Source of the DNA: Pannonibacter phragmitetus DSM 14782
GTDB lineage: Bacteria > Pseudomonadota > Alphaproteobacteria > Rhizobiales > Stappiaceae
Assembly: GCF_000382365.1 (NCBI RefSeq)
Contig: NZ_KB908233.1
Location: 1 to 64,000, forward strand
Direction: 5' to 3'
DNA length: 64,000 nucleotides
Position numbers and translations under genes: made by a program. Numbering within the stretch: position 1 is the first letter of the stretch; every line of letters starts with the position of its first letter. This document shows, piece by piece, positions 1-64,000 of this stretch. Below the pieces are notes generated by a model. That model had not been told where the DNA came from. It saw only the letters and a program-made list of their open reading frames with translations, and did no database searches.

Positions 1-1
1 A

Positions 2-247
2 TCCGTCGGAAGCGTCGGTGATAGTTACGACAACGCCTTGGCCGAGACGATCAATGGCCTCTACAAGGCCGAGGTCATCTGGCGCCAGCGGTCATGGCCG
101 AGCGCGTCGGCCGTCGAAATGGCGACCCTGCGCTGGGTCGATTGGTTCAACAACAACCGCCTGTTCGGCCCCATCGGGCACATCCCGCCCGCAGAGGCCG
201 AAGCCAAATACCATGCAGCCCAAAAGACCCTCGATATGGTTGCATGA
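2..247 (+). pseudogene. IS3-family transposase (OrfB), 3' fragment
   Basis: The open frame runs in from the left edge with no start and ends at a TGA at 245-247, giving the last 81 residues of a transposase. The residues around SYDNALAETINGLYKAEV carry the last glutamate of the DDE catalytic triad, and WVDWFNN and PPAEAEAKY are typical of the C-terminal rve_3 region of IS3-family integrases. The gene may be intact to the left; only the 3' end is visible. It lies just beside a sequence that looks like the element's terminal repeat. No cargo is seen. The family assignment is secure; whether the element is active cannot be judged. Confidence 0.85.
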
Positions 248-254
248 CTCAAAT

Positions 255-286
255 GAAACTGCCTCCGGAAAACCCGGGACGGTTCA
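255..286 (+). repeat. Probable right terminal inverted repeat of the IS3-type element
   Basis: The sequence begins 8 bp after the transposase stop and ends in GGACGGTTCA. Read inward from the right it starts TGAACCGTCCCGGG, which fits the TG...CA ends of IS3-family elements. The left partner is outside the window, so the repeat cannot be matched and no target duplication can be checked. Confidence 0.55.
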
Positions 287-313
287 AGAGTGCAGATAAG
301 AGAGATGAAAGTC

Positions 314-523
314 TCACCCAGTTTTGAAATTTTTCAAAATTTCTCCGCCATTCTTGAATGCTTGGGGCAATGCGTCTGACGTCAGGCCCTGAAGCATGGA
401 AAAGTGTCGCAGGCGTTGTTCCCAGCGTTGCATGTCGAGCTTGATGTTCACTACAACATGCCACAGGCACAAAAGACCAATAAATATCATTAATTTCAGT
501 GTGATGATCTTTGAAGCGCGCAT
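314..523 (-). CDS. Hypothetical small membrane protein
   Basis: A 69-residue frame starting at ATG 523 (a TTG six bases upstream is an alternative). The N-terminal half contains one hydrophobic stretch, LKLMIFIGLLCLWHVVV, which could be a signal anchor. The rest is polar and basic (QRWEQRLRHF, ending LKNFKTG). Only a weak GAGAAG is seen upstream as a ribosome site. It lies in DNA much richer in A+T than the rest of the window and stops 28 bp from the IS end, so it may be acquired DNA or the debris of a longer gene. I do not recognise the family. Coding status is uncertain. Confidence 0.3.
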   Translation of the reverse strand: MRASKIITLKLMIFIGLLCLWHVVVNIKLDMQRWEQRLRHFSMLQGLTSDALPQAFKNGGEILKNFKTG

Positions 524-739
524 AAGCAAAGCTTCTCGGAAACCAACTATTCCATCGATCGAATCTCTGCATTATTGCGCACGCCTCCTTTGCAGATTTT
601 AGAATTCAATCATATAAATTGCCTGAATTTGGAAATTTAGATTATAAATATTTATATGGCTTTAATTTGAGAAACAGGTAAGTTAGAGGAGAAATCATTT
701 TTACACTAGATAATATTATCTAATACTTAGCCCTCCCGC
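524..739. other. AT-rich intergenic stretch
   Basis: Between the possible small membrane gene and the moeA stop the sequence becomes strongly AT-rich, with runs such as TATAAATATTTATATGG near 643-660, against the GC-rich background elsewhere. No gene, tRNA or clear terminator is seen. It could hold promoters for the leftward small gene, or be foreign DNA brought in with the IS element. Confidence 0.5.
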
Positions 740-1954
740 TCACACCACCAGCACATCCACCTCCGCGCCTGCGTCCAGCGCCGGGGCATGCGGGGGGCGG
801 AGGATGAGGGCGCCGGAGGCGGCGAGGAGCGAGAGCATGGAGCTGTCCTGCCGGGTGAAGGGCGTCACGCTGCGGGTGCCGTCCGGGTGGGTGGTGAGGC
901 TGGCGCGCAGATAGTCCTGGCGCTGGTCGTTGGCTGGAACCGGGCCGGTGAGGGTGGCGGTGGTGCGCTTGCCCTTCATGGCGGCCTCAAGGCTTGTGCC
1001 CGTCATCACCGCCATCAGCGGGCGCAGAAACAGGAGGGCGCAGACGAGGCTGGAGACCGGGTTGCCGGGCAGGCCCAGAACCTTGGTGCGGCCAAGGTTG
1101 CCCGCCATCAGCGGCTTGCCGGGGCGCATGGCGATGCGCCAGAAATCCAGCTTCATGCCTTCCCCGCCCAGCACCGCCTGCACAAGGTCATGATCGCCGA
1201 CGGAAGCCCCGCCGAGGGTGACGAGAATGTCGGCCTCTGCCGCCAGCCCCTCGCGCACGCGGGCGGCGATATCGGCGGGATCATCACTGGCAAGGCCGAG
1301 GTCCAGCGGAATGCCGCCGCAATCTTCGACGAGGGCCGCAATGCCGCAGTGGTTGGAGGCGATGATCTGGTCCGGCCCCGGCGTGCCGCCCGGCAGAACC
1401 AGTTCATCGCCCGTGGCGATGATGGCCACCTTCGGCTGGCGCCAGACGGGCAGGGCGGCGTGGTTCATGGCGGCCGCCAGCGCAAGGCTGCGGTAGTCGA
1501 GCTTCAGCCCTGCCTTCAGAAGCACATCGCCTTGCGCAAAGTCGAGCCCGGCGGGGCGGACGAACTGGCCGGGGCGCACTGGCTCCAGCGCGGTGAGGCG
1601 GTCGCCCTCGCGGGTGGCGTTTTCCTGAATGAGGATGGCATCCGCGCCATCGGGAACAGGTGCGCCCGTGAAGATGCGCACGGCCTCGCCTGCGCCGACC
1701 TTGCCGGAAAAGGCATGGCCCGCAGGAGCTTCGCCGATGACGGTGAGCACGGCACCGGCTGCGGCGCAATCGGCAGCGCGCAGGGCATAGCCATCCATGG
1801 AGGAGGCGGGGAAGGGCGGCTGGGTGCGGGTGGCGGCAAGGTCCATCGCCAGAATGCGGCCATTGGCCCGCGCCAGCGGAACGTTCTCGAGGCCCGGCGG
1901 CGCAACGCCGGTGAGAAGCTGCCGCAGCGCATCGTCAACCGGCATCAACGCCAT
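740..1954 (-). CDS. moeA: Molybdopterin molybdenumtransferase MoeA
   Basis: MoeA inserts molybdate into adenylylated molybdopterin in the last step of molybdenum cofactor synthesis in the cytosol. The 404-residue protein has the family order: the N-terminal part with [14 protein letters not shown] (about 48-61), the MoCF-binding domain with IIATGDEL and [11 protein letters not shown], the [11 protein letters not shown] loop near residue 310, and a C-terminal beta-barrel. The start is ATG 1954, not an upstream in-frame codon, because AAAGGAG lies 9 bases upstream and the moaC stop is one base away (TGACATG), indicating translational coupling. It is the last gene of the leftward trpD-trpC-moaC-moeA run. 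Confidence 0.95.
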
Positions 1955-1955
1955 G

Positions 1956-2483
1956 TCAGGGCTCCTTTGGTGCGTTTTCCGGTCCGGCAACATAATGGCC
2001 GGAGCGTCCGCCGAGCTTTTCGGCAAGGTGGATGCGGCCGATTTCCATGCCCCGGTCCACGGCCTTGGCCATGTCATAAATGGTGAGGCAGGCGACGGAA
2101 CAGGCGGTCATCGCTTCCATCTCCACGCCCGTCTGGCCGGTAACGGTGGCGGTGGCGCTGACTTTCAGGCCGGGCAAGGCGTGATCGGGCTCGATATCGA
2201 CGCTGATCTTCGACAGAAGCAGCGGATGGCAGAGCGGGATCAGCTCATGGGTGCGCTTGGCGGCCATGATGCCGGCAATGCGGGCGGTGGCGATGACATC
2301 GCCTTTCTTCGCATTGCCCGACAGGATCAGCGCCAGCGTGTCCGCATGCATCTTCACCTCGCCGGTGACAGTGGCGCTGCGGCGGGTGACGGCCTTGTCC
2401 CCCACGTCCACCATCGAGGCGCTGCCGCTGGAATCCAGATGCGTCAGGTGGTCCTGATCCCGTTCGGGGCCGCCGCCAGCCAT
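1956..2483 (-). CDS. moaC: Cyclic pyranopterin monophosphate synthase MoaC
   Basis: MoaC converts the 3',8-cyclo-GTP made by MoaA into cyclic pyranopterin monophosphate, the first stable intermediate of molybdenum cofactor. The 175 residues include [12 protein letters not shown] (about 24-35), the active-site stretch [13 protein letters not shown] near 80-92, and the C-terminal [18 protein letters not shown] with the conserved lysine of that helix. It starts 3 bp after the trpC stop and its own stop is one base from moeA, so it is co-translated with its neighbours. MoaA, MoaB, MoaD and MoaE are not in the window. Confidence 0.95.
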
Positions 2484-2486
2484 GGC

Positions 2487-3287
2487 TCAGGCTCCGCTGC
2501 GGGAGAGCAGGGCGCGGGTGGCGCTTTCCACATCTGCCTGCCGCATCAGGCTTTCGCCGATGAGGAAGGTGGAGATGTTGCAGGCTTCCATGCGGGCGAG
2601 ATCCGCCGGGGTGAAGAGGCCCGATTCGCCAACGATGATCCGTTCCGCCGGGATCATCGGCGCCAGCCGCTCGCTCGTCGTCAGCGACACGTCAAAGGTC
2701 TTGAGATTGCGGTTGTTGATGCCGAGCAGCGGCGAGGCGAGTTTCAGCGCCCGCTCCAGCTCCGCCTCGTCATGCACCTCCAGCAGAACGTCCATGCCAA
2801 GGCCGAAGGCGGCGTCTTCAAGATCCTTCGCCAGCGCATCATCAACGGCGGCGAGGATGATCAGGATGCAATCCGCGCCCCAGGCGCGGGCCTCGGCCAC
2901 CTGATAGGTGTCGTAGAGAAAATCCTTGCGCAGGGCCGGCAGGCTGACGGCATCACGTGCGGCGGTCAGAAACTCCGGCTTGCCCTGAAACGACGGTGTG
3001 TCGGTCAGCACGGACAGGCAGGCCGCACCGCCTGCCTCATAGGCGCGGGCAAGGGCGGGGGGATCGAAGTCGGCGCGGATCAGCCCCTTGGACGGGCTCG
3101 CCTTCTTGATCTCGGCAATCAGCGCATAGTCCCCGGCGGCATGCTTGGCGCGGATGGCCCGCTCGAAACCACGCGGTGCCTCGACGGATTTTGCCGCCTC
3201 CAGCAGGCTGGCAAGCGTGCGTTCAGCCTTTGCAGCGGCGATTTCCTCGCGCTTGTAGGCTTCGATGCGGGTGAGAATGTCTGCCAT
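2487..3287 (-). CDS. trpC: Indole-3-glycerol phosphate synthase
   Basis: TrpC closes the indole ring of indole-3-glycerol phosphate in tryptophan synthesis. The protein is a single 266-residue (beta/alpha)8 barrel, not fused to TrpF. Visible signatures are [10 protein letters not shown] (about 58-67, with the catalytic lysine), [23 protein letters not shown] with the second lysine, [20 protein letters not shown] and the phosphate-binding IVGESGLFT. It starts 3 bp after trpD ends and is followed 3 bp later by moaC, a layout common to rhizobial trpDC-moaC-moeA operons. Confidence 0.97.
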
Positions 3288-3290
3288 GGC

Positions 3291-4304
3291 TTATCCGTTC
3301 GAAACTGCCACCAGCCGTTCCAGCCGGTCGAGGGCATCGCCCGTGTCGATGGAGCGGGCGGCCTGCGCCACCCCGTCCTTGAGGTCTGCCGCCTTGCCCG
3401 CAACGATCAGCGAGGCGGCGGCGTTGAACAGCACCACGTCCCGGTAGGCGTTCTTCGCGCCGGAGAGCACGGCGCGCAGGGCGGCAGCGTTCTCTTCCGG
3501 CGTGCCGCCCTTGAGATCCTCGAAACGGGCGCGGGGCAGGCCTGCGTCTTCCGGCGTGATCTCGAATGTGCGGATGGTGCCATCCTTCAGCTCGGCAACC
3601 TTCGTTGGGCCGGTGGTGGTGATCTCGTCCATGCCATCGCTGCCATGGACGATCCAGACGGCTTCCGAGCCAAGATTCTTCAACACCTGTGCAATCGGCT
3701 CCACCCAGCGGCCATCGAACACGCCGGTCATCTGGCGCTTGACGCGCGCCGGGCTCGACAGGGGGCCAAGCAGGTTGAAGATGGTGCGGGTGCCAAGTTC
3801 CATGCGGGTCGGGCCGACGTGTTTCATCGCCGCATGATGGAGCGGGGCAAACATGAATCCGATCCCGGCTTTATCCACGCAGGCGGCAATCTTGTCCGGG
3901 CCGATGTCGATGTTGACGCCGAGCTGCGCCAGAGCTTCGGAAGAGCCGGACTTGGACGACAGCGACCGGTTGCCATGCTTGGCAACGGGCACGCCGCAAC
4001 CGGCGACAACCAGCGCGGCACAGGTGGAAATGTTGTAGGAGCCCGTGGCGTCACCACCGGTGCCGACGATATCGATGGCGTCAGAGGTGACCTCGACGGG
4101 CAGCATCCGGGCGCGCATGGAGGCAACGGCGCCGGTCACTTCGTCGACGCTCTCGCCGCGCATGCGCAGCGCCATCAGGAAGCCGCCGAGCTGGGAAGGC
4201 GTTGCCGCGCCGGACAGGATCACGTCAAAAGCCGCAAGCGCTTCCTCGAAATCCAGAGAAGCGCCTTCAGCCACCTTGGCGATAAAGGGTTTGAGCCCGC
4301 TCAT
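3291..4304 (-). CDS. trpD: Anthranilate phosphoribosyltransferase
   Basis: TrpD transfers phosphoribose from PRPP to anthranilate. The 337 residues show the PRPP site [17 protein letters not shown] (about 78-94), the anthranilate-binding [15 protein letters not shown] (about 108-122) and the metal-binding [10 protein letters not shown] region. No glutamine amidotransferase (TrpG) domain is attached. It begins 106 bp downstream of the ppiD stop, with an inverted repeat in the gap, and heads the run trpD-trpC-moaC-moeA. No leader-peptide attenuator with tandem Trp codons was seen in the gap. Confidence 0.97.
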
Positions 4305-4366
4305 GCCTGTCCCTCTTCCCGTTTTTCACGCGGCCTGCAGAAAGGCCTGCCGCAGTCCGGCTTGTG

Positions 4367-4396
4367 ACTGTCCCGGCAGATTGCGGCCGGGACAGT
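4367..4396. repeat. Inverted repeat between ppiD and trpD
   Basis: A perfect 10-bp stem (ACTGTCCCGG / CCGGGACAGT) closes a 10-base loop between the ppiD stop and the trpD start. In the leftward transcript it is not followed by a U run, so it is not a classical terminator. It may partly separate ppiD from trpD expression or protect mRNA ends. Function is inferred only from position. Confidence 0.55.
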
Positions 4397-4410
4397 GTTC
4401 TTTCATGCCA

Positions 4411-6306
4411 TCAGTTCTGCGCAGGGGTGCCGATCACCATCTGCAGCGCCTGCTGGTTGATCTGGACGCCCTTGTCCGCCTCGACCTTGTTGATCACAAG
4501 ATTGAGGAGCGAGGCGGAGAGCTGTTCGCTGATCTGGGTGTCGATCTGCTGGATGCTCTCTTCCTCGCGGAAGAAGGCAGGGGCAGACACGCTGTCGACC
4601 ATCATCACCAGACGGCCGCTGTCCGCGCCCATGGTGTCCAGAACGGTGCCGGAGGGGCCGCTGAAGGCTTCCTCGACGGCTTCCTGCGGCAGGCCGGCCG
4701 GCTGGCCGTTGCGCTTGAAGCTGTCGGAGGTCTTGACTTCAAGACCTGCGGCAGCGGCTACGGCTTCCAGCGTTTCTCCGCCGCGCACTTGGGCCGCCAT
4801 GCTTGCCGAAAGATCCAGCAGCTTCTGGTCACGCTCCTTCGCCGTCCAGGCCTGGACAACGGCATCGCGCACTTCGGACAGCTCGCGGTCGCGGGGCGGC
4901 GTGACCTTGGTCACGTCGAACCAGACGAAGCCGCGCTGGCCCAGCGGCAGCGGGTTGTTCTCGATGCCAACGTCGCTCTCGAATGCCTCGCGCAGCAGGC
5001 CGTCAGCCTCAGGCAGCGTGACCGGCTGACCGGCCTCATCGCGGCCATTGCTGTCCACTGCCGGGATTTCGGTGGTGGTCAGCGAGAAGCGTCCTGCGAC
5101 TTCGGCAAGGGCGGCACCGCCTGCGCGGGCGTCCTCGATCTCGTCATGCAGATCCTGCACCTCCTGTTCGGCCTTCTGCAGGGCGATCTCCTGCTTCAGC
5201 TCCGCCTTGACCTCGTCGAAAGGACGCACGGCTTCCGGCTGGATCTGGGCAACTTCCAGAATGACGGTGGTGAACCGGCCCTGCACGGCACCGCTCACGC
5301 CACCCTCAGGCAGCGCAAAGGCAGCTTCCGCAATGGCCGGATCGAGGAACTTGTCTTTTTCCAGGAGGCCAAGGTCCACGTCGCTTTCCTTCAGGCCGCG
5401 CTCTTCCATCAGCTGGGCAAAGGTTTTGGCCCCGGAGGCAAGCTCGGCGGCGGCTGCTTCGGCTGCAGCCGAATCGGGGAAGGGCATCTGGCGCACGCGG
5501 CGCTGCTCATCGGTCCGGTAGCGGTTGCCGGAGCGGTCATAAGCCTGCTTGGCTTCCTCGTCCGTCACCTCATCCGGCTTGGCCAGAGACTGCGGCAGCA
5601 GCTGCAGGACGGACAGGCTGCGGAACTCCGGAGCGCGGAAGTCTTCCTTGCGCGTCTCGTAGAAGCTCTGCAGATCCGCGTCCGACGGGGCCGCGATTTC
5701 ACCGGCTGCCGAGGGCGGCACGGCAACGAAGCGCACGGTACGGGTCTCGTTTTCGAAGATGTTGAAGGCGCTCAGCATTGCTTCCGGCGTCTTCAGGTTG
5801 TCGGTGAGGGCGCCTGCGATCTGCTGGCGGCCGGACAGGAGGCGCTGCTCGCGCACGAAGTCATCTTCGGAAATGCCGTTGGCGCGCAGCAACTGCACCA
5901 GGCTGTTGCGGTCATAGCCGCCGCCCGGGCGCTGGAAGGCCGGGTTTTCCTGGATCATCCGGCGCAGGCCGTCATCCGAGATGCCGAGGTTCAGGTCTGC
6001 GGCCATGTCATTCATGGCGGCTTCGGCAATCATCCGGGCAAGCACCTGCTGCGGAATGCCGAACATGGCGCCTTCCGTGGTGGACAGCGGGCGGCCGACC
6101 TGGCGGCTCACGGCATTCAGTTCGCGCCGGTAGGCGAGATCGAAGTCGGCCACGGAAATTTCCGTATCACCCACCTTGGCCACGACGTTGCTGCCGAAGT
6201 TGCGGAAAATGTCGGCGATACCCCAGACGGCAAAGCTCAGGATGAGCAGGGCGATGAAGATCTTGGCAACCCAGGTGCCGGCGCCCTTGCGCAGCGCGTC
6301 GAGCAT
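4411..6306 (-). CDS. ppiD: Periplasmic peptidyl-prolyl isomerase, SurA/PpiD type
   Basis: A 631-residue membrane-anchored folding factor. One N-terminal anchor (IFIALLILSFAVWGIADIF, about 16-34) is followed by a SurA_N-type chaperone region, a parvulin-like PPIC region near residues 260-370 (KTFAQLMEERG, LLEKDKFLDPAIAEAAF) and a long C-terminal chaperone domain. PpiD proteins sit beside the SecYEG exit and assist outer-membrane and periplasmic protein folding. The start at ATG 6306 has GGGAGA upstream. It is divergent from tpiA, with 257 bp between the starts, and precedes trpD, as in many rhizobia. Parvulin activity is not certain, because PpiD-type domains are often inactive. Confidence 0.9.
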   Translation of the reverse strand: MLDALRKGAGTWVAKIFIALLILSFAVWGIADIFRNFGSNVVAKVGDTEISVADFDLAYRRELNAVSRQVGRPLSTTEGAMFGIPQQVLARMIAEAAMNDMAADLNLGISDDGLRRMIQENPAFQRPGGGYDRNSLVQLLRANGISEDDFVREQRLLSGRQQIAGALTDNLKTPEAMLSAFNIFENETRTVRFVAVPPSAAGEIAAPSDADLQSFYETRKEDFRAPEFRSLSVLQLLPQSLAKPDEVTDEEAKQAYDRSGNRYRTDEQRRVRQMPFPDSAAAEAAAAELASGAKTFAQLMEERGLKESDVDLGLLEKDKFLDPAIAEAAFALPEGGVSGAVQGRFTTVILEVAQIQPEAVRPFDEVKAELKQEIALQKAEQEVQDLHDEIEDARAGGAALAEVAGRFSLTTTEIPAVDSNGRDEAGQPVTLPEADGLLREAFESDVGIENNPLPLGQRGFVWFDVTKVTPPRDRELSEVRDAVVQAWTAKERDQKLLDLSASMAAQVRGGETLEAVAAAAGLEVKTSDSFKRNGQPAGLPQEAVEEAFSGPSGTVLDTMGADSGRLVMMVDSVSAPAFFREEESIQQIDTQISEQLSASLLNLVINKVEADKGVQINQQALQMVIGTPAQN

Positions 6307-6563
6307 GATGTCTCCCGTAATTCCATAGGCTCATGTCCGGAGCGAAAGGTCCCGGAGCGGTGGTTCTGAATAGCGGCTCAAGGGGCGGCGGACAATAGCC
6401 GGAAACTGGCAGATGTGCGCAGACAGGCAGAAATGCGCAGGAAGGGCGGGAAAGATGCGATGCCACTTGCACTTTGAGCCGCCGCTGGGTAGCGAAGTGG
6501 CCACCAGGAACCATGCAGCTGTCCCGCCAGCCTGTGCGCCGGACAGTCCTTGAGGAGACCGCC

Positions 6564-7328
6564 ATGAGCCACGCCACCGCAATCCGCCCGCTTGTCGCCG
6601 GAAACTGGAAGATGAACGGCCTTGCCGCAGCTTCTGCCGAGTTCGAGGCGCTGGGGCAGGGGCTTGAGGCAGCGCTGGCGTCCAAGGTGGATGTGATGAT
6701 CTGCCCGCCCGCAACACTGATTGCGGTTCTCGCCAGGTCTTCCTCTGCGCCGAAGGTGGCGCTCGGCGGGCAGGACTGCCATGCCAAGGCTTCGGGCGCC
6801 CATACGGGCGACATTTCGGCTGAAATGCTCAAGGATGCAGGTGCAAGCGCCGTGCTCGCGGGTCATTCCGAACGCCGCACCGATCACGGCGAGAGCGATG
6901 CCGTGGTGAAGGCCAAGGCGGAAGCTGCCTGGCGCGCCGGACTGACGGCCATCATCTGCGTTGGCGAAACCGAAGCCGAGCGCAAGGGCGGCAAGACGCT
7001 GGATGTGGTCGGCACGCAATTGGCAGGCTCGGTTCCTGATGGCGCAACGGCGGCCAATACGGTGATTGCCTATGAGCCGGTCTGGGCCATCGGCACCGGC
7101 CTGACGCCGACTGCAGCCGACGTTGCCGAAGTGCATGCCGCCATCCGCAGCGCACTGGAAGCCCGCTTCGGCGCGGAAGGTGCTGCGATGCGCCTGCTCT
7201 ACGGCGGTTCGGTGAAGCCTTCGAACGCGGCAGAGCTGATGGCCGTGCCGCATGTCAACGGCGCCCTCGTGGGCGGCGCCAGCCTCAAGGCATCCGATTT
7301 CCTCGGCATCATTTCGGCCTATGCCTGA
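6564..7328 (+). CDS. tpiA: Triosephosphate isomerase
   Basis: TpiA interconverts dihydroxyacetone phosphate and glyceraldehyde 3-phosphate in glycolysis and gluconeogenesis. The 254-residue protein has all catalytic landmarks: NWKMNG near 14-19 (lysine), AGHSERR near 98-104 (electrophilic histidine), [11 protein letters not shown] near 171-181 (base glutamate and start of loop 6) and LLYGGSVK near 211-218 for phosphate binding. ATG 6564 is preceded by GAGGAG; in-frame codons further upstream lack a ribosome site. It is divergent from ppiD and followed by secG. Confidence 0.98.
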
Positions 7329-7336
7329 TGCGGGCC

Positions 7337-7361
7337 GGGCCGGATGCTGGTTGTCCGGCCC
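7337..7361 (+). terminator. Hairpin after tpiA
   Basis: GGGCCGGA pairs perfectly with TCCGGCCC across a 9-base loop, 9 bp after the tpiA stop. There is no T run behind it, so it is either a weak terminator or an mRNA-stabilising hairpin. Confidence 0.4.
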
Positions 7362-7551
7362 CTGATGCCCATATAGCTGTTGCAGAGTGCTGCGCCGCAG
7401 GGGACCGCCCTCACAGGGCAGGTTCCGGTGGATTGCGGCCTGTGGGATGCCTTTTGTCACAAAGGATGCCAATCTCCCGGCCTTCAAGGGTGGAAACTCC
7501 GGCAAGGCTGGTGTAGAAGGCCGCAAAACTGAAACGAGTGATCGGTCCAAA

Positions 7552-7959
7552 ATGGAAACGGTAGTTATCGTCATTCACTTGATGGTCGTGCTGGCCCTCG
7601 TGCTTGTCGTCCTCCTGCAGCGCTCCGAAGGCGGCGCTCTCGGCATCGGCGGCGGCGGTGGCGGCGGCTTCATGTCGAGCCGCGGAACAGCCAACGTGCT
7701 GACCCGCGCCACGGCGATTCTGGCAGCCATGTTCTTTGTAACGTCGCTTGGCCTGAGCATCATCGCGCGCATGGATGGTGGCCCTGGCTCCATTCTGGAC
7801 GGCAGCACGGTTGTTCCGGGTGCCGCACAGCCGGCTGACGGCTCCGCGCCCTCGACGGGGACCGGTGTTCTGGATGTCCTGAGGCAGCAGTCTCAGCCCC
7901 AGGCGCCTGCAACGGCTCCGGCTCAGCCTTCCGGCCCCCAGGTTCCGGCAGCGCAGTAA
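7552..7959 (+). CDS. secG: Preprotein translocase subunit SecG
   Basis: SecG is the small inner-membrane partner of SecYE that aids protein export. The 135 residues show two transmembrane helices, VVIVIHLMVVLALVLVVLLQ (about 3-22) and the segment around ATAILAAMFFVTSLGLSII (about 53-71). They are joined by the conserved glycine-rich loop SEGGALGIGGGGGG, which contains the QRSEGG signature. A long Ala/Pro/Gln tail after residue 85 is usual in alphaproteobacteria. ATG 7552 is chosen because the protein then starts directly at helix 1. It lies between tpiA and pyrG and is followed by a strong terminator. Confidence 0.93.
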   Translation: METVVIVIHLMVVLALVLVVLLQRSEGGALGIGGGGGGGFMSSRGTANVLTRATAILAAMFFVTSLGLSIIARMDGGPGSILDGSTVVPGAAQPADGSAPSTGTGVLDVLRQQSQPQAPATAPAQPSGPQVPAAQ

Positions 7960-8025
7960 GCGCAGCAGGCTAGCAGGTTGCGGCGGGGCATTCAGCGCCG
8001 CCACAAGCCCCTATCCGGCGGATAG

Positions 8026-9768
<1,743 letters not shown>

Positions 9769-9815
9769 GGGCCAAAGGCATCCGGCAGAGCTGGGCAGGG
9801 CAGGGAGTGAGGGGC

Positions 9816-10652
9816 ATGGCAGCGGCGGCAAAGGCACGCGGACTGGATCACGTGGTGATCGCGGTCCGGGATCTCGATCGTGCAGCAGAGGCCTTCGAGG
9901 CGCTCGGATTCACGCTGACGCCCCGCGCCCGCCACCCCTGGGGCACGGAAAACCGTCTGGTTCAGCTGGACGGTGCTTTCCTGGAACTTCTGACGGTTCC
10001 GGCCGGTGCCTCCATTGTTCCGGCCACGGGAACGGCCTTCTCGTTTGGCCGGTTCAATCAGGATTTCCTGGAAAAGCGGGAAGGGGCCTCCATGCTGGTG
10101 CTGGACAGCACCAGTGCGGCGGATGACCGTGCGGCCTTTGCTGCAGCCGGACTTCCCGTATTCGATCCCTTCTCCTTTGGCCGGGAAGCAACCGCGCCCG
10201 ATGGCTCCGTGCGCAAGGTAGGCTTCGACCTGACCTTCACCCGCGATGCGGATGCGCCGGAGACGGGATTCTTCGCCTGCCACAATCTCTATCCGGAAAA
10301 CTTCTGGAAGCCGGAGTTCCAGCGCCATGCTAATGGCGCAACTGCCTTGGCCGAAGTGGTTCTGGTAGCCCGGGATCCGGCAGATCACCACATCTTCCTC
10401 GAAGGTTTCACCGGCGTGCGGGAACTCAGGGCCACCAGCCTTGGCATCGAGTGCCAGACGGCCCGCGGCAAGATCTCGATCCTGTCGCCCGTCGCTTACC
10501 GCCATCTCTTCGGCGATGCGGCTGCCAATGCGCTGCCAGGCGGACTGCCCTGCATTGCGGCCCTTCGGGTGACGGGGGCAGGTGTTGCCGCAAGGTCCGT
10601 CATTCCCGCTGAAAGCCTCTGCGGTGTGACGCTGGTGCTGGAGCCGGCTTGA
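9816..10652 (+). CDS. VOC-superfamily (glyoxalase-like) protein
   Basis: A 278-residue protein beginning with the glyoxalase/dioxygenase-like fold: LDHVVIAVRDLDRAAEAFEA (about 10-29), then LGFTLTPRARHPWGTEN and the strand pattern LVQLDGAFLELLTV. The second half repeats a looser VOC module (ALAEVVLVARDPADHHIF). It resembles Glyoxalase_3-like (PF13468) proteins, whose substrates are mostly unknown. The start at ATG 9816 has GGAGTGAGGGG upstream. It may be transcribed with pyrG (47 bp gap), but no functional tie is evident. Confidence 0.8.
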   Translation: MAAAAKARGLDHVVIAVRDLDRAAEAFEALGFTLTPRARHPWGTENRLVQLDGAFLELLTVPAGASIVPATGTAFSFGRFNQDFLEKREGASMLVLDSTSAADDRAAFAAAGLPVFDPFSFGREATAPDGSVRKVGFDLTFTRDADAPETGFFACHNLYPENFWKPEFQRHANGATALAEVVLVARDPADHHIFLEGFTGVRELRATSLGIECQTARGKISILSPVAYRHLFGDAAANALPGGLPCIAALRVTGAGVAARSVIPAESLCGVTLVLEPA

Positions 10653-10809
10653 CGCGGGATGTGTCAGGCCTGCCGGACTGTCTTCACCGGATGTTGACAG
10701 CTTCGTGGATAGTCTCAGAAAGTGTTTTTTCCGGGTTGCGCCCAGCCGCCTTCCGGCATAAACACACCGCCAGCAGACGGGCGCTCCGGCGCATCTGTTT
10801 CCCTAGCGG

Positions 10810-10885
10810 GAGCGAGTAGCTCAGTTGGTAGAGCAACTGACTTTTAATCAGTTGGTCCAGGGTTCGAGTCCCTGCTCGCTCACCA
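10810..10885 (+). tRNA. tRNA-Lys (anticodon TTT)
   Basis: A 76-base cloverleaf. The acceptor stem GAGCGAG pairs with CTCGCTC, the D arm holds AGCTCAGTTGGTAGAGC, and the anticodon arm is ACTGA-CTTTTAA-TCAGT with TTT at 10843-10845. The T arm carries GGTTCGAGTCC, and CCA is encoded at the 3' end. It stands alone, with no neighbouring tRNA. No repeat of its 3' end was seen in the following 500 bp that would mark an integrated element. Confidence 0.97.
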
Positions 10886-11270
10886 CTCTCCTTCGATCAT
10901 CGAGTCGTTTGATGCTGTGTCCCGGACACAAGGCATGCAGTGCGTTCCGCGCGCGCCTGATTGATTTCGAGAGTGCCAGTTCGTTTCAGCCGCAAGAGCC
11001 ATTCTTTCTGACAGGCACCGGTGCAAGATCTGATCTCTGACAAATTACACATCGTTAGTTGTGCAGATCTACGGATAAAATTGGGTGACAAGCCTGCAAA
11101 AGAGCCATTCGGTTAAAAATTGACTGGATTGTGTACTGGCTTACTCATAAAATCCAGCCACAGTAGGTGCGGTGGGTCACAGGGCCGTGCAATCCGTTCA
11201 GGGTTGCCGATAGCCCGAGGTTACATTTTTACCTAGCGCCAGATTGAAGTCTGGCAGATTGGCTCGCTCA
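10886..11270. other. Gene-free stretch after tRNA-Lys
   Basis: Slightly less GC-rich than its surroundings, with an AT-richer pocket around 11035-11150 (for example GGTTAAAAATTGACTGG). Short frames on both strands overlap the tRNA or lack ribosome sites and are not credible. A promoter for the following small gene may lie near the TTGACT at about 11119, but I see no matching -10 at normal spacing. Confidence 0.4.
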
Positions 11271-11567
11271 ATGCTGGAAAACCCCGCTTCGCAATCGATG
11301 ACCTCGCCGGAGTTCGACTTCGTAAAGGCCAATATCGCCGCTACGCTGACCCTTGTGAATGCACTGATCCATCAGGGGGCGGTGAACCGTGACCTGCTCG
11401 ACGAGTTCCTGGCAGGGGTGATTTGCCAGCTGCCGCACAACCGTCAAACCCTCGCCTTGCGGCTGGTTCTCGATCAGTGGCGGCAGGGGCTGCGCGATGG
11501 CCGTGATGTGGGCATCGTGATACGTCCGAGCTTTGAAGTCCTGGATGGCGGGCTTCAGGACAGCTGA
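11271..11567 (+). CDS. Hypothetical protein, 98 residues
   Basis: A short soluble protein with no motif I recognise. It begins MLENPASQSMTSPEFDFVKA, continues with helices such as TLTLVNALIHQGAVNRDLLDEFLAG and LRLVLDQWRQGL, and ends with a GIVIRPSFEVLDGG strand. ATG 11271 is preferred over an upstream in-frame ATG at 11244, though neither has a strong Shine-Dalgarno. The codon pattern (G/C at third positions) looks coding. It stands alone between tRNA-Lys and ccdA. Function unknown. Confidence 0.5.
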   Translation: MLENPASQSMTSPEFDFVKANIAATLTLVNALIHQGAVNRDLLDEFLAGVICQLPHNRQTLALRLVLDQWRQGLRDGRDVGIVIRPSFEVLDGGLQDS

Positions 11568-11836
11568 GGCGCACTGCTGCTTTCAGGGCAAGTCAGGTTT
11601 TTTGATCAGGGCAGCCTTGTTGCAACGGCATGGATTGCCTGTATTTCGATTTGCAAGCATCACGGTTTCCTGAAAAAGGCACTGCCTCGCGGTAAGGTGA
11701 TCGGCATGAGGCTGATTGCGCACGGGATGCGCGGTTCTGCCATCTTCATTTCATCCCCTGCAATGCGGTAAGACCTGTCCATGCATGGCGCAGGTCCTGG
11801 GCGGGGCCCGCATATTCGCTGACAAGGGTGGCGGGA

Positions 11837-12574
11837 ATGATTCAGGAAGTAACACTGGCAGGCGCTGTTTTCGCCGGAGTTCTGTCCTTCGTTTCCCCTT
11901 GCGTGCTGCCGCTTGTGCCGCCCTATCTTGGCTTCATCGCCGGAACCAGCCTGGAAGAGCTTTCTGCCGATGACCGGACAGACGAAGCCGTGCGGCGCGT
12001 GTTCTTTGCCGCGCTTGCCTTCGTGGCAGGGTTCTCGACCGTCTTCGTGCTGCTTGGCGCCAGCGCTTCCTTTCTGGGCCAGATGGTGACGCAGCATATT
12101 CAGGTCCTCGGCTATGTCGCCGGTGTACTGACCATCGTCATGGGGCTGCACTTCCTCGGGCTCTTCCGCATACCGCTGCTCTACCGGGAAGCGCGGGTGC
12201 ACCTGGACCGCAAACCGGCCGGCCTTGCCGGTGCCTATGTGATCGGCCTCGCCTTTGGCTTCGGCTGGACCCCGTGCGTGGGGCCGGTTCTGGCGGCCAT
12301 TCTGTTCGTCGCGGGCTCCGAGGAAACCGTTGCGCGCGGCGCCATTCTGCTCAGCGCCTATGCCATGGGCCTCGGTATTCCGTTCCTGATCGCGGCGCTC
12401 TTTGCCGGTCCGTTCCTGCGTTTCATGCAGAAGGCCCGCCGCCACATGGGCAAGGTGGAGAAGGGGATGGGCGTGGTTCTGGTGCTCACCGGGGTCATGT
12501 TCCTGACCGGCCAGATGGCTGTCTTTTCCTATTGGCTGCTCGAGACATTCCCGCAGTTTCAGGTGATCGGCTGA
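11837..12574 (+). CDS. ccdA: Cytochrome c biogenesis protein CcdA (DsbD-type thiol transporter)
   Basis: CcdA carries electrons from cytosolic thioredoxin across the inner membrane to periplasmic thiol partners, mainly for cytochrome c maturation. The 245-residue protein has about six helices in two repeats. Each repeat holds a conserved cysteine-proline element: SFVSPCVLPLVPPYLGF near 18-34 and GFGWTPCVGPVLA near 144-156. ATG 11837 follows GGGTGGCGGG; a GTG at 11828 would add three residues. It stands alone, convergent with the SPOR-domain gene. Confidence 0.88.
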   Translation: MIQEVTLAGAVFAGVLSFVSPCVLPLVPPYLGFIAGTSLEELSADDRTDEAVRRVFFAALAFVAGFSTVFVLLGASASFLGQMVTQHIQVLGYVAGVLTIVMGLHFLGLFRIPLLYREARVHLDRKPAGLAGAYVIGLAFGFGWTPCVGPVLAAILFVAGSEETVARGAILLSAYAMGLGIPFLIAALFAGPFLRFMQKARRHMGKVEKGMGVVLVLTGVMFLTGQMAVFSYWLLETFPQFQVIG

Positions 12575-12606
12575 TCCATCGGTGACCGCAGGAACCCCTC
12601 ATCTGC

Positions 12607-13884
12607 CTACCTGAAACTCTCCAGAAGTGGTTCGCCGGAGAAAAGCGTCGGCGCGCAGGTCTTCTGTTCCAGCTCAAGACGAAGGCAGGCAACCGAAGCC
12701 GCTGCTGCATTGGCGAAAGGTCCGGCCAGCAGCCGCACGGCCTCAGAGTCATCTCCAGCCGGCTGGGTCAAGGCGCGCAAACCGCTCATCTTGTCCGTAT
12801 GGGCCGATGCGAAACTTTCCCAGCTGTCGCTTGCCGCAGAGCGGGAGGCATAACGCCCGATTTCAATGGCAAAGTCGCTGCGGCCGATACGGTCTGCGCT
12901 GCCAATGGTGCGTCCGGCCGGATCAACAGGCCGTATCATCAGGTCAGCAGCGGGATCCTCAGGCGCAGTCAGTGCTTCCTCCGGCGCGGGCTCCGGAGGA
13001 ATGGCCGCAGTCGTTTCCGGGGCCGGGGTGCCGGGGCCCGGCAACCCGACGATCCGCACCGGACGTACCGCTTCCGGCGCCGAGGCCAGTGCAACGCTCC
13101 GCCCCTCATAGGAACTGCCGGGCGACTCTGACACGGCTCCTGCCGGTGACATGATGGCGCTGATGTCGGAGGCGGCAAGGGGCTTTGCAGCGGAAGGATT
13201 CTTGCCCGGAAGGGCTTCCGGCGCCGGCTTCGTCTCGACAGATGCCTGCACGGTCTTGCGCGGATCGGGCTTGGGCAGGCTCACCGCCGCCTTCGGGTGT
13301 TCGGCCTCGCCGGGCTCAAGCTTCGGCAGATCTCCCGTCTCATCGAGCGGTTCGCTCCGCTGCGACGTGCCTGCAGCAATGTCAGCAAGCCTGGGCTGGG
13401 CGGGCACGGGAACATTGTTCTCTGTCGATCCGGTGACAAGCGAGCCACTGGTGCCTGTCTCGAGCGAGTTGATCCTGTTCGAATGGCCGTCGCTGAGCTC
13501 CGTCATCTGCAGGACGCGGCGGCGCAGAGAGACCACTTCGCGCTGCAGCGTCTCCAGCCGTGCCTCAAGCAGCCGCATGGATTCCGCGCCGCCTGCACCA
13601 AGAGGAGAGGGGAGAATGCCGATGGATACGGTTTCCCCATCCATCACGACGGGGCCTGTCCGGCTGATGCTTCCGGTGGGGCCGGAAACCTCGCCTGCGG
13701 GCGGCAGCACGATGCCTGCATAGTCCTGTCCGCCGGCCGGGCGCGCGGGAGCAAACCAGTATGCCGAGAGCCCGACGGTGCCGAACAGGAGCGCAAAGAG
13801 AGCCCAGGCGGCAATGTCGAGCCGTGCCCGGGCCATATATGACCCAGACGCCCCGGCACCGGCATCGTTCTTGCGGCTCTTCAC
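12607..13884 (-). CDS. SPOR-domain membrane protein
   Basis: A 425-residue bitopic protein. One transmembrane helix, AAWALFALLFGTVGLSAYWF (about 25-44), is followed by a short coiled coil (MRLLEARLETLQREVVSLRR, about 104-123) and a long low-complexity Pro/Ala/Glu linker. A C-terminal SPOR-like module from about residue 340 begins FAIEIGRYASRSAASDSWES and contains VRLLAGPFANAAAASVAC. SPOR domains bind denuded septal peptidoglycan, so a role near division or the cell wall is likely. GTG 13884 is chosen because AGGATAG lies upstream; an internal ATG at 13836 has no ribosome site. It is divergent from glmU. Confidence 0.75.
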   Translation of the reverse strand: MKSRKNDAGAGASGSYMARARLDIAAWALFALLFGTVGLSAYWFAPARPAGGQDYAGIVLPPAGEVSGPTGSISRTGPVVMDGETVSIGILPSPLGAGGAESMRLLEARLETLQREVVSLRRRVLQMTELSDGHSNRINSLETGTSGSLVTGSTENNVPVPAQPRLADIAAGTSQRSEPLDETGDLPKLEPGEAEHPKAAVSLPKPDPRKTVQASVETKPAPEALPGKNPSAAKPLAASDISAIMSPAGAVSESPGSSYEGRSVALASAPEAVRPVRIVGLPGPGTPAPETTAAIPPEPAPEEALTAPEDPAADLMIRPVDPAGRTIGSADRIGRSDFAIEIGRYASRSAASDSWESFASAHTDKMSGLRALTQPAGDDSEAVRLLAGPFANAAAASVACLRLELEQKTCAPTLFSGEPLLESFR

Positions 13885-14133
13885 GGTGGGCTATCCTGCT
13901 CCCGCTACGGCGAATCTGTTGCTATCCATGAGATATCTTGTCCCTAAACATGGTTAACGAACAGGGAATTGCAGCCGTTCCCGGTGCTCTTCTGCAGGGA
14001 ACTGTGGATCGGCGGCTTGCATCTTTTGCAAAAGGGCGGGAAAAGGCTGGGCAAGGGTTCAGGGGCCTGCGAAAGCGCGGAGCGAGGTGCGCGGGCAGCC
14101 TGTGCCAACCAGCAAGACCGGCAGAAAGATCCC

Positions 14134-15489
14134 ATGTCCAACCGCAGCCTCCTTTCCATCATCCTGGCCGCAGGCCTTGGAACACGCATGCAGTCCAGCT
14201 TGCCGAAGGTGATGCACGAGATCGGCAACCTGCCGCTGATCGGCCATGTGCTGAAGGCCGTGAGCGGTGACGGCAATCGCGTTGCCGTCGTCGTCGGGCC
14301 GGACATGCCGGCGCTGGAAGCGCTTGTAGCAAAGCTGTCGCCCGGCGCGAGCTGCCACGAGCAGACCGAACGGCTCGGTACCGCCCATGCGGCGCTTGCT
14401 GCCCGCAGTGCGCTGACGCCGGCTGCCGACGATGTGCTGGTTCTGTTTGGTGATACGCCTCTGGTGACTGCAGATGCCATCGCCCGTGTGCGGGCGGGGC
14501 TGGCGGCAGGAGCTGACGTGGCGGTTCTGGGCTTCGAGGCCGCCAATCCCTTTGGCTATGGCCGCCTCTTGATGCAGGGCAATCAGCTTCTTGCGATACG
14601 TGAGGAAAAGGACGCAAGTGATGAAGAGCGAAAGGTAACTTTCTGTAATTCTGGCATCATGGGCTTTCAGGGCGCAATTGCCGTGGAGCTGCTGTCTGCG
14701 ATCGGCAACGATAACGCCAAGGGCGAGTATTATCTGACCGACGCCGTGGAGATTGCCAATGCGCGCGGGCTGAAAGTGGTTGCGGCCACCACCGGCGAAG
14801 ATGATGCGCGCGGGATTAACAACCGCGCTCAACTTGCTGAATGTGAAGAGATTTTCCAGAACAGGATGCGCCGTGCCGCGCTGGAGCGCGGCGTCACGCT
14901 GCAGGCGCCTTCCACCGTGTTCTTCTCCCATGACACGGTGCTTGAGCCGGATGTTCTGGTGGAACCCAATGTGGTGTTCGGCCCCGGCGTGCGTGTTGCC
15001 TCCGGTGCCCGCATCCGCGCCTTCAGTCATCTGGAGGGGGCAACGGTTGGAGCGGATGCGACTGTCGGCCCCTATGCCCGTCTGCGCCCCGGCGCGGAAC
15101 TGGCCCGCGATACCCATATCGGCAACTTCGTCGAGGTGAAGAACGGCAAGATCGGCGAAGGCGCCAAGGTCAATCACCTCAGCTACATCGGTGATGCCGT
15201 GGTGGGAGCGAAGACCAACATCGGCGCCGGAACCATCACCTGCAACTATGACGGCTTCGGCAAGCATCTGACACAGATCGGGGCAGGCAGCTTCATCGGC
15301 TCCAATTCGACACTCGTCGCGCCGGTGACGATCGGCTCGGGCGCCTATGTGGCGGCTGGCAGCACGGTGACGGAAGATGTGGCGGATGACGCCCTTGTCA
15401 TCGGACGTGCCCGCCAGACTGTGAAGGAAGGCCGTGCGAAAGAGTTGCGTGCCCGCTTTGCTGCCGCGAAGGCCGCAAGCAAGAGCTGA
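14134..15489 (+). CDS. glmU: Bifunctional UDP-GlcNAc pyrophosphorylase / glucosamine-1-P acetyltransferase
   Basis: GlmU acetylates glucosamine-1-phosphate and then couples it to UTP, making UDP-GlcNAc for peptidoglycan and LPS. In the 451 residues the N-terminal uridylyltransferase domain has [18 protein letters not shown] (about 11-28), LFGDTPLV and [10 protein letters not shown]. The C-terminal left-handed beta-helix, from about 250, has hexapeptide repeats and the acetyltransferase sequences [15 protein letters not shown] and [12 protein letters not shown] 14134 fits the usual [14 protein letters not shown] start. It is followed 103 bp later by glmS, so the hexosamine pathway genes are paired. 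Confidence 0.97.
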
Positions 15490-15592
15490 CGCAAGGCAAT
15501 CTGTCATCGTCTGAAACAGGGTTTGATTTCAACAAACTGGCCCGTCTCGTCTAAGGGAGGCGGGTCAGATCGTTTCAAAGGGATTCATTTTC

Positions 15593-17419
15593 ATGTGCGG
15601 CATCATCGGTATCGTTAGCCTGAGCGGCGTTGCTCCGCGTCTCGTGGATGCGCTGAAGCGCCTTGAGTACCGTGGCTATGACTCGGCCGGCATTGCCACG
15701 CTGGAAAACGGCATCGTCACCCGCCGCCGCGCGGAAGGCAAGCTGCGTAACCTGGAAGCCGTGCTGGAAAAGGCACCGCTGCCGGGCGTCATCGGCATCG
15801 GCCACACCCGCTGGGCCACACATGGTGCACCGACCGTTTCCAATGCCCACCCGCACCAGAGCGGTGGCGTTGCCGTCGTGCATAACGGCATCATCGAGAA
15901 CTATCAGGAACTGCGGGCCGAGGCGGTTGCCAAGGACTATCACCCGGTGACCGATACCGACACGGAAGTGGTGGCGCTGCTGGTCAATGCCGCGATGGAT
16001 GAAGGACTTGCGCCGAAAGAGGCGGTGGCCTCGGTTCTGCCGCGCCTGCGCGGCGCCTTTGCGCTCGCCTTCCTGTTCGAGGGCGAGGAGAACCTTCTGA
16101 TCGGCGCAAGACGCGGGTCGCCGCTGGCCATTGGCCACGGTGAGGGCGAAATGTTCTTCGGATCGGATGCCATCGCGCTGGCGCCTTTCACCGACCGGAT
16201 CACCTATCTGGAAGAAGGCGACTGGGCCGTCCTCACCCGTGACAGCCTGGCCATTTTCGACCGTCAGAACACACCCGTCATGCGCCCGGAAAGCAAGTCT
16301 TCCGTCGGCGCAGCCATGATCGACAAGGGCAACTACCGCCACTTCATGGCCAAGGAAATCCACGAGCAGCCGGAAGTCATCGGTCACACCCTGTCGCGCT
16401 ATCTTGACCTGAGCGCCCGCAAGGTGCGCCTGCCGGACGGCATGAATGTGGACTTCAGCAATCTGACCCGGCTGGTCATGTCCGCCTGTGGCACGGCTTA
16501 TTATGCCGGTCTCGTCGGCAAGTACTGGTTCGAAAAATACGCCCGCCTGCCGGTGGAAATCGACGTTGCGTCCGAGTTCCGTTACCGCGAGTTGCCGGTC
16601 TCGAAGGGCGAGATGGCGCTGTTCATCTCCCAGTCCGGCGAAACGGCGGATACGCTTGCCTCGCTGCGCTATTGCAAGCAGGAAGGCCTGACAATCGGCG
16701 CCATCGTCAACGTGCCGGAATCCACCATTGCCCGCGAGGCCGATGTGGTGTTCCCGACCGTCGCAGGCCCGGAGATCGGTGTGGCGTCCACCAAGGCCTT
16801 CACCTGCCAGCTGGCGGTTCTGGCCTCGCTTGCGATCACCGCAGGCCGTCAGCGCGGGTTCATCAGCGAAGCGGAAGAGGCCGAACTGGTCGGCGCGCTT
16901 GCCGAAGCTCCGGGGCTCGCGGTGCAGGCGCTCGGGCTTGAGCCGCGCATCGAGAAGCTGGCTCCGAGCCTCTCCCGGGCTTCGGACGTGCTCTATCTCG
17001 GCCGCAGCACCAGCTTCCCGCTGGCACTGGAAGGGGCGCTGAAGCTCAAGGAGCTGTCCTACATCCACGCCGAAGGCTATGCCGCCGGTGAACTGAAGCA
17101 TGGCCCGATCGCACTCATTGACGAAAACATGCCGGTGATCGTCATTGCACCGCATGATGCAATCTATGAGAAGACCGTTTCCAACATGCAGGAAGTGGCG
17201 GCACGCGGCGGCAAGATCCTGCTCATCACCGATGAGAAGGGCGCTGCGGCCTCCGGCCTTGCGGCCAATGATCAGGTGGTGATGCCCGAACTCTCCGGCA
17301 TCGTCGCGCCGATCATCTACGCCATCCCGACGCAGATGATCGCCTATCATGTGGCGGTGTTCATGGGCACGGACGTGGACCAGCCGCGCAACCTTGCCAA
17401 GTCGGTTACGGTGGAATGA
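15593..17419 (+). CDS. glmS: Glucosamine-fructose-6-phosphate aminotransferase (isomerizing)
   Basis: GlmS makes glucosamine-6-phosphate from fructose-6-phosphate and glutamine, the entry step to amino sugars. The 608-residue protein starts MCGIIGIV, where the processed N-terminal cysteine is the glutaminase nucleophile. It has HTRWATHG and VHNGIIEN in the glutaminase domain and two SIS domains (SACGTAYYAG, SQSGETADT and LGRSTSFPLALEGALKLKE), and ends LAKSVTVE as the family does. No glmS ribozyme is seen in the 103-bp leader. Its stop overlaps the next gene (ATGA). Confidence 0.98.
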   Translation: MCGIIGIVSLSGVAPRLVDALKRLEYRGYDSAGIATLENGIVTRRRAEGKLRNLEAVLEKAPLPGVIGIGHTRWATHGAPTVSNAHPHQSGGVAVVHNGIIENYQELRAEAVAKDYHPVTDTDTEVVALLVNAAMDEGLAPKEAVASVLPRLRGAFALAFLFEGEENLLIGARRGSPLAIGHGEGEMFFGSDAIALAPFTDRITYLEEGDWAVLTRDSLAIFDRQNTPVMRPESKSSVGAAMIDKGNYRHFMAKEIHEQPEVIGHTLSRYLDLSARKVRLPDGMNVDFSNLTRLVMSACGTAYYAGLVGKYWFEKYARLPVEIDVASEFRYRELPVSKGEMALFISQSGETADTLASLRYCKQEGLTIGAIVNVPESTIAREADVVFPTVAGPEIGVASTKAFTCQLAVLASLAITAGRQRGFISEAEEAELVGALAEAPGLAVQALGLEPRIEKLAPSLSRASDVLYLGRSTSFPLALEGALKLKELSYIHAEGYAAGELKHGPIALIDENMPVIVIAPHDAIYEKTVSNMQEVAARGGKILLITDEKGAAASGLAANDQVVMPELSGIVAPIIYAIPTQMIAYHVAVFMGTDVDQPRNLAKSVTVE

Positions 17420-17853
17420 TCACGAGCCCCAAGCCTGCCATCGATACCTTCACCGAGGGTGACCGCCACCGCGTGGTCACCCTGTGGGGAGAGTGCGGCC
17501 TGACAAGGGCCTGGAACGATCCGGACAAGGATATCGACCGCAAGGTCGCAGACAGCCTCTGGGGCTTCCTCGTGCTGCGTCTGGGCAATGTCATCATCGG
17601 CAGCGCCATGTTCGGCTATGACGGGCACCGGGGCTCGGTGAATTATCTCAGCATTCATCCGGCCCATCGCGGCAAGGGCTATGCCCGGCTGCTGATGGAG
17701 CATGGCGAAGCGCTGCTGCTGGCACGCGGCTGTCCGAAGATCAATCTTCTGGTGCGCGCCGGCAATGAAGAGGTGCTGGGCTTCTATGAGCAGACCGGCT
17801 ACAGCCCCGACCCGGTCGTGGAGCTTGGAAAGCGCCTGATCAGCGATGAATAG
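17416..17853 (+). CDS. GNAT-family acetyltransferase (YpeA-like)
   Basis: A 145-residue single GNAT domain. The acetyl-CoA site is visible as YLSIHPAHRGKGYARLLMEH (about 76-95), with the Q/RxxGxG/A loop as HRGKGYA. The C-terminal part has NLLVRAGNEEVLGFYEQTGY, with the helix and strand that shape the substrate groove. The N-terminal stretch RVVTLWGECGLTRAWNDP is characteristic of the YpeA subgroup, whose substrate is not established. It overlaps the glmS stop by 4 bases (ATGA), so the two are translationally coupled. Confidence 0.85.
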   Translation: MITSPKPAIDTFTEGDRHRVVTLWGECGLTRAWNDPDKDIDRKVADSLWGFLVLRLGNVIIGSAMFGYDGHRGSVNYLSIHPAHRGKGYARLLMEHGEALLLARGCPKINLLVRAGNEEVLGFYEQTGYSPDPVVELGKRLISDE

Positions 17854-17897
17854 ATAGATTCATCAATGCCTTTAAGAGGCTTGTTGAATTTATCTAT
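17854..17897. terminator. Probable bidirectional terminator between convergent genes
   Basis: An imperfect long inverted repeat (outer arms ATAGATTCATCAA and TTGTTGAATTTATCTAT, inner GCCT/AGGC) fills the gap between the GNAT gene and the convergent DUF454 gene. The AT-rich outer arms provide T-rich ends in both directions, as expected for a shared terminator. Confidence 0.6.
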
Positions 17898-17911
17898 GAG
17901 GTTTGGCTGCG

Positions 17912-18280
17912 TCAGCTGCGCGGGTAAGATGGCCGCGACAGCACATAGGCAGCGCAAGCTGCCATGAATGCCAGAACGCCGAGGGCCAGCGGCCAGCCGG
18001 GGTGGGCGCCGAGCCAGAACATGCCATATCCGAAAGCCATCCCGCCCGTGGCATAGAGCTTGGCGCGCGGCGGGATGACGCCGTGCTCGCGCCAGGCGGT
18101 GACCTGCGGCCCGATGGACGGATGGGCCAGAATGCGCGCCTCGAGTTCCGGAGAGGACTTGGCGAACATGGCGGCGGCGAGAATGAAGAAGATGGTGCCC
18201 GGCATGACCGGCAGGATGGCGCCGATCACTCCAAGGATCACACATAAAATTCCTGCTATCCGGTATGCTGCACGCCGCAA
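17912..18280 (-). CDS. DUF454 (YbaN-like) inner-membrane protein
   Basis: A 122-residue protein with an N-terminal hydrophobic helical hairpin (IAGILCVILGVIGAILPVMPG, positions 8-28 in part) and two further helices near the C-terminus (FGYGMFWLGAHPGWPLALGV). The LPVMPGTIFFILAAAMFAKSS segment followed by HPSIGPQV is the recognisable YbaN/DUF454 signature. The start is TTG 18280, supported by GGAGAG 6 bases upstream. An ATG just upstream is out of frame. Function unknown. It is divergent from the DUF502 gene. Confidence 0.82.
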   Translation of the reverse strand: MRRAAYRIAGILCVILGVIGAILPVMPGTIFFILAAAMFAKSSPELEARILAHPSIGPQVTAWREHGVIPPRAKLYATGGMAFGYGMFWLGAHPGWPLALGVLAFMAACAAYVLSRPSYPRS

Positions 18281-18427
18281 ATCATCTCTCCGGTGTCCGT
18301 TTTTGCCCTATGATGCACCGCATGATGGGCGCGGTAGAAGCTAAATCCGGAACTCTGCAATCCGGTTTACGCCCCTCAAGCCAAATAGGGAAGGCCGAAT
18401 TCACGGCAAGTCAGGAGACCGTCGCGC

Positions 18428-19156
18428 ATGGAAGATCCAGCCGTTACACCATCCCCGCAGCAGGACATGCAATCGCGGGCGCACAAGGGCTTTGGTGCAA
18501 GGCTGCGCAACTCCTTTCTGGCGGGACTCGTGATTGCAGGACCCGTTGGCATTACGCTCTGGCTGACATGGTCTTTCATCCAGTGGGTGGACGGGCTCGT
18601 GAAACCTGCTTTGCCGCCTGCCTACAATCCCGACACCTATCTGCCATTCCCCGTGCCCGGTGTCGGCCTCATCATCGCCTTTACGGTGCTGTCTTTGACC
18701 GGTTTTGTCGCAGCCAACTTTCTGGGCCGGACACTCATCGGATACGGCGAGCGCGCCGTATCGCGTATGCCGCTTGTTCGTAATCTTTATAATGGCTTGA
18801 AACAGATTTTTGAGACAATACTTGATGAAAAAGGGGCTAGCTTTAAAAAGGCTGCGCTGATCGAATATCCGCGTCCGGGCCTGTATGCGATCGTGTTTGT
18901 GGCCACATCTGCGAAGGGAGAAGTGGCGCAGAAACTCCCAGGTGGGGAAACTGCGGACTATCTCGCAGTGTTCCTGCCAACCACGCCGAATCCGACCTCC
19001 GGGTTCCTGCTCTATCTGCCGCGCAAGGACGTGATCGAACTGTCCATGACTGTCGAGGAAGCTGCCAAGCTGATCATCTCTGCGGGCCTGATTTCTCCGG
19101 AGCATCCGAAAATCGCAGAAGCTCTGCCGGTAGGCTCCTCACAGCCAAAGGACTGA
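18428..19156 (+). CDS. DUF502 family membrane protein
   Basis: A 242-residue protein with two helices near the N-terminus: SFLAGLVIAGPVGITLWLTW (about 29-48) and GVGLIIAFTVLSLTGFVAAN (about 78-97). A cytosolic or periplasmic beta-rich domain follows. The sequences PLVRNLYNGLKQIFETIL and VFLPTTPNPTSGFLLYLPRK are strongly characteristic of DUF502. These proteins are widespread in alphaproteobacteria beside recG and have no assigned role. ATG 18428 has CAGGAGACC upstream. It is convergent with recG. Confidence 0.85.
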   Translation: MEDPAVTPSPQQDMQSRAHKGFGARLRNSFLAGLVIAGPVGITLWLTWSFIQWVDGLVKPALPPAYNPDTYLPFPVPGVGLIIAFTVLSLTGFVAANFLGRTLIGYGERAVSRMPLVRNLYNGLKQIFETILDEKGASFKKAALIEYPRPGLYAIVFVATSAKGEVAQKLPGGETADYLAVFLPTTPNPTSGFLLYLPRKDVIELSMTVEEAAKLIISAGLISPEHPKIAEALPVGSSQPKD

Positions 19157-19175
19157 AAGCCTGAGTGGCTTTTCG
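19156..19175 (+). terminator. Weak terminator hairpin after the DUF502 gene
   Basis: AAAGCC and GGCTTT form a 6-bp stem with a 5-base loop directly at the end of the DUF502 gene, followed by TTTCGGG. The stem is short and the T run modest. It sits between convergent genes. Confidence 0.4.
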
Positions 19176-19198
19176 GGCCATTCCCATCTGAGTGAAGC

Positions 19199-21301
19199 TC
19201 ACCCCGCCCGTAACAGGCGGATCGCCTCGTCGCGGGAGAAGAGATAAAGCAGGGTGCGCAGCGCCTGGCCGCGCGGGCCTTTCAGCTCCGGGTCGGTTTC
19301 GAGGATCAGGCGGGCATCGTCGCGGGCGGTTTCCATGAGGTCTGGCCGCGCCTCTTCGCCCGCAAGGCGGAAGCCGGGGGCGCCGGACTGGCGGGTGCCG
19401 AGGATTTCGCCTTCACCGCGCAGGCGCAGGTCTTCCTCGGCAATGAGGAAGCCGTCGTTGGTCTCGCGCATCACCGCAAGGCGGGCGGCGGAGGTTTCGC
19501 CCAGCGGCCCCTTGTAGAGCAAGACGCAGGAGGACGGCCTGTCGCCGCGCCCGACACGGCCGCGCAGCTGATGCAACTGGGCAAGGCCGAAGCGCTCGGC
19601 ATGCTCGATCACCATGATCGTGGCATCGGGCACATCGACGCCCACCTCGATCACGGTGGTGGCAACGAGAACGCGGGCATGGCCTTCCTTGAAGGCGGTC
19701 ATCGCCACATCCTTTTCCTCGGCGCTCATGCGGCCATGGACGAGGGCGACGGGCAGTTTCAGTTCCTGCGACAGGTGGCGGTGCCGGTCCTCGACGGCAG
19801 CAAGGTCGACCTTCTCGGACTCTTCTACCAGCGGGCAGACCCAATAGACCTTCTGCCCTTCAGCCACCGCCGCTTTGATGCGCGCCACCATCTCGCCCAT
19901 GCGCTCCAGTGATACGGACACGGTGGTGATGGGCTTGCGGCCGGCCGGCTTGCCGATGAGGCGGGAGACGTCCATGTCGCCGAAATAGGTCAGAACCAGC
20001 GTGCGCGGGATCGGCGTTGCCGTCATCACCAGCACATCGACGCCCTTGCCCTTGGAGGAGAGCGCCAGACGCTGATGCACGCCGAAGCGGTGCTGCTCGT
20101 CCACCACGGCGATGCCGAGGTTCTGGAACTCGACCGAGCCCTGAAACAGCGCGTGAGTGCCGACGACCAGATCGATGCTGCCATCCAGCAATCCTGCCTG
20201 CGTCTCGCGCCGTGTCTTGGCGCTGTCGCGGCCCGTCAGCAGGGCGATGCGGATGCCGGAGGCTTCGCAGAGCGGGGCCATAGAGGCGAAATGCTGGCGG
20301 GCGAGAAGCTCGGTCGGGGCCATCATCGCTGCCTGCGCGCCGGATTCGATCACGGCCGCCATGGCCAACAGGGCGACTATGGTCTTGCCCGCGCCCACGT
20401 CACCCTGCACCAGCCGCAGCATGCGGTGAGGGCTCGCAAGATCCGCCTCGATTTCGGCAACCGCCTGCGTCTGGCCATCGGTGAGGGTAAAGGGCAGGGC
20501 AGCGAAGATCTTCGCCTTCAGCGCGCCATTTGCGATACGCGGCGCGCCATCCAGCTTGCGCATGGTGGCGCGCACCAGAGCCAGTGCCAGCTGGTTGGCG
20601 AGATATTCGTCATAGGCAAGGCGGGCGCGGAAAGGGGATTCGGGGCCAAGATCGCCCGCCTTTTCCGGCCGGTGCATCCGCGCCAGTGCCTCATCGAAAT
20701 CCGGCCAGCCTTTGCGGGCGGCAAATTCCGGGTCGAGCCAGTCCGGCATCACCGGCAGACGGTCCAGCCCGGCGGCAATGGCCTTCAGCAGGGTGCGCGA
20801 GGCAAGACCGGCGGTCATCGGATAGACCGGCTCCACATCCGGCATGGTTTCGGCCTCTTCGGGCGTCAGCACATAATCCGGATGCACCATCTGCGGGCGC
20901 TCGTTGAACCATTCGACCTTGCCGGAGATGATCCGCCGCCCGCCCACGGGCAGGGTCTTTTCCAGCCAGTCCCTGTGGGCATGGAAGAAGACAAGGGCGA
21001 TCTCGCCCGTCGGGTCGCTGGCAATGATGCGATAGGGCGCCTTGCCCTGGCGCGGCGAGGGCAGGTGCCGCTCCACCACCACGTCCAGCGTTGCGATCTC
21101 GCCATTCTCGGAATGGGCAATGCCCGGCCGGCGGCGGCGGTCGATCACGCCGTGCGGCAGGTGGAACAGCAGATCGAGAACGCTGGCCTCACGCCCCGGC
21201 GTGCTGCCTGTCAGCCCGTCCAGCAGCTTGGCGATCTTCGGCCCGATGCCGGGCAGCACCGAAACCGGAGCAAACAGGGGATCGAGAAGAGAAGGACGCA
21301 T
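19199..21301 (-). CDS. recG: ATP-dependent DNA helicase RecG
   Basis: RecG reverses stalled replication forks and remodels branched DNA. The 700-residue protein has an N-terminal wedge/OB domain (PGIGPKIAKLLDGL near 16-29), then the superfamily 2 motor with Walker A QGDVGAGKT, the DEQHRFG Walker B box, TATPIPRT, and motif VI QLRGRVGRGDRPS. The C-terminal TRG motif region continues with RETNDGFLIAEEDLRLRGEG. ATG 21301 gives the usual start; an in-frame ATG 13 codons earlier lies toward the divergent sdhE promoter. It is paired with sdhE and mfd, a common alphaproteobacterial arrangement. Confidence 0.97.
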   Translation of the reverse strand: MRPSLLDPLFAPVSVLPGIGPKIAKLLDGLTGSTPGREASVLDLLFHLPHGVIDRRRRPGIAHSENGEIATLDVVVERHLPSPRQGKAPYRIIASDPTGEIALVFFHAHRDWLEKTLPVGGRRIISGKVEWFNERPQMVHPDYVLTPEEAETMPDVEPVYPMTAGLASRTLLKAIAAGLDRLPVMPDWLDPEFAARKGWPDFDEALARMHRPEKAGDLGPESPFRARLAYDEYLANQLALALVRATMRKLDGAPRIANGALKAKIFAALPFTLTDGQTQAVAEIEADLASPHRMLRLVQGDVGAGKTIVALLAMAAVIESGAQAAMMAPTELLARQHFASMAPLCEASGIRIALLTGRDSAKTRRETQAGLLDGSIDLVVGTHALFQGSVEFQNLGIAVVDEQHRFGVHQRLALSSKGKGVDVLVMTATPIPRTLVLTYFGDMDVSRLIGKPAGRKPITTVSVSLERMGEMVARIKAAVAEGQKVYWVCPLVEESEKVDLAAVEDRHRHLSQELKLPVALVHGRMSAEEKDVAMTAFKEGHARVLVATTVIEVGVDVPDATIMVIEHAERFGLAQLHQLRGRVGRGDRPSSCVLLYKGPLGETSAARLAVMRETNDGFLIAEEDLRLRGEGEILGTRQSGAPGFRLAGEEARPDLMETARDDARLILETDPELKGPRGQALRTLLYLFSRDEAIRLLRAG

Positions 21302-21532
21302 GGCACAGGAATCCGCAGGACCGATGCTGCGTTTTGGCATGGTCTGGCGGCAAGGGCAATGAAGCCTCTTGAACCTTCAGGACATGCACACCAAAACCTT
21401 GACCTGACAGAGCCGCACAGCGGCGCTATATAGCACGGACAACGTGCTGTCCCGTTTGCGCCGGGCGCGGAAAATCCGCGGTCCGGCTGCAGGCGTCAGG
21501 GCGGCGCAAGCCAAGCGATGCGGAGAGACATG

Positions 21533-21844
21533 ATGAGCGGCACAAGTCCAGATACGGCGGCAGCACAGGATGATGCCCTGACCCACCGCAAGAAGCGTAT
21601 CCTGTTCCGCACCTGGCACCGGGGCATGAAGGAAATGGACCTTCTGTTCGGCGGTTTTGCCCAGTCCGAACTCGACAAGCTGACGGCAGCCGAGCTCGAC
21701 GAGATGGAAGAACTGATCAACGTCAATGATCAGGACCTCTTCGCCTGGATCACCGGCAGCAAGCCCGTTCCGGCAGAGTGGGACCGTCCGCTTTACCGGC
21801 GCATGCTCGCCTTCCACAACATCACGTCCAGCCGCACTGCGTGA
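21533..21844 (+). CDS. sdhE: FAD assembly factor SdhE (DUF339)
   Basis: SdhE binds the flavoprotein subunit of succinate dehydrogenase and promotes covalent FAD attachment. The 103 residues carry the family signature RTWHRGMKEMDLLFGGF with its RGxxE core, followed by the helical ELDEMEELINVNDQDLFAWI and WDRPLYRRML. ATG 21533 is 5 bases after GGAGAG; the adjacent ATG at 21530 is only 2 bases away and less likely. It is divergent from recG and precedes mfd by 64 bp. The sdh operon itself is not in the window. Confidence 0.93.
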   Translation: MSGTSPDTAAAQDDALTHRKKRILFRTWHRGMKEMDLLFGGFAQSELDKLTAAELDEMEELINVNDQDLFAWITGSKPVPAEWDRPLYRRMLAFHNITSSRTA

Positions 21845-21908
21845 TCCGGACGGATCGTCAGTCCAGAGACGCGCCTTCGCGCCGCACAGCATTTCAGGGA
21901 TAAGAACC

Positions 21909-24900
21909 GTGTTCGAGAGCCTTCTCCGCGACAAGGGCAACATCACGCTGGCCAGCGTGCCGGATGGTGCCGAGGCGCTGGCGCTTGCACGCATTCTGGA
22001 CGAGGGGCCGAAAGAGGGGCTTTGTGCCGTCTTCGTCGCCCGCGATGCCACGCGGGCACAGGGGCTGATCGAGGCGTTGAGCTTCTTCGCGCCCGATGTG
22101 GAAGCCCTGTCGCTGCCCGCCTGGGACTGTCTGCCCTATGACCGTGTGTCTCCGAACCCGGCCATCAGCGCCCGGCGGCTGCTGGTGCTGGGCGAGCTGG
22201 CGCGGGGGCTGGAAGGGTCTGGCCGCAAGGTGCTGGTCACCACGGTCAACGCCGCCGTGCAGCGCCTGCCGGAGCGCAGCTGGGTGGCGGGCCAGACCTT
22301 CTCCTTGAGCGCAGGCACGAGGGCGGATCTCACCTCCATCGCCGCCTGGCTGGAGCTCAACGGCTTTTCCCGCACGCCGACCGTGCGTGAAACCGGCGAA
22401 TATGCGGTGCGCGGCGGCATTCTCGATCTCTTCGCGCCGGGTGCGGAAGCTCCCGTGCGCCTCGATTTCTTCGGCGACACGCTGGAGACCGTGCGCGCCT
22501 TTGATCCGGAGAGCCAGCGCACCTCGGCGCCGGTGAAGCGGCTGGATCTGGTGCCGATGAGCGAGGTGGTGCTGACGGAAGAGGCGATCTCCCGCTTCCG
22601 CCGCAACTATATCGGCCGCTTCGGCGCAGCGCGGCGCGAGGATATTCTCTACCAGTCGGTCAGCGAGGGCCGCCGCTACGCCGGCATGGAGCATTGGCTG
22701 CCGCTGTTCCATGAAACGCTGGAAACCCTGTTCGACTATGTGGAGGGTGTGCCGCTCGTCCTTGATTCCCGCGCAGCCGATGCCCTGCGCGAGCGGCTGG
22801 ATCAGGTGGCCGAGCACTACACCGCCCGCAAGGACGCGCTCGACAATGGCCATCTGGCAGGCTCCGTGCCCTACATGCCGGTGGAAACCGGCGGGCTCTA
22901 TCTGGCGCCGGAGGAATGGACCTCGCGTCTGGCTGATGCCGCCAGCTGCCAGATGGATGTGTTCACGCCGCCGCCGGGTTCTGGCCGTCAGGTGGTGGAC
23001 TTTGCCGGCCGCCAGGGCCGCAACTTTGCTGCCGAGCGCGCTGCCGGGGATGTGAACATCTTCGATGCGCTGGTGCGCCATGTGCGTGCCCTTGTGGCCG
23101 AGGAGCGCCGCGTGGTGCTCTCCTGCTGGAGCGAGGGCTCGCGGGACCGGTTGGGGCAGATCCTGTTCGATCACGGGCTGGAGCTGGCCGCACCGGCTGA
23201 TACTTTCGCCAACATGCAGGCGCTGCCGCCGCGCACGGTGGCGCTGAGCCTTCTCGGCCTTGAGACGGGCTTCGAGGTGGACCGGCTCGTTTTCATCTCC
23301 GAGCAGGACATTCTCGGTGACCGGCTGGTGCGCAAGGGGCGGCGCAAGGCCAAGGGGGCCAATGTCCTCACAGAGGCCACCAGCCTGTCGGAAGGCGATC
23401 TTGTCGTCCACGTGGACCACGGTATCGGCCGCTTCATTGGCCTGAAGACCATCGAGGCGCTTGGTGCGCCGCATGACTGCCTGGAACTGCAGTATCACGG
23501 CGGCGACAAGCTGTATCTGCCGGTCGAGAACATCGAGCTTCTGACGCGCTACGGTTCGGAAGAAACCGATGTGCAGCTCGACAAGCTGGGCGGCGGGGCC
23601 TGGCAGGCGCGCAAGGCGCGCATGAAGAAGCGCATCCTTGAGATTGCCGATGGCCTGATCAAGACCGCAGCCGCCCGTGCGCTCAAGACCGCGCCTGTGA
23701 TCGAGACGCCGGAAGGCGTCTATGACGAGTTCGCCACCCGATTCCCCTATGACGAGACGGAAGACCAGCTGACCGCCATCGACGCGGTGTTCGAGGATCT
23801 GTCCTCTGGCCGCCCGATGGACCGGCTGGTCTGCGGTGACGTGGGCTTCGGCAAGACGGAAGTGGCCCTGCGTGCGGCCTTTGTTGCGGCCATGTCCGGC
23901 CGGCAGGTGGCGGTTGTGGTGCCGACCACATTGCTCGCCCGCCAGCATTTCCGCACCTTCTCGACGCGATTCCACGGGTTGCCGGTCAATGTCGCCCATG
24001 CCTCGCGGCTCGTCAGTCCGAAGGAGCTTTCGGCCACCAAGAAGGGGCTGGAGGATGGCTCTGTCGATATCGTCGTCGGCACCCATGCGCTGCTGGGTAC
24101 GGGTGTCAAGTTCCGGGATCTGGGGCTTCTGATCATCGACGAGGAGCAGCATTTCGGCGTGAAGCACAAGGAGCGGCTGAAGGAGCTGAAGTCGGACGTG
24201 CATGTGCTGACGCTTTCGGCCACGCCCATTCCGCGCACCCTGCAGCAGGCGCTGACGGGCCTGCGCGAGTTGTCGCTGATCGCAACGCCGCCGGTGGACC
24301 GCCTCGCCGTGCGCACCTTCATCTCGCCGCTTGATCCGCTTGTGGTGCGCGAGGCGCTGCTGCGCGAGCATTACCGCGGCGGCCAGAGCTTCTATGTCTG
24401 CCCGCGCGTGTCCGACCTTGCGGAACGCGCGGAGTTCCTCGCCGAAAGCGTGCCGGAGGTAAAGGTTGCCATCGCCCATGGCCAGATGGCGGCGGGGCAG
24501 CTGGAAGACGTGATGAATGCCTTCTACGAGGGCAAGTATGACGTGCTGCTGTCCACCACCATCGTGGAATCGGGCCTCGACATCCCCACCGCCAACACGC
24601 TGATCGTGCACCGGGCCGACATGTTCGGCCTTGCCCAGCTTTACCAGATCCGGGGCCGCGTCGGCCGTTCCAAGACCCGCGCCTATGCGCTGTTCACCGT
24701 GCCTGCCGCCGGCAAGCTGACGGCAACGGCAGAGCGCCGCCTCAAGGTGCTGCAATCGCTGGAAAACCTCGGCGCCGGCTTCCAGCTGGCGAGCCATGAC
24801 CTCGACATTCGCGGCGCAGGCAATCTTCTGGGCGAAGAGCAGTCCGGCCACATCAAGGAAGTCGGCTATGAGCTCTACCAGCAGATGCTGGAAGAGGCTG

Positions 24901-25409
24901 TGGCGCAGCTGAAGGATGGCGGGAACGAGCTTGGTGAAGACCAGTGGTCGCCGCAAATCAATGTGGGCACGCCGGTGCTCATCCCGGAAGGCTATGTGCC
25001 GGATCTCAACCTGCGCCTGTCGCTCTACCGGCGCCTCGCCGATCTGACGGAAGCGCAGGAAATCGATGCCTTCGGTGCGGAAATGATCGACCGCTTCGGA
25101 CAGTTGCCGGAAGAAGTGCAGCACCTGCTGAAGATCGTCTTCATCAAGGGCCTTTGCCGCAAGGCCAATGTGGAGAAGGTGGATTCGGGGCCGAAGGGGA
25201 TCGTCATTTCCTTCCGCAACAGCGAGTTTGCCAATCCGGCAGGGCTTGTCGGCTATATCGCGGAGCAGGGCGTGCTGGCCAAGATCCGCCCGGATCAGAA
25301 GGTGGTTCTGTCACGTGACTGGGAGCGCGCGGAAGACCGGCTGAAGGGAACCGCCGTCATCATGTCCAAGCTGGCAAAGCTGGCCGGAGGTGGCAAGGCG
25401 GCAGCTTGA
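21909..25409 (+). CDS. mfd: Transcription-repair coupling factor Mfd
   Basis: Mfd displaces RNA polymerase stalled at lesions and recruits UvrA. The 1166 residues follow the family plan. The UvrB-homology region holds LPAWDCLPYDRVSPNP and GEYAVRGGILDLFAPG; the polymerase-interaction domain has GDLVVHVDHGIGRFIGL. The RecG-like motor follows with GDVGFGKTEVALRA, DEEQHFGVKHKE and SATPIPRTLQ, then the TRG motif and a C-terminal autoinhibitory domain. The start is GTG 21909 with AGGGAT upstream. The frame stays open upstream into sdhE, but that portion is sdhE read in the wrong frame. A strong terminator follows. Confidence 0.97.
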   Translation: MFESLLRDKGNITLASVPDGAEALALARILDEGPKEGLCAVFVARDATRAQGLIEALSFFAPDVEALSLPAWDCLPYDRVSPNPAISARRLLVLGELARGLEGSGRKVLVTTVNAAVQRLPERSWVAGQTFSLSAGTRADLTSIAAWLELNGFSRTPTVRETGEYAVRGGILDLFAPGAEAPVRLDFFGDTLETVRAFDPESQRTSAPVKRLDLVPMSEVVLTEEAISRFRRNYIGRFGAARREDILYQSVSEGRRYAGMEHWLPLFHETLETLFDYVEGVPLVLDSRAADALRERLDQVAEHYTARKDALDNGHLAGSVPYMPVETGGLYLAPEEWTSRLADAASCQMDVFTPPPGSGRQVVDFAGRQGRNFAAERAAGDVNIFDALVRHVRALVAEERRVVLSCWSEGSRDRLGQILFDHGLELAAPADTFANMQALPPRTVALSLLGLETGFEVDRLVFISEQDILGDRLVRKGRRKAKGANVLTEATSLSEGDLVVHVDHGIGRFIGLKTIEALGAPHDCLELQYHGGDKLYLPVENIELLTRYGSEETDVQLDKLGGGAWQARKARMKKRILEIADGLIKTAAARALKTAPVIETPEGVYDEFATRFPYDETEDQLTAIDAVFEDLSSGRPMDRLVCGDVGFGKTEVALRAAFVAAMSGRQVAVVVPTTLLARQHFRTFSTRFHGLPVNVAHASRLVSPKELSATKKGLEDGSVDIVVGTHALLGTGVKFRDLGLLIIDEEQHFGVKHKERLKELKSDVHVLTLSATPIPRTLQQALTGLRELSLIATPPVDRLAVRTFISPLDPLVVREALLREHYRGGQSFYVCPRVSDLAERAEFLAESVPEVKVAIAHGQMAAGQLEDVMNAFYEGKYDVLLSTTIVESGLDIPTANTLIVHRADMFGLAQLYQIRGRVGRSKTRAYALFTVPAAGKLTATAERRLKVLQSLENLGAGFQLASHDLDIRGAGNLLGEEQSGHIKEVGYELYQQMLEEAVAQLKDGGNELGEDQWSPQINVGTPVLIPEGYVPDLNLRLSLYRRLADLTEAQEIDAFGAEMIDRFGQLPEEVQHLLKIVFIKGLCRKANVEKVDSGPKGIVISFRNSEFANPAGLVGYIAEQGVLAKIRPDQKVVLSRDWERAEDRLKGTAVIMSKLAKLAGGGKAAA

Positions 25410-25418
25410 AACGGGCAG

Positions 25419-25446
25419 GGCGGGGCACTGGTCCCGCCTTTTCCTT
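25419..25446 (+). terminator. Rho-independent terminator after mfd
   Basis: GGCGGG and CCCGCC pair across an 8-base loop and are followed immediately by TTTTCCTT, 10 bp after the mfd stop. Confidence 0.85.
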
Positions 25447-25615
25447 GCGGTGCGGCTGCTGCACTCCCGCAAGGCTGCCAATTCAAGGCTTCCAGGGCAA
25501 ACCATGCTGCTGCAACAGATTTTCGTTGCGGCGCCACAATTGCGCAAGACTCTGTTAAGCGAGTCCCGGCACACTGCGACCAAGTAGAGACCCCACGTGT
25601 CCAGTAGGTCGTCAA

Positions 25616-25951
25616 GTGTCCGCAACCACCCGTCAGCGCAAAAAATCCTTTCTCGGCAGTCTCGTTATACCGGTCGCCTCTGCTGCTGTGCTTGGCTATT
25701 TCGCCTTTCATGCGGTGAATGGAGAATTCGGCATGGCCGGGCGCGAGCGTCTGGACCGTCAGGTGGCTCAGCTTGAGGCGGAACTGGCAGACATCAAGTC
25801 TGTACGTGAGCATCTGGCCACCCGTGTGGCGCTGCTGCGCCCGGAAAGCCTTGATCCGGATATGGTGGATGAGCGCGCCCGCGTTATTCTCAACGTGGTG
25901 CAGGCAGATGAGCTGATCATCATGCGCAGCAGCTCCGTTGCGGCACGGTAA
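25616..25951 (+). CDS. ftsB: Septum formation initiator FtsB/DivIC family
   Basis: A 111-residue bitopic membrane protein. It has a short basic cytosolic tail (RQRKKS), one helix (SLVIPVASAAVLGYFAFHAV, about 15-34) and a periplasmic coiled coil (LDRQVAQLEAELADIKSVRE, about 46-65), then LDPDMVDERARVILNVV. FtsB-type proteins join FtsQ and FtsL in the divisome and help activate septal wall synthesis. GTG 25616 is the only plausible start. In rhizobia this gene usually lies between eno and pdhA; here pdhA follows but eno is not upstream, where mfd lies instead. Confidence 0.88.
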   Translation: MSATTRQRKKSFLGSLVIPVASAAVLGYFAFHAVNGEFGMAGRERLDRQVAQLEAELADIKSVREHLATRVALLRPESLDPDMVDERARVILNVVQADELIIMRSSSVAAR

Positions 25952-26060
25952 CCGGAAAACGGTTTATATCGCCAAAATAACCAGAATCAGGTTAAGTTGT
26001 AAAAATCAAATCATTTCAGATGGTTGGTCAGTATTACTGCGCTGCACTCAACCTCTTGGA

Positions 26061-26092
26061 TTGACAACGGCAAGCGGTTACCTTCCGCTTGC
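26061..26092 (+). promoter_or_regulatory. Promoter-proximal palindrome upstream of pdhA
   Basis: A TTGACA hexamer at 26061 is followed by a perfect 8-bp inverted repeat GCAAGCGG-TTACCTT-CCGCTTGC (26070-26092), 34 bp before the pdhA ATG. No good -10 hexamer is found at 17 bases. The palindrome could be a repressor operator over the promoter or a hairpin in the leader RNA. No regulator is named from the sequence. Confidence 0.4.
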
Positions 26093-26126
26093 TGTCTAGG
26101 GGAAACGCCACGCAGAGACGAGGGAC

Positions 26127-27176
26127 ATGGCCGCTACAAAACAATCTTCCGCCGGTGCACGCGCGAAGGGCGCGTCCGGTCAGGGTGGTGCGGGCAACGC
26201 TGCTGCCGCCATCGCAAAATTCACGAAGGACGAAGAGCTTCACGCCTACCGTGAAATGCTCCTGATCCGCCGCTTCGAAGAAAAGGCCGGCCAGCTTTAC
26301 GGCATGGGCCTCATCGGCGGTTTCTGCCACCTTTACATTGGTCAGGAAGCTGTCGTCGTCGGCATGCAGATGGCCAAGGTGGATGGTGACCAGATGATCA
26401 CCGGTTACCGCGACCACGGCCATATGCTGGCCATGGATCTTGACCCGAAGGGCGTCATGGCCGAGCTGACCGGCCGCCGTGGCGGCCTGTCGAAGGGCAA
26501 GGGCGGCTCGATGCACATGTTCTCCAAGGAGAAGCACTTCTACGGCGGTCACGGCATCGTCGGTGCGCAGGTCGCGCTCGGCACCGGTCTTGGCTTTGCC
26601 AACAAGTACCGTGGCAATGGCAATGTTGCGATGGCCTTCTTTGGTGATGGTGCGTCCAACCAGGGCCAGGTCTACGAGAGCTTCAACATGGCCCAGCTGT
26701 GGAAGCTTCCGGTCGTGTATGTGATCGAGAACAACAAGTACGGCATGGGCACGAGCGTGAACCGCGCTTCGGCCAACACCGACCTGTCCCAGCGCGGCGC
26801 CTCCTTCGGCATCCCGGGCGAACAGGTGGACGGCATGGACGTGCGCGCCGTTAAGGCAGCCTCCGATCGGGCGCTCGCCTGGTGCCGCGAGGGCAATGGC
26901 CCGTTCATTCTGGAAATGGTGACCTACCGCTACCGCGGCCACTCCATGTCCGACCCGGCGAAGTACCGCTCCAAGGAAGAAGTCGACCGCATGCGCGGCG
27001 AGCACGACCCGATCGAACAGGTCCGTGCGCGTCTGCTCGAGAACGGCTGGGCCAGCGAGGATGACCTCAAGGGCCTCGACAAGGACGTGCGCGCCATCGT
27101 TGCCGAAGCGGCAGAGTTTGCGCAGAACGATCCGGAGCCGGATGTGTCCGAGCTCTACACCGACATTCTGCTTTAA
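26127..27176 (+). CDS. pdhA: Pyruvate dehydrogenase E1 component, alpha subunit
   Basis: PdhA with PdhB forms the thiamine-dependent E1 that decarboxylates pyruvate and hands the acetyl group to lipoyl domains. The 349-residue protein has an Ala/Gly-rich N-terminal tail, then LIRRFEEKAGQLYGMGLIGG and GQEAVVVGMQ. The thiamine/Mg motif is FFGDGASNQGQVYESFNMA to NNKYGMGTS, and the active-site loop is YRYRGHSMSDPAKYR, equivalent to the mitochondrial phosphorylation loop. It is the first gene of pdhA-pdhB-pdhC, with 15 bp to pdhB. Confidence 0.98.
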   Translation: MAATKQSSAGARAKGASGQGGAGNAAAAIAKFTKDEELHAYREMLLIRRFEEKAGQLYGMGLIGGFCHLYIGQEAVVVGMQMAKVDGDQMITGYRDHGHMLAMDLDPKGVMAELTGRRGGLSKGKGGSMHMFSKEKHFYGGHGIVGAQVALGTGLGFANKYRGNGNVAMAFFGDGASNQGQVYESFNMAQLWKLPVVYVIENNKYGMGTSVNRASANTDLSQRGASFGIPGEQVDGMDVRAVKAASDRALAWCREGNGPFILEMVTYRYRGHSMSDPAKYRSKEEVDRMRGEHDPIEQVRARLLENGWASEDDLKGLDKDVRAIVAEAAEFAQNDPEPDVSELYTDILL

Positions 27177-27191
27177 GGCCGGGGGGAATAC

Positions 27192-28583
27192 ATGCCGATC
27201 GATATTCTGATGCCGGCTCTCTCGCCGACCATGGAAGAGGGCAAGCTGTCCAAGTGGCTCAAGGCCGAGGGCGACAGCGTGAAGTCTGGCGACGTGATCG
27301 CCGAAATCGAGACCGACAAGGCAACCATGGAAGTGGAAGCCGTGGACGAAGGCACCATGGGCAAGATCCTGGTCGCCGAGGGCACCGAGAACGTCAAGGT
27401 CAACACGAAGATCGCCGTTCTCCTCGCCGAAGGCGAAGATGCCTCTGCGATTGATGCCAGCGCTCCGACTCCGGCTGCTGCACCGGCTCCGGCCGCTGCT
27501 GCTGCGCCTGTTGCTGCCGCTCCGGCTGCCGCTGCGCCGGTTGCCGCGCAGCCCGTCACGTCCGGCACTGCCGACAGCGACGCACCGGCCGGCACCGAAA
27601 TGGTGTCCATGACCGTGCGCGAAGCACTGCGTGATGCCATGGCCGAGGAAATGCGCCGCGACGGCGACATCTTCATCATGGGTGAGGAGGTTGCCGAGTA
27701 CCAGGGCGCCTACAAGATCACGCAGGGTCTTCTGGACGAGTTCGGTGCCAAGCGCGTCATCGACACGCCGATCACCGAGCACGGCTTTGCCGGTCTTGCC
27801 ACGGGCGCTGCCATGACGGGCCTGAAGCCCATCGTCGAGTTCATGACGTTCAACTTCGCCATGCAGGCGATTGACCACATCATCAACTCCGCTGCCAAGA
27901 CGCTCTACATGTCCGGCGGCCAGCTTGGCGCTCCGATTGTGTTCCGCGGCCCGAACGGCGCTGCGGCCCGCGTGGGTGCACAGCACAGCCAGGACTATGC
28001 CTCCTGGTACGCCCACATTCCGGGCCTCAAGGTCATCCAGCCCTGGTCGGCTGCCGATGCCAAGGGCCTGCTGAAGGCGGCCATCCGCGACCCGAACCCG
28101 GTCATCTTCCTCGAAAACGAGATCCTCTACGGTCAGTCCTTCGAGGTTCCGAAAGTCGATGATTTTGTCCTGCCGATTGGCAAGGCAAAGATCGAGCGTG
28201 CCGGTACGGACGTGACCATCGTCTCCTGGGGCATCGGCATGACCTATGTCATGAAGGCCGTGGACGAACTGGCAGCTCAGGGCATCTCGGCGGAAGTCGT
28301 GAACCTGCGCACCATCCGTCCGCTCGACATCGACACGGTGCTCGCCTCTGTCCGCAAGACGGGCCGCTGCGTCACGGTGGAAGAAGCCTTCCCGGTCTGC
28401 TCGGTTTCCTCGGAAATCGGCTATCAGGTTCAGGAAAAGGCCTTCGACTTCCTCGACGCCCCGATCCTGCGCGTGACCGGCAAGGACGTTCCGATGCCCT
28501 ATGCCGCAAACCTTGAAAAGCTGGCTCTGCCGTCTGTCAAGGAAGTCATCGACGCCGTGAAGGCTGTCACCTACAGGGACTGA
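27192..28583 (+). CDS. pdhB: Pyruvate dehydrogenase E1 component, beta subunit with lipoyl domain
   Basis: PdhB completes the E1 heterotetramer. In alphaproteobacteria it often bears a lipoyl domain of its own, as here: residues 1-80 form a lipoyl domain with [17 protein letters not shown] around the lipoylated lysine. An Ala/Pro linker (about 90-120) is followed by the transketolase-like core starting [16 protein letters not shown], with [29 protein letters not shown] and a C-terminal domain with [14 protein letters not shown]. At 463 residues it matches the long lipoyl form. The lipoyl domain is very close to that of the neighbouring pdhC. Confidence 0.98.
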
Positions 28584-28599
28584 GGCGAGGGAGGCCGCA

Positions 28600-29916
28600 A
28601 TGCCGATCAACATCACAATGCCGGCCCTCTCTCCCACCATGGAAGAGGGCAACCTGGCCAAGTGGCTGGTGAAGGAAGGTGACAAGGTTTCTCCCGGCGA
28701 CGTGATCGCCGAGATCGAAACCGACAAGGCGACCATGGAAGTGGAAGCCGTGGACGAAGGCACGGTCGCAAAGATCGTCGTCGCCGCTGGAACGCAGGGC
28801 GTGAAGGTCAACAGCCTGATCGCCGTGCTCGCCGGTGAAGACGAGGACGTTTCGGCGGTCTCTGCAGCTCCGGCTGCCGCGCCCGCCAAGGCGGAAGCTG
28901 CTCCGGCTCCGGCCGCTGCTGCACCGGCATCTGCCGGCCCGGCTCCGGTCAGCGCATCGGGCGAGCGCATCTTTGCCTCGCCGCTTGCCCGCCGTCTGGC
29001 GTCGCAGAGCGGTCTGGACCTCAAGGCCATCGCAGGCTCTGGCCCGCATGGCCGTATCGTCCAGCGCGATATCGAAGCCGCCCTGAAGTCCGGCACCGGC
29101 AAGGCCGCTCCGGCTGCTGCCGCCGCAGCTCCTGCCGAGGCTCCGAAGGCCGCTGCCGCTGCAGCGCCCGCCGGCCCCCCCAAGGAGCAGGTGCTCAAGC
29201 TCTTCGCCGAAGGCTCTTACGAGCTGGTGCCGCACGATGGCATGCGCAAGACCATTGCCAAGCGCCTCACCGAGTCCAAGCAGACGATCCCGCACTTCTA
29301 CGTGTCGGTTGACTGCGAACTCGACGCGCTTCTGGCCCTGCGCACCCAGCTCAACGACGCTGCGCCGAAGTCCAAGGACGGCAAGCCTGCCTACAAGCTC
29401 TCGGTCAATGACATGGTCATCAAGGCCATGGCTCTGGCCCTGCGCGATGTGCCGGATGCGAACGTCTCCTGGACGGACGATGCCATGGTCAAGCACAAGC
29501 ACGCCGATGTCGGCGTTGCCGTGTCGATCCCGGGCGGCCTGATCACCCCGATCATCCGCAGCGCCGAGCAGAAGGCCCTGTCCACCATCTCCAACGAGAT
29601 GAAGGATCTGGGCCAGCGCGCCAAGGACCGCAAGCTGAAGCCGGAAGAGTACCAGGGCGGCACCACCGCCGTGTCCAACATGGGCATGATGGGCGTGAAG
29701 AGCTTCTCTGCCGTGGTCAACCCGCCGCATGCCACCATTCTGGCGGTCGGCGCGGGCGAGCAGCGTCCTGTCGTCAAGAATGGCACACTGTCCGTGGCCA
29801 CTGTCATGACTGTAACGCTCTCCACCGACCACCGCTGCGTGGACGGCGCTCTGGGTGCGGAACTTCTCGGCGCCTTCAAGGGCTACATCGAGAACCCGAT
29901 GAGCATGCTGGTCTGA
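28600..29916 (+). CDS. pdhC: Dihydrolipoamide acetyltransferase (PDH E2)
   Basis: PdhC passes the acetyl group from lipoyl-lysine to CoA and forms the core of the complex. The 438 residues run in order: one lipoyl domain (1-80, lysine in [15 protein letters not shown]), an Ala/Pro linker, and a subunit-binding domain (FASPLARRLASQSGLDL to GRIVQRDI, about 126-163). A second linker precedes the catalytic domain with DGMRKTIAKRLTESK and the active-site DHRCVDGA near the C-terminus. It starts 16 bp after pdhB and is followed by a strong terminator. Confidence 0.98.
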   Translation: MPINITMPALSPTMEEGNLAKWLVKEGDKVSPGDVIAEIETDKATMEVEAVDEGTVAKIVVAAGTQGVKVNSLIAVLAGEDEDVSAVSAAPAAAPAKAEAAPAPAAAAPASAGPAPVSASGERIFASPLARRLASQSGLDLKAIAGSGPHGRIVQRDIEAALKSGTGKAAPAAAAAAPAEAPKAAAAAAPAGPPKEQVLKLFAEGSYELVPHDGMRKTIAKRLTESKQTIPHFYVSVDCELDALLALRTQLNDAAPKSKDGKPAYKLSVNDMVIKAMALALRDVPDANVSWTDDAMVKHKHADVGVAVSIPGGLITPIIRSAEQKALSTISNEMKDLGQRAKDRKLKPEEYQGGTTAVSNMGMMGVKSFSAVVNPPHATILAVGAGEQRPVVKNGTLSVATVMTVTLSTDHRCVDGALGAELLGAFKGYIENPMSMLV

Positions 29917-29929
29917 GTGACCCTCAGCG

Positions 29930-29961
29930 AGGCCCCGGCAGGTCCGGGGCCTTTCTGTCTT
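29930..29961 (+). terminator. Rho-independent terminator after pdhC
   Basis: AGGCCCCGG pairs with CCGGGGCCT over a 5-base loop, followed by TTCTGTCTT. It lies between pdhC and lpdA, so lpdA is likely expressed at a lower level or from its own promoter. Confidence 0.8.
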
Positions 29962-30008
29962 GAAAACAGAACGCGACATTCTTGCGAAACAAAGGCGAGG
30001 GAACTTCC

Positions 30009-31454
30009 ATGGCCGATAGCTATGACGTCCTCATCATCGGGTCGGGCCCCGGCGGTTATGTGACCGCGATCCGTGCGGCCCAGCTCGGCTTCAAGACTGC
30101 CATTGTCGAGCGCGAGCATCTGGGCGGCATCTGCCTCAACTGGGGCTGCATTCCGACCAAGGCGCTGCTGCGCTCCGCTGAAATTCTCGATCACGCCAAC
30201 CATGCCAAGTCCTACGGGCTGAAGCTGGAAGGCAAGATGACGGCTGACATCAAGGATGTGGTTGCCCGTTCGCGCGGCGTTTCGGCCCGCCTCAACGGCG
30301 GCGTCGGCTTCCTGATGAAGAAGAACAAGATCGACGTCATCTGGGGTGAAGCCAAGCTCACCAAGCCGGGTGAGATCGTAGTCGGCAAGTCTTCCAAGCC
30401 CGCCGTCGAGCCGCAGCACCCCGCGCCCAAGGGCGTGAAGGGCGAAGGCACCTACGCGGCCAAGCACATCATCATCGCCACCGGTGCCCGTCCGCGTGCG
30501 CTGCCCGGCATCGAGCCGGATGGCAAGCTGATCTGGACCTATTTCGAGGCGATGAAGCCGGACTTCATGCCGAAGTCGCTGGTCGTGATGGGCTCGGGCG
30601 CCATCGGCATCGAGTTCGCGTCCTTCTACCGCTCCATGGGCGTTGACGTGACTGTCGTCGAAGTCATGTCCCAGATCATGCCGGTGGAAGATGCCGAAAT
30701 CTCCGCCATCGCCCGCAAGGCACTGGAAAAGCGCGGCATGAAGATCATGACCGAAGCGAAGGTTGCCAAGGTCGAGAAGGGCGCCAATTCCATTACCGCC
30801 CATGTGGAGACCAAAGACGGCAAGGTGACCCAGATCACCGCTGACCGCCTGATTTCCGCTGTCGGCGTCCAGGGCAACATCGAGAACCTCGGCCTCGAGG
30901 CGCTTGGCGTGAAGACCGACCGCGGCTGCGTGGTCATCGACGGCTACGGCAAGACCAACGTTCCGGGGCTTTATGCCATCGGTGACGTGGCTGGCCCCCC
31001 GATGCTCGCCCACAAGGCCGAGCATGAAGGCGTCATCTGCATCGAGAAGATCGCAGGCCTGCCGGGCGTTCACGCCATGGACAAGGGCAAGATTCCGGGC
31101 TGCACCTACTGCAACCCGCAGGTCGCTTCTGTCGGTCTGACCGAAGCCAAGGCCAAGGAACTGGGCCGCGACATCCGCGTCGGCCGCTTCTCCTTTGCAG
31201 CCAACGGCAAGGCCATTGCTCTGGGTGAGGACAATGGCCTCATCAAGACCATCTTCGACAAGAAGACCGGCGAACTGCTGGGTGCCCACATGGTCGGCAC
31301 GGAAGTGACCGAGCTGATCCAGGGCTTCGTTGTGGCGATGAACCTCGAGACGACCGAGGAAGATCTGATGCACACGATCTTCCCGCATCCGACCCTGTCG
31401 GAAATGATGAAGGAAAGCGTTCTGGACGCCTATGGGCGGGCGCTGAACGCCTGA
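30009..31454 (+). CDS. lpdA: Dihydrolipoyl dehydrogenase (E3)
   Basis: LpdA reoxidises the reduced lipoyl groups, using FAD and NAD. The 481-residue protein starts with the FAD loop VLIIGSGPGGYVTA (about 7-20). It then has the redox disulfide LGGICLNWGCIPTK (about 38-51), the NAD loop VMGSGAIGIEFAS, the second FAD strand YAIGDVAGPPMLAH, and the dimer-interface HPTLSEMM with the catalytic His-Glu pair. It carries no lipoyl domain. ATG 30009 is preferred because it lies close to the FAD loop and after GAGGGAAC. It serves the PDH genes next to it, possibly with other 2-oxoacid dehydrogenases. Confidence 0.97.
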   Translation: MADSYDVLIIGSGPGGYVTAIRAAQLGFKTAIVEREHLGGICLNWGCIPTKALLRSAEILDHANHAKSYGLKLEGKMTADIKDVVARSRGVSARLNGGVGFLMKKNKIDVIWGEAKLTKPGEIVVGKSSKPAVEPQHPAPKGVKGEGTYAAKHIIIATGARPRALPGIEPDGKLIWTYFEAMKPDFMPKSLVVMGSGAIGIEFASFYRSMGVDVTVVEVMSQIMPVEDAEISAIARKALEKRGMKIMTEAKVAKVEKGANSITAHVETKDGKVTQITADRLISAVGVQGNIENLGLEALGVKTDRGCVVIDGYGKTNVPGLYAIGDVAGPPMLAHKAEHEGVICIEKIAGLPGVHAMDKGKIPGCTYCNPQVASVGLTEAKAKELGRDIRVGRFSFAANGKAIALGEDNGLIKTIFDKKTGELLGAHMVGTEVTELIQGFVVAMNLETTEEDLMHTIFPHPTLSEMMKESVLDAYGRALNA

Positions 31455-31466
31455 CGGAAACCCTGC

Positions 31467-31507
31467 AGGGCCGCCCTCGCATGAGAGGCGGCCCTCTTGG
31501 CATTATT
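31467..31507 (+). terminator. Terminator after lpdA
   Basis: AGGGCCGCC and GGCGGCCCT make a 9-bp perfect stem around CTCGCATGAGA, followed by CTTGGCATTATT. It lies 13 bp after the lpdA stop. Confidence 0.7.
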
Positions 31508-31585
31508 ACTAGGCCGTAGCTCTTGCGGAACCTCGATGGTGTCTTCAGTGTTGATAAGGCAGCACGTCAATAGGGAGACTGCATC

Positions 31586-31834
31586 ATGACACTTCAGACC
31601 GTGATCATCTGGGCGCTGATTGGCCTTGTTGCCGGGTGGATCGCCAGCTTCATCACTGGCGGCGGCGGGTTGATCCGCTACATCCTGACCGGTCTTGCCG
31701 GTGCCGTCGTTGGCGGCTTTCTGATGCATTACTTCGGGTTTTCTCTGAACCTGGGCAATGCCATTGCCAACGAGATTGCCGTTGCGGCCATCGGCGCCGT
31801 CGTTGTTGTCTTCGTCGCCCGCATATTGGCCTGA
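31586..31834 (+). CDS. GlsB/YeaQ/YmgE family small membrane protein
   Basis: An 82-residue protein with three hydrophobic segments: VIIWALIGLVAGWIASFITG at 6-25, YILTGLAGAVVGGFLMHYFG at 32-51, and IAVAAIGAVVVVFVARIL near the C-terminus. The glycine spacing LVAGWIASFITGGGGL is typical of the 'transglycosylase-associated' family (PF04226). Despite the name no enzyme activity is established, and the family is often stress-linked. It lies 80 bp after the lpdA terminator and is followed by a second protein of similar build. Confidence 0.85.
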   Translation: MTLQTVIIWALIGLVAGWIASFITGGGGLIRYILTGLAGAVVGGFLMHYFGFSLNLGNAIANEIAVAAIGAVVVVFVARILA

Positions 31835-31915
31835 TCCTACCGGCCTGAGCGGAGGGTATTCCGGAGCAACTGAGCGCTTCCGGCGGCAGTGCCGGAAGCA
31901 GGGGAGGCACAGCGC

Positions 31916-32152
31916 ATGATTTTCTGGATTATCATCGGGCTGCTGGCTGGCGCCATCGCCCACCGGGTGCTGGACAGCCGGGGCGGCTTTTTCGGCTCCC
32001 TCGTCGTCGGGCTGATCGGTGCGCTTGTCGGCGGCAAGCTCGCCGAAATGCTGCGGCTCAATCTGACCGGCGGCTTCATCGACCAGCTGGTTGTGGCGAC
32101 AGTCGGGGCCATTCTGTTCCTGTTCGTCTGGCGCAAGATCAGAGGCCGCTGA
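31916..32152 (+). CDS. Second small GlsB/YeaQ-like membrane protein
   Basis: A 78-residue protein with the same overall plan as the gene before it: IFWIIIGLLAGAIAHRVLD, then GSLVVGLIGALVGGKLAEML and VVATVGAILFLFVW, three helices with similar Gly positions. ATG 31916 follows GGGGAGGCA at a normal distance, so the upstream in-frame ATG at 31889 is not used. The tandem placement suggests an old duplication, although the pairwise similarity is modest. Function unknown. Confidence 0.75.
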   Translation: MIFWIIIGLLAGAIAHRVLDSRGGFFGSLVVGLIGALVGGKLAEMLRLNLTGGFIDQLVVATVGAILFLFVWRKIRGR

Positions 32153-32205
32153 CAGGCGCACAGGAGAAGGGCGCCGCAGGATAAAGGTGAAGGGTAGGGG
32201 GCATT

Positions 32206-32655
32206 ATGCCGGGTGATTTGCCAAGTCTGAGTGACTATCCGCTGCACAGCGAGGACAAGCTGCGCTATCGCGACACGGACCGTCAGGGCCATGTCAACAA
32301 TGCTGTCTTCGCCACCTTTCTGGAGACCGGACGTGTCGAGGTCTTCTTCCAGGCCAGTGCGGGCGCGGCGCAAGCACTGGCGGATGCCGGGGCGAGCTTT
32401 GTACTTGCCCGTCTGGAGCTGGACTTTCTCGCTGAGGTGACATGGCCCGGCAAAGTGCAGACCGGCACGAGGGTCGTCTCCGTCGGCCGCAGTTCCATTA
32501 CACTCGATCAGGCCGTTTTCCAGAACGGCAAATGCGTGGCGCGGGCAAGTTCCGTGGTGGTGCAGATGGATGAAACCACCCGGAAATCGCGTGCCCTCTC
32601 GCCCGAACTGGCTGCAAGACTGACCGCGCTGAGCGGATCTTCCGAAAACGCATGA
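32206..32655 (+). CDS. Hot-dog fold acyl-CoA thioesterase (YbgC/FadM-like)
   Basis: A 149-residue single hot-dog domain. The signature LRYRDTDRQGHVNNAVFATF (about 19-38) holds the catalytic aspartate and the GHVNN loop of 4-hydroxybenzoyl-CoA thioesterase-type enzymes, followed by LETGRVEVFF and later WPGKVQTGTRVVSVGRSS. Substrates in this family are short to medium acyl-CoAs; the exact one cannot be told. It lies between small membrane proteins and lipA with no obvious pathway link. Confidence 0.85.
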   Translation: MPGDLPSLSDYPLHSEDKLRYRDTDRQGHVNNAVFATFLETGRVEVFFQASAGAAQALADAGASFVLARLELDFLAEVTWPGKVQTGTRVVSVGRSSITLDQAVFQNGKCVARASSVVVQMDETTRKSRALSPELAARLTALSGSSENA

Positions 32656-32709
32656 CACCGCGGCAAAGAGGCACTTGACCTTCGGCGCTGCTCACGACAT
32701 TTGGATGCC

Positions 32710-33693
32710 ATGGTAACGATCCTCGACACCCTGAACCGTCCGGCTCCCGCGCAGAGCGCAGACGATGCGAAGCCCCGGCATCCGGAAAAGGCCCACAGGC
32801 CCGACAATCCGGTGGCCCGGAAACCTGCGTGGATTCGCGTCAAGGCGCCGACGTCGCCGGTCTACCGCGAGACCCATCAGGTGGTGCGCGAGAACAAGCT
32901 CGTCACCGTGTGCGAGGAAGCGGGCTGCCCGAACATCGGCGAGTGCTGGTCAAAGAAGCACGCCAGCTTCATGATCCTCGGCGACACCTGCACCCGCGCC
33001 TGCGCCTTCTGCAACGTGCGCACTGGAATGCCGGGGGCGGTGGACAAGAACGAGCCGGAGGGAATCGCCACGGCAGTGGCCACCATGGGGCTTGAGCATG
33101 TCGTCATTACTTCGGTGGACCGGGATGATCTGGATGACGGCGGTGCAAACCATTTCGCCGATGTGATCGCCGCGATCCGCGCCAAGGCGCCGAAGACCAC
33201 CATCGAGGTGCTGACGCCGGACTTCCTGCGCAAGGAAGGCGCGCTGGAGATCGTCGTGAAGGCCAAGCCGGATGTGTTCAACCACAATCTGGAAACGGTG
33301 CCGTCGAAGTATCTGAAGGTGCGCCCCGGCGCCCGCTATTTCCATTCCATCCGCCTGCTGCAGCGGGTGAAGGAACTGGATCCCACCATGTTCACCAAGT
33401 CCGGCATCATGGTCGGCCTCGGCGAGGAGCGCAATGAAGTGCTTCAGCTGATGGATGACCTGCGGACGGCGGACGTGGACTTCCTCACCATCGGCCAGTA
33501 TCTCCAGCCCTCGAAGAAGCATCATCCGGTGCTGTCCTTCGTGACGCCGGAAGAATTCAAGGCCTATGAGAAGATCGCCTATGCCAAGGGCTTCCTGAAG
33601 GTGTCCGCCAGCCCCCTGACCCGCTCCTCCCATCATGCGGGTGAGGATTTTGCTGACCTGAGGGCCGCACGCGCTGCAAAGCTCGGCCATTGA
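32710..33693 (+). CDS. lipA: Lipoyl synthase
   Basis: LipA inserts two sulfurs into octanoyl-lysine on lipoyl domains, using radical SAM chemistry. The 327 residues hold both iron-sulfur sites: the auxiliary cluster in [14 protein letters not shown] (about 62-75) and the radical-SAM CTRACAFC (about 90-97). The C-terminal SSHHAGE bears the conserved serine ligand. ATG 32710 gives a normal N-terminus; a TTG at 32701 would add three residues. Placement after pdhA-pdhB-pdhC-lpdA links cofactor synthesis to the enzymes that need it. Confidence 0.97.
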
Positions 33694-33750
33694 CACAAAG
33701 AACCGCGCCGGCGGGCTGCATGACAGTCTGCCGGGCCAGAAGAGACTTAC

Positions 33751-34230
33751 ATGCCGTCATTTGAATCGAGCCGGGACGTGGCCCACAGCGCCAGCGACAT
33801 GTTCGACCTTGTTGCCGATGTGGAGAAGTATCCCCAGTTTGTGCCCCTGTGCCAAAGCCTCGTGATCCGTGGCCGCAAGCCGCTGGATGAAACGCGCGAG
33901 GTTCTGGTGGCCGACATGACGGTCGCCTACAAGCTGTTCAAGGAAACCTTCACCAGCCGCGTGGTGCTGGACAGGCCGAAGAACCAGATCCTCGTGGAAT
34001 ATCTGGACGGCCCGTTCCAGCATCTGGAGAACCGCTGGACCTTCCAGCCGCACGAGACTGGCGGCTGCAGCGTTGGTTTCTTCATTTCCTATGATTTCAA
34101 GAGCCGGACTTTTGCGGCCCTGATGGGCGCCATGTTCGACATGGCCTTCCGCAAGTTCGCTGCTGCCTTCGAGGCGCGTGCCGATGAAGTCTATGGCCGC
34201 AAGGCGGCTGTTCCGGTCACCGCCCGGTAA
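33751..34230 (+). CDS. COQ10/RatA-type START-domain protein
   Basis: A 159-residue polyketide cyclase/START fold. It begins SRDVAHSASDMFDLVADVEK (about 7-26), then YPQFVPLCQSLVIRGR, and ends with FDMAFRKFAAAFEARADEVY. The family includes mitochondrial COQ10, which binds ubiquinone, and the Escherichia coli RatA protein; the alphaproteobacterial members beside lipA are usually assigned to the COQ10 side. It is 57 bp after lipA, in the same direction. Its end overlaps the convergent secreted-protein gene by 14 bp. Confidence 0.88.
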   Translation: MPSFESSRDVAHSASDMFDLVADVEKYPQFVPLCQSLVIRGRKPLDETREVLVADMTVAYKLFKETFTSRVVLDRPKNQILVEYLDGPFQHLENRWTFQPHETGGCSVGFFISYDFKSRTFAALMGAMFDMAFRKFAAAFEARADEVYGRKAAVPVTAR

Positions 34231-34672
34231 AGGCGCGGCGTATTTCCTGGAACCTGAACTCCCGTGGAGGAGGGGCTTCACCGGTCAGGCCCCGCTCCAC
34301 ATTGGTGGGCAGATTGAGATCCTGAACCTTCACCTGCTTGTGCGGATTGCGGCAGACAGCCTGCCACCGGCCGCTGGTGTTGCTCTCCAGATTGAGTTCA
34401 AAACCGTCGTCTGCCTCTTTCTGCGTCCAGGCAACTGTGGTGGGACGGACCCAGAATTGCGAGCCGCAATACTCCACGGCCATGAAACCCTGCTGTTCCC
34501 GGCGAAGCACCACATGGCTGCCGCGAAAGCGGCCCTTGTCTCGTGAAATAATGTGAAATTCGCCCGATTGCTGCTGCCCGGCCGTTTGTGTTGCAGTCTG
34601 GGCCAGGGCCGTCGCCGGCCAAAGGCTGACGGCAATAAAAACGGCCAGAAGAACACCAGCAAGGGTTGCCAC
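34217..34672 (-). CDS. Secreted protein of unknown function, paralogue A
   Basis: 151 residues. A signal peptide (VATLAGVLLAVFIAVSLWPA, cleavage likely at TALA|Q) is followed by a compact domain with EFHIISRDKGRF, GSHVVLRREQQGFMAVEYCG, FWVRPTTVAW, GRWQAVC and a final FRFQEIRRAF. GTG 34672 is chosen because AGGGAA lies 7 bases upstream and it puts the signal peptide at the N-terminus. Two cysteines could form a disulfide in the periplasm. The same blocks recur in the gene next door (34845-35312). I know no family name. Its stop overlaps the convergent COQ10 gene by 14 bp. Confidence 0.7.
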   Translation of the reverse strand: MATLAGVLLAVFIAVSLWPATALAQTATQTAGQQQSGEFHIISRDKGRFRGSHVVLRREQQGFMAVEYCGSQFWVRPTTVAWTQKEADDGFELNLESNTSGRWQAVCRNPHKQVKVQDLNLPTNVERGLTGEAPPPREFRFQEIRRAFTGR

Positions 34673-34844
34673 GGCACAGTTCCCTGTGTTGAGCCAGGCG
34701 TGTGGTCGCTTGCAGGTTGCGCCGACCTGCCTGTCACTTTTTGCGACCAGAAGTTTTGCCTGCAAAGAAGGCAATATCAAGTCAATCCTGCGTCAGCCTT
34801 GCGGTAGGTGTGCGAAAGCACGCATTTGGCCGCTTGAGTGCGTG

Positions 34845-35312
34845 TTACTGCTGATGGTAGGAGCCCTTGGGCTTTCCGCCGGATTTGTTGGCGAAGGCTT
34901 CGCTGATGCGCGACAGTTTGCTGCCTGTCGGCGCCACAACGGCCGAACCTTCGTTGCTGAGAATCAGCGGGTCCTCGTCGCTGCCGATGTCCGCCATGGA
35001 GACGTGATTCTCTGCCTTGGCACAGACCTCCACCCAGCCGCGTCCGTTGCTGTATTCCAGCCTGACAAGGCGCTTGTTCTCAACTTCCACCAGGCTCCAG
35101 GCCACAGACTTGGGCCGGACCCAGACCCTGCGGCCGCAGTATGCAACGGCAACATACCCGGCTGCCTGCTCTTCAAGCACCTGATGGCTCCCATAAAAGG
35201 TGCCATCGGCTTGCCGCGAGATGAGATAGAAATCTCCCGCTTTCACCACTTCTTCGGCCCGTGCCGGAAGAAGGGATGCAAGAGCTCCCGCCAGAATAAT
35301 CAAGACGCGCAT
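34845..35312 (-). CDS. Secreted protein of unknown function, paralogue B
   Basis: 155 residues starting MRVLIILAGALASLLPARA, a clear signal peptide with cleavage expected at ARA|E. The mature part repeats the pattern of its neighbour: DFYLISRQADGTF, GSHQVLEEQAAGYVAVAYCG, VWVRPKSVAWSLVE, GWVEVC and SRISEAFANK. Cysteines fall at the same two places. A Lys/Gly/Ser tail (KSGGKPKGSYHQQ) is unique to this copy. It is transcribed toward paralogue A with 172 bp between them. No enzyme motif is seen; a periplasmic or envelope role is inferred only from the signal peptide. Confidence 0.75.
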   Translation of the reverse strand: MRVLIILAGALASLLPARAEEVVKAGDFYLISRQADGTFYGSHQVLEEQAAGYVAVAYCGRRVWVRPKSVAWSLVEVENKRLVRLEYSNGRGWVEVCAKAENHVSMADIGSDEDPLILSNEGSAVVAPTGSKLSRISEAFANKSGGKPKGSYHQQ

Positions 35313-35406
35313 AACAACCTGCCCCGTTGTCAGCGCCGGGCCAGCAGATACGCAGGCTCAGCACAAGTGCCATGCTATAGTATAGCCGTCTTGATATTCC
35401 CTTCTG

Positions 35407-35901
35407 TCAGTCGATCAAATTTGACAGAATCTCCAGGGCCGTTGCGGCTGACAAGGTGCGGACTGTGTCGCGCCCCTGATCACCGAAGCGGCAAGCCAGA
35501 TGCCGTGTCTGCCTGCCTTTTCCTGCGGCTGCAAAATGGACGAGGCCGACCGGCTTTTCCGGCGATCCCCCGCCGGGGCCGGCGATGCCTGTAATGGCAA
35601 CGGACACATCTGCACGCGAATGAGACAGCGCCCCTTCCGCCATCGCGCGCGCCGTTTCTTCGCTGACGGCACCCACGCGGGCGAGCACCTCTGCGGGCAC
35701 GCCCAGCATCTCCATCTTCGCTTCGTTGGAGTAGGTGACAAAACCCCGGTCAAGAACGGCGGAAGATCCGGCGATCTCCGTCACCAGCGCGCAGACCATG
35801 CCGCCGGTGCAGGATTCAGCCGCCGTCATCATCAGCCCTTTGCTCTTCAGCTTCAGGACAAGCGCCTCGGCCTGCGGCCGCAACTGTGTCAGATCGGTCA
35901 T
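35407..35901 (-). CDS. pncC: Nicotinamide-nucleotide amidase (CinA C-terminal domain)
   Basis: PncC deamidates nicotinamide mononucleotide to nicotinate mononucleotide in the pyridine nucleotide cycle. The 164 residues correspond to the CinA C-terminal domain only: TAAESCTGGMVCALVTEIAG (about 26-45, with the catalytic serine region), FVTYSNEAKMEMLGV, AVSEETARAMAEGA and ITGIAGPGGGSPEKPVGLV. The N-terminal molybdopterin-like domain of full CinA is absent, as usual in alphaproteobacteria. ATG 35901 follows a good CTCCGGAGG site. It lies 17 bp after ispF in the leftward ispD-ispF-pncC run. Confidence 0.93.
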   Translation of the reverse strand: MTDLTQLRPQAEALVLKLKSKGLMMTAAESCTGGMVCALVTEIAGSSAVLDRGFVTYSNEAKMEMLGVPAEVLARVGAVSEETARAMAEGALSHSRADVSVAITGIAGPGGGSPEKPVGLVHFAAAGKGRQTRHLACRFGDQGRDTVRTLSAATALEILSNLID

Positions 35902-35918
35902 GGGAGCCTCCGGAGGGG

Positions 35919-36431
35919 TCAGTCCCCCAAATCTGGCAGACGGACGGTTGCCGTGGCAAGCGCTGCAATGCCTTCGCGCCGGCCGGTGAAGCCGAGCTCT
36001 TCCGAAGTGGTGGCTTTCACCGAAACCCGTTCGACCGGCAGGGAGCAGATGGCGGCGATGCTGCGCCGCATATCCTCGCGCACCGGGCCGATCTTCGGCG
36101 CTTCGCAGACGATCGTCACATCCAGATGCGCCACCCGCCCGCCGCGGGCGGCCACCAGAGACAGGGCATGCTGCAGGAACCTGTCCGAGGATGCGCCCTT
36201 CCACTGCGGATCAGAGGGGGGGAAGTGACCGCCGATGTCCTTGCCGGCGATGGCGCCGAGAATGGCATCGGTAAGCGCATGCAGCGCCACGTCCGCATCG
36301 GAGTGGCCCTTGAGGCGCTTGTGGAAGGGTATGGCAATGCCGCCGAGAATGACTGCATCGCCCTCTTCGAAGGCATGCACGTCATAGCCGTTGCCGGTGC
36401 GGATATCCGGCAGTTCAGACCAGGGCTTCAT
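35919..36431 (-). CDS. ispF: 2-C-methyl-D-erythritol 2,4-cyclodiphosphate synthase
   Basis: IspF forms the cyclodiphosphate ring in the MEP pathway to isoprenoids. The 170 residues show [11 protein letters not shown] (about 11-21) and [16 protein letters not shown] (about 41-56) with the zinc-binding Asp and His residues, then GDIGxHFPPSD-type [11 protein letters not shown], and [14 protein letters not shown] near the end. It is a separate gene from ispD, 8 bp downstream in another frame. The ribosome site GGAGCC overlaps the ispD stop (TAGGAGCC), so it is translationally coupled. Many rhizobia carry a fused IspDF instead. Confidence 0.97.
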
Positions 36432-36439
36432 GCTGGCTC

Positions 36440-37186
36440 CTATTCGCTTTGCGGCCGGCGGAGAAGCACGGCCATGGCGCGCGCCCGGTCAAGGTCCGCG
36501 CGGGTTGTCACCTTGAAGGTTTCGGCGGCCCCTTCCACCAGCTGAACGCGCAGGCCTGCCCATTCGGCCAGGGATGTGTCGTCGGTGAAATGGTCCTGCC
36601 CCAGAACGGCGGCCTTGCGGTGCGCTCCGAGCAGAGGCTCGAAGGCGAAGCCCTGCGGTGTCTGGGCGGCCCATAATCCGCTGCGGTCCACGGTTCCGGT
36701 GGCATAGCCGTCCGGCCCGGCGCGCTTCAGCGTGTCATGCACGGGCAGGGCGGCCAGCACGGCCTGTTCTCCGGCCTGAAGGGCAGCCGCCATGCGCTCA
36801 AGTGTGACGGCCATCAGAAAGGGACGGGCGGCATCATGCACCAGCACATGGGCGGGAAGGTGCTCTTCCGGCCGGGAGGCGAGCGCCTCAAGCCCGGCAT
36901 GCACGGACGCCTGACGGGTGGCGCCGCCGATGGCGGGCGGCAGAATTCTTTCGCGCATGGCCGGTTGCACTGCCGCCAGCGATGCTTCATAGAGGCCGCC
37001 ATCATCGGCATGGATCACGACAAGCGCATCAGCCACATGCGGGCTTTGCAGGATGGCCTCCAGCGTCCAGGCCAGCATGGGCCGGTCGTCGAGGGCAAGA
37101 TACTGCTTGGGGCACCTGTCCTGTGGATCTGCGAGACGCGTTCCGCGTCCGGCAGCGACGATCAGGGCAGATGTCTTGCGCGTCAT
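36440..37186 (-). CDS. ispD: 2-C-methyl-D-erythritol 4-phosphate cytidylyltransferase
   Basis: IspD makes CDP-methylerythritol in the MEP pathway. The 248 residues have the nucleotide-binding [20 protein letters not shown] (about 7-26) with [12 protein letters not shown], the VHDAARPF motif near 105, and the C-terminal [20 protein letters not shown] 37186 is chosen over an in-frame ATG 14 codons upstream because the protein then begins close to the nucleotide loop. A TAG ends it before ispF, in a different frame. It heads the leftward ispD-ispF-pncC group and is divergent from dusB. Confidence 0.95.
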
Positions 37187-37403
37187 CGAGGGTTTCCGCT
37201 GGTGGCGCTGCCTCACGCGCCGGGGCAATCAGGACTGCCAGCCGCCGCATATGGACAGTTTTGAGGCAGGCCGCGTTTCGTGCCTGTCTCTTAAGGGTTT
37301 TCCGGGGTTGTTCTCAACTCATTTTCAGAAGCTGTTACAACTTGTCCCTTGCCGCAATGCAAAAAATGTCTAATGTGTAGGCAAATCGAGATATGCACAC
37401 GAT

Positions 37404-38416
<1,013 letters not shown>

Positions 38417-38420
<4 letters not shown>

Positions 38421-39562
38421 CAGGACCGTCTGCGAAATCCGTGGAAGGACGCACCGAGGCCCTCGCCACCGACGGCCCGACCATTCTGGACTCCTTGCCA
38501 CACCCCGTACTTCTGGTCGCTCCCGATGGAGTGATCGAGGCCGCCAACATGGCCGCCGAAATCTTCCTGCGCTCATCCGTATCCTTCCTGCGGCGGCACA
38601 CGATTGATTACTTTGTGCCCTTCGGCAGCCCGCTCCTGACACTGATCGAGCAGGTGCGCGAGCGCGGGGCTCCGGTCAACGAGTACAAGGTGGACATCGG
38701 CTCGCCGCGCATCGGCGCCGAACGGGTGGTGGACATTCACGCAGCCCCCGTGGTGGAGCGTCCGGGTGCGGTGGTGCTGATGTTCCAGGAAAGGGGCATG
38801 GCGGAGAAGATCGACCGCCAGCTGACCTCGCGCGGGGCGGCCCGCACCGTCACCGGCCTTGCGGCCATGCTGGCCCATGAGATCAAGAACCCGCTCTCCG
38901 GCATCCGGGGCGCAGCCCAGCTGCTGGAACAGTCCGCGAGCGAAGAAGACCGGTCGCTGACCCGTCTGATCATGGACGAGACCGACCGGATCGTGAAGCT
39001 TGTCGACCGGATGGAAGTCTTCTCCGACGAGCGCCCGATCGAGCGCGAGCCGGTCAATATCCACGTGGTGCTGGACCACGTGAAGCGGCTGGCGGACACG
39101 GGCTTCGGGCGCGGCAAGCGCATCATCGAGGAATATGACCCGTCACTGCCGCCGGTCTATGCCAACCGCGACCAGCTGGTTCAGGTGTTCCTCAATCTGG
39201 TGAAGAATGCCTGCGAAGCCATCGGCGATGATCCCGATGGCGAGATCCGCATCACTACTGCCTTCCGTCCCGGTGTGCGCCTGTCGGTGCCCGGCACCTC
39301 GGAAAAGGTCAGTCTGCCGCTGGAATTCTGCGTCAAGGACAACGGCCCCGGCGTGCCGGAAGACCTGATGCCGCATATTTTCGAGCCCTTCATCACCACC
39401 AAGACCAACGGCTCGGGCCTGGGCCTCGCGCTGGTGGCCAAGATGATCAGCGATCACGGCGGCTTCATCGAATGCGACAGCGCGCCCCGGCGCACCGTTT
39501 TCCGCATCCTGATGCCTGCCTTTACCGAACCTGAAACCTCCTCCAGCGACAGGACCGCCTGA
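38417..39562 (+). CDS. ntrB: Nitrogen-sensing histidine kinase NtrB (GlnL)
   Basis: NtrB is a cytosolic kinase/phosphatase that phosphorylates NtrC under nitrogen limitation and is controlled by PII. In 381 residues there is an N-terminal PAS domain ([20 protein letters not shown], about 25-44) and no transmembrane helix. The H-box is [20 protein letters not shown] (about 152-171), and the ATPase boxes are [22 protein letters not shown] and [12 protein letters not shown]. It starts inside the dusB stop codon and ends 2 bp before ntrC. Confidence 0.97.
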
Positions 39563-39564
39563 CC

Positions 39565-41004
39565 ATGCCGACCGGCACCATTCTTGTTGCAGACGACGAT
39601 GCCGCCATCCGCACCGTGCTCAATCAGGCCCTGTCCCGGGCCGGCTACACCGTCCGCCTGACGTCCAACGCCGCAACGCTATGGCGCTGGGTCAGTTCCG
39701 GCGACGGCGATCTGGTGGTCACCGATGTGGTGATGCCGGACGAGAACATCTTTGACGTTCTGCCGCGCATCAAGAAGCTGCGGCCCGATCTGCCGGTCAT
39801 CGTCATGAGTGCGCAGAACACCTTCATGACGGCGATCCGCGCTTCGGAAAAGGGCGCCTACGAGTATCTGCCCAAGCCCTTCGACCTCAAGGAACTGACC
39901 GGCATCATCGCCCGCGCCCTCGAGGAGCCCAAATCCCGCCGCCCGGCGGAAATGGATGACATGGGCGAGGCCATTCCGCTGGTCGGCCGCTCGCCTGCCA
40001 TGCAGGAAATCTACCGGGTGCTCGCCCGTCTGATGCAGACCGACCTGACGGTCATGATCAACGGCGAGAGCGGCACCGGCAAGGAACTGGTCGCCCGCGC
40101 GCTGCATGATTACGGCAAGCGCCGCAATGGGCCTTTCGTGGCGATCAACATGGCCGCCATCCCGCGTGACCTGATCGAGGCGGAACTTTTCGGCCACGAG
40201 AAGGGCGCTTTCACCGGCGCGCAGGCCCGCTCATCCGGCCGCTTCGAGCAGGCCGATGGCGGCACGCTGTTCCTAGATGAAATCGGCGACATGCCGATGG
40301 AGGCGCAGACCCGGCTCTTGCGCGTGCTGCAGCAGGGCGAATACACCACCGTCGGCGGGCGTACGCCCATCAAGACGGACGTGCGCATCGTCGCCGCCAC
40401 CAACAAGGATCTGCGTCAGCTGATCAATCAGGGCCTGTTCCGCGAGGATCTGTTCTTCCGCCTCAACGTGGTGCCCATCCGCCTTCCGCCGCTGCGCGAG
40501 CGCGTGGAGGATATTCCGGATCTGGTGCGCCACTTCTTTGCGCTGGCCGAAAAGGAAGGCCTGCCGGCCAAGCAAATCGATCAGGCGGCGATGAACCTGC
40601 TGCGCCGCTACCGCTGGCCGGGCAACGTGCGCGAGCTGGAAAACCTCGTCCGGCGTCTCGCCGCGCTCTACCCGCAGGATGTCATCGGCGAGGGGCTGAT
40701 CGAGCAGGAGCTGAGCACGCCCGCCGTCACCAGCGCCATTGAGGAGCCCACCGGCGAAATCAATCTCGGTCAGGCGGTCGAGCGCTATCTCAACACCTAC
40801 TTCGCCAATTTCGGCGATGCCCTGCCGCCTCCGGGCCTCTATCACCGCATCCTGCGGGAAGTGGAATATCCGCTGATCAGCGCCGCCCTTGCCGCCACGC
40901 GGGGCAACCAGATCAAGGCGGCAGAGCTTCTCGGCGTCAACCGCAACACCCTGCGCAAGAAGATCCGCGATCTCGACGTCCAGGTGATGCGCTCCAGCCG
41001 CTGA
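39565..41004 (+). CDS. ntrC: Nitrogen regulation response regulator NtrC (GlnG)
   Basis: NtrC activates sigma-54 promoters of nitrogen genes. The 479 residues have a receiver domain with the phospho-acceptor in [12 protein letters not shown] (about 50-61). The AAA+ domain has Walker A GESGTGKE, the sigma-54 contact loop [20 protein letters not shown] (about 212-231) and [15 protein letters not shown]-terminal Fis-type helix-turn-helix carries [20 protein letters not shown]. It is the last gene of dusB-ntrB-ntrC and is followed by a large inverted repeat. Confidence 0.98.
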
Positions 41005-41085
41005 GGGGCTGGACAAGGGGACATGAAAGAAGGCCCGGATGCGTCAGGCATCCGGGGCATCAATTGGGGGAAAGACGTTTTCCTG

Positions 41086-41234
41086 CCTCTCCATCGTCAT
41101 CCCGGACGCGCCCCGCGCGATCCGGGACCGGTGAGCCGGGGTGAAAGCTGGTTGTCCCCTGAACCACAGCCGATGGGCCTTGGCTCACCGGTCCCGGCTC
41201 TCGCGCTGCTCGGCCGGGATTGACGATGGAGAGG
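41086..41234. repeat. Long imperfect inverted repeat, family C (REP-like)
   Basis: Two arms of about 50 bp (41086-41137 and 41182-41234) are inverted copies of each other. The left reads CTCTCCATCGTCATCCCGGA and ends CCGGGACCGGTGAGCC; the right is its complement with a few mismatches. It fills the space between the convergent ntrC and ABC-2 permease genes and could form a cruciform or a shared terminator. A similar half-copy occurs at 61484-61512. Confidence 0.75.
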
Positions 41235-41268
41235 GCGTGCACAGCGAGGGCTGCGTTCCTGCAGTCCC

Positions 41269-42396
41269 TCAATGCGCTGCCGCGATCGATTTGCGGAAGC
41301 GGATGGCGGCGAGGGTGAAGAGGAGGAGGCCGACGAGGGTCATGGCAACGAATTTCGGCCAGACGATCCAGAAATCCGCCCCCCGGTAGAGCACCGCCTG
41401 CGCCATGCTGACGAACTGGGTGGAGGGCACCGCGCTCATCAGCGTGCGCAGCATCAGCGGCTGGCTCTCGATCGGGGTTTCGCCGCCGGACAAGAGGTTC
41501 ATCGGCAGGATCGTGAGGATGAACAGCAGCCCGAACTGGGGCATCGAGCGGGCGATGGTGCCCAGCAGGATCCCCAGAGCCGAGGCAAAGAAGAGATAAA
41601 GGGCGGTGCCGCTCAGGAACAGGGCGACGGAACCGGCAACCGGCACGCCCAGAAGCTGCTCGATGACGATCTTCAGCGACAGCCCGGCGACCACGAGAAT
41701 GACGAGCCCATTGGCCCAGACCTTGGCCATCATGATCTCGAAGGGCGTCAGCGGCATGGAGAGCAGATGCTCCAGCGTGCCATGCTCGCGCTCGCGCATC
41801 ACCGCAGCACCGGTCAGAACCACGGTCAGCATGGTGATGTTGTTGATGATCTCCATGATGGCCGAGAACCAGGAACTGCTGAGATTCGGGTTGAAGGCAT
41901 AGCGGATGATGAGATCAACCGGCATTGCCGCCGCCGCAATGCCCCGGCCGTGCTGATAGCGGGCGATCTCCTGGGCGAAGGCCTGCGCGATGTGATTGGC
42001 GCCCGTTCCGGCCTGCATCATGGCTGTGGCATCGATGTTGAGCAGGATTTTCGGAGCGTTGCCGCGCACCACGTCCGCCTCGAACCGCTCCGGAATGACC
42101 AGCACGAAGGAATAGGCCTGCGTGTCGAGGCCCCGGTCAATCTCCGCGAAGCTGATCAGTTCCGGCTTGCGGAACTCCGGCGGCCGCAGGGTGTCGATGA
42201 GCTGCCGGGACAGGGGCGAGCGGTCCTCATCAACTACGGCAACGGCCACGTTGTTGAGGTCCGAGCGCATGCCGTCGGCCGCCATATAGACCCCGGCACT
42301 GAAGGCCCAGAGAATGAGGATCAGCAGCACCGGATCACGCCGCAGGCTCTGCAGTTCCTTCAGTCCCAACCGGAAAATACTGGTCAGCCTGTCCAT
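41269..42396 (-). CDS. ABC-2 type permease (YhhJ-like)
   Basis: A 375-residue export permease with one N-terminal helix (PVLLILILWAFSAGVYMAAD, about 22-41), a large extracytoplasmic domain and five C-terminal helices. The ABC-2 motif VMREREHGTLEHLLSMPLTP (about 200-219) is the usual coupling region. It starts one base after the fused ATPase/permease gene ends (TGAGATG), so the two are translated together. With the upstream HlyD-type gene this matches the YhiI-RbbA-YhhJ type of export cassette. Substrate unknown. Confidence 0.87.
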   Translation of the reverse strand: MDRLTSIFRLGLKELQSLRRDPVLLILILWAFSAGVYMAADGMRSDLNNVAVAVVDEDRSPLSRQLIDTLRPPEFRKPELISFAEIDRGLDTQAYSFVLVIPERFEADVVRGNAPKILLNIDATAMMQAGTGANHIAQAFAQEIARYQHGRGIAAAAMPVDLIIRYAFNPNLSSSWFSAIMEIINNITMLTVVLTGAAVMREREHGTLEHLLSMPLTPFEIMMAKVWANGLVILVVAGLSLKIVIEQLLGVPVAGSVALFLSGTALYLFFASALGILLGTIARSMPQFGLLFILTILPMNLLSGGETPIESQPLMLRTLMSAVPSTQFVSMAQAVLYRGADFWIVWPKFVAMTLVGLLLFTLAAIRFRKSIAAAH

Positions 42397-42397
42397 C

Positions 42398-45163
42398 TCA
42401 GCGCTCCTGCCTTGGCAAAAGCAGGGCGCAGGCGGCAAGCACGAGTGGGGCGACCGGGGCCAATGCCCAGAAATTTGCCGAGAGATCAGCAAAGCCCAGC
42501 CCCTTGGTGAAGGTGCCGACGCTGATGGTCATGAAATGGGTGGTCGGATAGAGCGAACCGATCACCGCACCGGCGCCTGTCAGCGAGGAGACCGGCTGCA
42601 GCATGCCGGAGAACTGCACTGCGGGCAGAACCGTGCCGATGGCCGTGCCGAAGATCGCGGCGACCTGCGTCGAGGTGAAGGTGGAGAACAGCAGGCCGAT
42701 GGCGGTGGTGGCACAGACATAGAGCAGGGCGCCCGCCGTCAGTGTCAGCAGGCTGCCTTTCACCGGAACGCCGAAGACAACCGTCGCCATCAGCATCATC
42801 AGCGTGAAATTGACCATGGCGATGGCCACATAGGGAAGCTGCTTGCCCATCAGGAACTCAAGCGGCGTCACCGGCGTCACATAGAGATTGGTGATCGAGC
42901 CCAGCTCCTTTTCCCGTACCACCGAAACGGCGGTCAGGATCGCCGGAATGAACACCAGCAGCAGCGCCATCACCGAAGGGGCTATGGCATTGATGCTCTT
43001 GAAGTCCTGATTGTACCGGAAGCGCGGTTCAATGCTGGCAGCGGCAAAGACCGGGGTCTCGCCGAAGCGCTGGCGGTATTGCTCGGCGATATAGGACTGA
43101 TGCAGCCCTGTGACATAGCCTGCAATCGTATTGGCCCGGAACGGCATGGAGCCGTCGATGGTGGCGGCGATCTCAGGCGTTTCGCCGCGCAGCAGCGCCT
43201 TGCCGAAGCCAGGCGGAATTTCGACGGCGAGCGAAATGTTGCCGGCCCGCATCCTTGAGAGGATCTCGGCCTCGCTGGTGAGCGGCGCCTGTTCCTTGAA
43301 ATAGCGCGAGCCCGACATGCTTTCGGCATATTGCCGGCTTTCGAGGGTCCGGTCATGGTCCAGCACCGCATAGGTGAGATCATTCACGTCCGTGGTGATG
43401 CCGTAGCCGAAGACCAGCATCAGCAGCATGGTGCCCGCCAGCGCCACGGCAAGGCGTACCGGATCACGCCGCAACTCCTTCGCCTCGCGCAGGGAATAGG
43501 CCATGAGGCGGCGCTTCGACAGGAAGCCCTGCCGACGTTTCTGTGGCTTGGCGGGCGGCCCGGCTGCAGCAGCCAGCGCTGCCTGCGCCTCTGTTGCCGG
43601 CTGCGCGGGAGCGGAAGCGCCTTCAAGCGCGCTGATGAAGGCCTCTTCCAGAGTGGCAGCGCCGTAGCTGCGCACCAGCTCGTCCGGCGCGCCGCAGGCC
43701 AGCACCTTGCCCGCATGCATCAGGGAAATGCGGTCGCAGCGCTCACCTTCGTTCATGAAATGGGTGCTGAGGAAGATCGTCACCCGGTCCTTGCGGGCCA
43801 GGTCAATCAGAAGGCTCCAGAACTCGTCCCGGGCAACCGGATCAACGCCGGAAGTCGGCTCATCGAGAATGAGCACATCGGGCCGGTGGACGATGGCAAC
43901 GGCCAGCGACAGGCGCTGGCGCACGCCAAGGGGCAGGGCGCCGGGCAGGGCATCGGCATGATCCGTCAGGCGGAAGGTCTGCAGCAGTTCATTGACGCGG
44001 CCAGGGATTTCCGCTGTGGGCATATGGAAGAGCTGGGCATGCAGCGTCAGGTTCTGGCGCACCGTCAGCTCGCCATAAAGCGAGAAGGCCTGCGACATGT
44101 AGCCAACCCGCTTGCGGGTGTTCAGGTTGCGCGCATCGATCTCCTCGCCGAAGAGCCAGGCCTTGCCTTCGCTGGGCGGTAGCAGACCGGTCAGCATCTT
44201 CATGGTGGTGGACTTGCCGCAGCCGTTGGACCCGAGAAAGCCGAAGATTTCGCCGCGCCGGATCTCGAAACTGACATGATCAACGGCAGTGAAGCTGCCG
44301 AAGCGCTGCACCAGATCCTGCGCAACAATGGCCGGGCCCTCGCCGTCGCCTTCATAAGGCGGCACGGTGAGGCTCTGGTGCGGCTGGCTCCGGTATTCCG
44401 GCAGCAGGTTGACGAAAGCGGCCTCCAAGGTTGCGGCCTGTCCTTTTTCCTTCAGGTCCGCCGCGCTGCCTTGCGCCAGTATTTTCCCGCCATGCATGGC
44501 CACCAGATGGCCGAAACGTTCCGCCTCGTCCATGTAGGCGGTGGCGACCACCACAGTCATCCCCGGGCGGGATGTGCGGATGGTGTCGATCAATGTCCAG
44601 AACTGGCGGCGGGACAGGGGATCAACGCCCGTGGTCGGCTCATCCAGAATGAGCAGGTCCGGATCGTGAATGAGCGAGCAGCACAGCCCGAGTTTCTGCT
44701 TCATGCCGCCGGAGAGTTTCCCTGCCGGGCGGTCAAGGAAGGGATCAAGGCCGGTCGCAACGGTCAGCTCCGCAATGCGGCGCTGGCGTTCCCGCCCGTC
44801 CTGACCAAAGAGGCGGCCGAAGAACTCCAGGTTCTCCGCAACCGTCAGGTCCATGTAGAGGTTCTTGCCAAGGCCCTGCGGCATGTAGGCGATGCGCGGC
44901 AGCACGGCGCGGCGGTGGCGGGCATTGGCCATATCGCCGCCGAGCGCCTCCACCGTGCCTGTCTGGATCTTGCGGGCGCCCGACAGCAGCGCCAGCAAGG
45001 TGGATTTGCCGACGCCATCCGGTCCGATGAGGCCGATCATGCCGCCTGCGGGCAGAGCGAGCGTCACCCCGTCCAGCGCCCGTGTCTTGCCGTAGAGGTG
45101 CGACACGCCGGTCAGACGCGCCACGGTGGAAGCGGGCGAAGCCTGCAAGGGGGCGTGTGTCAT
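42398..45163 (-). CDS. Fused ABC ATPase-ATPase-permease (RbbA-type)
   Basis: A 921-residue fusion. ATPase domain 1 (about 15-235) has Walker [20 protein letters not shown], signature [12 protein letters not shown] and Walker [14 protein letters not shown]. ATPase domain 2 (about 270-500) has [19 protein letters not shown] and [12 protein letters not shown], but a degenerate signature ([11 protein letters not shown]). From about 545 an ABC-2 permease domain has its own helices and the motif [19 protein letters not shown]. This is the plan of E. coli RbbA, reported as a ribosome-associated ATPase, although in operon context such proteins look like exporters. It lies between the HlyD-type gene and the second permease. 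Confidence 0.9.
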
Positions 45164-45170
45164 GGCCGCC

Positions 45171-46154
45171 TCACCGGGGTGCCGGCAGACGCACCGCCAG
45201 AGACTCCGGCCATGCCACGGGCGGCGCCATCATCACGTAGGCCTCGCCGGGCAAACCGGTGCGGACCATCTCCAGATATTCGGTCAGCAGGGCCGGATCG
45301 ATGCGCAGCTTGACGCGGAACATCAGCTTGTCCCGCTCGGAGCGGGTCTCCACTTCGCGCGGGGTGAACTGGGCATCGGCGGCGACGAAGGAGACGCTGG
45401 CCGGGATCACCAGATCGGGAGCCGCATCCAGCACGATCCGCGCCTCGGCATTGATGAACACGCGGCCGACACTGGCGGTCGGCAGATAGACGGTCATGTA
45501 GACGTCGGTGAGATTGAGCAGTGTCAGCACACGGCCCCCGGCTGCCACCACTTCACCGGGCTCGGCCAGCCGGTATTGCACGCGGCCGGTGATCGGCGCG
45601 GTCAGGACGCTGTCGCGGATCAGGGATTCGATCCGGGCCACCTCGGCCTGCGCTGCCGTGACGGTGTTGCGGGCATTGGCAAGCTGTGCCCGGGCCGCTC
45701 TGAGTGCGGCTTCTGCGGTTTCGCGGGCGGTCTGGCGCTGGTCCAGCTCCTGCTGCGAGACGTGGCCGTTTTCCCGCAGGGTCTTCGCACGCTCAAGGGA
45801 CTGATCCGCCAGCTTCAGTTCGCTCTCGCGCTGTGCAATCAGTGCTTCTGCCGTATTGGCCGCGTCACCGGCGGCGCTGACCTGTGCCACGGCGCCAGCC
45901 TTGCGGGCATCCAGTTCATCCGTGTCGATCCGGGCGAGAACCGTACCGGCCTCTACCAGATCGCCTTCCCGGACAGTCACTTCCAGCACCCGCCCGCCTG
46001 TCTTGGCCGCAATCTGGACGGTTTCGGCTTCGATGCGGCCGTTGGCTGTAGCGATCTCAGGCGGAAGTGTGGGGCGTGTTGCAAACCAGGCAAAGACGGA
46101 CCCTGCAATGACGGCAACAACCGTTGCAACGGTCAAAAGGATTTTCTTCGTCAT
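45171..46154 (-). CDS. HlyD-type periplasmic adaptor (YhiI-like)
   Basis: A 327-residue membrane-fusion protein. One anchor helix ([20 protein letters not shown], about 9-28) is followed by a lipoyl-like half ([20 protein letters not shown]), a long helical hairpin of about 110 residues rich in Ala/Glu/Gln ([20 protein letters not shown]), the second lipoyl half ([20 protein letters not shown]) and a beta-barrel. Such adaptors bridge ABC exporters to an outer-membrane channel, none of which is in the window. It is the first gene of the leftward cassette, divergent from ntrY with 247 bp between starts. Confidence 0.9.
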
Positions 46155-46401
46155 CTTTGCTTCAGCCCCTATGAAAGCAGATCACTGTTCAGCATATTAT
46201 TTGAGGTTCACATCCGTCCTCCTGATTTATGGACACGGGTCCTTTGCTTATGCAACGGCGAAGAGGTCCGTAGTGACGCGGACCTGTTGCAGCTTTGGCC
46301 GCAATCTTGTCGCATTTAGGCAACAGTGTGTGGTACCAAAGCCGCGCATATGTGTTTGCGTTGCACTTCTGATTCTTCCCTTCGCCTTGCCTTGAGGACT
46401 G

Positions 46402-48684
46402 ATGATACTGGAACGTGACCCGCCCGCGGATTTGGACCAGGGGTCGCGCGGCCGTGCTGGCCGCAGAGCCGGTCTGGCCGTGATGCTGGCCGCTCTCCTG
46501 GCGATTTCTGTCACCTTTGCCGTGCTGACGGGACTGACCCCGATTGCTCCGACGCCGGAAGTCGTCTGGGTTGCGATGATGGTCAATGGCGGGCTTGGCG
46601 CGGCTCTTGTCGGCATCATCGGCCGGGAAATCTTCAAGCTTGTGCAGGCACGGCGCAGGGGCAGGGCGGCGGCTCGGCTGCATGTGCGCATTGTCGCCAT
46701 GTTCAGCCTCATCGCCGCAGTGCCGGCCATCCTGATGGCAATTCTTGCGGCCATCACGCTCGATCAGGGCCTCGACCGCTGGTTCGAGCAGCGCACACGC
46801 CAGATCATCGACAATGCCCTGACTGTGGCGCAGGCCTATCTGCAGGAACATGCGCGCGTGCTGCGCGGCGATCTGATCGCCATGTCGCAGGATGTGGATC
46901 AGGCCAAGGCGGTCTATGAGTTCGAGCCCACGCGCTTCGATGCCTTCTTCGCCGGTCAGGCACAGCTGCGCGGCATCGTGGCAGCGTTCCTGCTGAAGGC
47001 GGATGGCACGGTCGTCACCCGCGTCATCCTGGTGCCCGATGTCAACATCCTGCTGCCGCCAAATGACGTCTATGCCAAGGCGGATGAGGGAGAGGCGGTT
47101 CTGATCGCTCCGGGCCGGTCCAATCTGGTCGGGGGCATCGTCAAACTGGATGCCTATGACGGCATGTATCTCTATGTTGCCCGGACGGTGGATCAGCGTG
47201 TGCTGGATTACCAGCGCCTCGCCGAAGAAGGGGCAAGTGAATACAGCCAGCTGGAGCGCAGCCGCTTTGGCGTGCAGATCGCCTTCGCGCTCGTCTATCT
47301 GGGCGTGGCGCTGGTGCTGCTGCTGTCCGCCATCTGGATCGGCTTCGGCTTTGCCAACCGGCTCGTGTCGCCCATCCGGCGTCTGATTTCGGCGGCGGAT
47401 CAGGTGTCCAAGGGCAATCTCTATGTGGAGGTGATGACCGAGAAGTCGGAAGGCGATCTCGCCAATCTCGGCACCACCTTCAACAACATGACCGGCCAGC
47501 TGCGCGGCCAGCGCGATGCGCTGCTGGCGGCCAACGAGCAGATTGACCGCCGCCGCCGTTTCACCGAAGCGGTTCTCTCCGGCGTTACCACCGGCGTGAT
47601 CGGCATCGATGATGACGGTGCCATCACGCTCGTCAACCGGTCGGCGCGGGATCTGCTGAGGGTGGAGGAGAGCGAGATCCTCGACCGTCCGCTGGCTGAT
47701 GTCATTCCGGAGCTGGCCGGGTTTGTCAGCGAGGCGCTGGCGAAGGAGAGCGAGCGGATCAAGGAAACGCAGATTTCGCTGCGGACAGGCGGGCGGGAGC
47801 GCACGGTGAATGCACGCATCACCACCGAGCTTTCCACCCGGCGCGAGCATGGTTTTGTGGTGACCCTCGACGACATCACCGACCTTGTGTCAGCACAGCG
47901 CAATTCGGCCTGGGCGGATGTGGCAAGGCGCATCGCCCATGAAATCAAGAATCCGCTGACCCCGATCCAGCTGTCTGCCGAGCGCATCCGCCGCCGCTAT
48001 GGCAAGAAGGTGGAGGACGACCGCTCCGTCTTCGACCAGTGCATCGACACGATCATCCGGCAGGTCGGCGATATCGGCCAGATGGTGGACGAGTTCTCTT
48101 CCTTTGCCCGCATGCGCAAGCCCGCCAAGTCCATGGCTGACCTGCGCAACACGGTGCGGGAAGCTGCTTTCATGCAGAGCGTCGGCAATCCGGAAATCGA
48201 GGTGAAGACCGATCTGCCGGAAGAGAGCATCGAAGCCTGTTTTGACAGCCGCCTGATCGGTCAGGCACTCACCAACGTGATCAAGAATGCCGCCGAGGCC
48301 ATCTCCGGCCGCAGCGGAGACAATTTGCCCAAGGGCCGCATCCGCATCCGGCCGAGGCATGACGACGGCAAGGCCGTGATCGATGTCATCGACAATGGCA
48401 TCGGCCTGCCCAGCCAGGAGCGGCAGAAGCTGCTGGAGCCCTACATGACGACGCGCGAAAAGGGCACCGGCCTTGGCCTCGCCATCGTGCGCAAGATCAT
48501 GGAAGACCACAATGGCAGCATCGAGCTGCTGGACGCGCCGGACCTTGCCCCGGACGAAACCGGCGCCATGGTGCGCCTCATCATCGGACAGCCCGCCACC
48601 GAAGACAGCACGGCGCAAGCCGGAAGAGCGGAGTCCGGAACCCCATCCGACATCAAAGAACAAGTGACGAGCCATGGCCTATGA
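46402..48684 (+). CDS. ntrY: Nitrogen/redox sensor histidine kinase NtrY
   Basis: NtrY is the membrane kinase of the NtrYX pair, linked in alphaproteobacteria to nitrogen, redox and envelope responses. In 760 residues there are N-terminal helices (AVMLAALLAISVTFAVLTGL, VNGGLGAALVGIIG, FSLIAAVPAILMAILAAITL), a periplasmic loop, then another helix near 290-315. A HAMP domain (SPIRRLISAADQVSKGNLYV) and a PAS domain (ERRRRFTEA-like RRRRFTEAVLSGVTTGVIGI) follow. The H-box is [20 protein letters not shown], and the ATPase has NVIKNAAEAI, DNGIGLP and GTGLGLAIV. It overlaps ntrX by 11 bp. Confidence 0.97.
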   Translation: MILERDPPADLDQGSRGRAGRRAGLAVMLAALLAISVTFAVLTGLTPIAPTPEVVWVAMMVNGGLGAALVGIIGREIFKLVQARRRGRAAARLHVRIVAMFSLIAAVPAILMAILAAITLDQGLDRWFEQRTRQIIDNALTVAQAYLQEHARVLRGDLIAMSQDVDQAKAVYEFEPTRFDAFFAGQAQLRGIVAAFLLKADGTVVTRVILVPDVNILLPPNDVYAKADEGEAVLIAPGRSNLVGGIVKLDAYDGMYLYVARTVDQRVLDYQRLAEEGASEYSQLERSRFGVQIAFALVYLGVALVLLLSAIWIGFGFANRLVSPIRRLISAADQVSKGNLYVEVMTEKSEGDLANLGTTFNNMTGQLRGQRDALLAANEQIDRRRRFTEAVLSGVTTGVIGIDDDGAITLVNRSARDLLRVEESEILDRPLADVIPELAGFVSEALAKESERIKETQISLRTGGRERTVNARITTELSTRREHGFVVTLDDITDLVSAQRNSAWADVARRIAHEIKNPLTPIQLSAERIRRRYGKKVEDDRSVFDQCIDTIIRQVGDIGQMVDEFSSFARMRKPAKSMADLRNTVREAAFMQSVGNPEIEVKTDLPEESIEACFDSRLIGQALTNVIKNAAEAISGRSGDNLPKGRIRIRPRHDDGKAVIDVIDNGIGLPSQERQKLLEPYMTTREKGTGLGLAIVRKIMEDHNGSIELLDAPDLAPDETGAMVRLIIGQPATEDSTAQAGRAESGTPSDIKEQVTSHGL

Positions 48685-50041
48685 CATCCTGATCGTCGAT
48701 GACGAGACCGATATCCGTGAGATGATCGCCGGCATCCTTGATGACGAGGGCTATGGCACGCGCACGGCCAGCGATAGTGACACGGCGCTTGCCGCCATCA
48801 AGGAGCGGCGGCCGTCCCTCGTGGTGCTGGACATCTGGCTTCAGGGCAGCCGCCTCGACGGGCTGGCGCTGCTGGACGAGATCAAGGCCCAGGACAAGGA
48901 TCTTCCGGTCGTCATCATTTCCGGCCACGGCAATGTGGAAACCGCCGTTTCCGCCATCAAGCGCGGCGCCTATGACTATATCGAGAAGCCGTTCAAGGCC
49001 GACCGGCTGCTGCTGATCACGGAGCGCGCGCTGGAAGCCTCCATGCTGAAGCGCGAGATCCGCGACCTGAAGCAGCGCAGCGGCGATGCCTCCCGCTTCA
49101 TCGGCGAGTCCTCGGCCATCAACCAGCTGCGCCAGACCATCGAACGGATCGCCGGCACCAACAGCCGCATTCTGATTTCCGGCCCGTCGGGCGCGGGCAA
49201 GGAACTGGCCGCGCGTCAGGTGCACGAGCTGTCGCCGCGCGCGAAGGGGCCGTTCGTTGCCATCAACGCTGCCACCATCACCCCCGACCGCATGGAGGAG
49301 GAACTCTTCGGCATCGAGGATGAAGGCGGTAACCTGCGCAAGGTTGGCGCGCTGGAAGAGGCGCATGGCGGCACGCTCTATCTCGATGAAGTGGCCGACA
49401 TGCCGCGCGAGACGCAGGGCAAGATCCTGCGGGTGCTGGTGGACCAGACCTTCACCCGCCTTGGCGGCTCCACCCGCGTGCAGGTTGACGTGCGCATTCT
49501 TTCCTCGACCGCCCGCAATCTCGAAGAGGAAATCGCCAACGGCGCCTTCCGCGAGGACCTCTACCACCGCCTTGGCGTCGTGCCGCTGCGCGTGCCGGGG
49601 CTGGCCGAGCGGCGCGAGGATGTGCCGATCCTGGTGCGGCACTTCATGGAGCAGATTTCCGCCTCCGCAGGCCTGCCCATGCGCCGCATCGGCGATGATG
49701 CCATGGCAGTGCTGCAGACCCACGACTGGCCGGGCAACATCCGCCAGCTGCGCAACAATGTGGAGCGGCTGATGATCCTCACCCGGGCAGACCCCGAGGC
49801 CGTGATCACGGCGGATCTCCTGCCTTCGGAAGTCGGCTCCATGGTGCCAAGCCTTCCGGCCAATGGCGGCGGCGAGCATCTGATGTCCATGCCGCTGCGC
49901 GATGCACGCGAAGTGTTCGAGCGCGAATATCTTCAGGCGCAGATCAAGCGCTTTGGCGGCAACATCTCGCGCACCGCAGAATTCGTGGGCATGGAACGTT
50001 CAGCCTTGCATCGCAAGCTGAAGTCGTTAGGTCTATCGTGA
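48674..50041 (+). CDS. ntrX: Response regulator NtrX
   Basis: NtrX is the partner of NtrY. The 455 residues have a receiver domain with LVVLDIWLQGSRLDGL (phospho-aspartate near residue 53). The AAA+ domain has Walker A GPSGAGKE and GGTLYLDEVADMPRE, and a C-terminal helix-turn-helix region (NISRTAEFVGMERSALHRKL). The GAFTGA loop needed to contact sigma-54 is missing: in its place stands LFGIEDEGGNLRKVGALEEA. This fits known NtrX proteins, which probably act as DNA-binding regulators without sigma-54 activation. It is coupled to ntrY and followed 42 bp later by trkA. Confidence 0.97.
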   Translation: MAYDILIVDDETDIREMIAGILDDEGYGTRTASDSDTALAAIKERRPSLVVLDIWLQGSRLDGLALLDEIKAQDKDLPVVIISGHGNVETAVSAIKRGAYDYIEKPFKADRLLLITERALEASMLKREIRDLKQRSGDASRFIGESSAINQLRQTIERIAGTNSRILISGPSGAGKELAARQVHELSPRAKGPFVAINAATITPDRMEEELFGIEDEGGNLRKVGALEEAHGGTLYLDEVADMPRETQGKILRVLVDQTFTRLGGSTRVQVDVRILSSTARNLEEEIANGAFREDLYHRLGVVPLRVPGLAERREDVPILVRHFMEQISASAGLPMRRIGDDAMAVLQTHDWPGNIRQLRNNVERLMILTRADPEAVITADLLPSEVGSMVPSLPANGGGEHLMSMPLRDAREVFEREYLQAQIKRFGGNISRTAEFVGMERSALHRKLKSLGLS

Positions 50042-50083
50042 GACTAGCGCAGTGAAAGCGCTTCAAACGGGGACATGTGACCG

Positions 50084-51460
50084 ATGAAGGTCGTCATTTG
50101 CGGGGCAGGACAGGTCGGTTACGGCATCGCCGAACGTCTGGCTGCGGAACAGAACGATGTGTCAGTGATCGATTCGTCGTCGAAGCTGATTGCTGCCATC
50201 GGTGATCAGCTTGACGTGCGCGGTTTCGTCGGCAACGGCGCCCATCCGGATGTGCTGGCGCAGGCTGGTGCAGACGAAGCGGACATGATCATCGCCGTCA
50301 CGCTCTATGACGAGGTGAACATGGTTGCCTGCCAGGTGGCCCATTCCCTCTTCAATGTGCCGACCAAGGTCGCGCGCGTGCGTGCCCAGAGCTATCTCCA
50401 GGGCCGCTGGAGCAATCTCTTTGCCCGTGAAAACCTGCCCATCGACGTGATCATCTCGCCGGAGATCGAGGTGGGCGACATGGTGCTGCGCCGCCTGTCG
50501 CTGCCCGGCGCAGTGGAGACCATGCGCTTTGCCGATGATCAGGTCGTGGTTATCGGCGTCAATTGCGAGGAAGACTGCCCAGTTGTCGACACGCCGCTGC
50601 GCCAGCTGACAGACCTCTTCCCTGATCTTGGCTCCGTGGTCGTCGGCATCAACCGGGGCGGCAAGCTGTTTGCCCCCAAAAGCTCCGACAGCATGCTTGT
50701 GGGCGATCTTGCCTATGTGGTGGCCCGCCGCGATCAGGTGCGCCGCACCCTCGGAATCTTCGGTCACGAGGAACCGGAAGCCACCCGTGTCGTCATTGCC
50801 GGCGGCGGCAACATTGGTCTTTACGTTGCCCGCGCCCTTGAGCAGCGCCAGACATCCACCCGGGTGAAGATCATCGAATCGTCCCGCGAGCGCGCTGTCG
50901 GCATCGCCAATGAGCTGAAGCGTACCGTGATTCTTCACGGCAGCGCGCTGGATCAGGGGATCCTGGAAGAGGCGGATGTAGAAACCGCCGATACCATGAT
51001 CACGCTGACCAATGATGACGAGGTGAACATCCTCTCCTGCGTCATGGCCAAGAAGCTTGGCTGCAAGCGCAACCTGTCGCTGCTCAACAATCCGAGCTAT
51101 CCGGCCTTTGCCAATGCGCTGGGGATCGATGCCTTCATCAATCCGCGTGCGGTGACGATTTCCCGCATTCTCCAGCATGTGCGCCGGGGCCGCATCCGCG
51201 GCGTCCAGTCGCTGCACAATGGCGCGGCGGAGATCATCGAGGCCGAAGCGCTGGAAACCTCGCCGCTGGTCGGCCGTCCTTTGCGCGAAGTTGACCTGCA
51301 GGACGGTATCCGCATTGGTGCGGTGTTCCGCAATGGCAAGGTTCTGACCCCCAATGGCGATGTGCAGATCCAGGCGCGCGACCGGATCGTCATGTTTGCC
51401 ATGGCTAACCGGGTGCGCCAGGTGGAGCAGATGTTCCGCGTCAGCCTTGAATTCTTCTGA
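50084..51460 (+). CDS. trkA: Trk potassium uptake regulatory protein TrkA
   Basis: TrkA is the cytosolic NAD-binding subunit that gates Trk potassium channels. The 458-residue protein is a tandem of RCK units: MKVVICGAGQVGYGIAERLA at 1-20 and RVVIAGGGNIGLYVARALEQ at about 234-253, each a Rossmann NAD site. Each is followed by a TrkA_C domain (VGDMVLRRLSLPGAVETM; the second ends QARDRIVMFAM). No trkH/trkG channel gene is in the window. Its place directly after ntrYX is standard in rhizobia. Confidence 0.97.
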   Translation: MKVVICGAGQVGYGIAERLAAEQNDVSVIDSSSKLIAAIGDQLDVRGFVGNGAHPDVLAQAGADEADMIIAVTLYDEVNMVACQVAHSLFNVPTKVARVRAQSYLQGRWSNLFARENLPIDVIISPEIEVGDMVLRRLSLPGAVETMRFADDQVVVIGVNCEEDCPVVDTPLRQLTDLFPDLGSVVVGINRGGKLFAPKSSDSMLVGDLAYVVARRDQVRRTLGIFGHEEPEATRVVIAGGGNIGLYVARALEQRQTSTRVKIIESSRERAVGIANELKRTVILHGSALDQGILEEADVETADTMITLTNDDEVNILSCVMAKKLGCKRNLSLLNNPSYPAFANALGIDAFINPRAVTISRILQHVRRGRIRGVQSLHNGAAEIIEAEALETSPLVGRPLREVDLQDGIRIGAVFRNGKVLTPNGDVQIQARDRIVMFAMANRVRQVEQMFRVSLEFF

Positions 51461-51553
51461 TCCGCCGGTCAGGATGTGCTGAAAGGGTATTCTCCCGCAC
51501 CCGCCTCCCGCCTTGCCCGCCCAACGTTCCGGCCTTTGCCGTAAGGAGTTCTC

Positions 51554-52420
51554 ATGAGCCGCATTGCCTATGTGAATGGACAGTACCTGCCACACTCTTC
51601 GGCCGCCGTGCATGTGGAAGACCGTGGCTACCAGTTTGCCGATGGCGTCTATGAGGTCTGCGAGGTCTGGCAGGGCAATCTGGTGGATGGCCCGCGCCAT
51701 CTGGCGCGTCTGGAGCGCTCTTGCAGCGAGCTGCGCATCCCCATGCCGATGGAACATAAGCCGCTGACGCTGGTTCTGAAGGAAGTCATCCGCCGCAACA
51801 AGGTGCGCAACGGCATTGTCTACATGCAGGTGACGCGCGGTGTGGCCCGGCGCGATCACTTCTTCCCGCTGACGCCCATCGCACCGGCGCTGGTGATCAC
51901 GGCCAAGCCAACCAATCCGGCTGCCTCCGACAAGCAGGCAGAGACGGGTATCGCCGTTGTCAGCCACCCGGAAAACCGCTGGCCGCGTGTGGACATCAAG
52001 ACCGTTGGCCTGCTGCCGAACGTGCTGGCCAAGCAATATGCCCGCGAGCAGGGCGCCAAGGAAGTCTGGTACGTGGATCAGGACGGCTATGTCACCGAAG
52101 GCGGTTCGACCAATGCCTGGATCGTCACGAAGGACGGCGCTCTGGTGACGCGCCCGGCCGAAAGCGGCATCCTGCGCGGCATCACCCGCAGCGTGGTTCT
52201 GGATCTGGTCGAGCGCGAGGGCCTGCGCTTTGAAGAGCGTCCGTTCTCGCTGGAAGAGGCGAAGACAGCGCGCGAGGCTTTCGTGACGGCCGCCTCCACC
52301 ATCTGCATGCCGGTGGTCAGTCTCGATGGGGTCTCGGTCGGCAACGGCCATCCTGGGACTGTTGCGACGGAGTTGCGCAAGCAGTTCCATACAGCAACCC
52401 ATCTTGATGAAATATATTGA
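51554..52420 (+). CDS. dat: D-amino-acid aminotransferase
   Basis: A 288-residue PLP-dependent class IV aminotransferase, the fold of D-alanine and branched-chain aminotransferases. Visible features are YVNGQYLPHSSAAVHVEDRG (about 5-24), YQFADGVYEVCEVW, RSCSELRIP, the PLP lysine in VDIKTVGLLPNVLAKQYA (about 148-165), VTEGGSTNAW and ILRGITRSVVLDL. The sequence is closest in feel to D-amino-acid transaminases that supply D-Glu or D-Ala, but a branched-chain or aminodeoxychorismate role cannot be excluded. It stands between trkA and hfq, as in other rhizobia. Confidence 0.87.
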   Translation: MSRIAYVNGQYLPHSSAAVHVEDRGYQFADGVYEVCEVWQGNLVDGPRHLARLERSCSELRIPMPMEHKPLTLVLKEVIRRNKVRNGIVYMQVTRGVARRDHFFPLTPIAPALVITAKPTNPAASDKQAETGIAVVSHPENRWPRVDIKTVGLLPNVLAKQYAREQGAKEVWYVDQDGYVTEGGSTNAWIVTKDGALVTRPAESGILRGITRSVVLDLVEREGLRFEERPFSLEEAKTAREAFVTAASTICMPVVSLDGVSVGNGHPGTVATELRKQFHTATHLDEIY

Positions 52421-52595
52421 TGATATGAAATAGTGCTGGGGTAACGGACGAGACTTGTTGTAAACTTGACCATCGGCGCCCGGTTCATCCGGGAGAGGCG
52501 CTTACGTTTGTGTTTTTTGCCTCGTTTGCCGGTCGCACAACAAGATCATGTCAGATGCCCCGGCCGCGGACGACAGAAACAGGATAAGAAGACTC

Positions 52596-52853
52596 ATGGC
52601 TGAGCGTGCACAGAATCTGCAGGACACCTTCCTCAACTACCTCCGCAAACAGAAAGTTCCGCTGACGATCTTCCTCATCAATGGCGTGAAACTTCAGGGC
52701 GTGGTGACGTGGTTTGATAATTTCTGCGTTCTTCTGCGCCGGGATGGTCATTCGCAGCTTGTCTACAAGCATGCCATTTCGACCATCATGCCGAACGGCC
52801 CCGTGCAGCTGTTCGAAGGCGGTGAAGAAGGCGCCGAAAAAGCAGGCGCCTGA
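52596..52853 (+). CDS. hfq: RNA chaperone Hfq
   Basis: Hfq is the Sm-like hexamer that pairs small RNAs with mRNAs. The 85-residue protein starts [20 protein letters not shown] and shows the Sm1 block [20 protein letters not shown] and the Sm2 block [11 protein letters not shown] short acidic tail follows ([12 protein letters not shown]). ATG 52596 matches the family; an in-frame ATG at 52548 would add 16 residues with no support. AGGA lies upstream. It is followed with no gap by hflX, whose TTG comes straight after the hfq stop. Confidence 0.98.
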
Positions 52854-54311
52854 TTGGCTCGCAAGAACAGACAGGCCGGAGAGGGCAGCTCCGGCAACGA
52901 TTTTGGAGATCAGGACTGGCTGGACGGGGAAGACAGCCGGGGCAGGCGTGATGGCCATGGTGAGCCCGCCGCCCCCGGTGGTGAACTTGTCTTCAAGGGA
53001 CCGTCTTCCCGGGCGCTGGTGATCGAGCCGGTTCTGCCGGAGCGGCTTCCCAAAGGCTTTGAAGGCACGCCGCCGCCCACGCGCACGCCCGAGGCGCGGC
53101 TGGAAGAGGCCGTAGGCCTGTGTGCCGCCATTGAGCTTGAGATCGTTTCCGCCTCCATCGCGCGCATCCACACGCCGCGTCCTGCGACGCTCCTGGGTCC
53201 TGGCAAGGTGGAAGAAATCGCGCGCGCAGCGGAAGAGGGCGAAGTGGACGTGGTCGTGATCGACCATGCACTGACGCCGATCCAGCAGCGCAATCTCGAA
53301 AAGGCGATGAAGACCAAGGTGATCGACCGGACCGGTCTGATCCTGGAGATCTTCGGCGCGCGCGCCCGCACCAAGGAAGGCCGTCTGCAGGTGGACCTTG
53401 CCCATCTGACCTGGCAGAAGAGCCGCCTCGTGCGCTCCTGGACCCACCTTGAACGCCAGCGCGGCGGTGTCGGCTTCATGGGCGGCCCCGGTGAAACCCA
53501 GATCGAGGCGGACCGCCGCCAGATCCAGGACAAGATCATGCGGCTGGAGCGGGAACTGGATCAGGTGCGCCGCACCCGTGACCTGCACCGCAAGAAGCGC
53601 AAGAAGATCCCCCAGCCGGTCATCGCGCTGGTCGGCTACACCAACGCCGGCAAGTCGACCCTGTTCAACCGGCTGACGCAATCGGATGTTTTCGCCAAGG
53701 ACCTGCTGTTTGCCACGCTGGACCCGACGCTGCGCCGCATCCGCCTGCCGCACGGGCGCGAGGTGATCCTCTCCGACACCGTGGGCTTCATCTCCGAACT
53801 GCCGACACATCTGGTCGCCGCCTTCCGCGCCACGCTGGAAGAGGTGCTGGAAGCCGATCTCATCCTGCATGTGCGCGACATTTCGCACGATGACAGCGAT
53901 GCCCAGTCGGTGGATGTGGGCCGCACGCTGGCCGACCTTGGCGTCAATCCGCAGACCGGTGCGCCGGTCGTGGAAGTGTGGAACAAGATCGACAATCTCG
54001 ATCCGGAACGCCGCGCAAAGCTGCTGGAAGCCAACGGTCCGGAAGGCGCCATCGCGCTGTCTGCCCTGACAGGCGACGGCATCCCGGCGCTGTTGTCACG
54101 CATCGAGGCCTTCATGGCCGTGGGCGATGACCGCTTCGAGCTTGCCCTGCCGGTGACGGACGGCGAGTTGCTGGCCGGTCTCTACCAGATGGGCGAGGTG
54201 CTGGAGCGGGTGGACGGTGAAGAGGTCATCGAACTGACGGTGCGCATCTCCGACAAGCAGAAGGGCCCCTTCCGCAGCCGCTACGGCGCCTATATTTCCG
54301 GGGCGGATTGA
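52854..54311 (+). CDS. hflX: GTPase HflX
   Basis: HflX is a ribosome-associated GTPase that splits stalled ribosomes. The 485 residues have an N-terminal domain (LLGPGKVEEIARAAEEGEVD to VDLAHLTWQKSRLVRSW, about 107-195) and a coiled linker (LERELDQVRRTRDLHRKK). The G domain has G1 VGYTNAGKSTLFNRL, G3 LSDTVGFISELPTHL and G4 VWNKIDNL, followed by a C-terminal domain. The start is TTG 52854, directly after the hfq stop, and an acidic unstructured tail of about 40 residues precedes the domain. A later start cannot be ruled out. Confidence 0.95.
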   Translation: MARKNRQAGEGSSGNDFGDQDWLDGEDSRGRRDGHGEPAAPGGELVFKGPSSRALVIEPVLPERLPKGFEGTPPPTRTPEARLEEAVGLCAAIELEIVSASIARIHTPRPATLLGPGKVEEIARAAEEGEVDVVVIDHALTPIQQRNLEKAMKTKVIDRTGLILEIFGARARTKEGRLQVDLAHLTWQKSRLVRSWTHLERQRGGVGFMGGPGETQIEADRRQIQDKIMRLERELDQVRRTRDLHRKKRKKIPQPVIALVGYTNAGKSTLFNRLTQSDVFAKDLLFATLDPTLRRIRLPHGREVILSDTVGFISELPTHLVAAFRATLEEVLEADLILHVRDISHDDSDAQSVDVGRTLADLGVNPQTGAPVVEVWNKIDNLDPERRAKLLEANGPEGAIALSALTGDGIPALLSRIEAFMAVGDDRFELALPVTDGELLAGLYQMGEVLERVDGEEVIELTVRISDKQKGPFRSRYGAYISGAD

Positions 54312-54423
54312 GGCAGGGCTCAATCCAAGGTTCTGAGATGCTGACGCATCACGCCTTGGAAATGCTCAGGCGCCACACGGGCTAATCCCGGAAACAGCCG
54401 GTGCCTTTGCCACACGAACAGCG

Positions 54424-54578
54424 GTCATCCCGGGCCGAACGCAGTGAGGACCCGGGATCCACTCGCTTGCAGAGCGCTTGAGAGGCTCTCAAGTCAGTTT
54501 GCCTGACCCTTTCGGCAACACATCCACCGCTCTGGAAACGAGTGGTTCCCGGCTCGCGCTGCGCTTGGCTAGGATGAC
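54424..54578. repeat. Imperfect inverted repeat between hflX and mazG
   Basis: Two arms (54424-54465 and 54539-54578) are inverted imperfect copies: the left begins GTCATCCCGGGCCGAACGCA and the right ends GGCTAGGATGAC. An inner perfect palindrome CTTGAGA-GGC-TCTCAAG lies at 54477-54493. It separates the convergent hflX and mazG genes. The GTCATCCCGG start is the commonly seen alphaproteobacterial intergenic repeat type. The 287-bp gap holds nothing else that I recognise. Confidence 0.7.
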
Positions 54579-54598
54579 ACTGAATTTAATTAGCCGTC

Positions 54599-55438
54599 TT
54601 ATTTCTTCTTCGCCGCCTGCCAGATTTCTTCCATCTCGTCCAGAGTGAGCGCCTCCAGCGTGGTGCCGCGCCGGGTGGCTTCGGCTTCGATGGCGGCGAA
54701 GCGGTGGCGGAATTTGGCGTTGGTGCGCTTGAGGGCCGCTTCCGGTTCCACTTCGAGATGACGGGCAAGGTTGGCAACGGCAAAGAGCACGTCACCCAGT
54801 TCGTCCTTCACAGCATCGGGCACGGAGCCGGTGACGGCTGGCGGCGTGTGGTCCTTGAGTTCGGCTTCAAGCTCGTCCAGCTCCTCGCGGATCTTGGCAA
54901 AGACGGGGCCGAGCGTGTCCCAGTCAAAGCCGGCCTTCGCCGCTCGGCGCTGGATCTTTTCCGCTTCCATCAGGGCCGGGAAGGCGGACGGCACCGCGTC
55001 GAGATAGCCCGGTTCGGTGTCCGGCAGACCCTGAGCGGCCCGGCGGGCCTTGCGCTCGGCCTTTTCCTCCGCTTTGATCCTGTCCCACATGCCCTTGGCC
55101 ATGCCGGAGGAGCGGGCCTCCTCGCTGCCGAAGACATGCGGATGGCGGCGGATCATCTTCTTCGTGATCGCCTCGACCACATCGGGGAAGCTGAAGGCGC
55201 CTTGCTCCTCGGCCATGCGGGCGTGATAGATGACCTGCAGCAGCAGATCGCCCAGTTCCTCACGCAGATCATCCAGATCATTGCGGCTGATGGCTTCGGC
55301 CACCTCATAAGCCTCTTCCACCGTGTAGGGCGCGATTGTGCCGAAGTCCTGCTCCAGATCCCAGGGGCAGCCGGTCACCGGCGTGCGCAGCGCGGCCATG
55401 ATGTCGATGAGAACGGAGATATCGCGGCCATGTTTCAT
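54599..55438 (-). CDS. mazG: Nucleoside triphosphate pyrophosphohydrolase MazG
   Basis: MazG hydrolyses nucleoside triphosphates, including aberrant ones, to monophosphates. The 279 residues hold two all-alpha NTP-PPase modules. The first has VEEAYEVAEAISRNDLDDLR and EELGDLLLQVIYHARMAEE (about 35-75), with the EExxE...ExxD metal ligands. The second has DWDTLGPVFAKIREELDELE and VKDELGDVLFAVANLARHLE (about 170-240). ATG 55438 is the start. It is convergent with hflX and lies just downstream of the ABC importer genes on the same strand. Confidence 0.95.
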   Translation of the reverse strand: MKHGRDISVLIDIMAALRTPVTGCPWDLEQDFGTIAPYTVEEAYEVAEAISRNDLDDLREELGDLLLQVIYHARMAEEQGAFSFPDVVEAITKKMIRRHPHVFGSEEARSSGMAKGMWDRIKAEEKAERKARRAAQGLPDTEPGYLDAVPSAFPALMEAEKIQRRAAKAGFDWDTLGPVFAKIREELDELEAELKDHTPPAVTGSVPDAVKDELGDVLFAVANLARHLEVEPEAALKRTNAKFRHRFAAIEAEATRRGTTLEALTLDEMEEIWQAAKKK

Positions 55439-55490
55439 GAGAGAATCCGGTAGGAGAGTGTCTTTTGAAACCGGACCTTACCGGCTGGCA

Positions 55491-55520
55491 GGCCCCGCGT
55501 GAAGCTGCGGGGCCTGTTTT
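55491..55520 (+). terminator. Hairpin between the ABC permease and mazG
   Basis: GGCCCCGC and GCGGGGCC form an 8-bp stem, with TGTTTT on the plus strand behind it. All flanking genes read leftward; in that direction no U run follows, so it may act as a weak terminator or an mRNA 3' stabiliser for the permease transcript. Confidence 0.5.
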
Positions 55521-55523
55521 CGC

Positions 55524-56666
55524 TCACCCTCTCTGGGACGGATGCCAGAAGGTGGCCCAGCGCTCGACCGCCGAAACACCGGCATAGAACAGGGAACCAG
55601 CCAGCGCCGCCACGGCAATTTCCGCCCAGACCATGTCGAGGTTCATCCGGCCCACTTCCGTCGAGATGCGGAAGCCCATGCCGACGATGGGCGTGCCGAA
55701 GAATTCCGCCACGATGGCGCCGATGAGGGCGAGGGTGGAGTTGATCTTCAGCGCGTTGAAGATGAAGGGCATGGCCATGGGCAGGCGCAGCTTCAGCAGC
55801 GTCTGGCCGTGACTGGCCGCATAGGTGCGCATCAGGTCCTTCTGCATGGCATCGGCAGCGGCAAGGCCTGCGACCGTGTTCACCAGCATGGGGAAGAAGG
55901 TCATGATGATGACGACAGCGGCCTTCGACGGCCAGTCGAAGCCGAACCACATCACCATGATGGGCGCAACGCCGATGATCGGCAGGGCGGAGACCAGATT
56001 GCCGATGGGCAAAAGGCCGCGTTTCAGGAAGGGCACCCGGTCGGCAATCAGCGCCACCAGAAAGCCCGAGCCGCAGCCGGCCACATAGCCGAAGATCACC
56101 GCCTTGAGGAACGTCTGCTGAAAGTCCGCCCAGAGGATCGGCAGAGATCCGGCAATGCGCAGGCCGATGGCGGATGGGGCGGGCAGCAGCACCTGCGGCA
56201 CCCCGGCGCCAACGGTGATCAGCTCCCACAGGGCCAGCAGCGTCAGGCCGAAGACGAGCGGGATGGCCAGATTGACGAGTCGGCTTGCCGTTATGCCGAG
56301 ACCGCGCCAGGCCGACAGGCGGCTCGCCAGCAGCCAGGCCGACAGCCAGATGGCGATCACCAGCGCCCAGAAGCCGGGAGCGGCCTGCCCGCGGTGATGA
56401 TGCGCCACGCCAATCAGCAGCAGGGCCGAAATGCCGGTGACGATGCCGATGGCCACATCGCCGATGCGGTTCTGCTGGAAGCCGAGCATGATGCGCACGC
56501 CCATGATGGCCATGAGGCTGACTGCAATGGCAACACGCGGCATTTCAACCACGCCGAGATCTGGCGCGAAAATGATGCTGGTGAGGCCAATGAGCGTGAG
56601 AAGCAGGCTGGCACCGGCAAGGAGCGCCGTGCTGCTGAAGGAGGTGTTCTGCCGGGATTGGATCAT
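55524..56666 (-). CDS. ABC transporter permease (SsuC/TauC type) with extra N-terminal membrane region
   Basis: A 380-residue permease. The C-terminal 260 residues are a normal SsuC/TauC-type domain, with LLPAPSAIGLRIAGSLPILW, FLVALIADRVPFLKRGLLPI and the EAA loop near AASHGQTLLKLRLPMAMPFI. Before it come about 120 extra residues with four hydrophobic stretches (TALLAGASLLLTLIGLTSII, VAIAVSLMAIMGVRIML, VAIGIVTGISALLLIGVA, ALVIAIWLSAWLLAS), which most family members lack. Its start overlaps the stop of the preceding permease (ATGA). With the second permease and ATPase it makes a two-permease importer; no binding protein is next to it. Confidence 0.87.
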   Translation of the reverse strand: MIQSRQNTSFSSTALLAGASLLLTLIGLTSIIFAPDLGVVEMPRVAIAVSLMAIMGVRIMLGFQQNRIGDVAIGIVTGISALLLIGVAHHHRGQAAPGFWALVIAIWLSAWLLASRLSAWRGLGITASRLVNLAIPLVFGLTLLALWELITVGAGVPQVLLPAPSAIGLRIAGSLPILWADFQQTFLKAVIFGYVAGCGSGFLVALIADRVPFLKRGLLPIGNLVSALPIIGVAPIMVMWFGFDWPSKAAVVIIMTFFPMLVNTVAGLAAADAMQKDLMRTYAASHGQTLLKLRLPMAMPFIFNALKINSTLALIGAIVAEFFGTPIVGMGFRISTEVGRMNLDMVWAEIAVAALAGSLFYAGVSAVERWATFWHPSQRG

Positions 56667-57571
56667 CGGCTCATCCCCATGCGGCGGAGGGTGATCTTTT
56701 CGGCAAGGCCGATAAGGGAAACCAGAAGCCCGGCGAGAACGGCAGCCATGATCAGCGCCGACCAGATCTGCACCGTCTGGCCGTAATAGGACCCGGCCAG
56801 CAGCCGCGCCCCGAGACCCGCAACGGCGCCGGTCGGCAGCTCGCCAACGATGGCGCCAACGAGGCTTGCGGCAATCCCGACCTTCATCGAGGTGAAGAGA
56901 TAGGGCACCGCATAGGGCAGGCGCAGCTTCCAGAAGGTTTCAAGCTTGGTAGCGGAATAGGTGTGCATCAGGTCCATGTGGATGATTTCCGGCGAACGCA
57001 GCCCCTTCACCATGCCCACTGTCACGGGAAAGAAGGACAGGTAGGTCGAGATCATGGCCTTGGGCAGAAGCCCCGAAATCCCGACGGCATTGAGGACGAC
57101 GATGATCATGGGCGCAATTGCCAGGATCGGAATGGTCTGGGACGTGATCACCCAGGGCATGAGCGATTTGTCCAGCACCCGGCTGTGCACGATCCCGACG
57201 GCCAGGAGAATGCCGAGCAGCGTGCCAAGAACAAAGCCGGTCAGCGTCGAGGAGAGGGTGATGCCGGTGTGGTAGAACAGGCTGCGGTTGGAGGTGATGC
57301 GCTTGTTGACCGTCGTGTCCCAGATTTCCACCGCCACCTGCTGCGGCGAGGGCATGACGGGCCGCTCCTGCATCATGGTGTCGGCGACAAGCTGTGTGAA
57401 AGGCACATCCGTCTGGCCGGCGCGGGTATAGATGTCGCGCTGGAATGGGGCATTGAGGGCGACCGTTGCCACATACCAGAGGCCGAGGATCGCCAGCAGG
57501 AGCGTGAGGACGGGCAGGGTGGAGCCCGATAGAAGCCGTGCGGTTTTGCCCTTTTCAGTCATCATAGGCAT
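56663..57571 (-). CDS. ABC transporter permease (SsuC/TauC type)
   Basis: A 302-residue permease. The first helix (VLTLLLAILGLWYVATVAL, about 20-38) is followed by an unusual loop of about 60 residues, probably periplasmic, and then the normal domain: LTGFVLGTLLGILLAVGI, PILAIAPMIIVVLNAVGISG and the EAA loop YSATKLETFWKLRLPYAVPY. Several ATGs in a row (57571, 57565, 57562) could start it. The ATPase gene ends inside its first codons (stop at 57555), so the genes are coupled. The order is ATPase, permease, permease. Confidence 0.88.
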   Translation of the reverse strand: MPMMTEKGKTARLLSGSTLPVLTLLLAILGLWYVATVALNAPFQRDIYTRAGQTDVPFTQLVADTMMQERPVMPSPQQVAVEIWDTTVNKRITSNRSLFYHTGITLSSTLTGFVLGTLLGILLAVGIVHSRVLDKSLMPWVITSQTIPILAIAPMIIVVLNAVGISGLLPKAMISTYLSFFPVTVGMVKGLRSPEIIHMDLMHTYSATKLETFWKLRLPYAVPYLFTSMKVGIAASLVGAIVGELPTGAVAGLGARLLAGSYYGQTVQIWSALIMAAVLAGLLVSLIGLAEKITLRRMGMSR

Positions 57572-58373
57572 GCCCCGCCTTCAGCCCTTCGCGCACGCGG
57601 TGGGCGATCTTCAGGAATTCCGGGCTCTCGCGCATGTCCAGCGTCCGCTCGCGCGGCAGGTCGCTTTCGATGATGTCATAGATCCGGCCGGGGCGCGGGC
57701 ACAGGACGACGATCTTGGTGGAGAGATAGACCGCCTCCGGGATGGAGTGGGTGACGAAGACGACCGTCTTGTTCGTCTTGGCCCAGAGCTGGTGCAGCTG
57801 ATCATTGAGGTGATCGCGCACGATTTCGTCCAGCGCGCCGAAGGGCTCGTCCATCAGCAGCAGATCAGGCTGAACGGCAAGGGCGCGCGCAATGGAGGCG
57901 CGCTGCTGCATGCCGCCGGAGAGCTGCCAGGGGTATTTGCGGGCAAAGCCACCGAGCTCCACCAGCTCCAGCACCTGCGCAATGCGCTTTTGCTGCTCCG
58001 CCCTGGCAAGGCCCATGATTTCCAGCGGGAGAGCGATGTTCTTCTCGATGGTGCGCCAGGGATAGAGCGCGGCCGCCTGAAACACATAGCCATAGGAGCG
58101 GTCGAGGCGGGCATTTTCCGGGGTGGTGCCGTTGACGCTGATCTCGCCGGAGGTCTTCTGCTCCAGATCGGCGATGACGCGCAGCAGCGTGGTCTTGCCG
58201 CAACCCGAAGGGCCGATGAAGGAGACGAAATCGCCCTTGGCAATGTCCAGATTGATGTTCGACAGGGCATGGACCGGCCCGTCATTCGTCTCGAAGGTCA
58301 GGCACAGATCCTTCGCCGAAATCACCGGCTGGGAGGCGGCTGGCCGCTCAACTGCTCCACTCGTCACGTTCAT
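57555..58373 (-). CDS. ABC transporter ATP-binding protein (SsuB/TauB type)
   Basis: A 272-residue ATPase with Walker A FIGPSGCGKTTLLRVIADLE (about 55-74), the Q-loop GYVFQAAALYPW, signature WQLSGGMQQRASIARAL, Walker B LLLMDEPFGALDEI and the switch FVTHSIPEAVYLS. The class (SsuB, TauB, ThiZ-like) serves importers of sulfonates, nitrate, hydroxymethylpyrimidine or hydantoins. ATG 58373 has GGGGAA upstream; the frame is open further but those codons are non-coding in look. Position beside dihydropyrimidinase suggests pyrimidine or hydantoin uptake, which is inference. Confidence 0.92.
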   Translation of the reverse strand: MNVTSGAVERPAASQPVISAKDLCLTFETNDGPVHALSNINLDIAKGDFVSFIGPSGCGKTTLLRVIADLEQKTSGEISVNGTTPENARLDRSYGYVFQAAALYPWRTIEKNIALPLEIMGLARAEQQKRIAQVLELVELGGFARKYPWQLSGGMQQRASIARALAVQPDLLLMDEPFGALDEIVRDHLNDQLHQLWAKTNKTVVFVTHSIPEAVYLSTKIVVLCPRPGRIYDIIESDLPRERTLDMRESPEFLKIAHRVREGLKAGHAYDD

Positions 58374-58539
58374 CGTTCCCCGCTGTTGCTGCCTCTCCGC
58401 CGCCGGATTTTTCCGTGTCACGCGGAGTGCTTTCTTGCCTGTCTGTTGAGCGTCTGTATGTGCCGTCGAATCATCCCATTGTTCCATCCTCTTCAAAGAG
58501 GAAGGGGGATTGAGAGGCTTCAACCTGCCGAAATGTTTC

Positions 58540-59997
58540 TCACACCCCGCTCGCCGGAATGCCGGTGCGTTCCACCTTGCGGGGGGCGGTGAGTTCTTTC
58601 CAGGTTGAAAGCGCCTTGTTGACCGCCTGATTGGGCGGGCGCTTGACGAACTGGCCGTGGCCTTCCTGCGGGCGCACCGTGCCGTCTTCCACGGCCACAC
58701 GTCCGCGGGTGAGGGTGAAGCGGGGCAGGCCCTTCACTTTCTTGCCTTCGAAGACGTTGTAGTCGATGGCCGACTGCTGGCTGGCGGCGGAAATGGTCTT
58801 TTCCTTGGCCGGGTCCCAGACCACGATATCCGCATCCGCGCCCACAAGAATGGCGCCCTTCTTCGGATACATGTTCATGATCTTGGCGATGTTGGTGGAG
58901 GTGACGGCGACGAATTCGTTCATCGTCAGGCGTCCGGTCGCAACGCCATAGGTCCAGAGCATGGGCATGCGGTCTTCCAGGCCGCCGGTGCCGTTCGGGA
59001 TCTTGGTGAAGTCGCCAAGGCCGAAGCGCTTCTGATCCGTGGTAAAGGCGCAGTGGTCCGTTGCCACCACCTGCAGCGAGCCGGAGGCAAGGCCGGCCCA
59101 GAGGCTGTCCTGGTGCTTCCTGTCACGGAAGGGCGGGCTCATCACCCGGCGCGCGGCGTGGTCCCAATCCGCGTGGCGGTACTCGCTGTCATCCAGCGTC
59201 AGGTGCTGGATCAGCGGCTCGCCATAGGCGCGGATGCCGTTCTGCCGCGCCCGGCGGATGGCCTCATGCGCCTGTTCGGACGAGGTGTGGACGATATAGA
59301 CCGGCACACCGGCCATGTCGGCAATCATGATGGCGCGGTTGGTGGCTTCGCCTTCCACTTCCGGCGGGCGGGAATAGGCATGCGCCTCCGGCCCGTTGTT
59401 GCCTTCGGCCAGCAGCTTCTGCTGCAGCGAGGCGACCACATCGCCGTTCTCCGCGTGGACGAGCGGCAGGGCGCCCAGCTCGGCGCATCGCTGGAACGAG
59501 GCGAACATCTCGTCGTCATTCACCATCAGCGCGCCCTTGTAGGCCATGAAGTGCTTGAAGGTGTTGATGCCTTTCTCGCGGACGATGGTCTCCATCTCGT
59601 TGAAGACCGTCTCGCCCCACCAGGTGATCGCCATGTGGAAGGAATAGTCGCAATGGGCGCGGGTGGACTTGTTGTCCCACATGGACAGCGCCTCCAGCAG
59701 CGACTGGCCGGGCGAGGGCAGGGCAAAATCCACCACCATCGTGGTGCCGCCGGCCAGCGCTGCGCGGGTGCCGCTGTCGAAGTCATCGGCGGAATAGGTG
59801 CCCATGAAGGGCATTTCGAGGTGGGTATGCGGGTCAATGCCGCCCGGCATGACATAGCAGCCCGCCGCATCCAGCACGGTATCGCCGGAAAGGTTCTTGC
59901 CGATCTCGATGATCCTGCCGCCCTCGACCTTCACATCGGCCTCGTAGGTGAGGTCGGCGGTCACCACGGTTCCGCCCTTGATCACAGTGCTTACCAT
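58540..59997 (-). CDS. hydA: Dihydropyrimidinase (hydantoinase family)
   Basis: This enzyme opens the ring of dihydrouracil and dihydrothymine to N-carbamoyl-beta-amino acids, the second step of reductive pyrimidine breakdown. The 485 residues, the usual length, show the zinc ligands in GGIDPHTHLEMPFMG (about 54-68), the carbamylated lysine region FKHFMAYKGALMV (about 147-159), LVHAENGDV, VYIVHTSSEQAHEAI and VATDHCAF. ATG 59997 is chosen as the normal start. It sits between the ABC importer and the amidohydrolase that would use its product. A hydantoinase activity cannot be excluded. Confidence 0.95.
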   Translation of the reverse strand: MVSTVIKGGTVVTADLTYEADVKVEGGRIIEIGKNLSGDTVLDAAGCYVMPGGIDPHTHLEMPFMGTYSADDFDSGTRAALAGGTTMVVDFALPSPGQSLLEALSMWDNKSTRAHCDYSFHMAITWWGETVFNEMETIVREKGINTFKHFMAYKGALMVNDDEMFASFQRCAELGALPLVHAENGDVVASLQQKLLAEGNNGPEAHAYSRPPEVEGEATNRAIMIADMAGVPVYIVHTSSEQAHEAIRRARQNGIRAYGEPLIQHLTLDDSEYRHADWDHAARRVMSPPFRDRKHQDSLWAGLASGSLQVVATDHCAFTTDQKRFGLGDFTKIPNGTGGLEDRMPMLWTYGVATGRLTMNEFVAVTSTNIAKIMNMYPKKGAILVGADADIVVWDPAKEKTISAASQQSAIDYNVFEGKKVKGLPRFTLTRGRVAVEDGTVRPQEGHGQFVKRPPNQAVNKALSTWKELTAPRKVERTGIPASGV

Positions 59998-60063
59998 GTC
60001 TGTTCCCCTTTTCCGTTTCCGCGCCCTTGCGCCTGTGCGGGGCATCGCGCGGCTGTCTTTATG

Positions 60064-60534
60064 TCAGTTGTGCTCAATGCTCCGGCTCATGAACAGGCTG
60101 TAGGGATTGTCCTCATAGGGCCCGAAAGGCCCGCAGGGCGCATAACCGAAAGCCTTGTACATGCGCACCGCCTCCACATTGAGTTCGCCGGTTTCCAGAT
60201 AAAGCTGCCGGACACCGCGCTGGTGGGCCAGTTCCTCCAGCTTTTCCATCAGCGCCCGCCCGGCCCCCATGCCGCGTGCGGCCGGATCAACGAAAATGCG
60301 CTTCAGTTCGCCGCTGCCTTCGTCGAACCACTTCACCGCTCCGCAGCCAATCGCCTCACCATCCGCCCTGCGCACAACGATGAAATCCACGTCAGCTTGC
60401 ATCAGATCCTCAAGCGGCGAGCCAAAATTACCCTCCGGCGGATAAAGGCTGTCCGCATAGGCATCCGACTGAGCCAGAAGCTCCAGAACTTCGGGCTGGT
60501 CAGGTGTCTCGATGGCGATGCGCAGCGGTGTCAT
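60064..60534 (-). CDS. GNAT-family N-acetyltransferase
   Basis: A 156-residue single GNAT domain: IGCGAVKWFDEGSGELKRIF (about 64-83), the acetyl-CoA loop in VDPAARGMGAGRALMEKLEE (about 84-103), then LYLETGELNVEAVRMYKAFG and the YAPCGPFGPYEDNPYS end seen in a group of uncharacterised GNATs. ATG 60534 begins the domain; the open frame continues upstream only because it runs into the repeat cluster. It lies 66 bp upstream of dihydropyrimidinase on the same strand. Substrate unknown. Confidence 0.85.
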   Translation of the reverse strand: MTPLRIAIETPDQPEVLELLAQSDAYADSLYPPEGNFGSPLEDLMQADVDFIVVRRADGEAIGCGAVKWFDEGSGELKRIFVDPAARGMGAGRALMEKLEELAHQRGVRQLYLETGELNVEAVRMYKAFGYAPCGPFGPYEDNPYSLFMSRSIEHN

Positions 60535-60588
60535 GCGGTGCTTTCTGTGGTTCATGGTTCGTGGTTCGTGGTTCGCTCTCACTCCATG

Positions 60589-60723
60589 CCGTCCCGGCCT
60601 TGTGCCGGGACCTGTTATGCGGAGTGAGGCCTGTGTCACCGGATTCTTCTGTCTTCTTTCACCACCGGATCAACGTCCTATGCGGCACCTTCCTTACAGG
60701 TCCCGGCACAAGGCCGGGACGGC
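60589..60723. repeat. Repeat pair 1: type B (60589-60637) and inverted type A (60688-60723), no gene inside
   Basis: The left unit reads GTCCCGGCCTTGTGCCGGGA followed by CCTGTTATGCGGAGTGAGG. The right unit, inverted, reads from the minus strand GTCCCGGCCTTGTGCCGGGA then CCTGTAAGGAAGG. Both share the GTCCCGGC/GCCGGGAC stem. About 50 bp of unrelated DNA lies between. It looks like an empty version of the pair that surrounds the GIY-YIG gene. Confidence 0.8.
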
Positions 60724-60809
60724 GTGTGGGGGTGGGGCATGAGCGAAATTTCCCGATTCCGTACAAAGTGTCCCCCGACCCACGCCGTGCGTGTTCCTCT
60801 GTCTTCCAA

Positions 60810-60862
60810 CCTCACTCCGCATCGTCCCGGCCTTGTGCCGGGACCTGTTATGCGGAGTGAGG
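60810..60862. repeat. Type B repeat with nested palindromes, downstream end of the GIY-YIG gene
   Basis: Two palindromes are nested. The outer arms CCTCACTCCGCA and TGCGGAGTGAGG are perfect over 12 bp. Inside is the stem GTCCCGGC-CTTGT-GCCGGGAC. This is the most complete B copy. The GIY-YIG stop lies 40 bp to the right. Confidence 0.85.
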
Positions 60863-60901
60863 CCTGCGTTGTTTCTGCATTCCACATCATGCGTGGCCGC
60901 T

Positions 60902-61189
60902 TCAGTAAGGGATCTGGTCCGACACATCCCACCAGCCGGGATTGTGTTCGGTGATCAGATTTTCCTTCCAGATCCGTGGCCATCGTTTCAGCCTTTTCTC
61001 ACGGTGCAGCGCTTCGATCACGGTTTCATGCCGTTCAAAATAGACGAGAGTCTTGATGTTATACCGCCGCGTATGCGCCACTACAGTTCCCGCCCGGTGC
61101 TGTTCCAGTCTCTGTCTCAAATCCCGAGCCGACCCGATGTAGATCGCTCCATGGGGCTGGTTGGCGAGAATGTAGACGAAATGGCTCAG
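60902..61189 (-). CDS. GIY-YIG nuclease-superfamily protein with apparent CTG start
   Basis: A 95-residue protein of the small GIY-YIG (UPF0213/YhbQ-like) group. It opens with SHFVYILANQPHGAIYIG, giving the two-strand VYI...IYIG signature. Next come SARDLRQRLEQH with the conserved arginine, VYFERHETVIEALHREKRLK with the metal-site glutamate helix, and RWPRIWKENLI...NPGWWDV. No ATG, GTG or TTG lies before the first strand. AAGGGAGG sits 6 bases before a CTG at 61189, where homologs have Met. The Shine-Dalgarno lies in the flanking type-A repeat. Function is unknown; it may be tied to the repeats around it. Confidence 0.75.
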   Translation of the reverse strand: MSHFVYILANQPHGAIYIGSARDLRQRLEQHRAGTVVAHTRRYNIKTLVYFERHETVIEALHREKRLKRWPRIWKENLITEHNPGWWDVSDQIPY

Positions 61190-61195
61190 TTCCAG

Positions 61196-61232
61196 CCTCC
61201 CTTACAGGTCCCGGCACAGGGCCGGGACGGCG
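61196..61232. repeat. Type A repeat, upstream end of the GIY-YIG gene
   Basis: Read on the minus strand: GTCCCGGCCCTGTGCCGGGA, then CCTGTAAGGGAGG, which runs into the first codons of the GIY-YIG gene. The purine-rich end is the gene's ribosome-binding site. The other two A copies have CTGTAAGGAAGG at the same place. Confidence 0.8.
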
Positions 61233-61348
61233 TGTGGGGTTGGCATTTGCGCGCAGTTTGCATCGCCACCTGACCTGTAGACTTCAAATTCAAGAACCAT
61301 TCGGCCACCGAGCCTTTTGACCCTCTAAACCTTAAACCCCACTCCGCG
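61233..61348. other. Gap between repeat pairs 2 and 3
   Basis: About 115 bp with no gene or recognised signal. It separates the A end of the GIY-YIG pair from the next B repeat. Confidence 0.5.
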
Positions 61349-61474
61349 CCGTCCCGGCCTTGCGCCGGGACCCGTTATTTGAAGTGAGGCCTGCGTTACC
61401 ATGTTGTATTCCGTTCAGCTGCCGTATCGAATGCCGTGCCTTCCTTACAGGTCCCGGCACGGGGCCGGGACGGC
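61342..61474. repeat. Repeat pair 3: type B (61342-61394) and inverted type A (61441-61474), no gene inside
   Basis: The B unit reads CTCCGCGCCGTCCCGGCCTT and later GAAGTGAGGCCTGCGTT. The A unit, inverted, reads GTCCCGGCCCCGTGCCGGGA then CCTGTAAGGAAGG. The layout and spacing match pair 1. About 45 bp of unrelated sequence lies inside. Confidence 0.8.
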
Positions 61475-61483
61475 GCGAGAGGA

Positions 61484-61512
61484 AGGGGTGCGTCCGGGAT
61501 GACGATGGAGGG
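61484..61512 (-). repeat. Half-copy of the family C repeat
   Basis: Read on the minus strand this is CCTCCATCGTCATCCCGGAC followed by GCACCCC, almost the same as the outer arm of the inverted repeat at 41086. No second arm is seen nearby, so it is a solitary half element beside repeat pair 3. Confidence 0.65.
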
Positions 61513-61552
61513 GAGCGGGGCGGTGCCGTTGCAGGGCGGAGATTGCGTTCTC

Positions 61553-62803
61553 TCACCCCACCACTTCCGCCGTCTCCAGCACCGCGTGCAGCAGAACATC
61601 ACAGCCCGCGCCCGCCCATTCCTTGGAAATCTCCTCCGCCTCGTTGTGCGAAAGGCCGCCGACACAGGGGCACATGATCATGGTGGCGGGGGCAACCTTG
61701 GCGGCCCAGCAGGCGTCGTGGCCGGCGCCCGAAATGATGTTCATGTGGCTGTAGCCGAGCCGTTCGGCGGCGGAGCGCACGCTGGAGACGAGTTTCGGGT
61801 CGAAGGTCACCGGATCGAAATGGCCGACCGCCTCCACCGAACAGCCGACGCCGAGCGCCTCGCAGATCGTGGCCGCTTCCGCTTCGATGCGGGCGCGCAT
61901 GGCGGTGAGTTTGGCAAGGTCGGGTGTGCGGATATCGACGGTGAAGACCACCTGACCGGGCAGCACGTTGCGGGAGTTGGGCGAGAAGAACACCTGACCG
62001 ACGCCGCCAACCGCACCCGGCTGATGGTCCATGGCAACGCTCTGGACCATCTCCAGAATGCGTGACATCGCAAGACCGGCATTGACGCGCAGGTTCATCG
62101 GCGTGGAGCCGGTGTGCGCCTCGCGGCCCGTCAGGGTGAATTCCAGCCACCACAGGCCCTGGCAATGGGTGACGACGCCAATGTCCTTGCCTTCGGCTTC
62201 AAGGATCGGGCCCTGTTCGATGTGCAGCTCGAAATAGGCGTGCATCTTGCGCGCGCCCACCTCTTCTTCGCCCACCCAGCCGATGCGCTTCAGCTCATCG
62301 CCATAGGTCTTGCCCTCGGGATCCTTGCGGCCATAGGCGTAGTCAAGGCTGTGCACCCCGGCAAAGACGCCGGAGGCGAGCATGGCGGGGGCAAAGCGGG
62401 CGCCTTCCTCGTTGGCCCAGTTGGTGACGGTGATGGGATGCTTCGTCTTGATGCCCAGATCATTCAGCGTGCGCACCAGCTCCAGCCCGGCCAGAACGCC
62501 CAGCACGCCATCATATTTGCCGCCGGTCGGCTGGGTGTCGAGATGCGAGCCCACATAGACGGGCAGGGCGTCCGGATCGGTGCCTGGCCGGGTCATGAAC
62601 ATGGTGCCCATCTTGTCGGCGCCCATGGTCAGCCCTGCGTCCTCGCACCAGGACTGGAACAGCCTGCGCCCCTCGGCATCGGCATCCGTCAGCGTCTGGC
62701 GGTTGTTGCCGCCCGCAATGCCCGGACCGATCTTGGCCATGTCCATCAGGCTGTCCCACAGCCGGTCCGGGTTGATCTTCAGGTTCTGTCCGAGTGCTGT
62801 CAT
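61553..62803 (-). CDS. Zn-dependent amidohydrolase, N-carbamoyl-beta-alanine / allantoate type
   Basis: A 416-residue M20-like hydrolase. Metal-site motifs are VGSHLDTQPTGGKYDGVLG (about 84-102), TNWANEEGARF (about 126-136), ELHIEQGPILE (about 192-202) and, near the C-terminus, ISGAGHDACWAA and GGLSHNEAEEIS. The family covers beta-ureidopropionase, allantoate amidohydrolase and L-N-carbamoylases. Next to dihydropyrimidinase the most likely role is cutting N-carbamoyl-beta-alanine to beta-alanine, CO2 and ammonia. It is on the same strand but cut off from hydA by the repeat cluster. Confidence 0.9.
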   Translation of the reverse strand: MTALGQNLKINPDRLWDSLMDMAKIGPGIAGGNNRQTLTDADAEGRRLFQSWCEDAGLTMGADKMGTMFMTRPGTDPDALPVYVGSHLDTQPTGGKYDGVLGVLAGLELVRTLNDLGIKTKHPITVTNWANEEGARFAPAMLASGVFAGVHSLDYAYGRKDPEGKTYGDELKRIGWVGEEEVGARKMHAYFELHIEQGPILEAEGKDIGVVTHCQGLWWLEFTLTGREAHTGSTPMNLRVNAGLAMSRILEMVQSVAMDHQPGAVGGVGQVFFSPNSRNVLPGQVVFTVDIRTPDLAKLTAMRARIEAEAATICEALGVGCSVEAVGHFDPVTFDPKLVSSVRSAAERLGYSHMNIISGAGHDACWAAKVAPATMIMCPCVGGLSHNEAEEISKEWAGAGCDVLLHAVLETAEVVG

Positions 62804-62856
62804 CGTGCTCTGCCTTGAAAATTGCGCCGCTGGCGGGATCTGGTCCTTTCCCAGCC

Positions 62857-64000
<1,144 letters not shown>

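Follow-up and report, generated by a model that had tools for sequence, protein, structure and literature searches.

Known REP families and stand-alone GIY-YIG nucleases

In the available text of a survey of bacterial REPs, these palindromes are described as mostly intergenic, with GTAG-REPs having RAYT partners, whereas CGTC-REPs "apparently lack a dedicated transposase" (Di Nocera et al., 2013; PMC3733652). The term "GIY" is absent from this text, which on partners treats transposase genes only, and likewise from further papers on "CGTC-tagged palindromic" repeats whose text was searched; no report of a link between GIY-YIG proteins and palindromic repeats was found in the open-licence PMC literature, bioRxiv lying outside the scope of the search. 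Stand-alone bacterial GIY-YIG members have been placed in the Slx1 group with predicted repair functions, and in the available text of that study the Slx1-like/UPF0213 proteins are treated as DNA-repair enzymes, the terms "palindrom" and "intergenic" being absent from it (Dunin-Horkawicz et al., 2006; PMC1564403). Slx1-type enzymes cut branched DNA, according to the same text and to PDB titles (PMC1564403).

The locus analysed here resembles the REP/REPIN-RAYT systems, as these are generally understood, in having an enzyme gene that is flanked by palindromes and mostly stays at its locus, gene-less pairs that are dispersed, and a separate enzyme type for each type of repeat. It differs from them in that the enzyme is a GIY-YIG rather than an HUH protein and the tag is CGTC rather than GTAG, so that a different chemistry is expected.

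The hairpin cluster and its repeats

The window, i.e., the whole 64-kb stretch of DNA from Pannonibacter phragmitetus DSM 14782 that was analysed, contains six perfect hairpins at 60590–61472, arranged as three convergent pairs of which the middle one (pair 2) holds a 95-codon GIY-YIG gene (Table 1), as the earlier note had described. All six start with CGTC and have the common form CGTCCCGGC-NNNNN-GCCGGGAC, with an 8-bp stem (GTCCCGGC/GCCGGGAC) and a 5-nt loop (6/6), and in each pair the CGTC ends point outward and the tails inward. The core pattern, with at most 2 mismatches, has 6 matches in the window compared with a shuffle mean of 0.10, and 6 matches were reached in 0 of 100 shuffles; these shuffles and the control windows described below ruled out chance or a purely local curiosity. 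Pair 1 is able to form one long hairpin in the computed fold (MFE −45.2, z −7.9), as is pair 3 (MFE −38.7, z −4.8), and no known RNA family was found at the gathering threshold in 60400–61600. The neighbours of the cluster are what we take to be a GNAT-like gene on one side and hyuC on the other.

Table 1. Features of the cluster and its flank in the window (hairpin coordinates count the C of CGTC).
Feature	Position	Strand	Remarks
REP hairpin B1	60590..60611	+	CGTC end outward; tail CTGTTATGCGGAGTGAGG runs to 60629
REP hairpin A1	60700..60721	-	tail CTGTAAGGAAGG faces B1
REP hairpin B2	60823..60844	+	at 3' side of GIY-YIG gene
Stand-alone GIY-YIG nuclease, Slx1/UPF0213-like, 95 codons	60902..61189	-	start CTG 61189-61187, stop 60904-60902
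REP hairpin A2	61208..61229	-	5' of GIY-YIG gene; tail CTGTAAGGGAGG
REP hairpin B3	61350..61371	+	
REP hairpin A3	61451..61472	-	
Flanking gene hyuC (amidohydrolase-like, presumed name)	61553..62803	-	outside module; anchor for comparing relatives

The spacing between the hairpins is 88 bp in pair 1, 363 bp in pair 2, and 79 bp in pair 3; the 45–50 bp previously given for the DNA enclosed by pairs 1 and 3 falls short of these gaps and fits once the shared tails are not counted. The B tails read CTGTTATGCGGAGTGAGG in two copies and CCGTTATTTGAAGTGAGG in the third, and the A tails have CTGTAAGG(A/G)AGG in common within the cluster. Among the 35 REP units of the host genome with a tail read, the GAGTGAGG/AAGTGAGG tail occurs only in the three B copies of the cluster, and the usual tail of window-type REPs is CCTGTNAGG or near it. 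Since the B tail is confined to the cluster among the units read, the three pairs seem to be a single pair repeated in tandem. The division into B and A repeat types therefore stands inside the cluster, where the tails are distinct, but is a local one; similarly, pairs 1 and 3, once proposed to be gene-less derivatives, do share their tails with pair 2, but only locally, and so appear to be tandem duplicates of a single pair. A dispersed element of ~108 bp (about 2207–2314 of L399, on G000:C5) was also noticed; G000 and G002 carry dozens of copies of it, and G001, G003, and G004 carry some. One partial copy lies in the window at 54325–54383, and the detector finds no hairpin in this element.

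In the 4.78-Mb host genome the window REP core, with at most 3 mismatches, occurs at 59 places, compared with 2 for the reversed control pattern. Many of these places form pairs with starts about 87–157 bp apart and with stems GTCCC and GCCCC, gene-less REP pairs are common, and GTAG is absent from the hairpin ends of both the window hairpins and the own-genome units read. The window REPs are like the CGTC-REP superfamily, as far as the available text describes it, in their CGTC end, 8-bp stem, 5-nt loop, and alphaproteobacterial host, and also in that superfamily members are mostly inverted dimers, with heterodimers of slightly different stems; the CGTC (or TGTC, CCTC) end, the loop of 4–5 nt, and the inverted dimers by which the superfamily is defined are all present here (Di Nocera et al., 2013; PMC3733652). 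In the same text, however, the superfamily tag is unpaired and its 8–9 bp stem nearly always starts with AT, whereas the window stem GTCCCGGC pairs GTC and is without AT, and the short superfamily tail mostly fits CCA, whereas that of the window subfamily is CCTGTNAGG (PMC3733652). The window subfamily thus departs in stem start and tail and may, from its sequence, be filed as CGTC-REP-like. CCA does occur at the end of some other REP types found here, for instance GGGGATCCAATCCA. The earlier claim of a repeat system of an undescribed kind has to be given up for the repeats, which by resemblance to the superfamily in the available text (PMC3733652) seem to be of a known kind; the apparent novelty lies in the partner enzyme.

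The GIY-YIG gene and protein

The window frame matches PF01541 (E 2.4e-14) and has no ATG, GTG, or TTG start, and its CTG codon aligns with the starts of relatives; among the nine nearest relatives the aligned start is CTG in two (G028 and G039) and ATG, GTG, or TTG in seven. Three genomes, which belong to two genera, therefore have an apparent CTG start at this aligned position (window 61187–61189, loci L096 and L100). The tail of hairpin A2, CTGTAAGGGAGG, resembles a ribosome-binding site, and may act as one in the place where such a site is expected. In alignments, the family-invariant Y, Y, R, H, E, and N are all kept in the window protein, and of these we take Y, Y, R, and E to be catalytic. 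The invariant Asn (N82 in A1) precedes P and W and may or may not match the C-terminal Asn named in PMC1564403.

The AlphaFold model of the protein has a pLDDT of 91, and in a Foldseek search with this model rank 1 was 1zg2 (E 1.7e-4), rank 2 was UvrC, rank 3 was 1ywl, and ranks 4–10 were Slx1 chains (E 0.017–0.058); these E-values are modest, falling below 0.001 for 1zg2 only, and the sequence match to 1zg2 is 2.3e-10. The protein is thus like the Slx1-like/UPF0213 proteins (1zg2, 1ywl) in its minimal stand-alone domain, its sequence, and its fold. It has the catalytic domain in common with GIY-YIG homing endonucleases, but its 95 codons encode the domain alone, without an added DNA-binding domain, intron, or intein, the gene lying between two others, and the NCBIfam group I intron endonuclease model gave 27.8 bits, not reaching its cut-off of 56. 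An anti-phage defence gene was considered as an identity and rejected, a weak homing-endonuclease model alone being matched (E 0.0006). Existing annotations of such genes read "GIY-YIG nuclease family protein" or "excinuclease ABC subunit C", or are missing.

Short GIY-YIG genes beside tagged hairpins in other bacteria

The link between GIY-YIG genes and palindromes claimed in the earlier note is systematic. With one fixed detector, which looks for a CGTC- or TGTC-tagged hairpin within 500 bp of a short Slx1/UPF0213-like GIY-YIG gene, such a hairpin was detected for 104 of the 151 matches in 73 genomes of the own family (the L210 frame being counted twice), with hairpins on both sides in 59. 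The corresponding counts are 55/84 in the named genomes, which have five Stappiaceae loci in common with the family set, 20/30 in the class-wide sample, which excludes the own-genome locus L372, and 27/32 in other classes of the phylum (27 of 36 matching genomes), with both sides in 19; L294 and L396 are double in these smaller sets. Hairpin density in the other-class set is 3.7 per kb near the gene compared with 0.23 per kb beyond 500 bp. The same detector, applied to controls in the own family, was positive for ParE genes in 1/30 and for Y1/RAYT genes in 1/15, where distances start at the matched stretch rather than at the gene ends, and 5 of 20 Y1 loci were dropped as too short. When untagged palindromes are also counted, the GIY-YIG figures are 122/151, 67/84, 26/30, and 30/32 (family, named, class, and other classes) and the control figures 9/30 for ParE and 13/15 for Y1, the latter because Y1 genes have palindromes of their own. 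For example, RAYT-like genes of the family (L155, L158, and L161) are flanked on either side by the palindromes ACCTCCACC..GGTGGAGGT or close variants of them.

At least one short GIY-YIG gene of this type is present in 78 of the 87 family genomes. The family loci were taken from a first set of 60 regions, mostly the highest-scoring among the matches listed, and 80 more that comprise most of the other matches listed. Around the 64 genes of the first 60 regions, CGTC/TGTC hairpins occur within 250 bp at 2.5 per kb on the 5' side and 3.4 per kb on the 3' side, and farther out at 0.03–0.25 per kb (0.5–4 kb) and 0.06–0.07 per kb (4–10 kb), a density 40–50 times greater within 250 bp of the gene than at 4–10 kb. 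A tagged hairpin lies within 500 bp of 50 of these 64 genes and on both sides of 32, and palindromes that have a similar partner no more than 2 kb away are about 80- to 120-fold enriched near GIY-YIG genes. In a comparison of flanking repeats that is blind to palindromes, inverted repeats with a score of at least 16 flank 31/64 genes and 0/1462 control windows (4 control windows at score 14), and direct repeats flank 45/64 genes and 14/1462 control windows. The nearest hairpins are oriented with CGTC out and tails in for 45 of 66 scorable pairs, against 25% expected, these being the 66 of 235 matches with an unambiguous nearest hairpin within 150 bp on each side; the upstream REP mostly ends 20–40 bp ahead of the domain start (50/118). 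From these counts the association of such genes with tagged hairpins is real, practically beyond doubt.

The association extends to species that are named CGTC-positive in the survey text (PMC3733652): in A. lipoferum, S. meliloti, N. aromaticivorans, and N. gonorrhoeae the gene was observed here among CGTC-REPs. Positive loci were also obtained from sequences labelled as MAGs of Planctomycetes, Omnitrophota, Uhrbacteria, Ignavibacteria, and Marinimicrobia, labels that may hide contamination. No CGTC hairpin was detectable within 500 bp in 47 of the 151 family-set members, and with the same detector 0/6 Mesorhizobium and 0/3 Caulobacter(aceae) loci of the named-genome set were positive. Ten plasmid-collection loci picked out of 38 records included two without a CGTC hairpin and one, from Spirosoma, that is doubtful. 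A relative without CGTC hairpins, on Planktothrix agardhii plasmid p1 (L502, 4992–5276), has an MmeI-type restriction enzyme gene on one side and DISARM drmA on the other, a neighbourhood of the defence-island kind. On Azospirillum lipoferum 4B plasmid p3 (L498, 4989–5282), the GIY-YIG gene with its CGTC-REPs splits sufB/sufC in an otherwise contiguous suf cluster. Tandem GIY-YIG gene pairs, with REPs between and around them and starts about 540–730 bp apart, are present at L109, L111, L223, and L240 (G070, G065, G072, and G040), as if the whole REP-gene-REP unit had been duplicated.

Specificity of GIY-YIG clades for REP types

The host genome has four PF01541 genes, one uvrC-like (709-codon frame) and three short, and each of the three short genes adjoins palindromes of a different type. 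The gene on C13 has the palindrome ATCCTCGGG-CTTGT-CCCGAGGAT at both sides, and that on C1 has ATGCCATGA-CTTGA-TCATGGCAT as a pair, downstream only; the REPs at both carry the CGTC tag and begin CGTC-AT. More widely, the clades of the protein tree carry their own REP types, with exceptions: CGTCCCGGC in the window clade, ATCCCCGACTTGATCGGGGAT in clade "RQRGT", ATCCCTGCGAAGGCAGGGAT in "LGGT", ATCCTCGGG in "SDKPRG", ATGCCATGG in "KNGTL", and the long-loop type ATCCCGGA in "AWVYI", whose REPs are missed by the perfect-stem scan because their stems are imperfect and their loops long. The expectation that different GIY-YIG clades would go with different palindromes was thus borne out, also at unrelated loci. 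REPs were compared among 120 of the 151 family matches, those with a hairpin. Between different genomes and non-syntenic loci, the REP is shared in 92% of comparisons at 80% protein identity or more (n=51), 41% at 70–80% (n=265), 12% at 60–70% (n=741), 3% at 50–60% (n=3736), 4% at 40–50%, and 7% at 20–40%. Sisters in the same genome share it in 0% at 60–70% (n=6), 2% at 50–60% (n=41), 0% at 40–50% (n=28), and 15% at 20–40% (n=13), and a single genome can contain members of several clades, each of them next to a REP of its own type. The REP is nearer to that of the closest relative elsewhere than to those of same-genome sisters at 49 of 68 loci, with the opposite at 18 and a tie at one. The global Mantel value, 0.129, is small yet exceeds all 500 permutations (maximum 0.124).

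REP abundance follows the clade as well. The median number of window REP copies is 19.5 in the 10 window-clade genomes and 0 in the 77 others (p=5e-6, relatedness ignored), and within one genus it is 19 with the clade (n=9) and 2 without (n=36; p=6e-4, relatedness again ignored). Of the 77 genomes that lack the window clade, 29 have at least one copy of the pattern, the most being 23 in G001. In G039, which has the window clade, the strict pattern finds 0 copies, because the flanking REPs there are TGTC-tagged and missed by it.

The hyuC-side locus in relatives

Thirty of the 57 matching genomes were read for the hyuC-side comparison. The window clade lies beside hyuC in G000, G028, G039, G040, and G064, and by coordinates also in G033, and occupies this same place in two genera; another clade with its own REP lies there in G002, G003, G031, G037, G078, and G084. 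Without the gene, the place holds a REP pair only in G001, a single REP in G004, and nothing in several genomes. By strict criteria a REP is present in 7 of the 11 genomes that have the gene and in 4 of the 19 that lack it (p=0.027), and by eye, including imperfect stems, in 11/11 and about 8/19, respectively. Homologues at the same locus but bare of repeats, which the earlier note had named as evidence against the system, were therefore not what this place revealed, since repeats accompany the gene in 7/11 by the strict count and in all 11 by eye. The hyuC-side space is a recurrent home of the gene, and the gene is therefore considered mostly resident at its locus. RAYT genes are likewise mostly resident.

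Two differences in length between relatives coincide exactly with REP boundaries. Beside hyuC, the difference between G003 and G004 amounts to 441 bp and spans precisely the distance between two successive REP starts, with REP-gene-inverted REP-REP in G003 and one REP in G004. Similarly, at the C1 gene a REP pair in G000 corresponds to one REP in G002, a REP-exact difference of 127 bp. As read from the sequences, both would fit excision or insertion by the enzyme, and ordinary repeat recombination too. At the C13 locus, REPs are present in both G000 and G001, and a clean empty site was not found in that comparison. The gene-less pair on C5 was uninformative as a source of an empty site, the G002 match ending before the pair, and G001:C23 was rejected as an empty copy of the window locus, having other flanks and being a separate array of REP pairs.

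A candidate partner enzyme and competing explanations

The cluster is probably a CGTC-type REP system with a minimal Slx1-like GIY-YIG nuclease as its partner enzyme, and it is likely that this enzyme acts on its REPs; that it actively mobilises them we would put at about even chances or slightly better. A RAYT as the enzyme for the window REPs was ruled out, no Y1/RAYT gene (PF01797) being found in the 5 genomes of the own genus (0/5; 14/87 in the own family), and to this extent the earlier proposal of a GIY-YIG protein in the place of the RAYT holds. By analogy, the GIY-YIG nuclease may be the missing partner of CGTC-REPs, in the role that RAYT has for GTAG-REPs. The enzyme would recognise the CGTC end together with either the single hairpin or, for a REP pair, its cruciform or long-hairpin form, and may nick the REP hairpin at that end, as Slx1-type enzymes nick branched DNA; host replication and repair could then copy or delete REP units. 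The gene would keep to a few conserved places and its REPs would scatter as gene-less singles and pairs. Such an enzyme would be a counterpart of the RAYT (Y1) protein, but a hydrolytic one, without a covalent tyrosine intermediate.

A selfish gene could give a similar picture, if a homing-like nuclease landed harmlessly in existing REPs that spread by other means. GIY-YIG is a classic homing domain, gene-less REP pairs are common, G004 has one REP beside hyuC where G003 has REP-gene-inverted REP-REP, and in A. lipoferum the gene and its REPs sit between sufB and sufC. We nevertheless regard this explanation as unlikely, since the window clade keeps its hyuC-side position across two genera and so hops little, the protein is without an extra DNA-binding domain, and clade-specific pairing and REP abundance are better explained by REPs that depend on the enzyme. 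A house-keeping nuclease that resolves REP hairpins or cruciforms, or that is autoregulated via the REPs, without spreading them, is less probable still, even though the fold is Slx1/UPF0213-like, REP pairs are able to fold into long hairpins, and REPs directly 5' and 3' of the gene could act on its mRNA; a general resolvase needs no REP-type-specific clade, and several clades occur in one genome, each with its own REP. Passive co-occurrence, in which REPs and orphan genes both gather in long intergenic regions, would agree with the mostly intergenic position of REPs in the available survey text (PMC3733652) and with the genomes that have REPs beside hyuC without the gene. It appears highly improbable, however, given the ParE (1/30) and Y1 (1/15) controls in the same family, the inverted flanks in 0/1462 control windows at score 16 (4 at score 14), the CGTC-out orientation of 45/66 pairs, and the clade specificity.

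Implications for CGTC-REPs and GIY-YIG genes

Because this type of enzyme accompanies this type of repeat in many bacteria, it seems to act on a class of small repeats that is itself widespread and had no known enzyme. In its broadest form, which is advanced tentatively and with a little less than even confidence, the proposal is that stand-alone Slx1-like GIY-YIG nucleases may be dedicated, type-specific mobilisers of the CGTC-REP superfamily across many phyla, the neisserial CGTC-REPs included, and would constitute a second, HUH-independent system based on hydrolytic hairpin nicking. CGTC-REPs are abundant in Alphaproteobacteria and have been on record since 2013, in the text available, as being without a dedicated enzyme (PMC3733652); a candidate is now available, and it adjoins its repeats in culturable species too. 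If the enzyme moves REPs, small-repeat mobility would have arisen twice, with two unrelated nucleases, and a large and poorly annotated group of GIY-YIG genes would gain a function.
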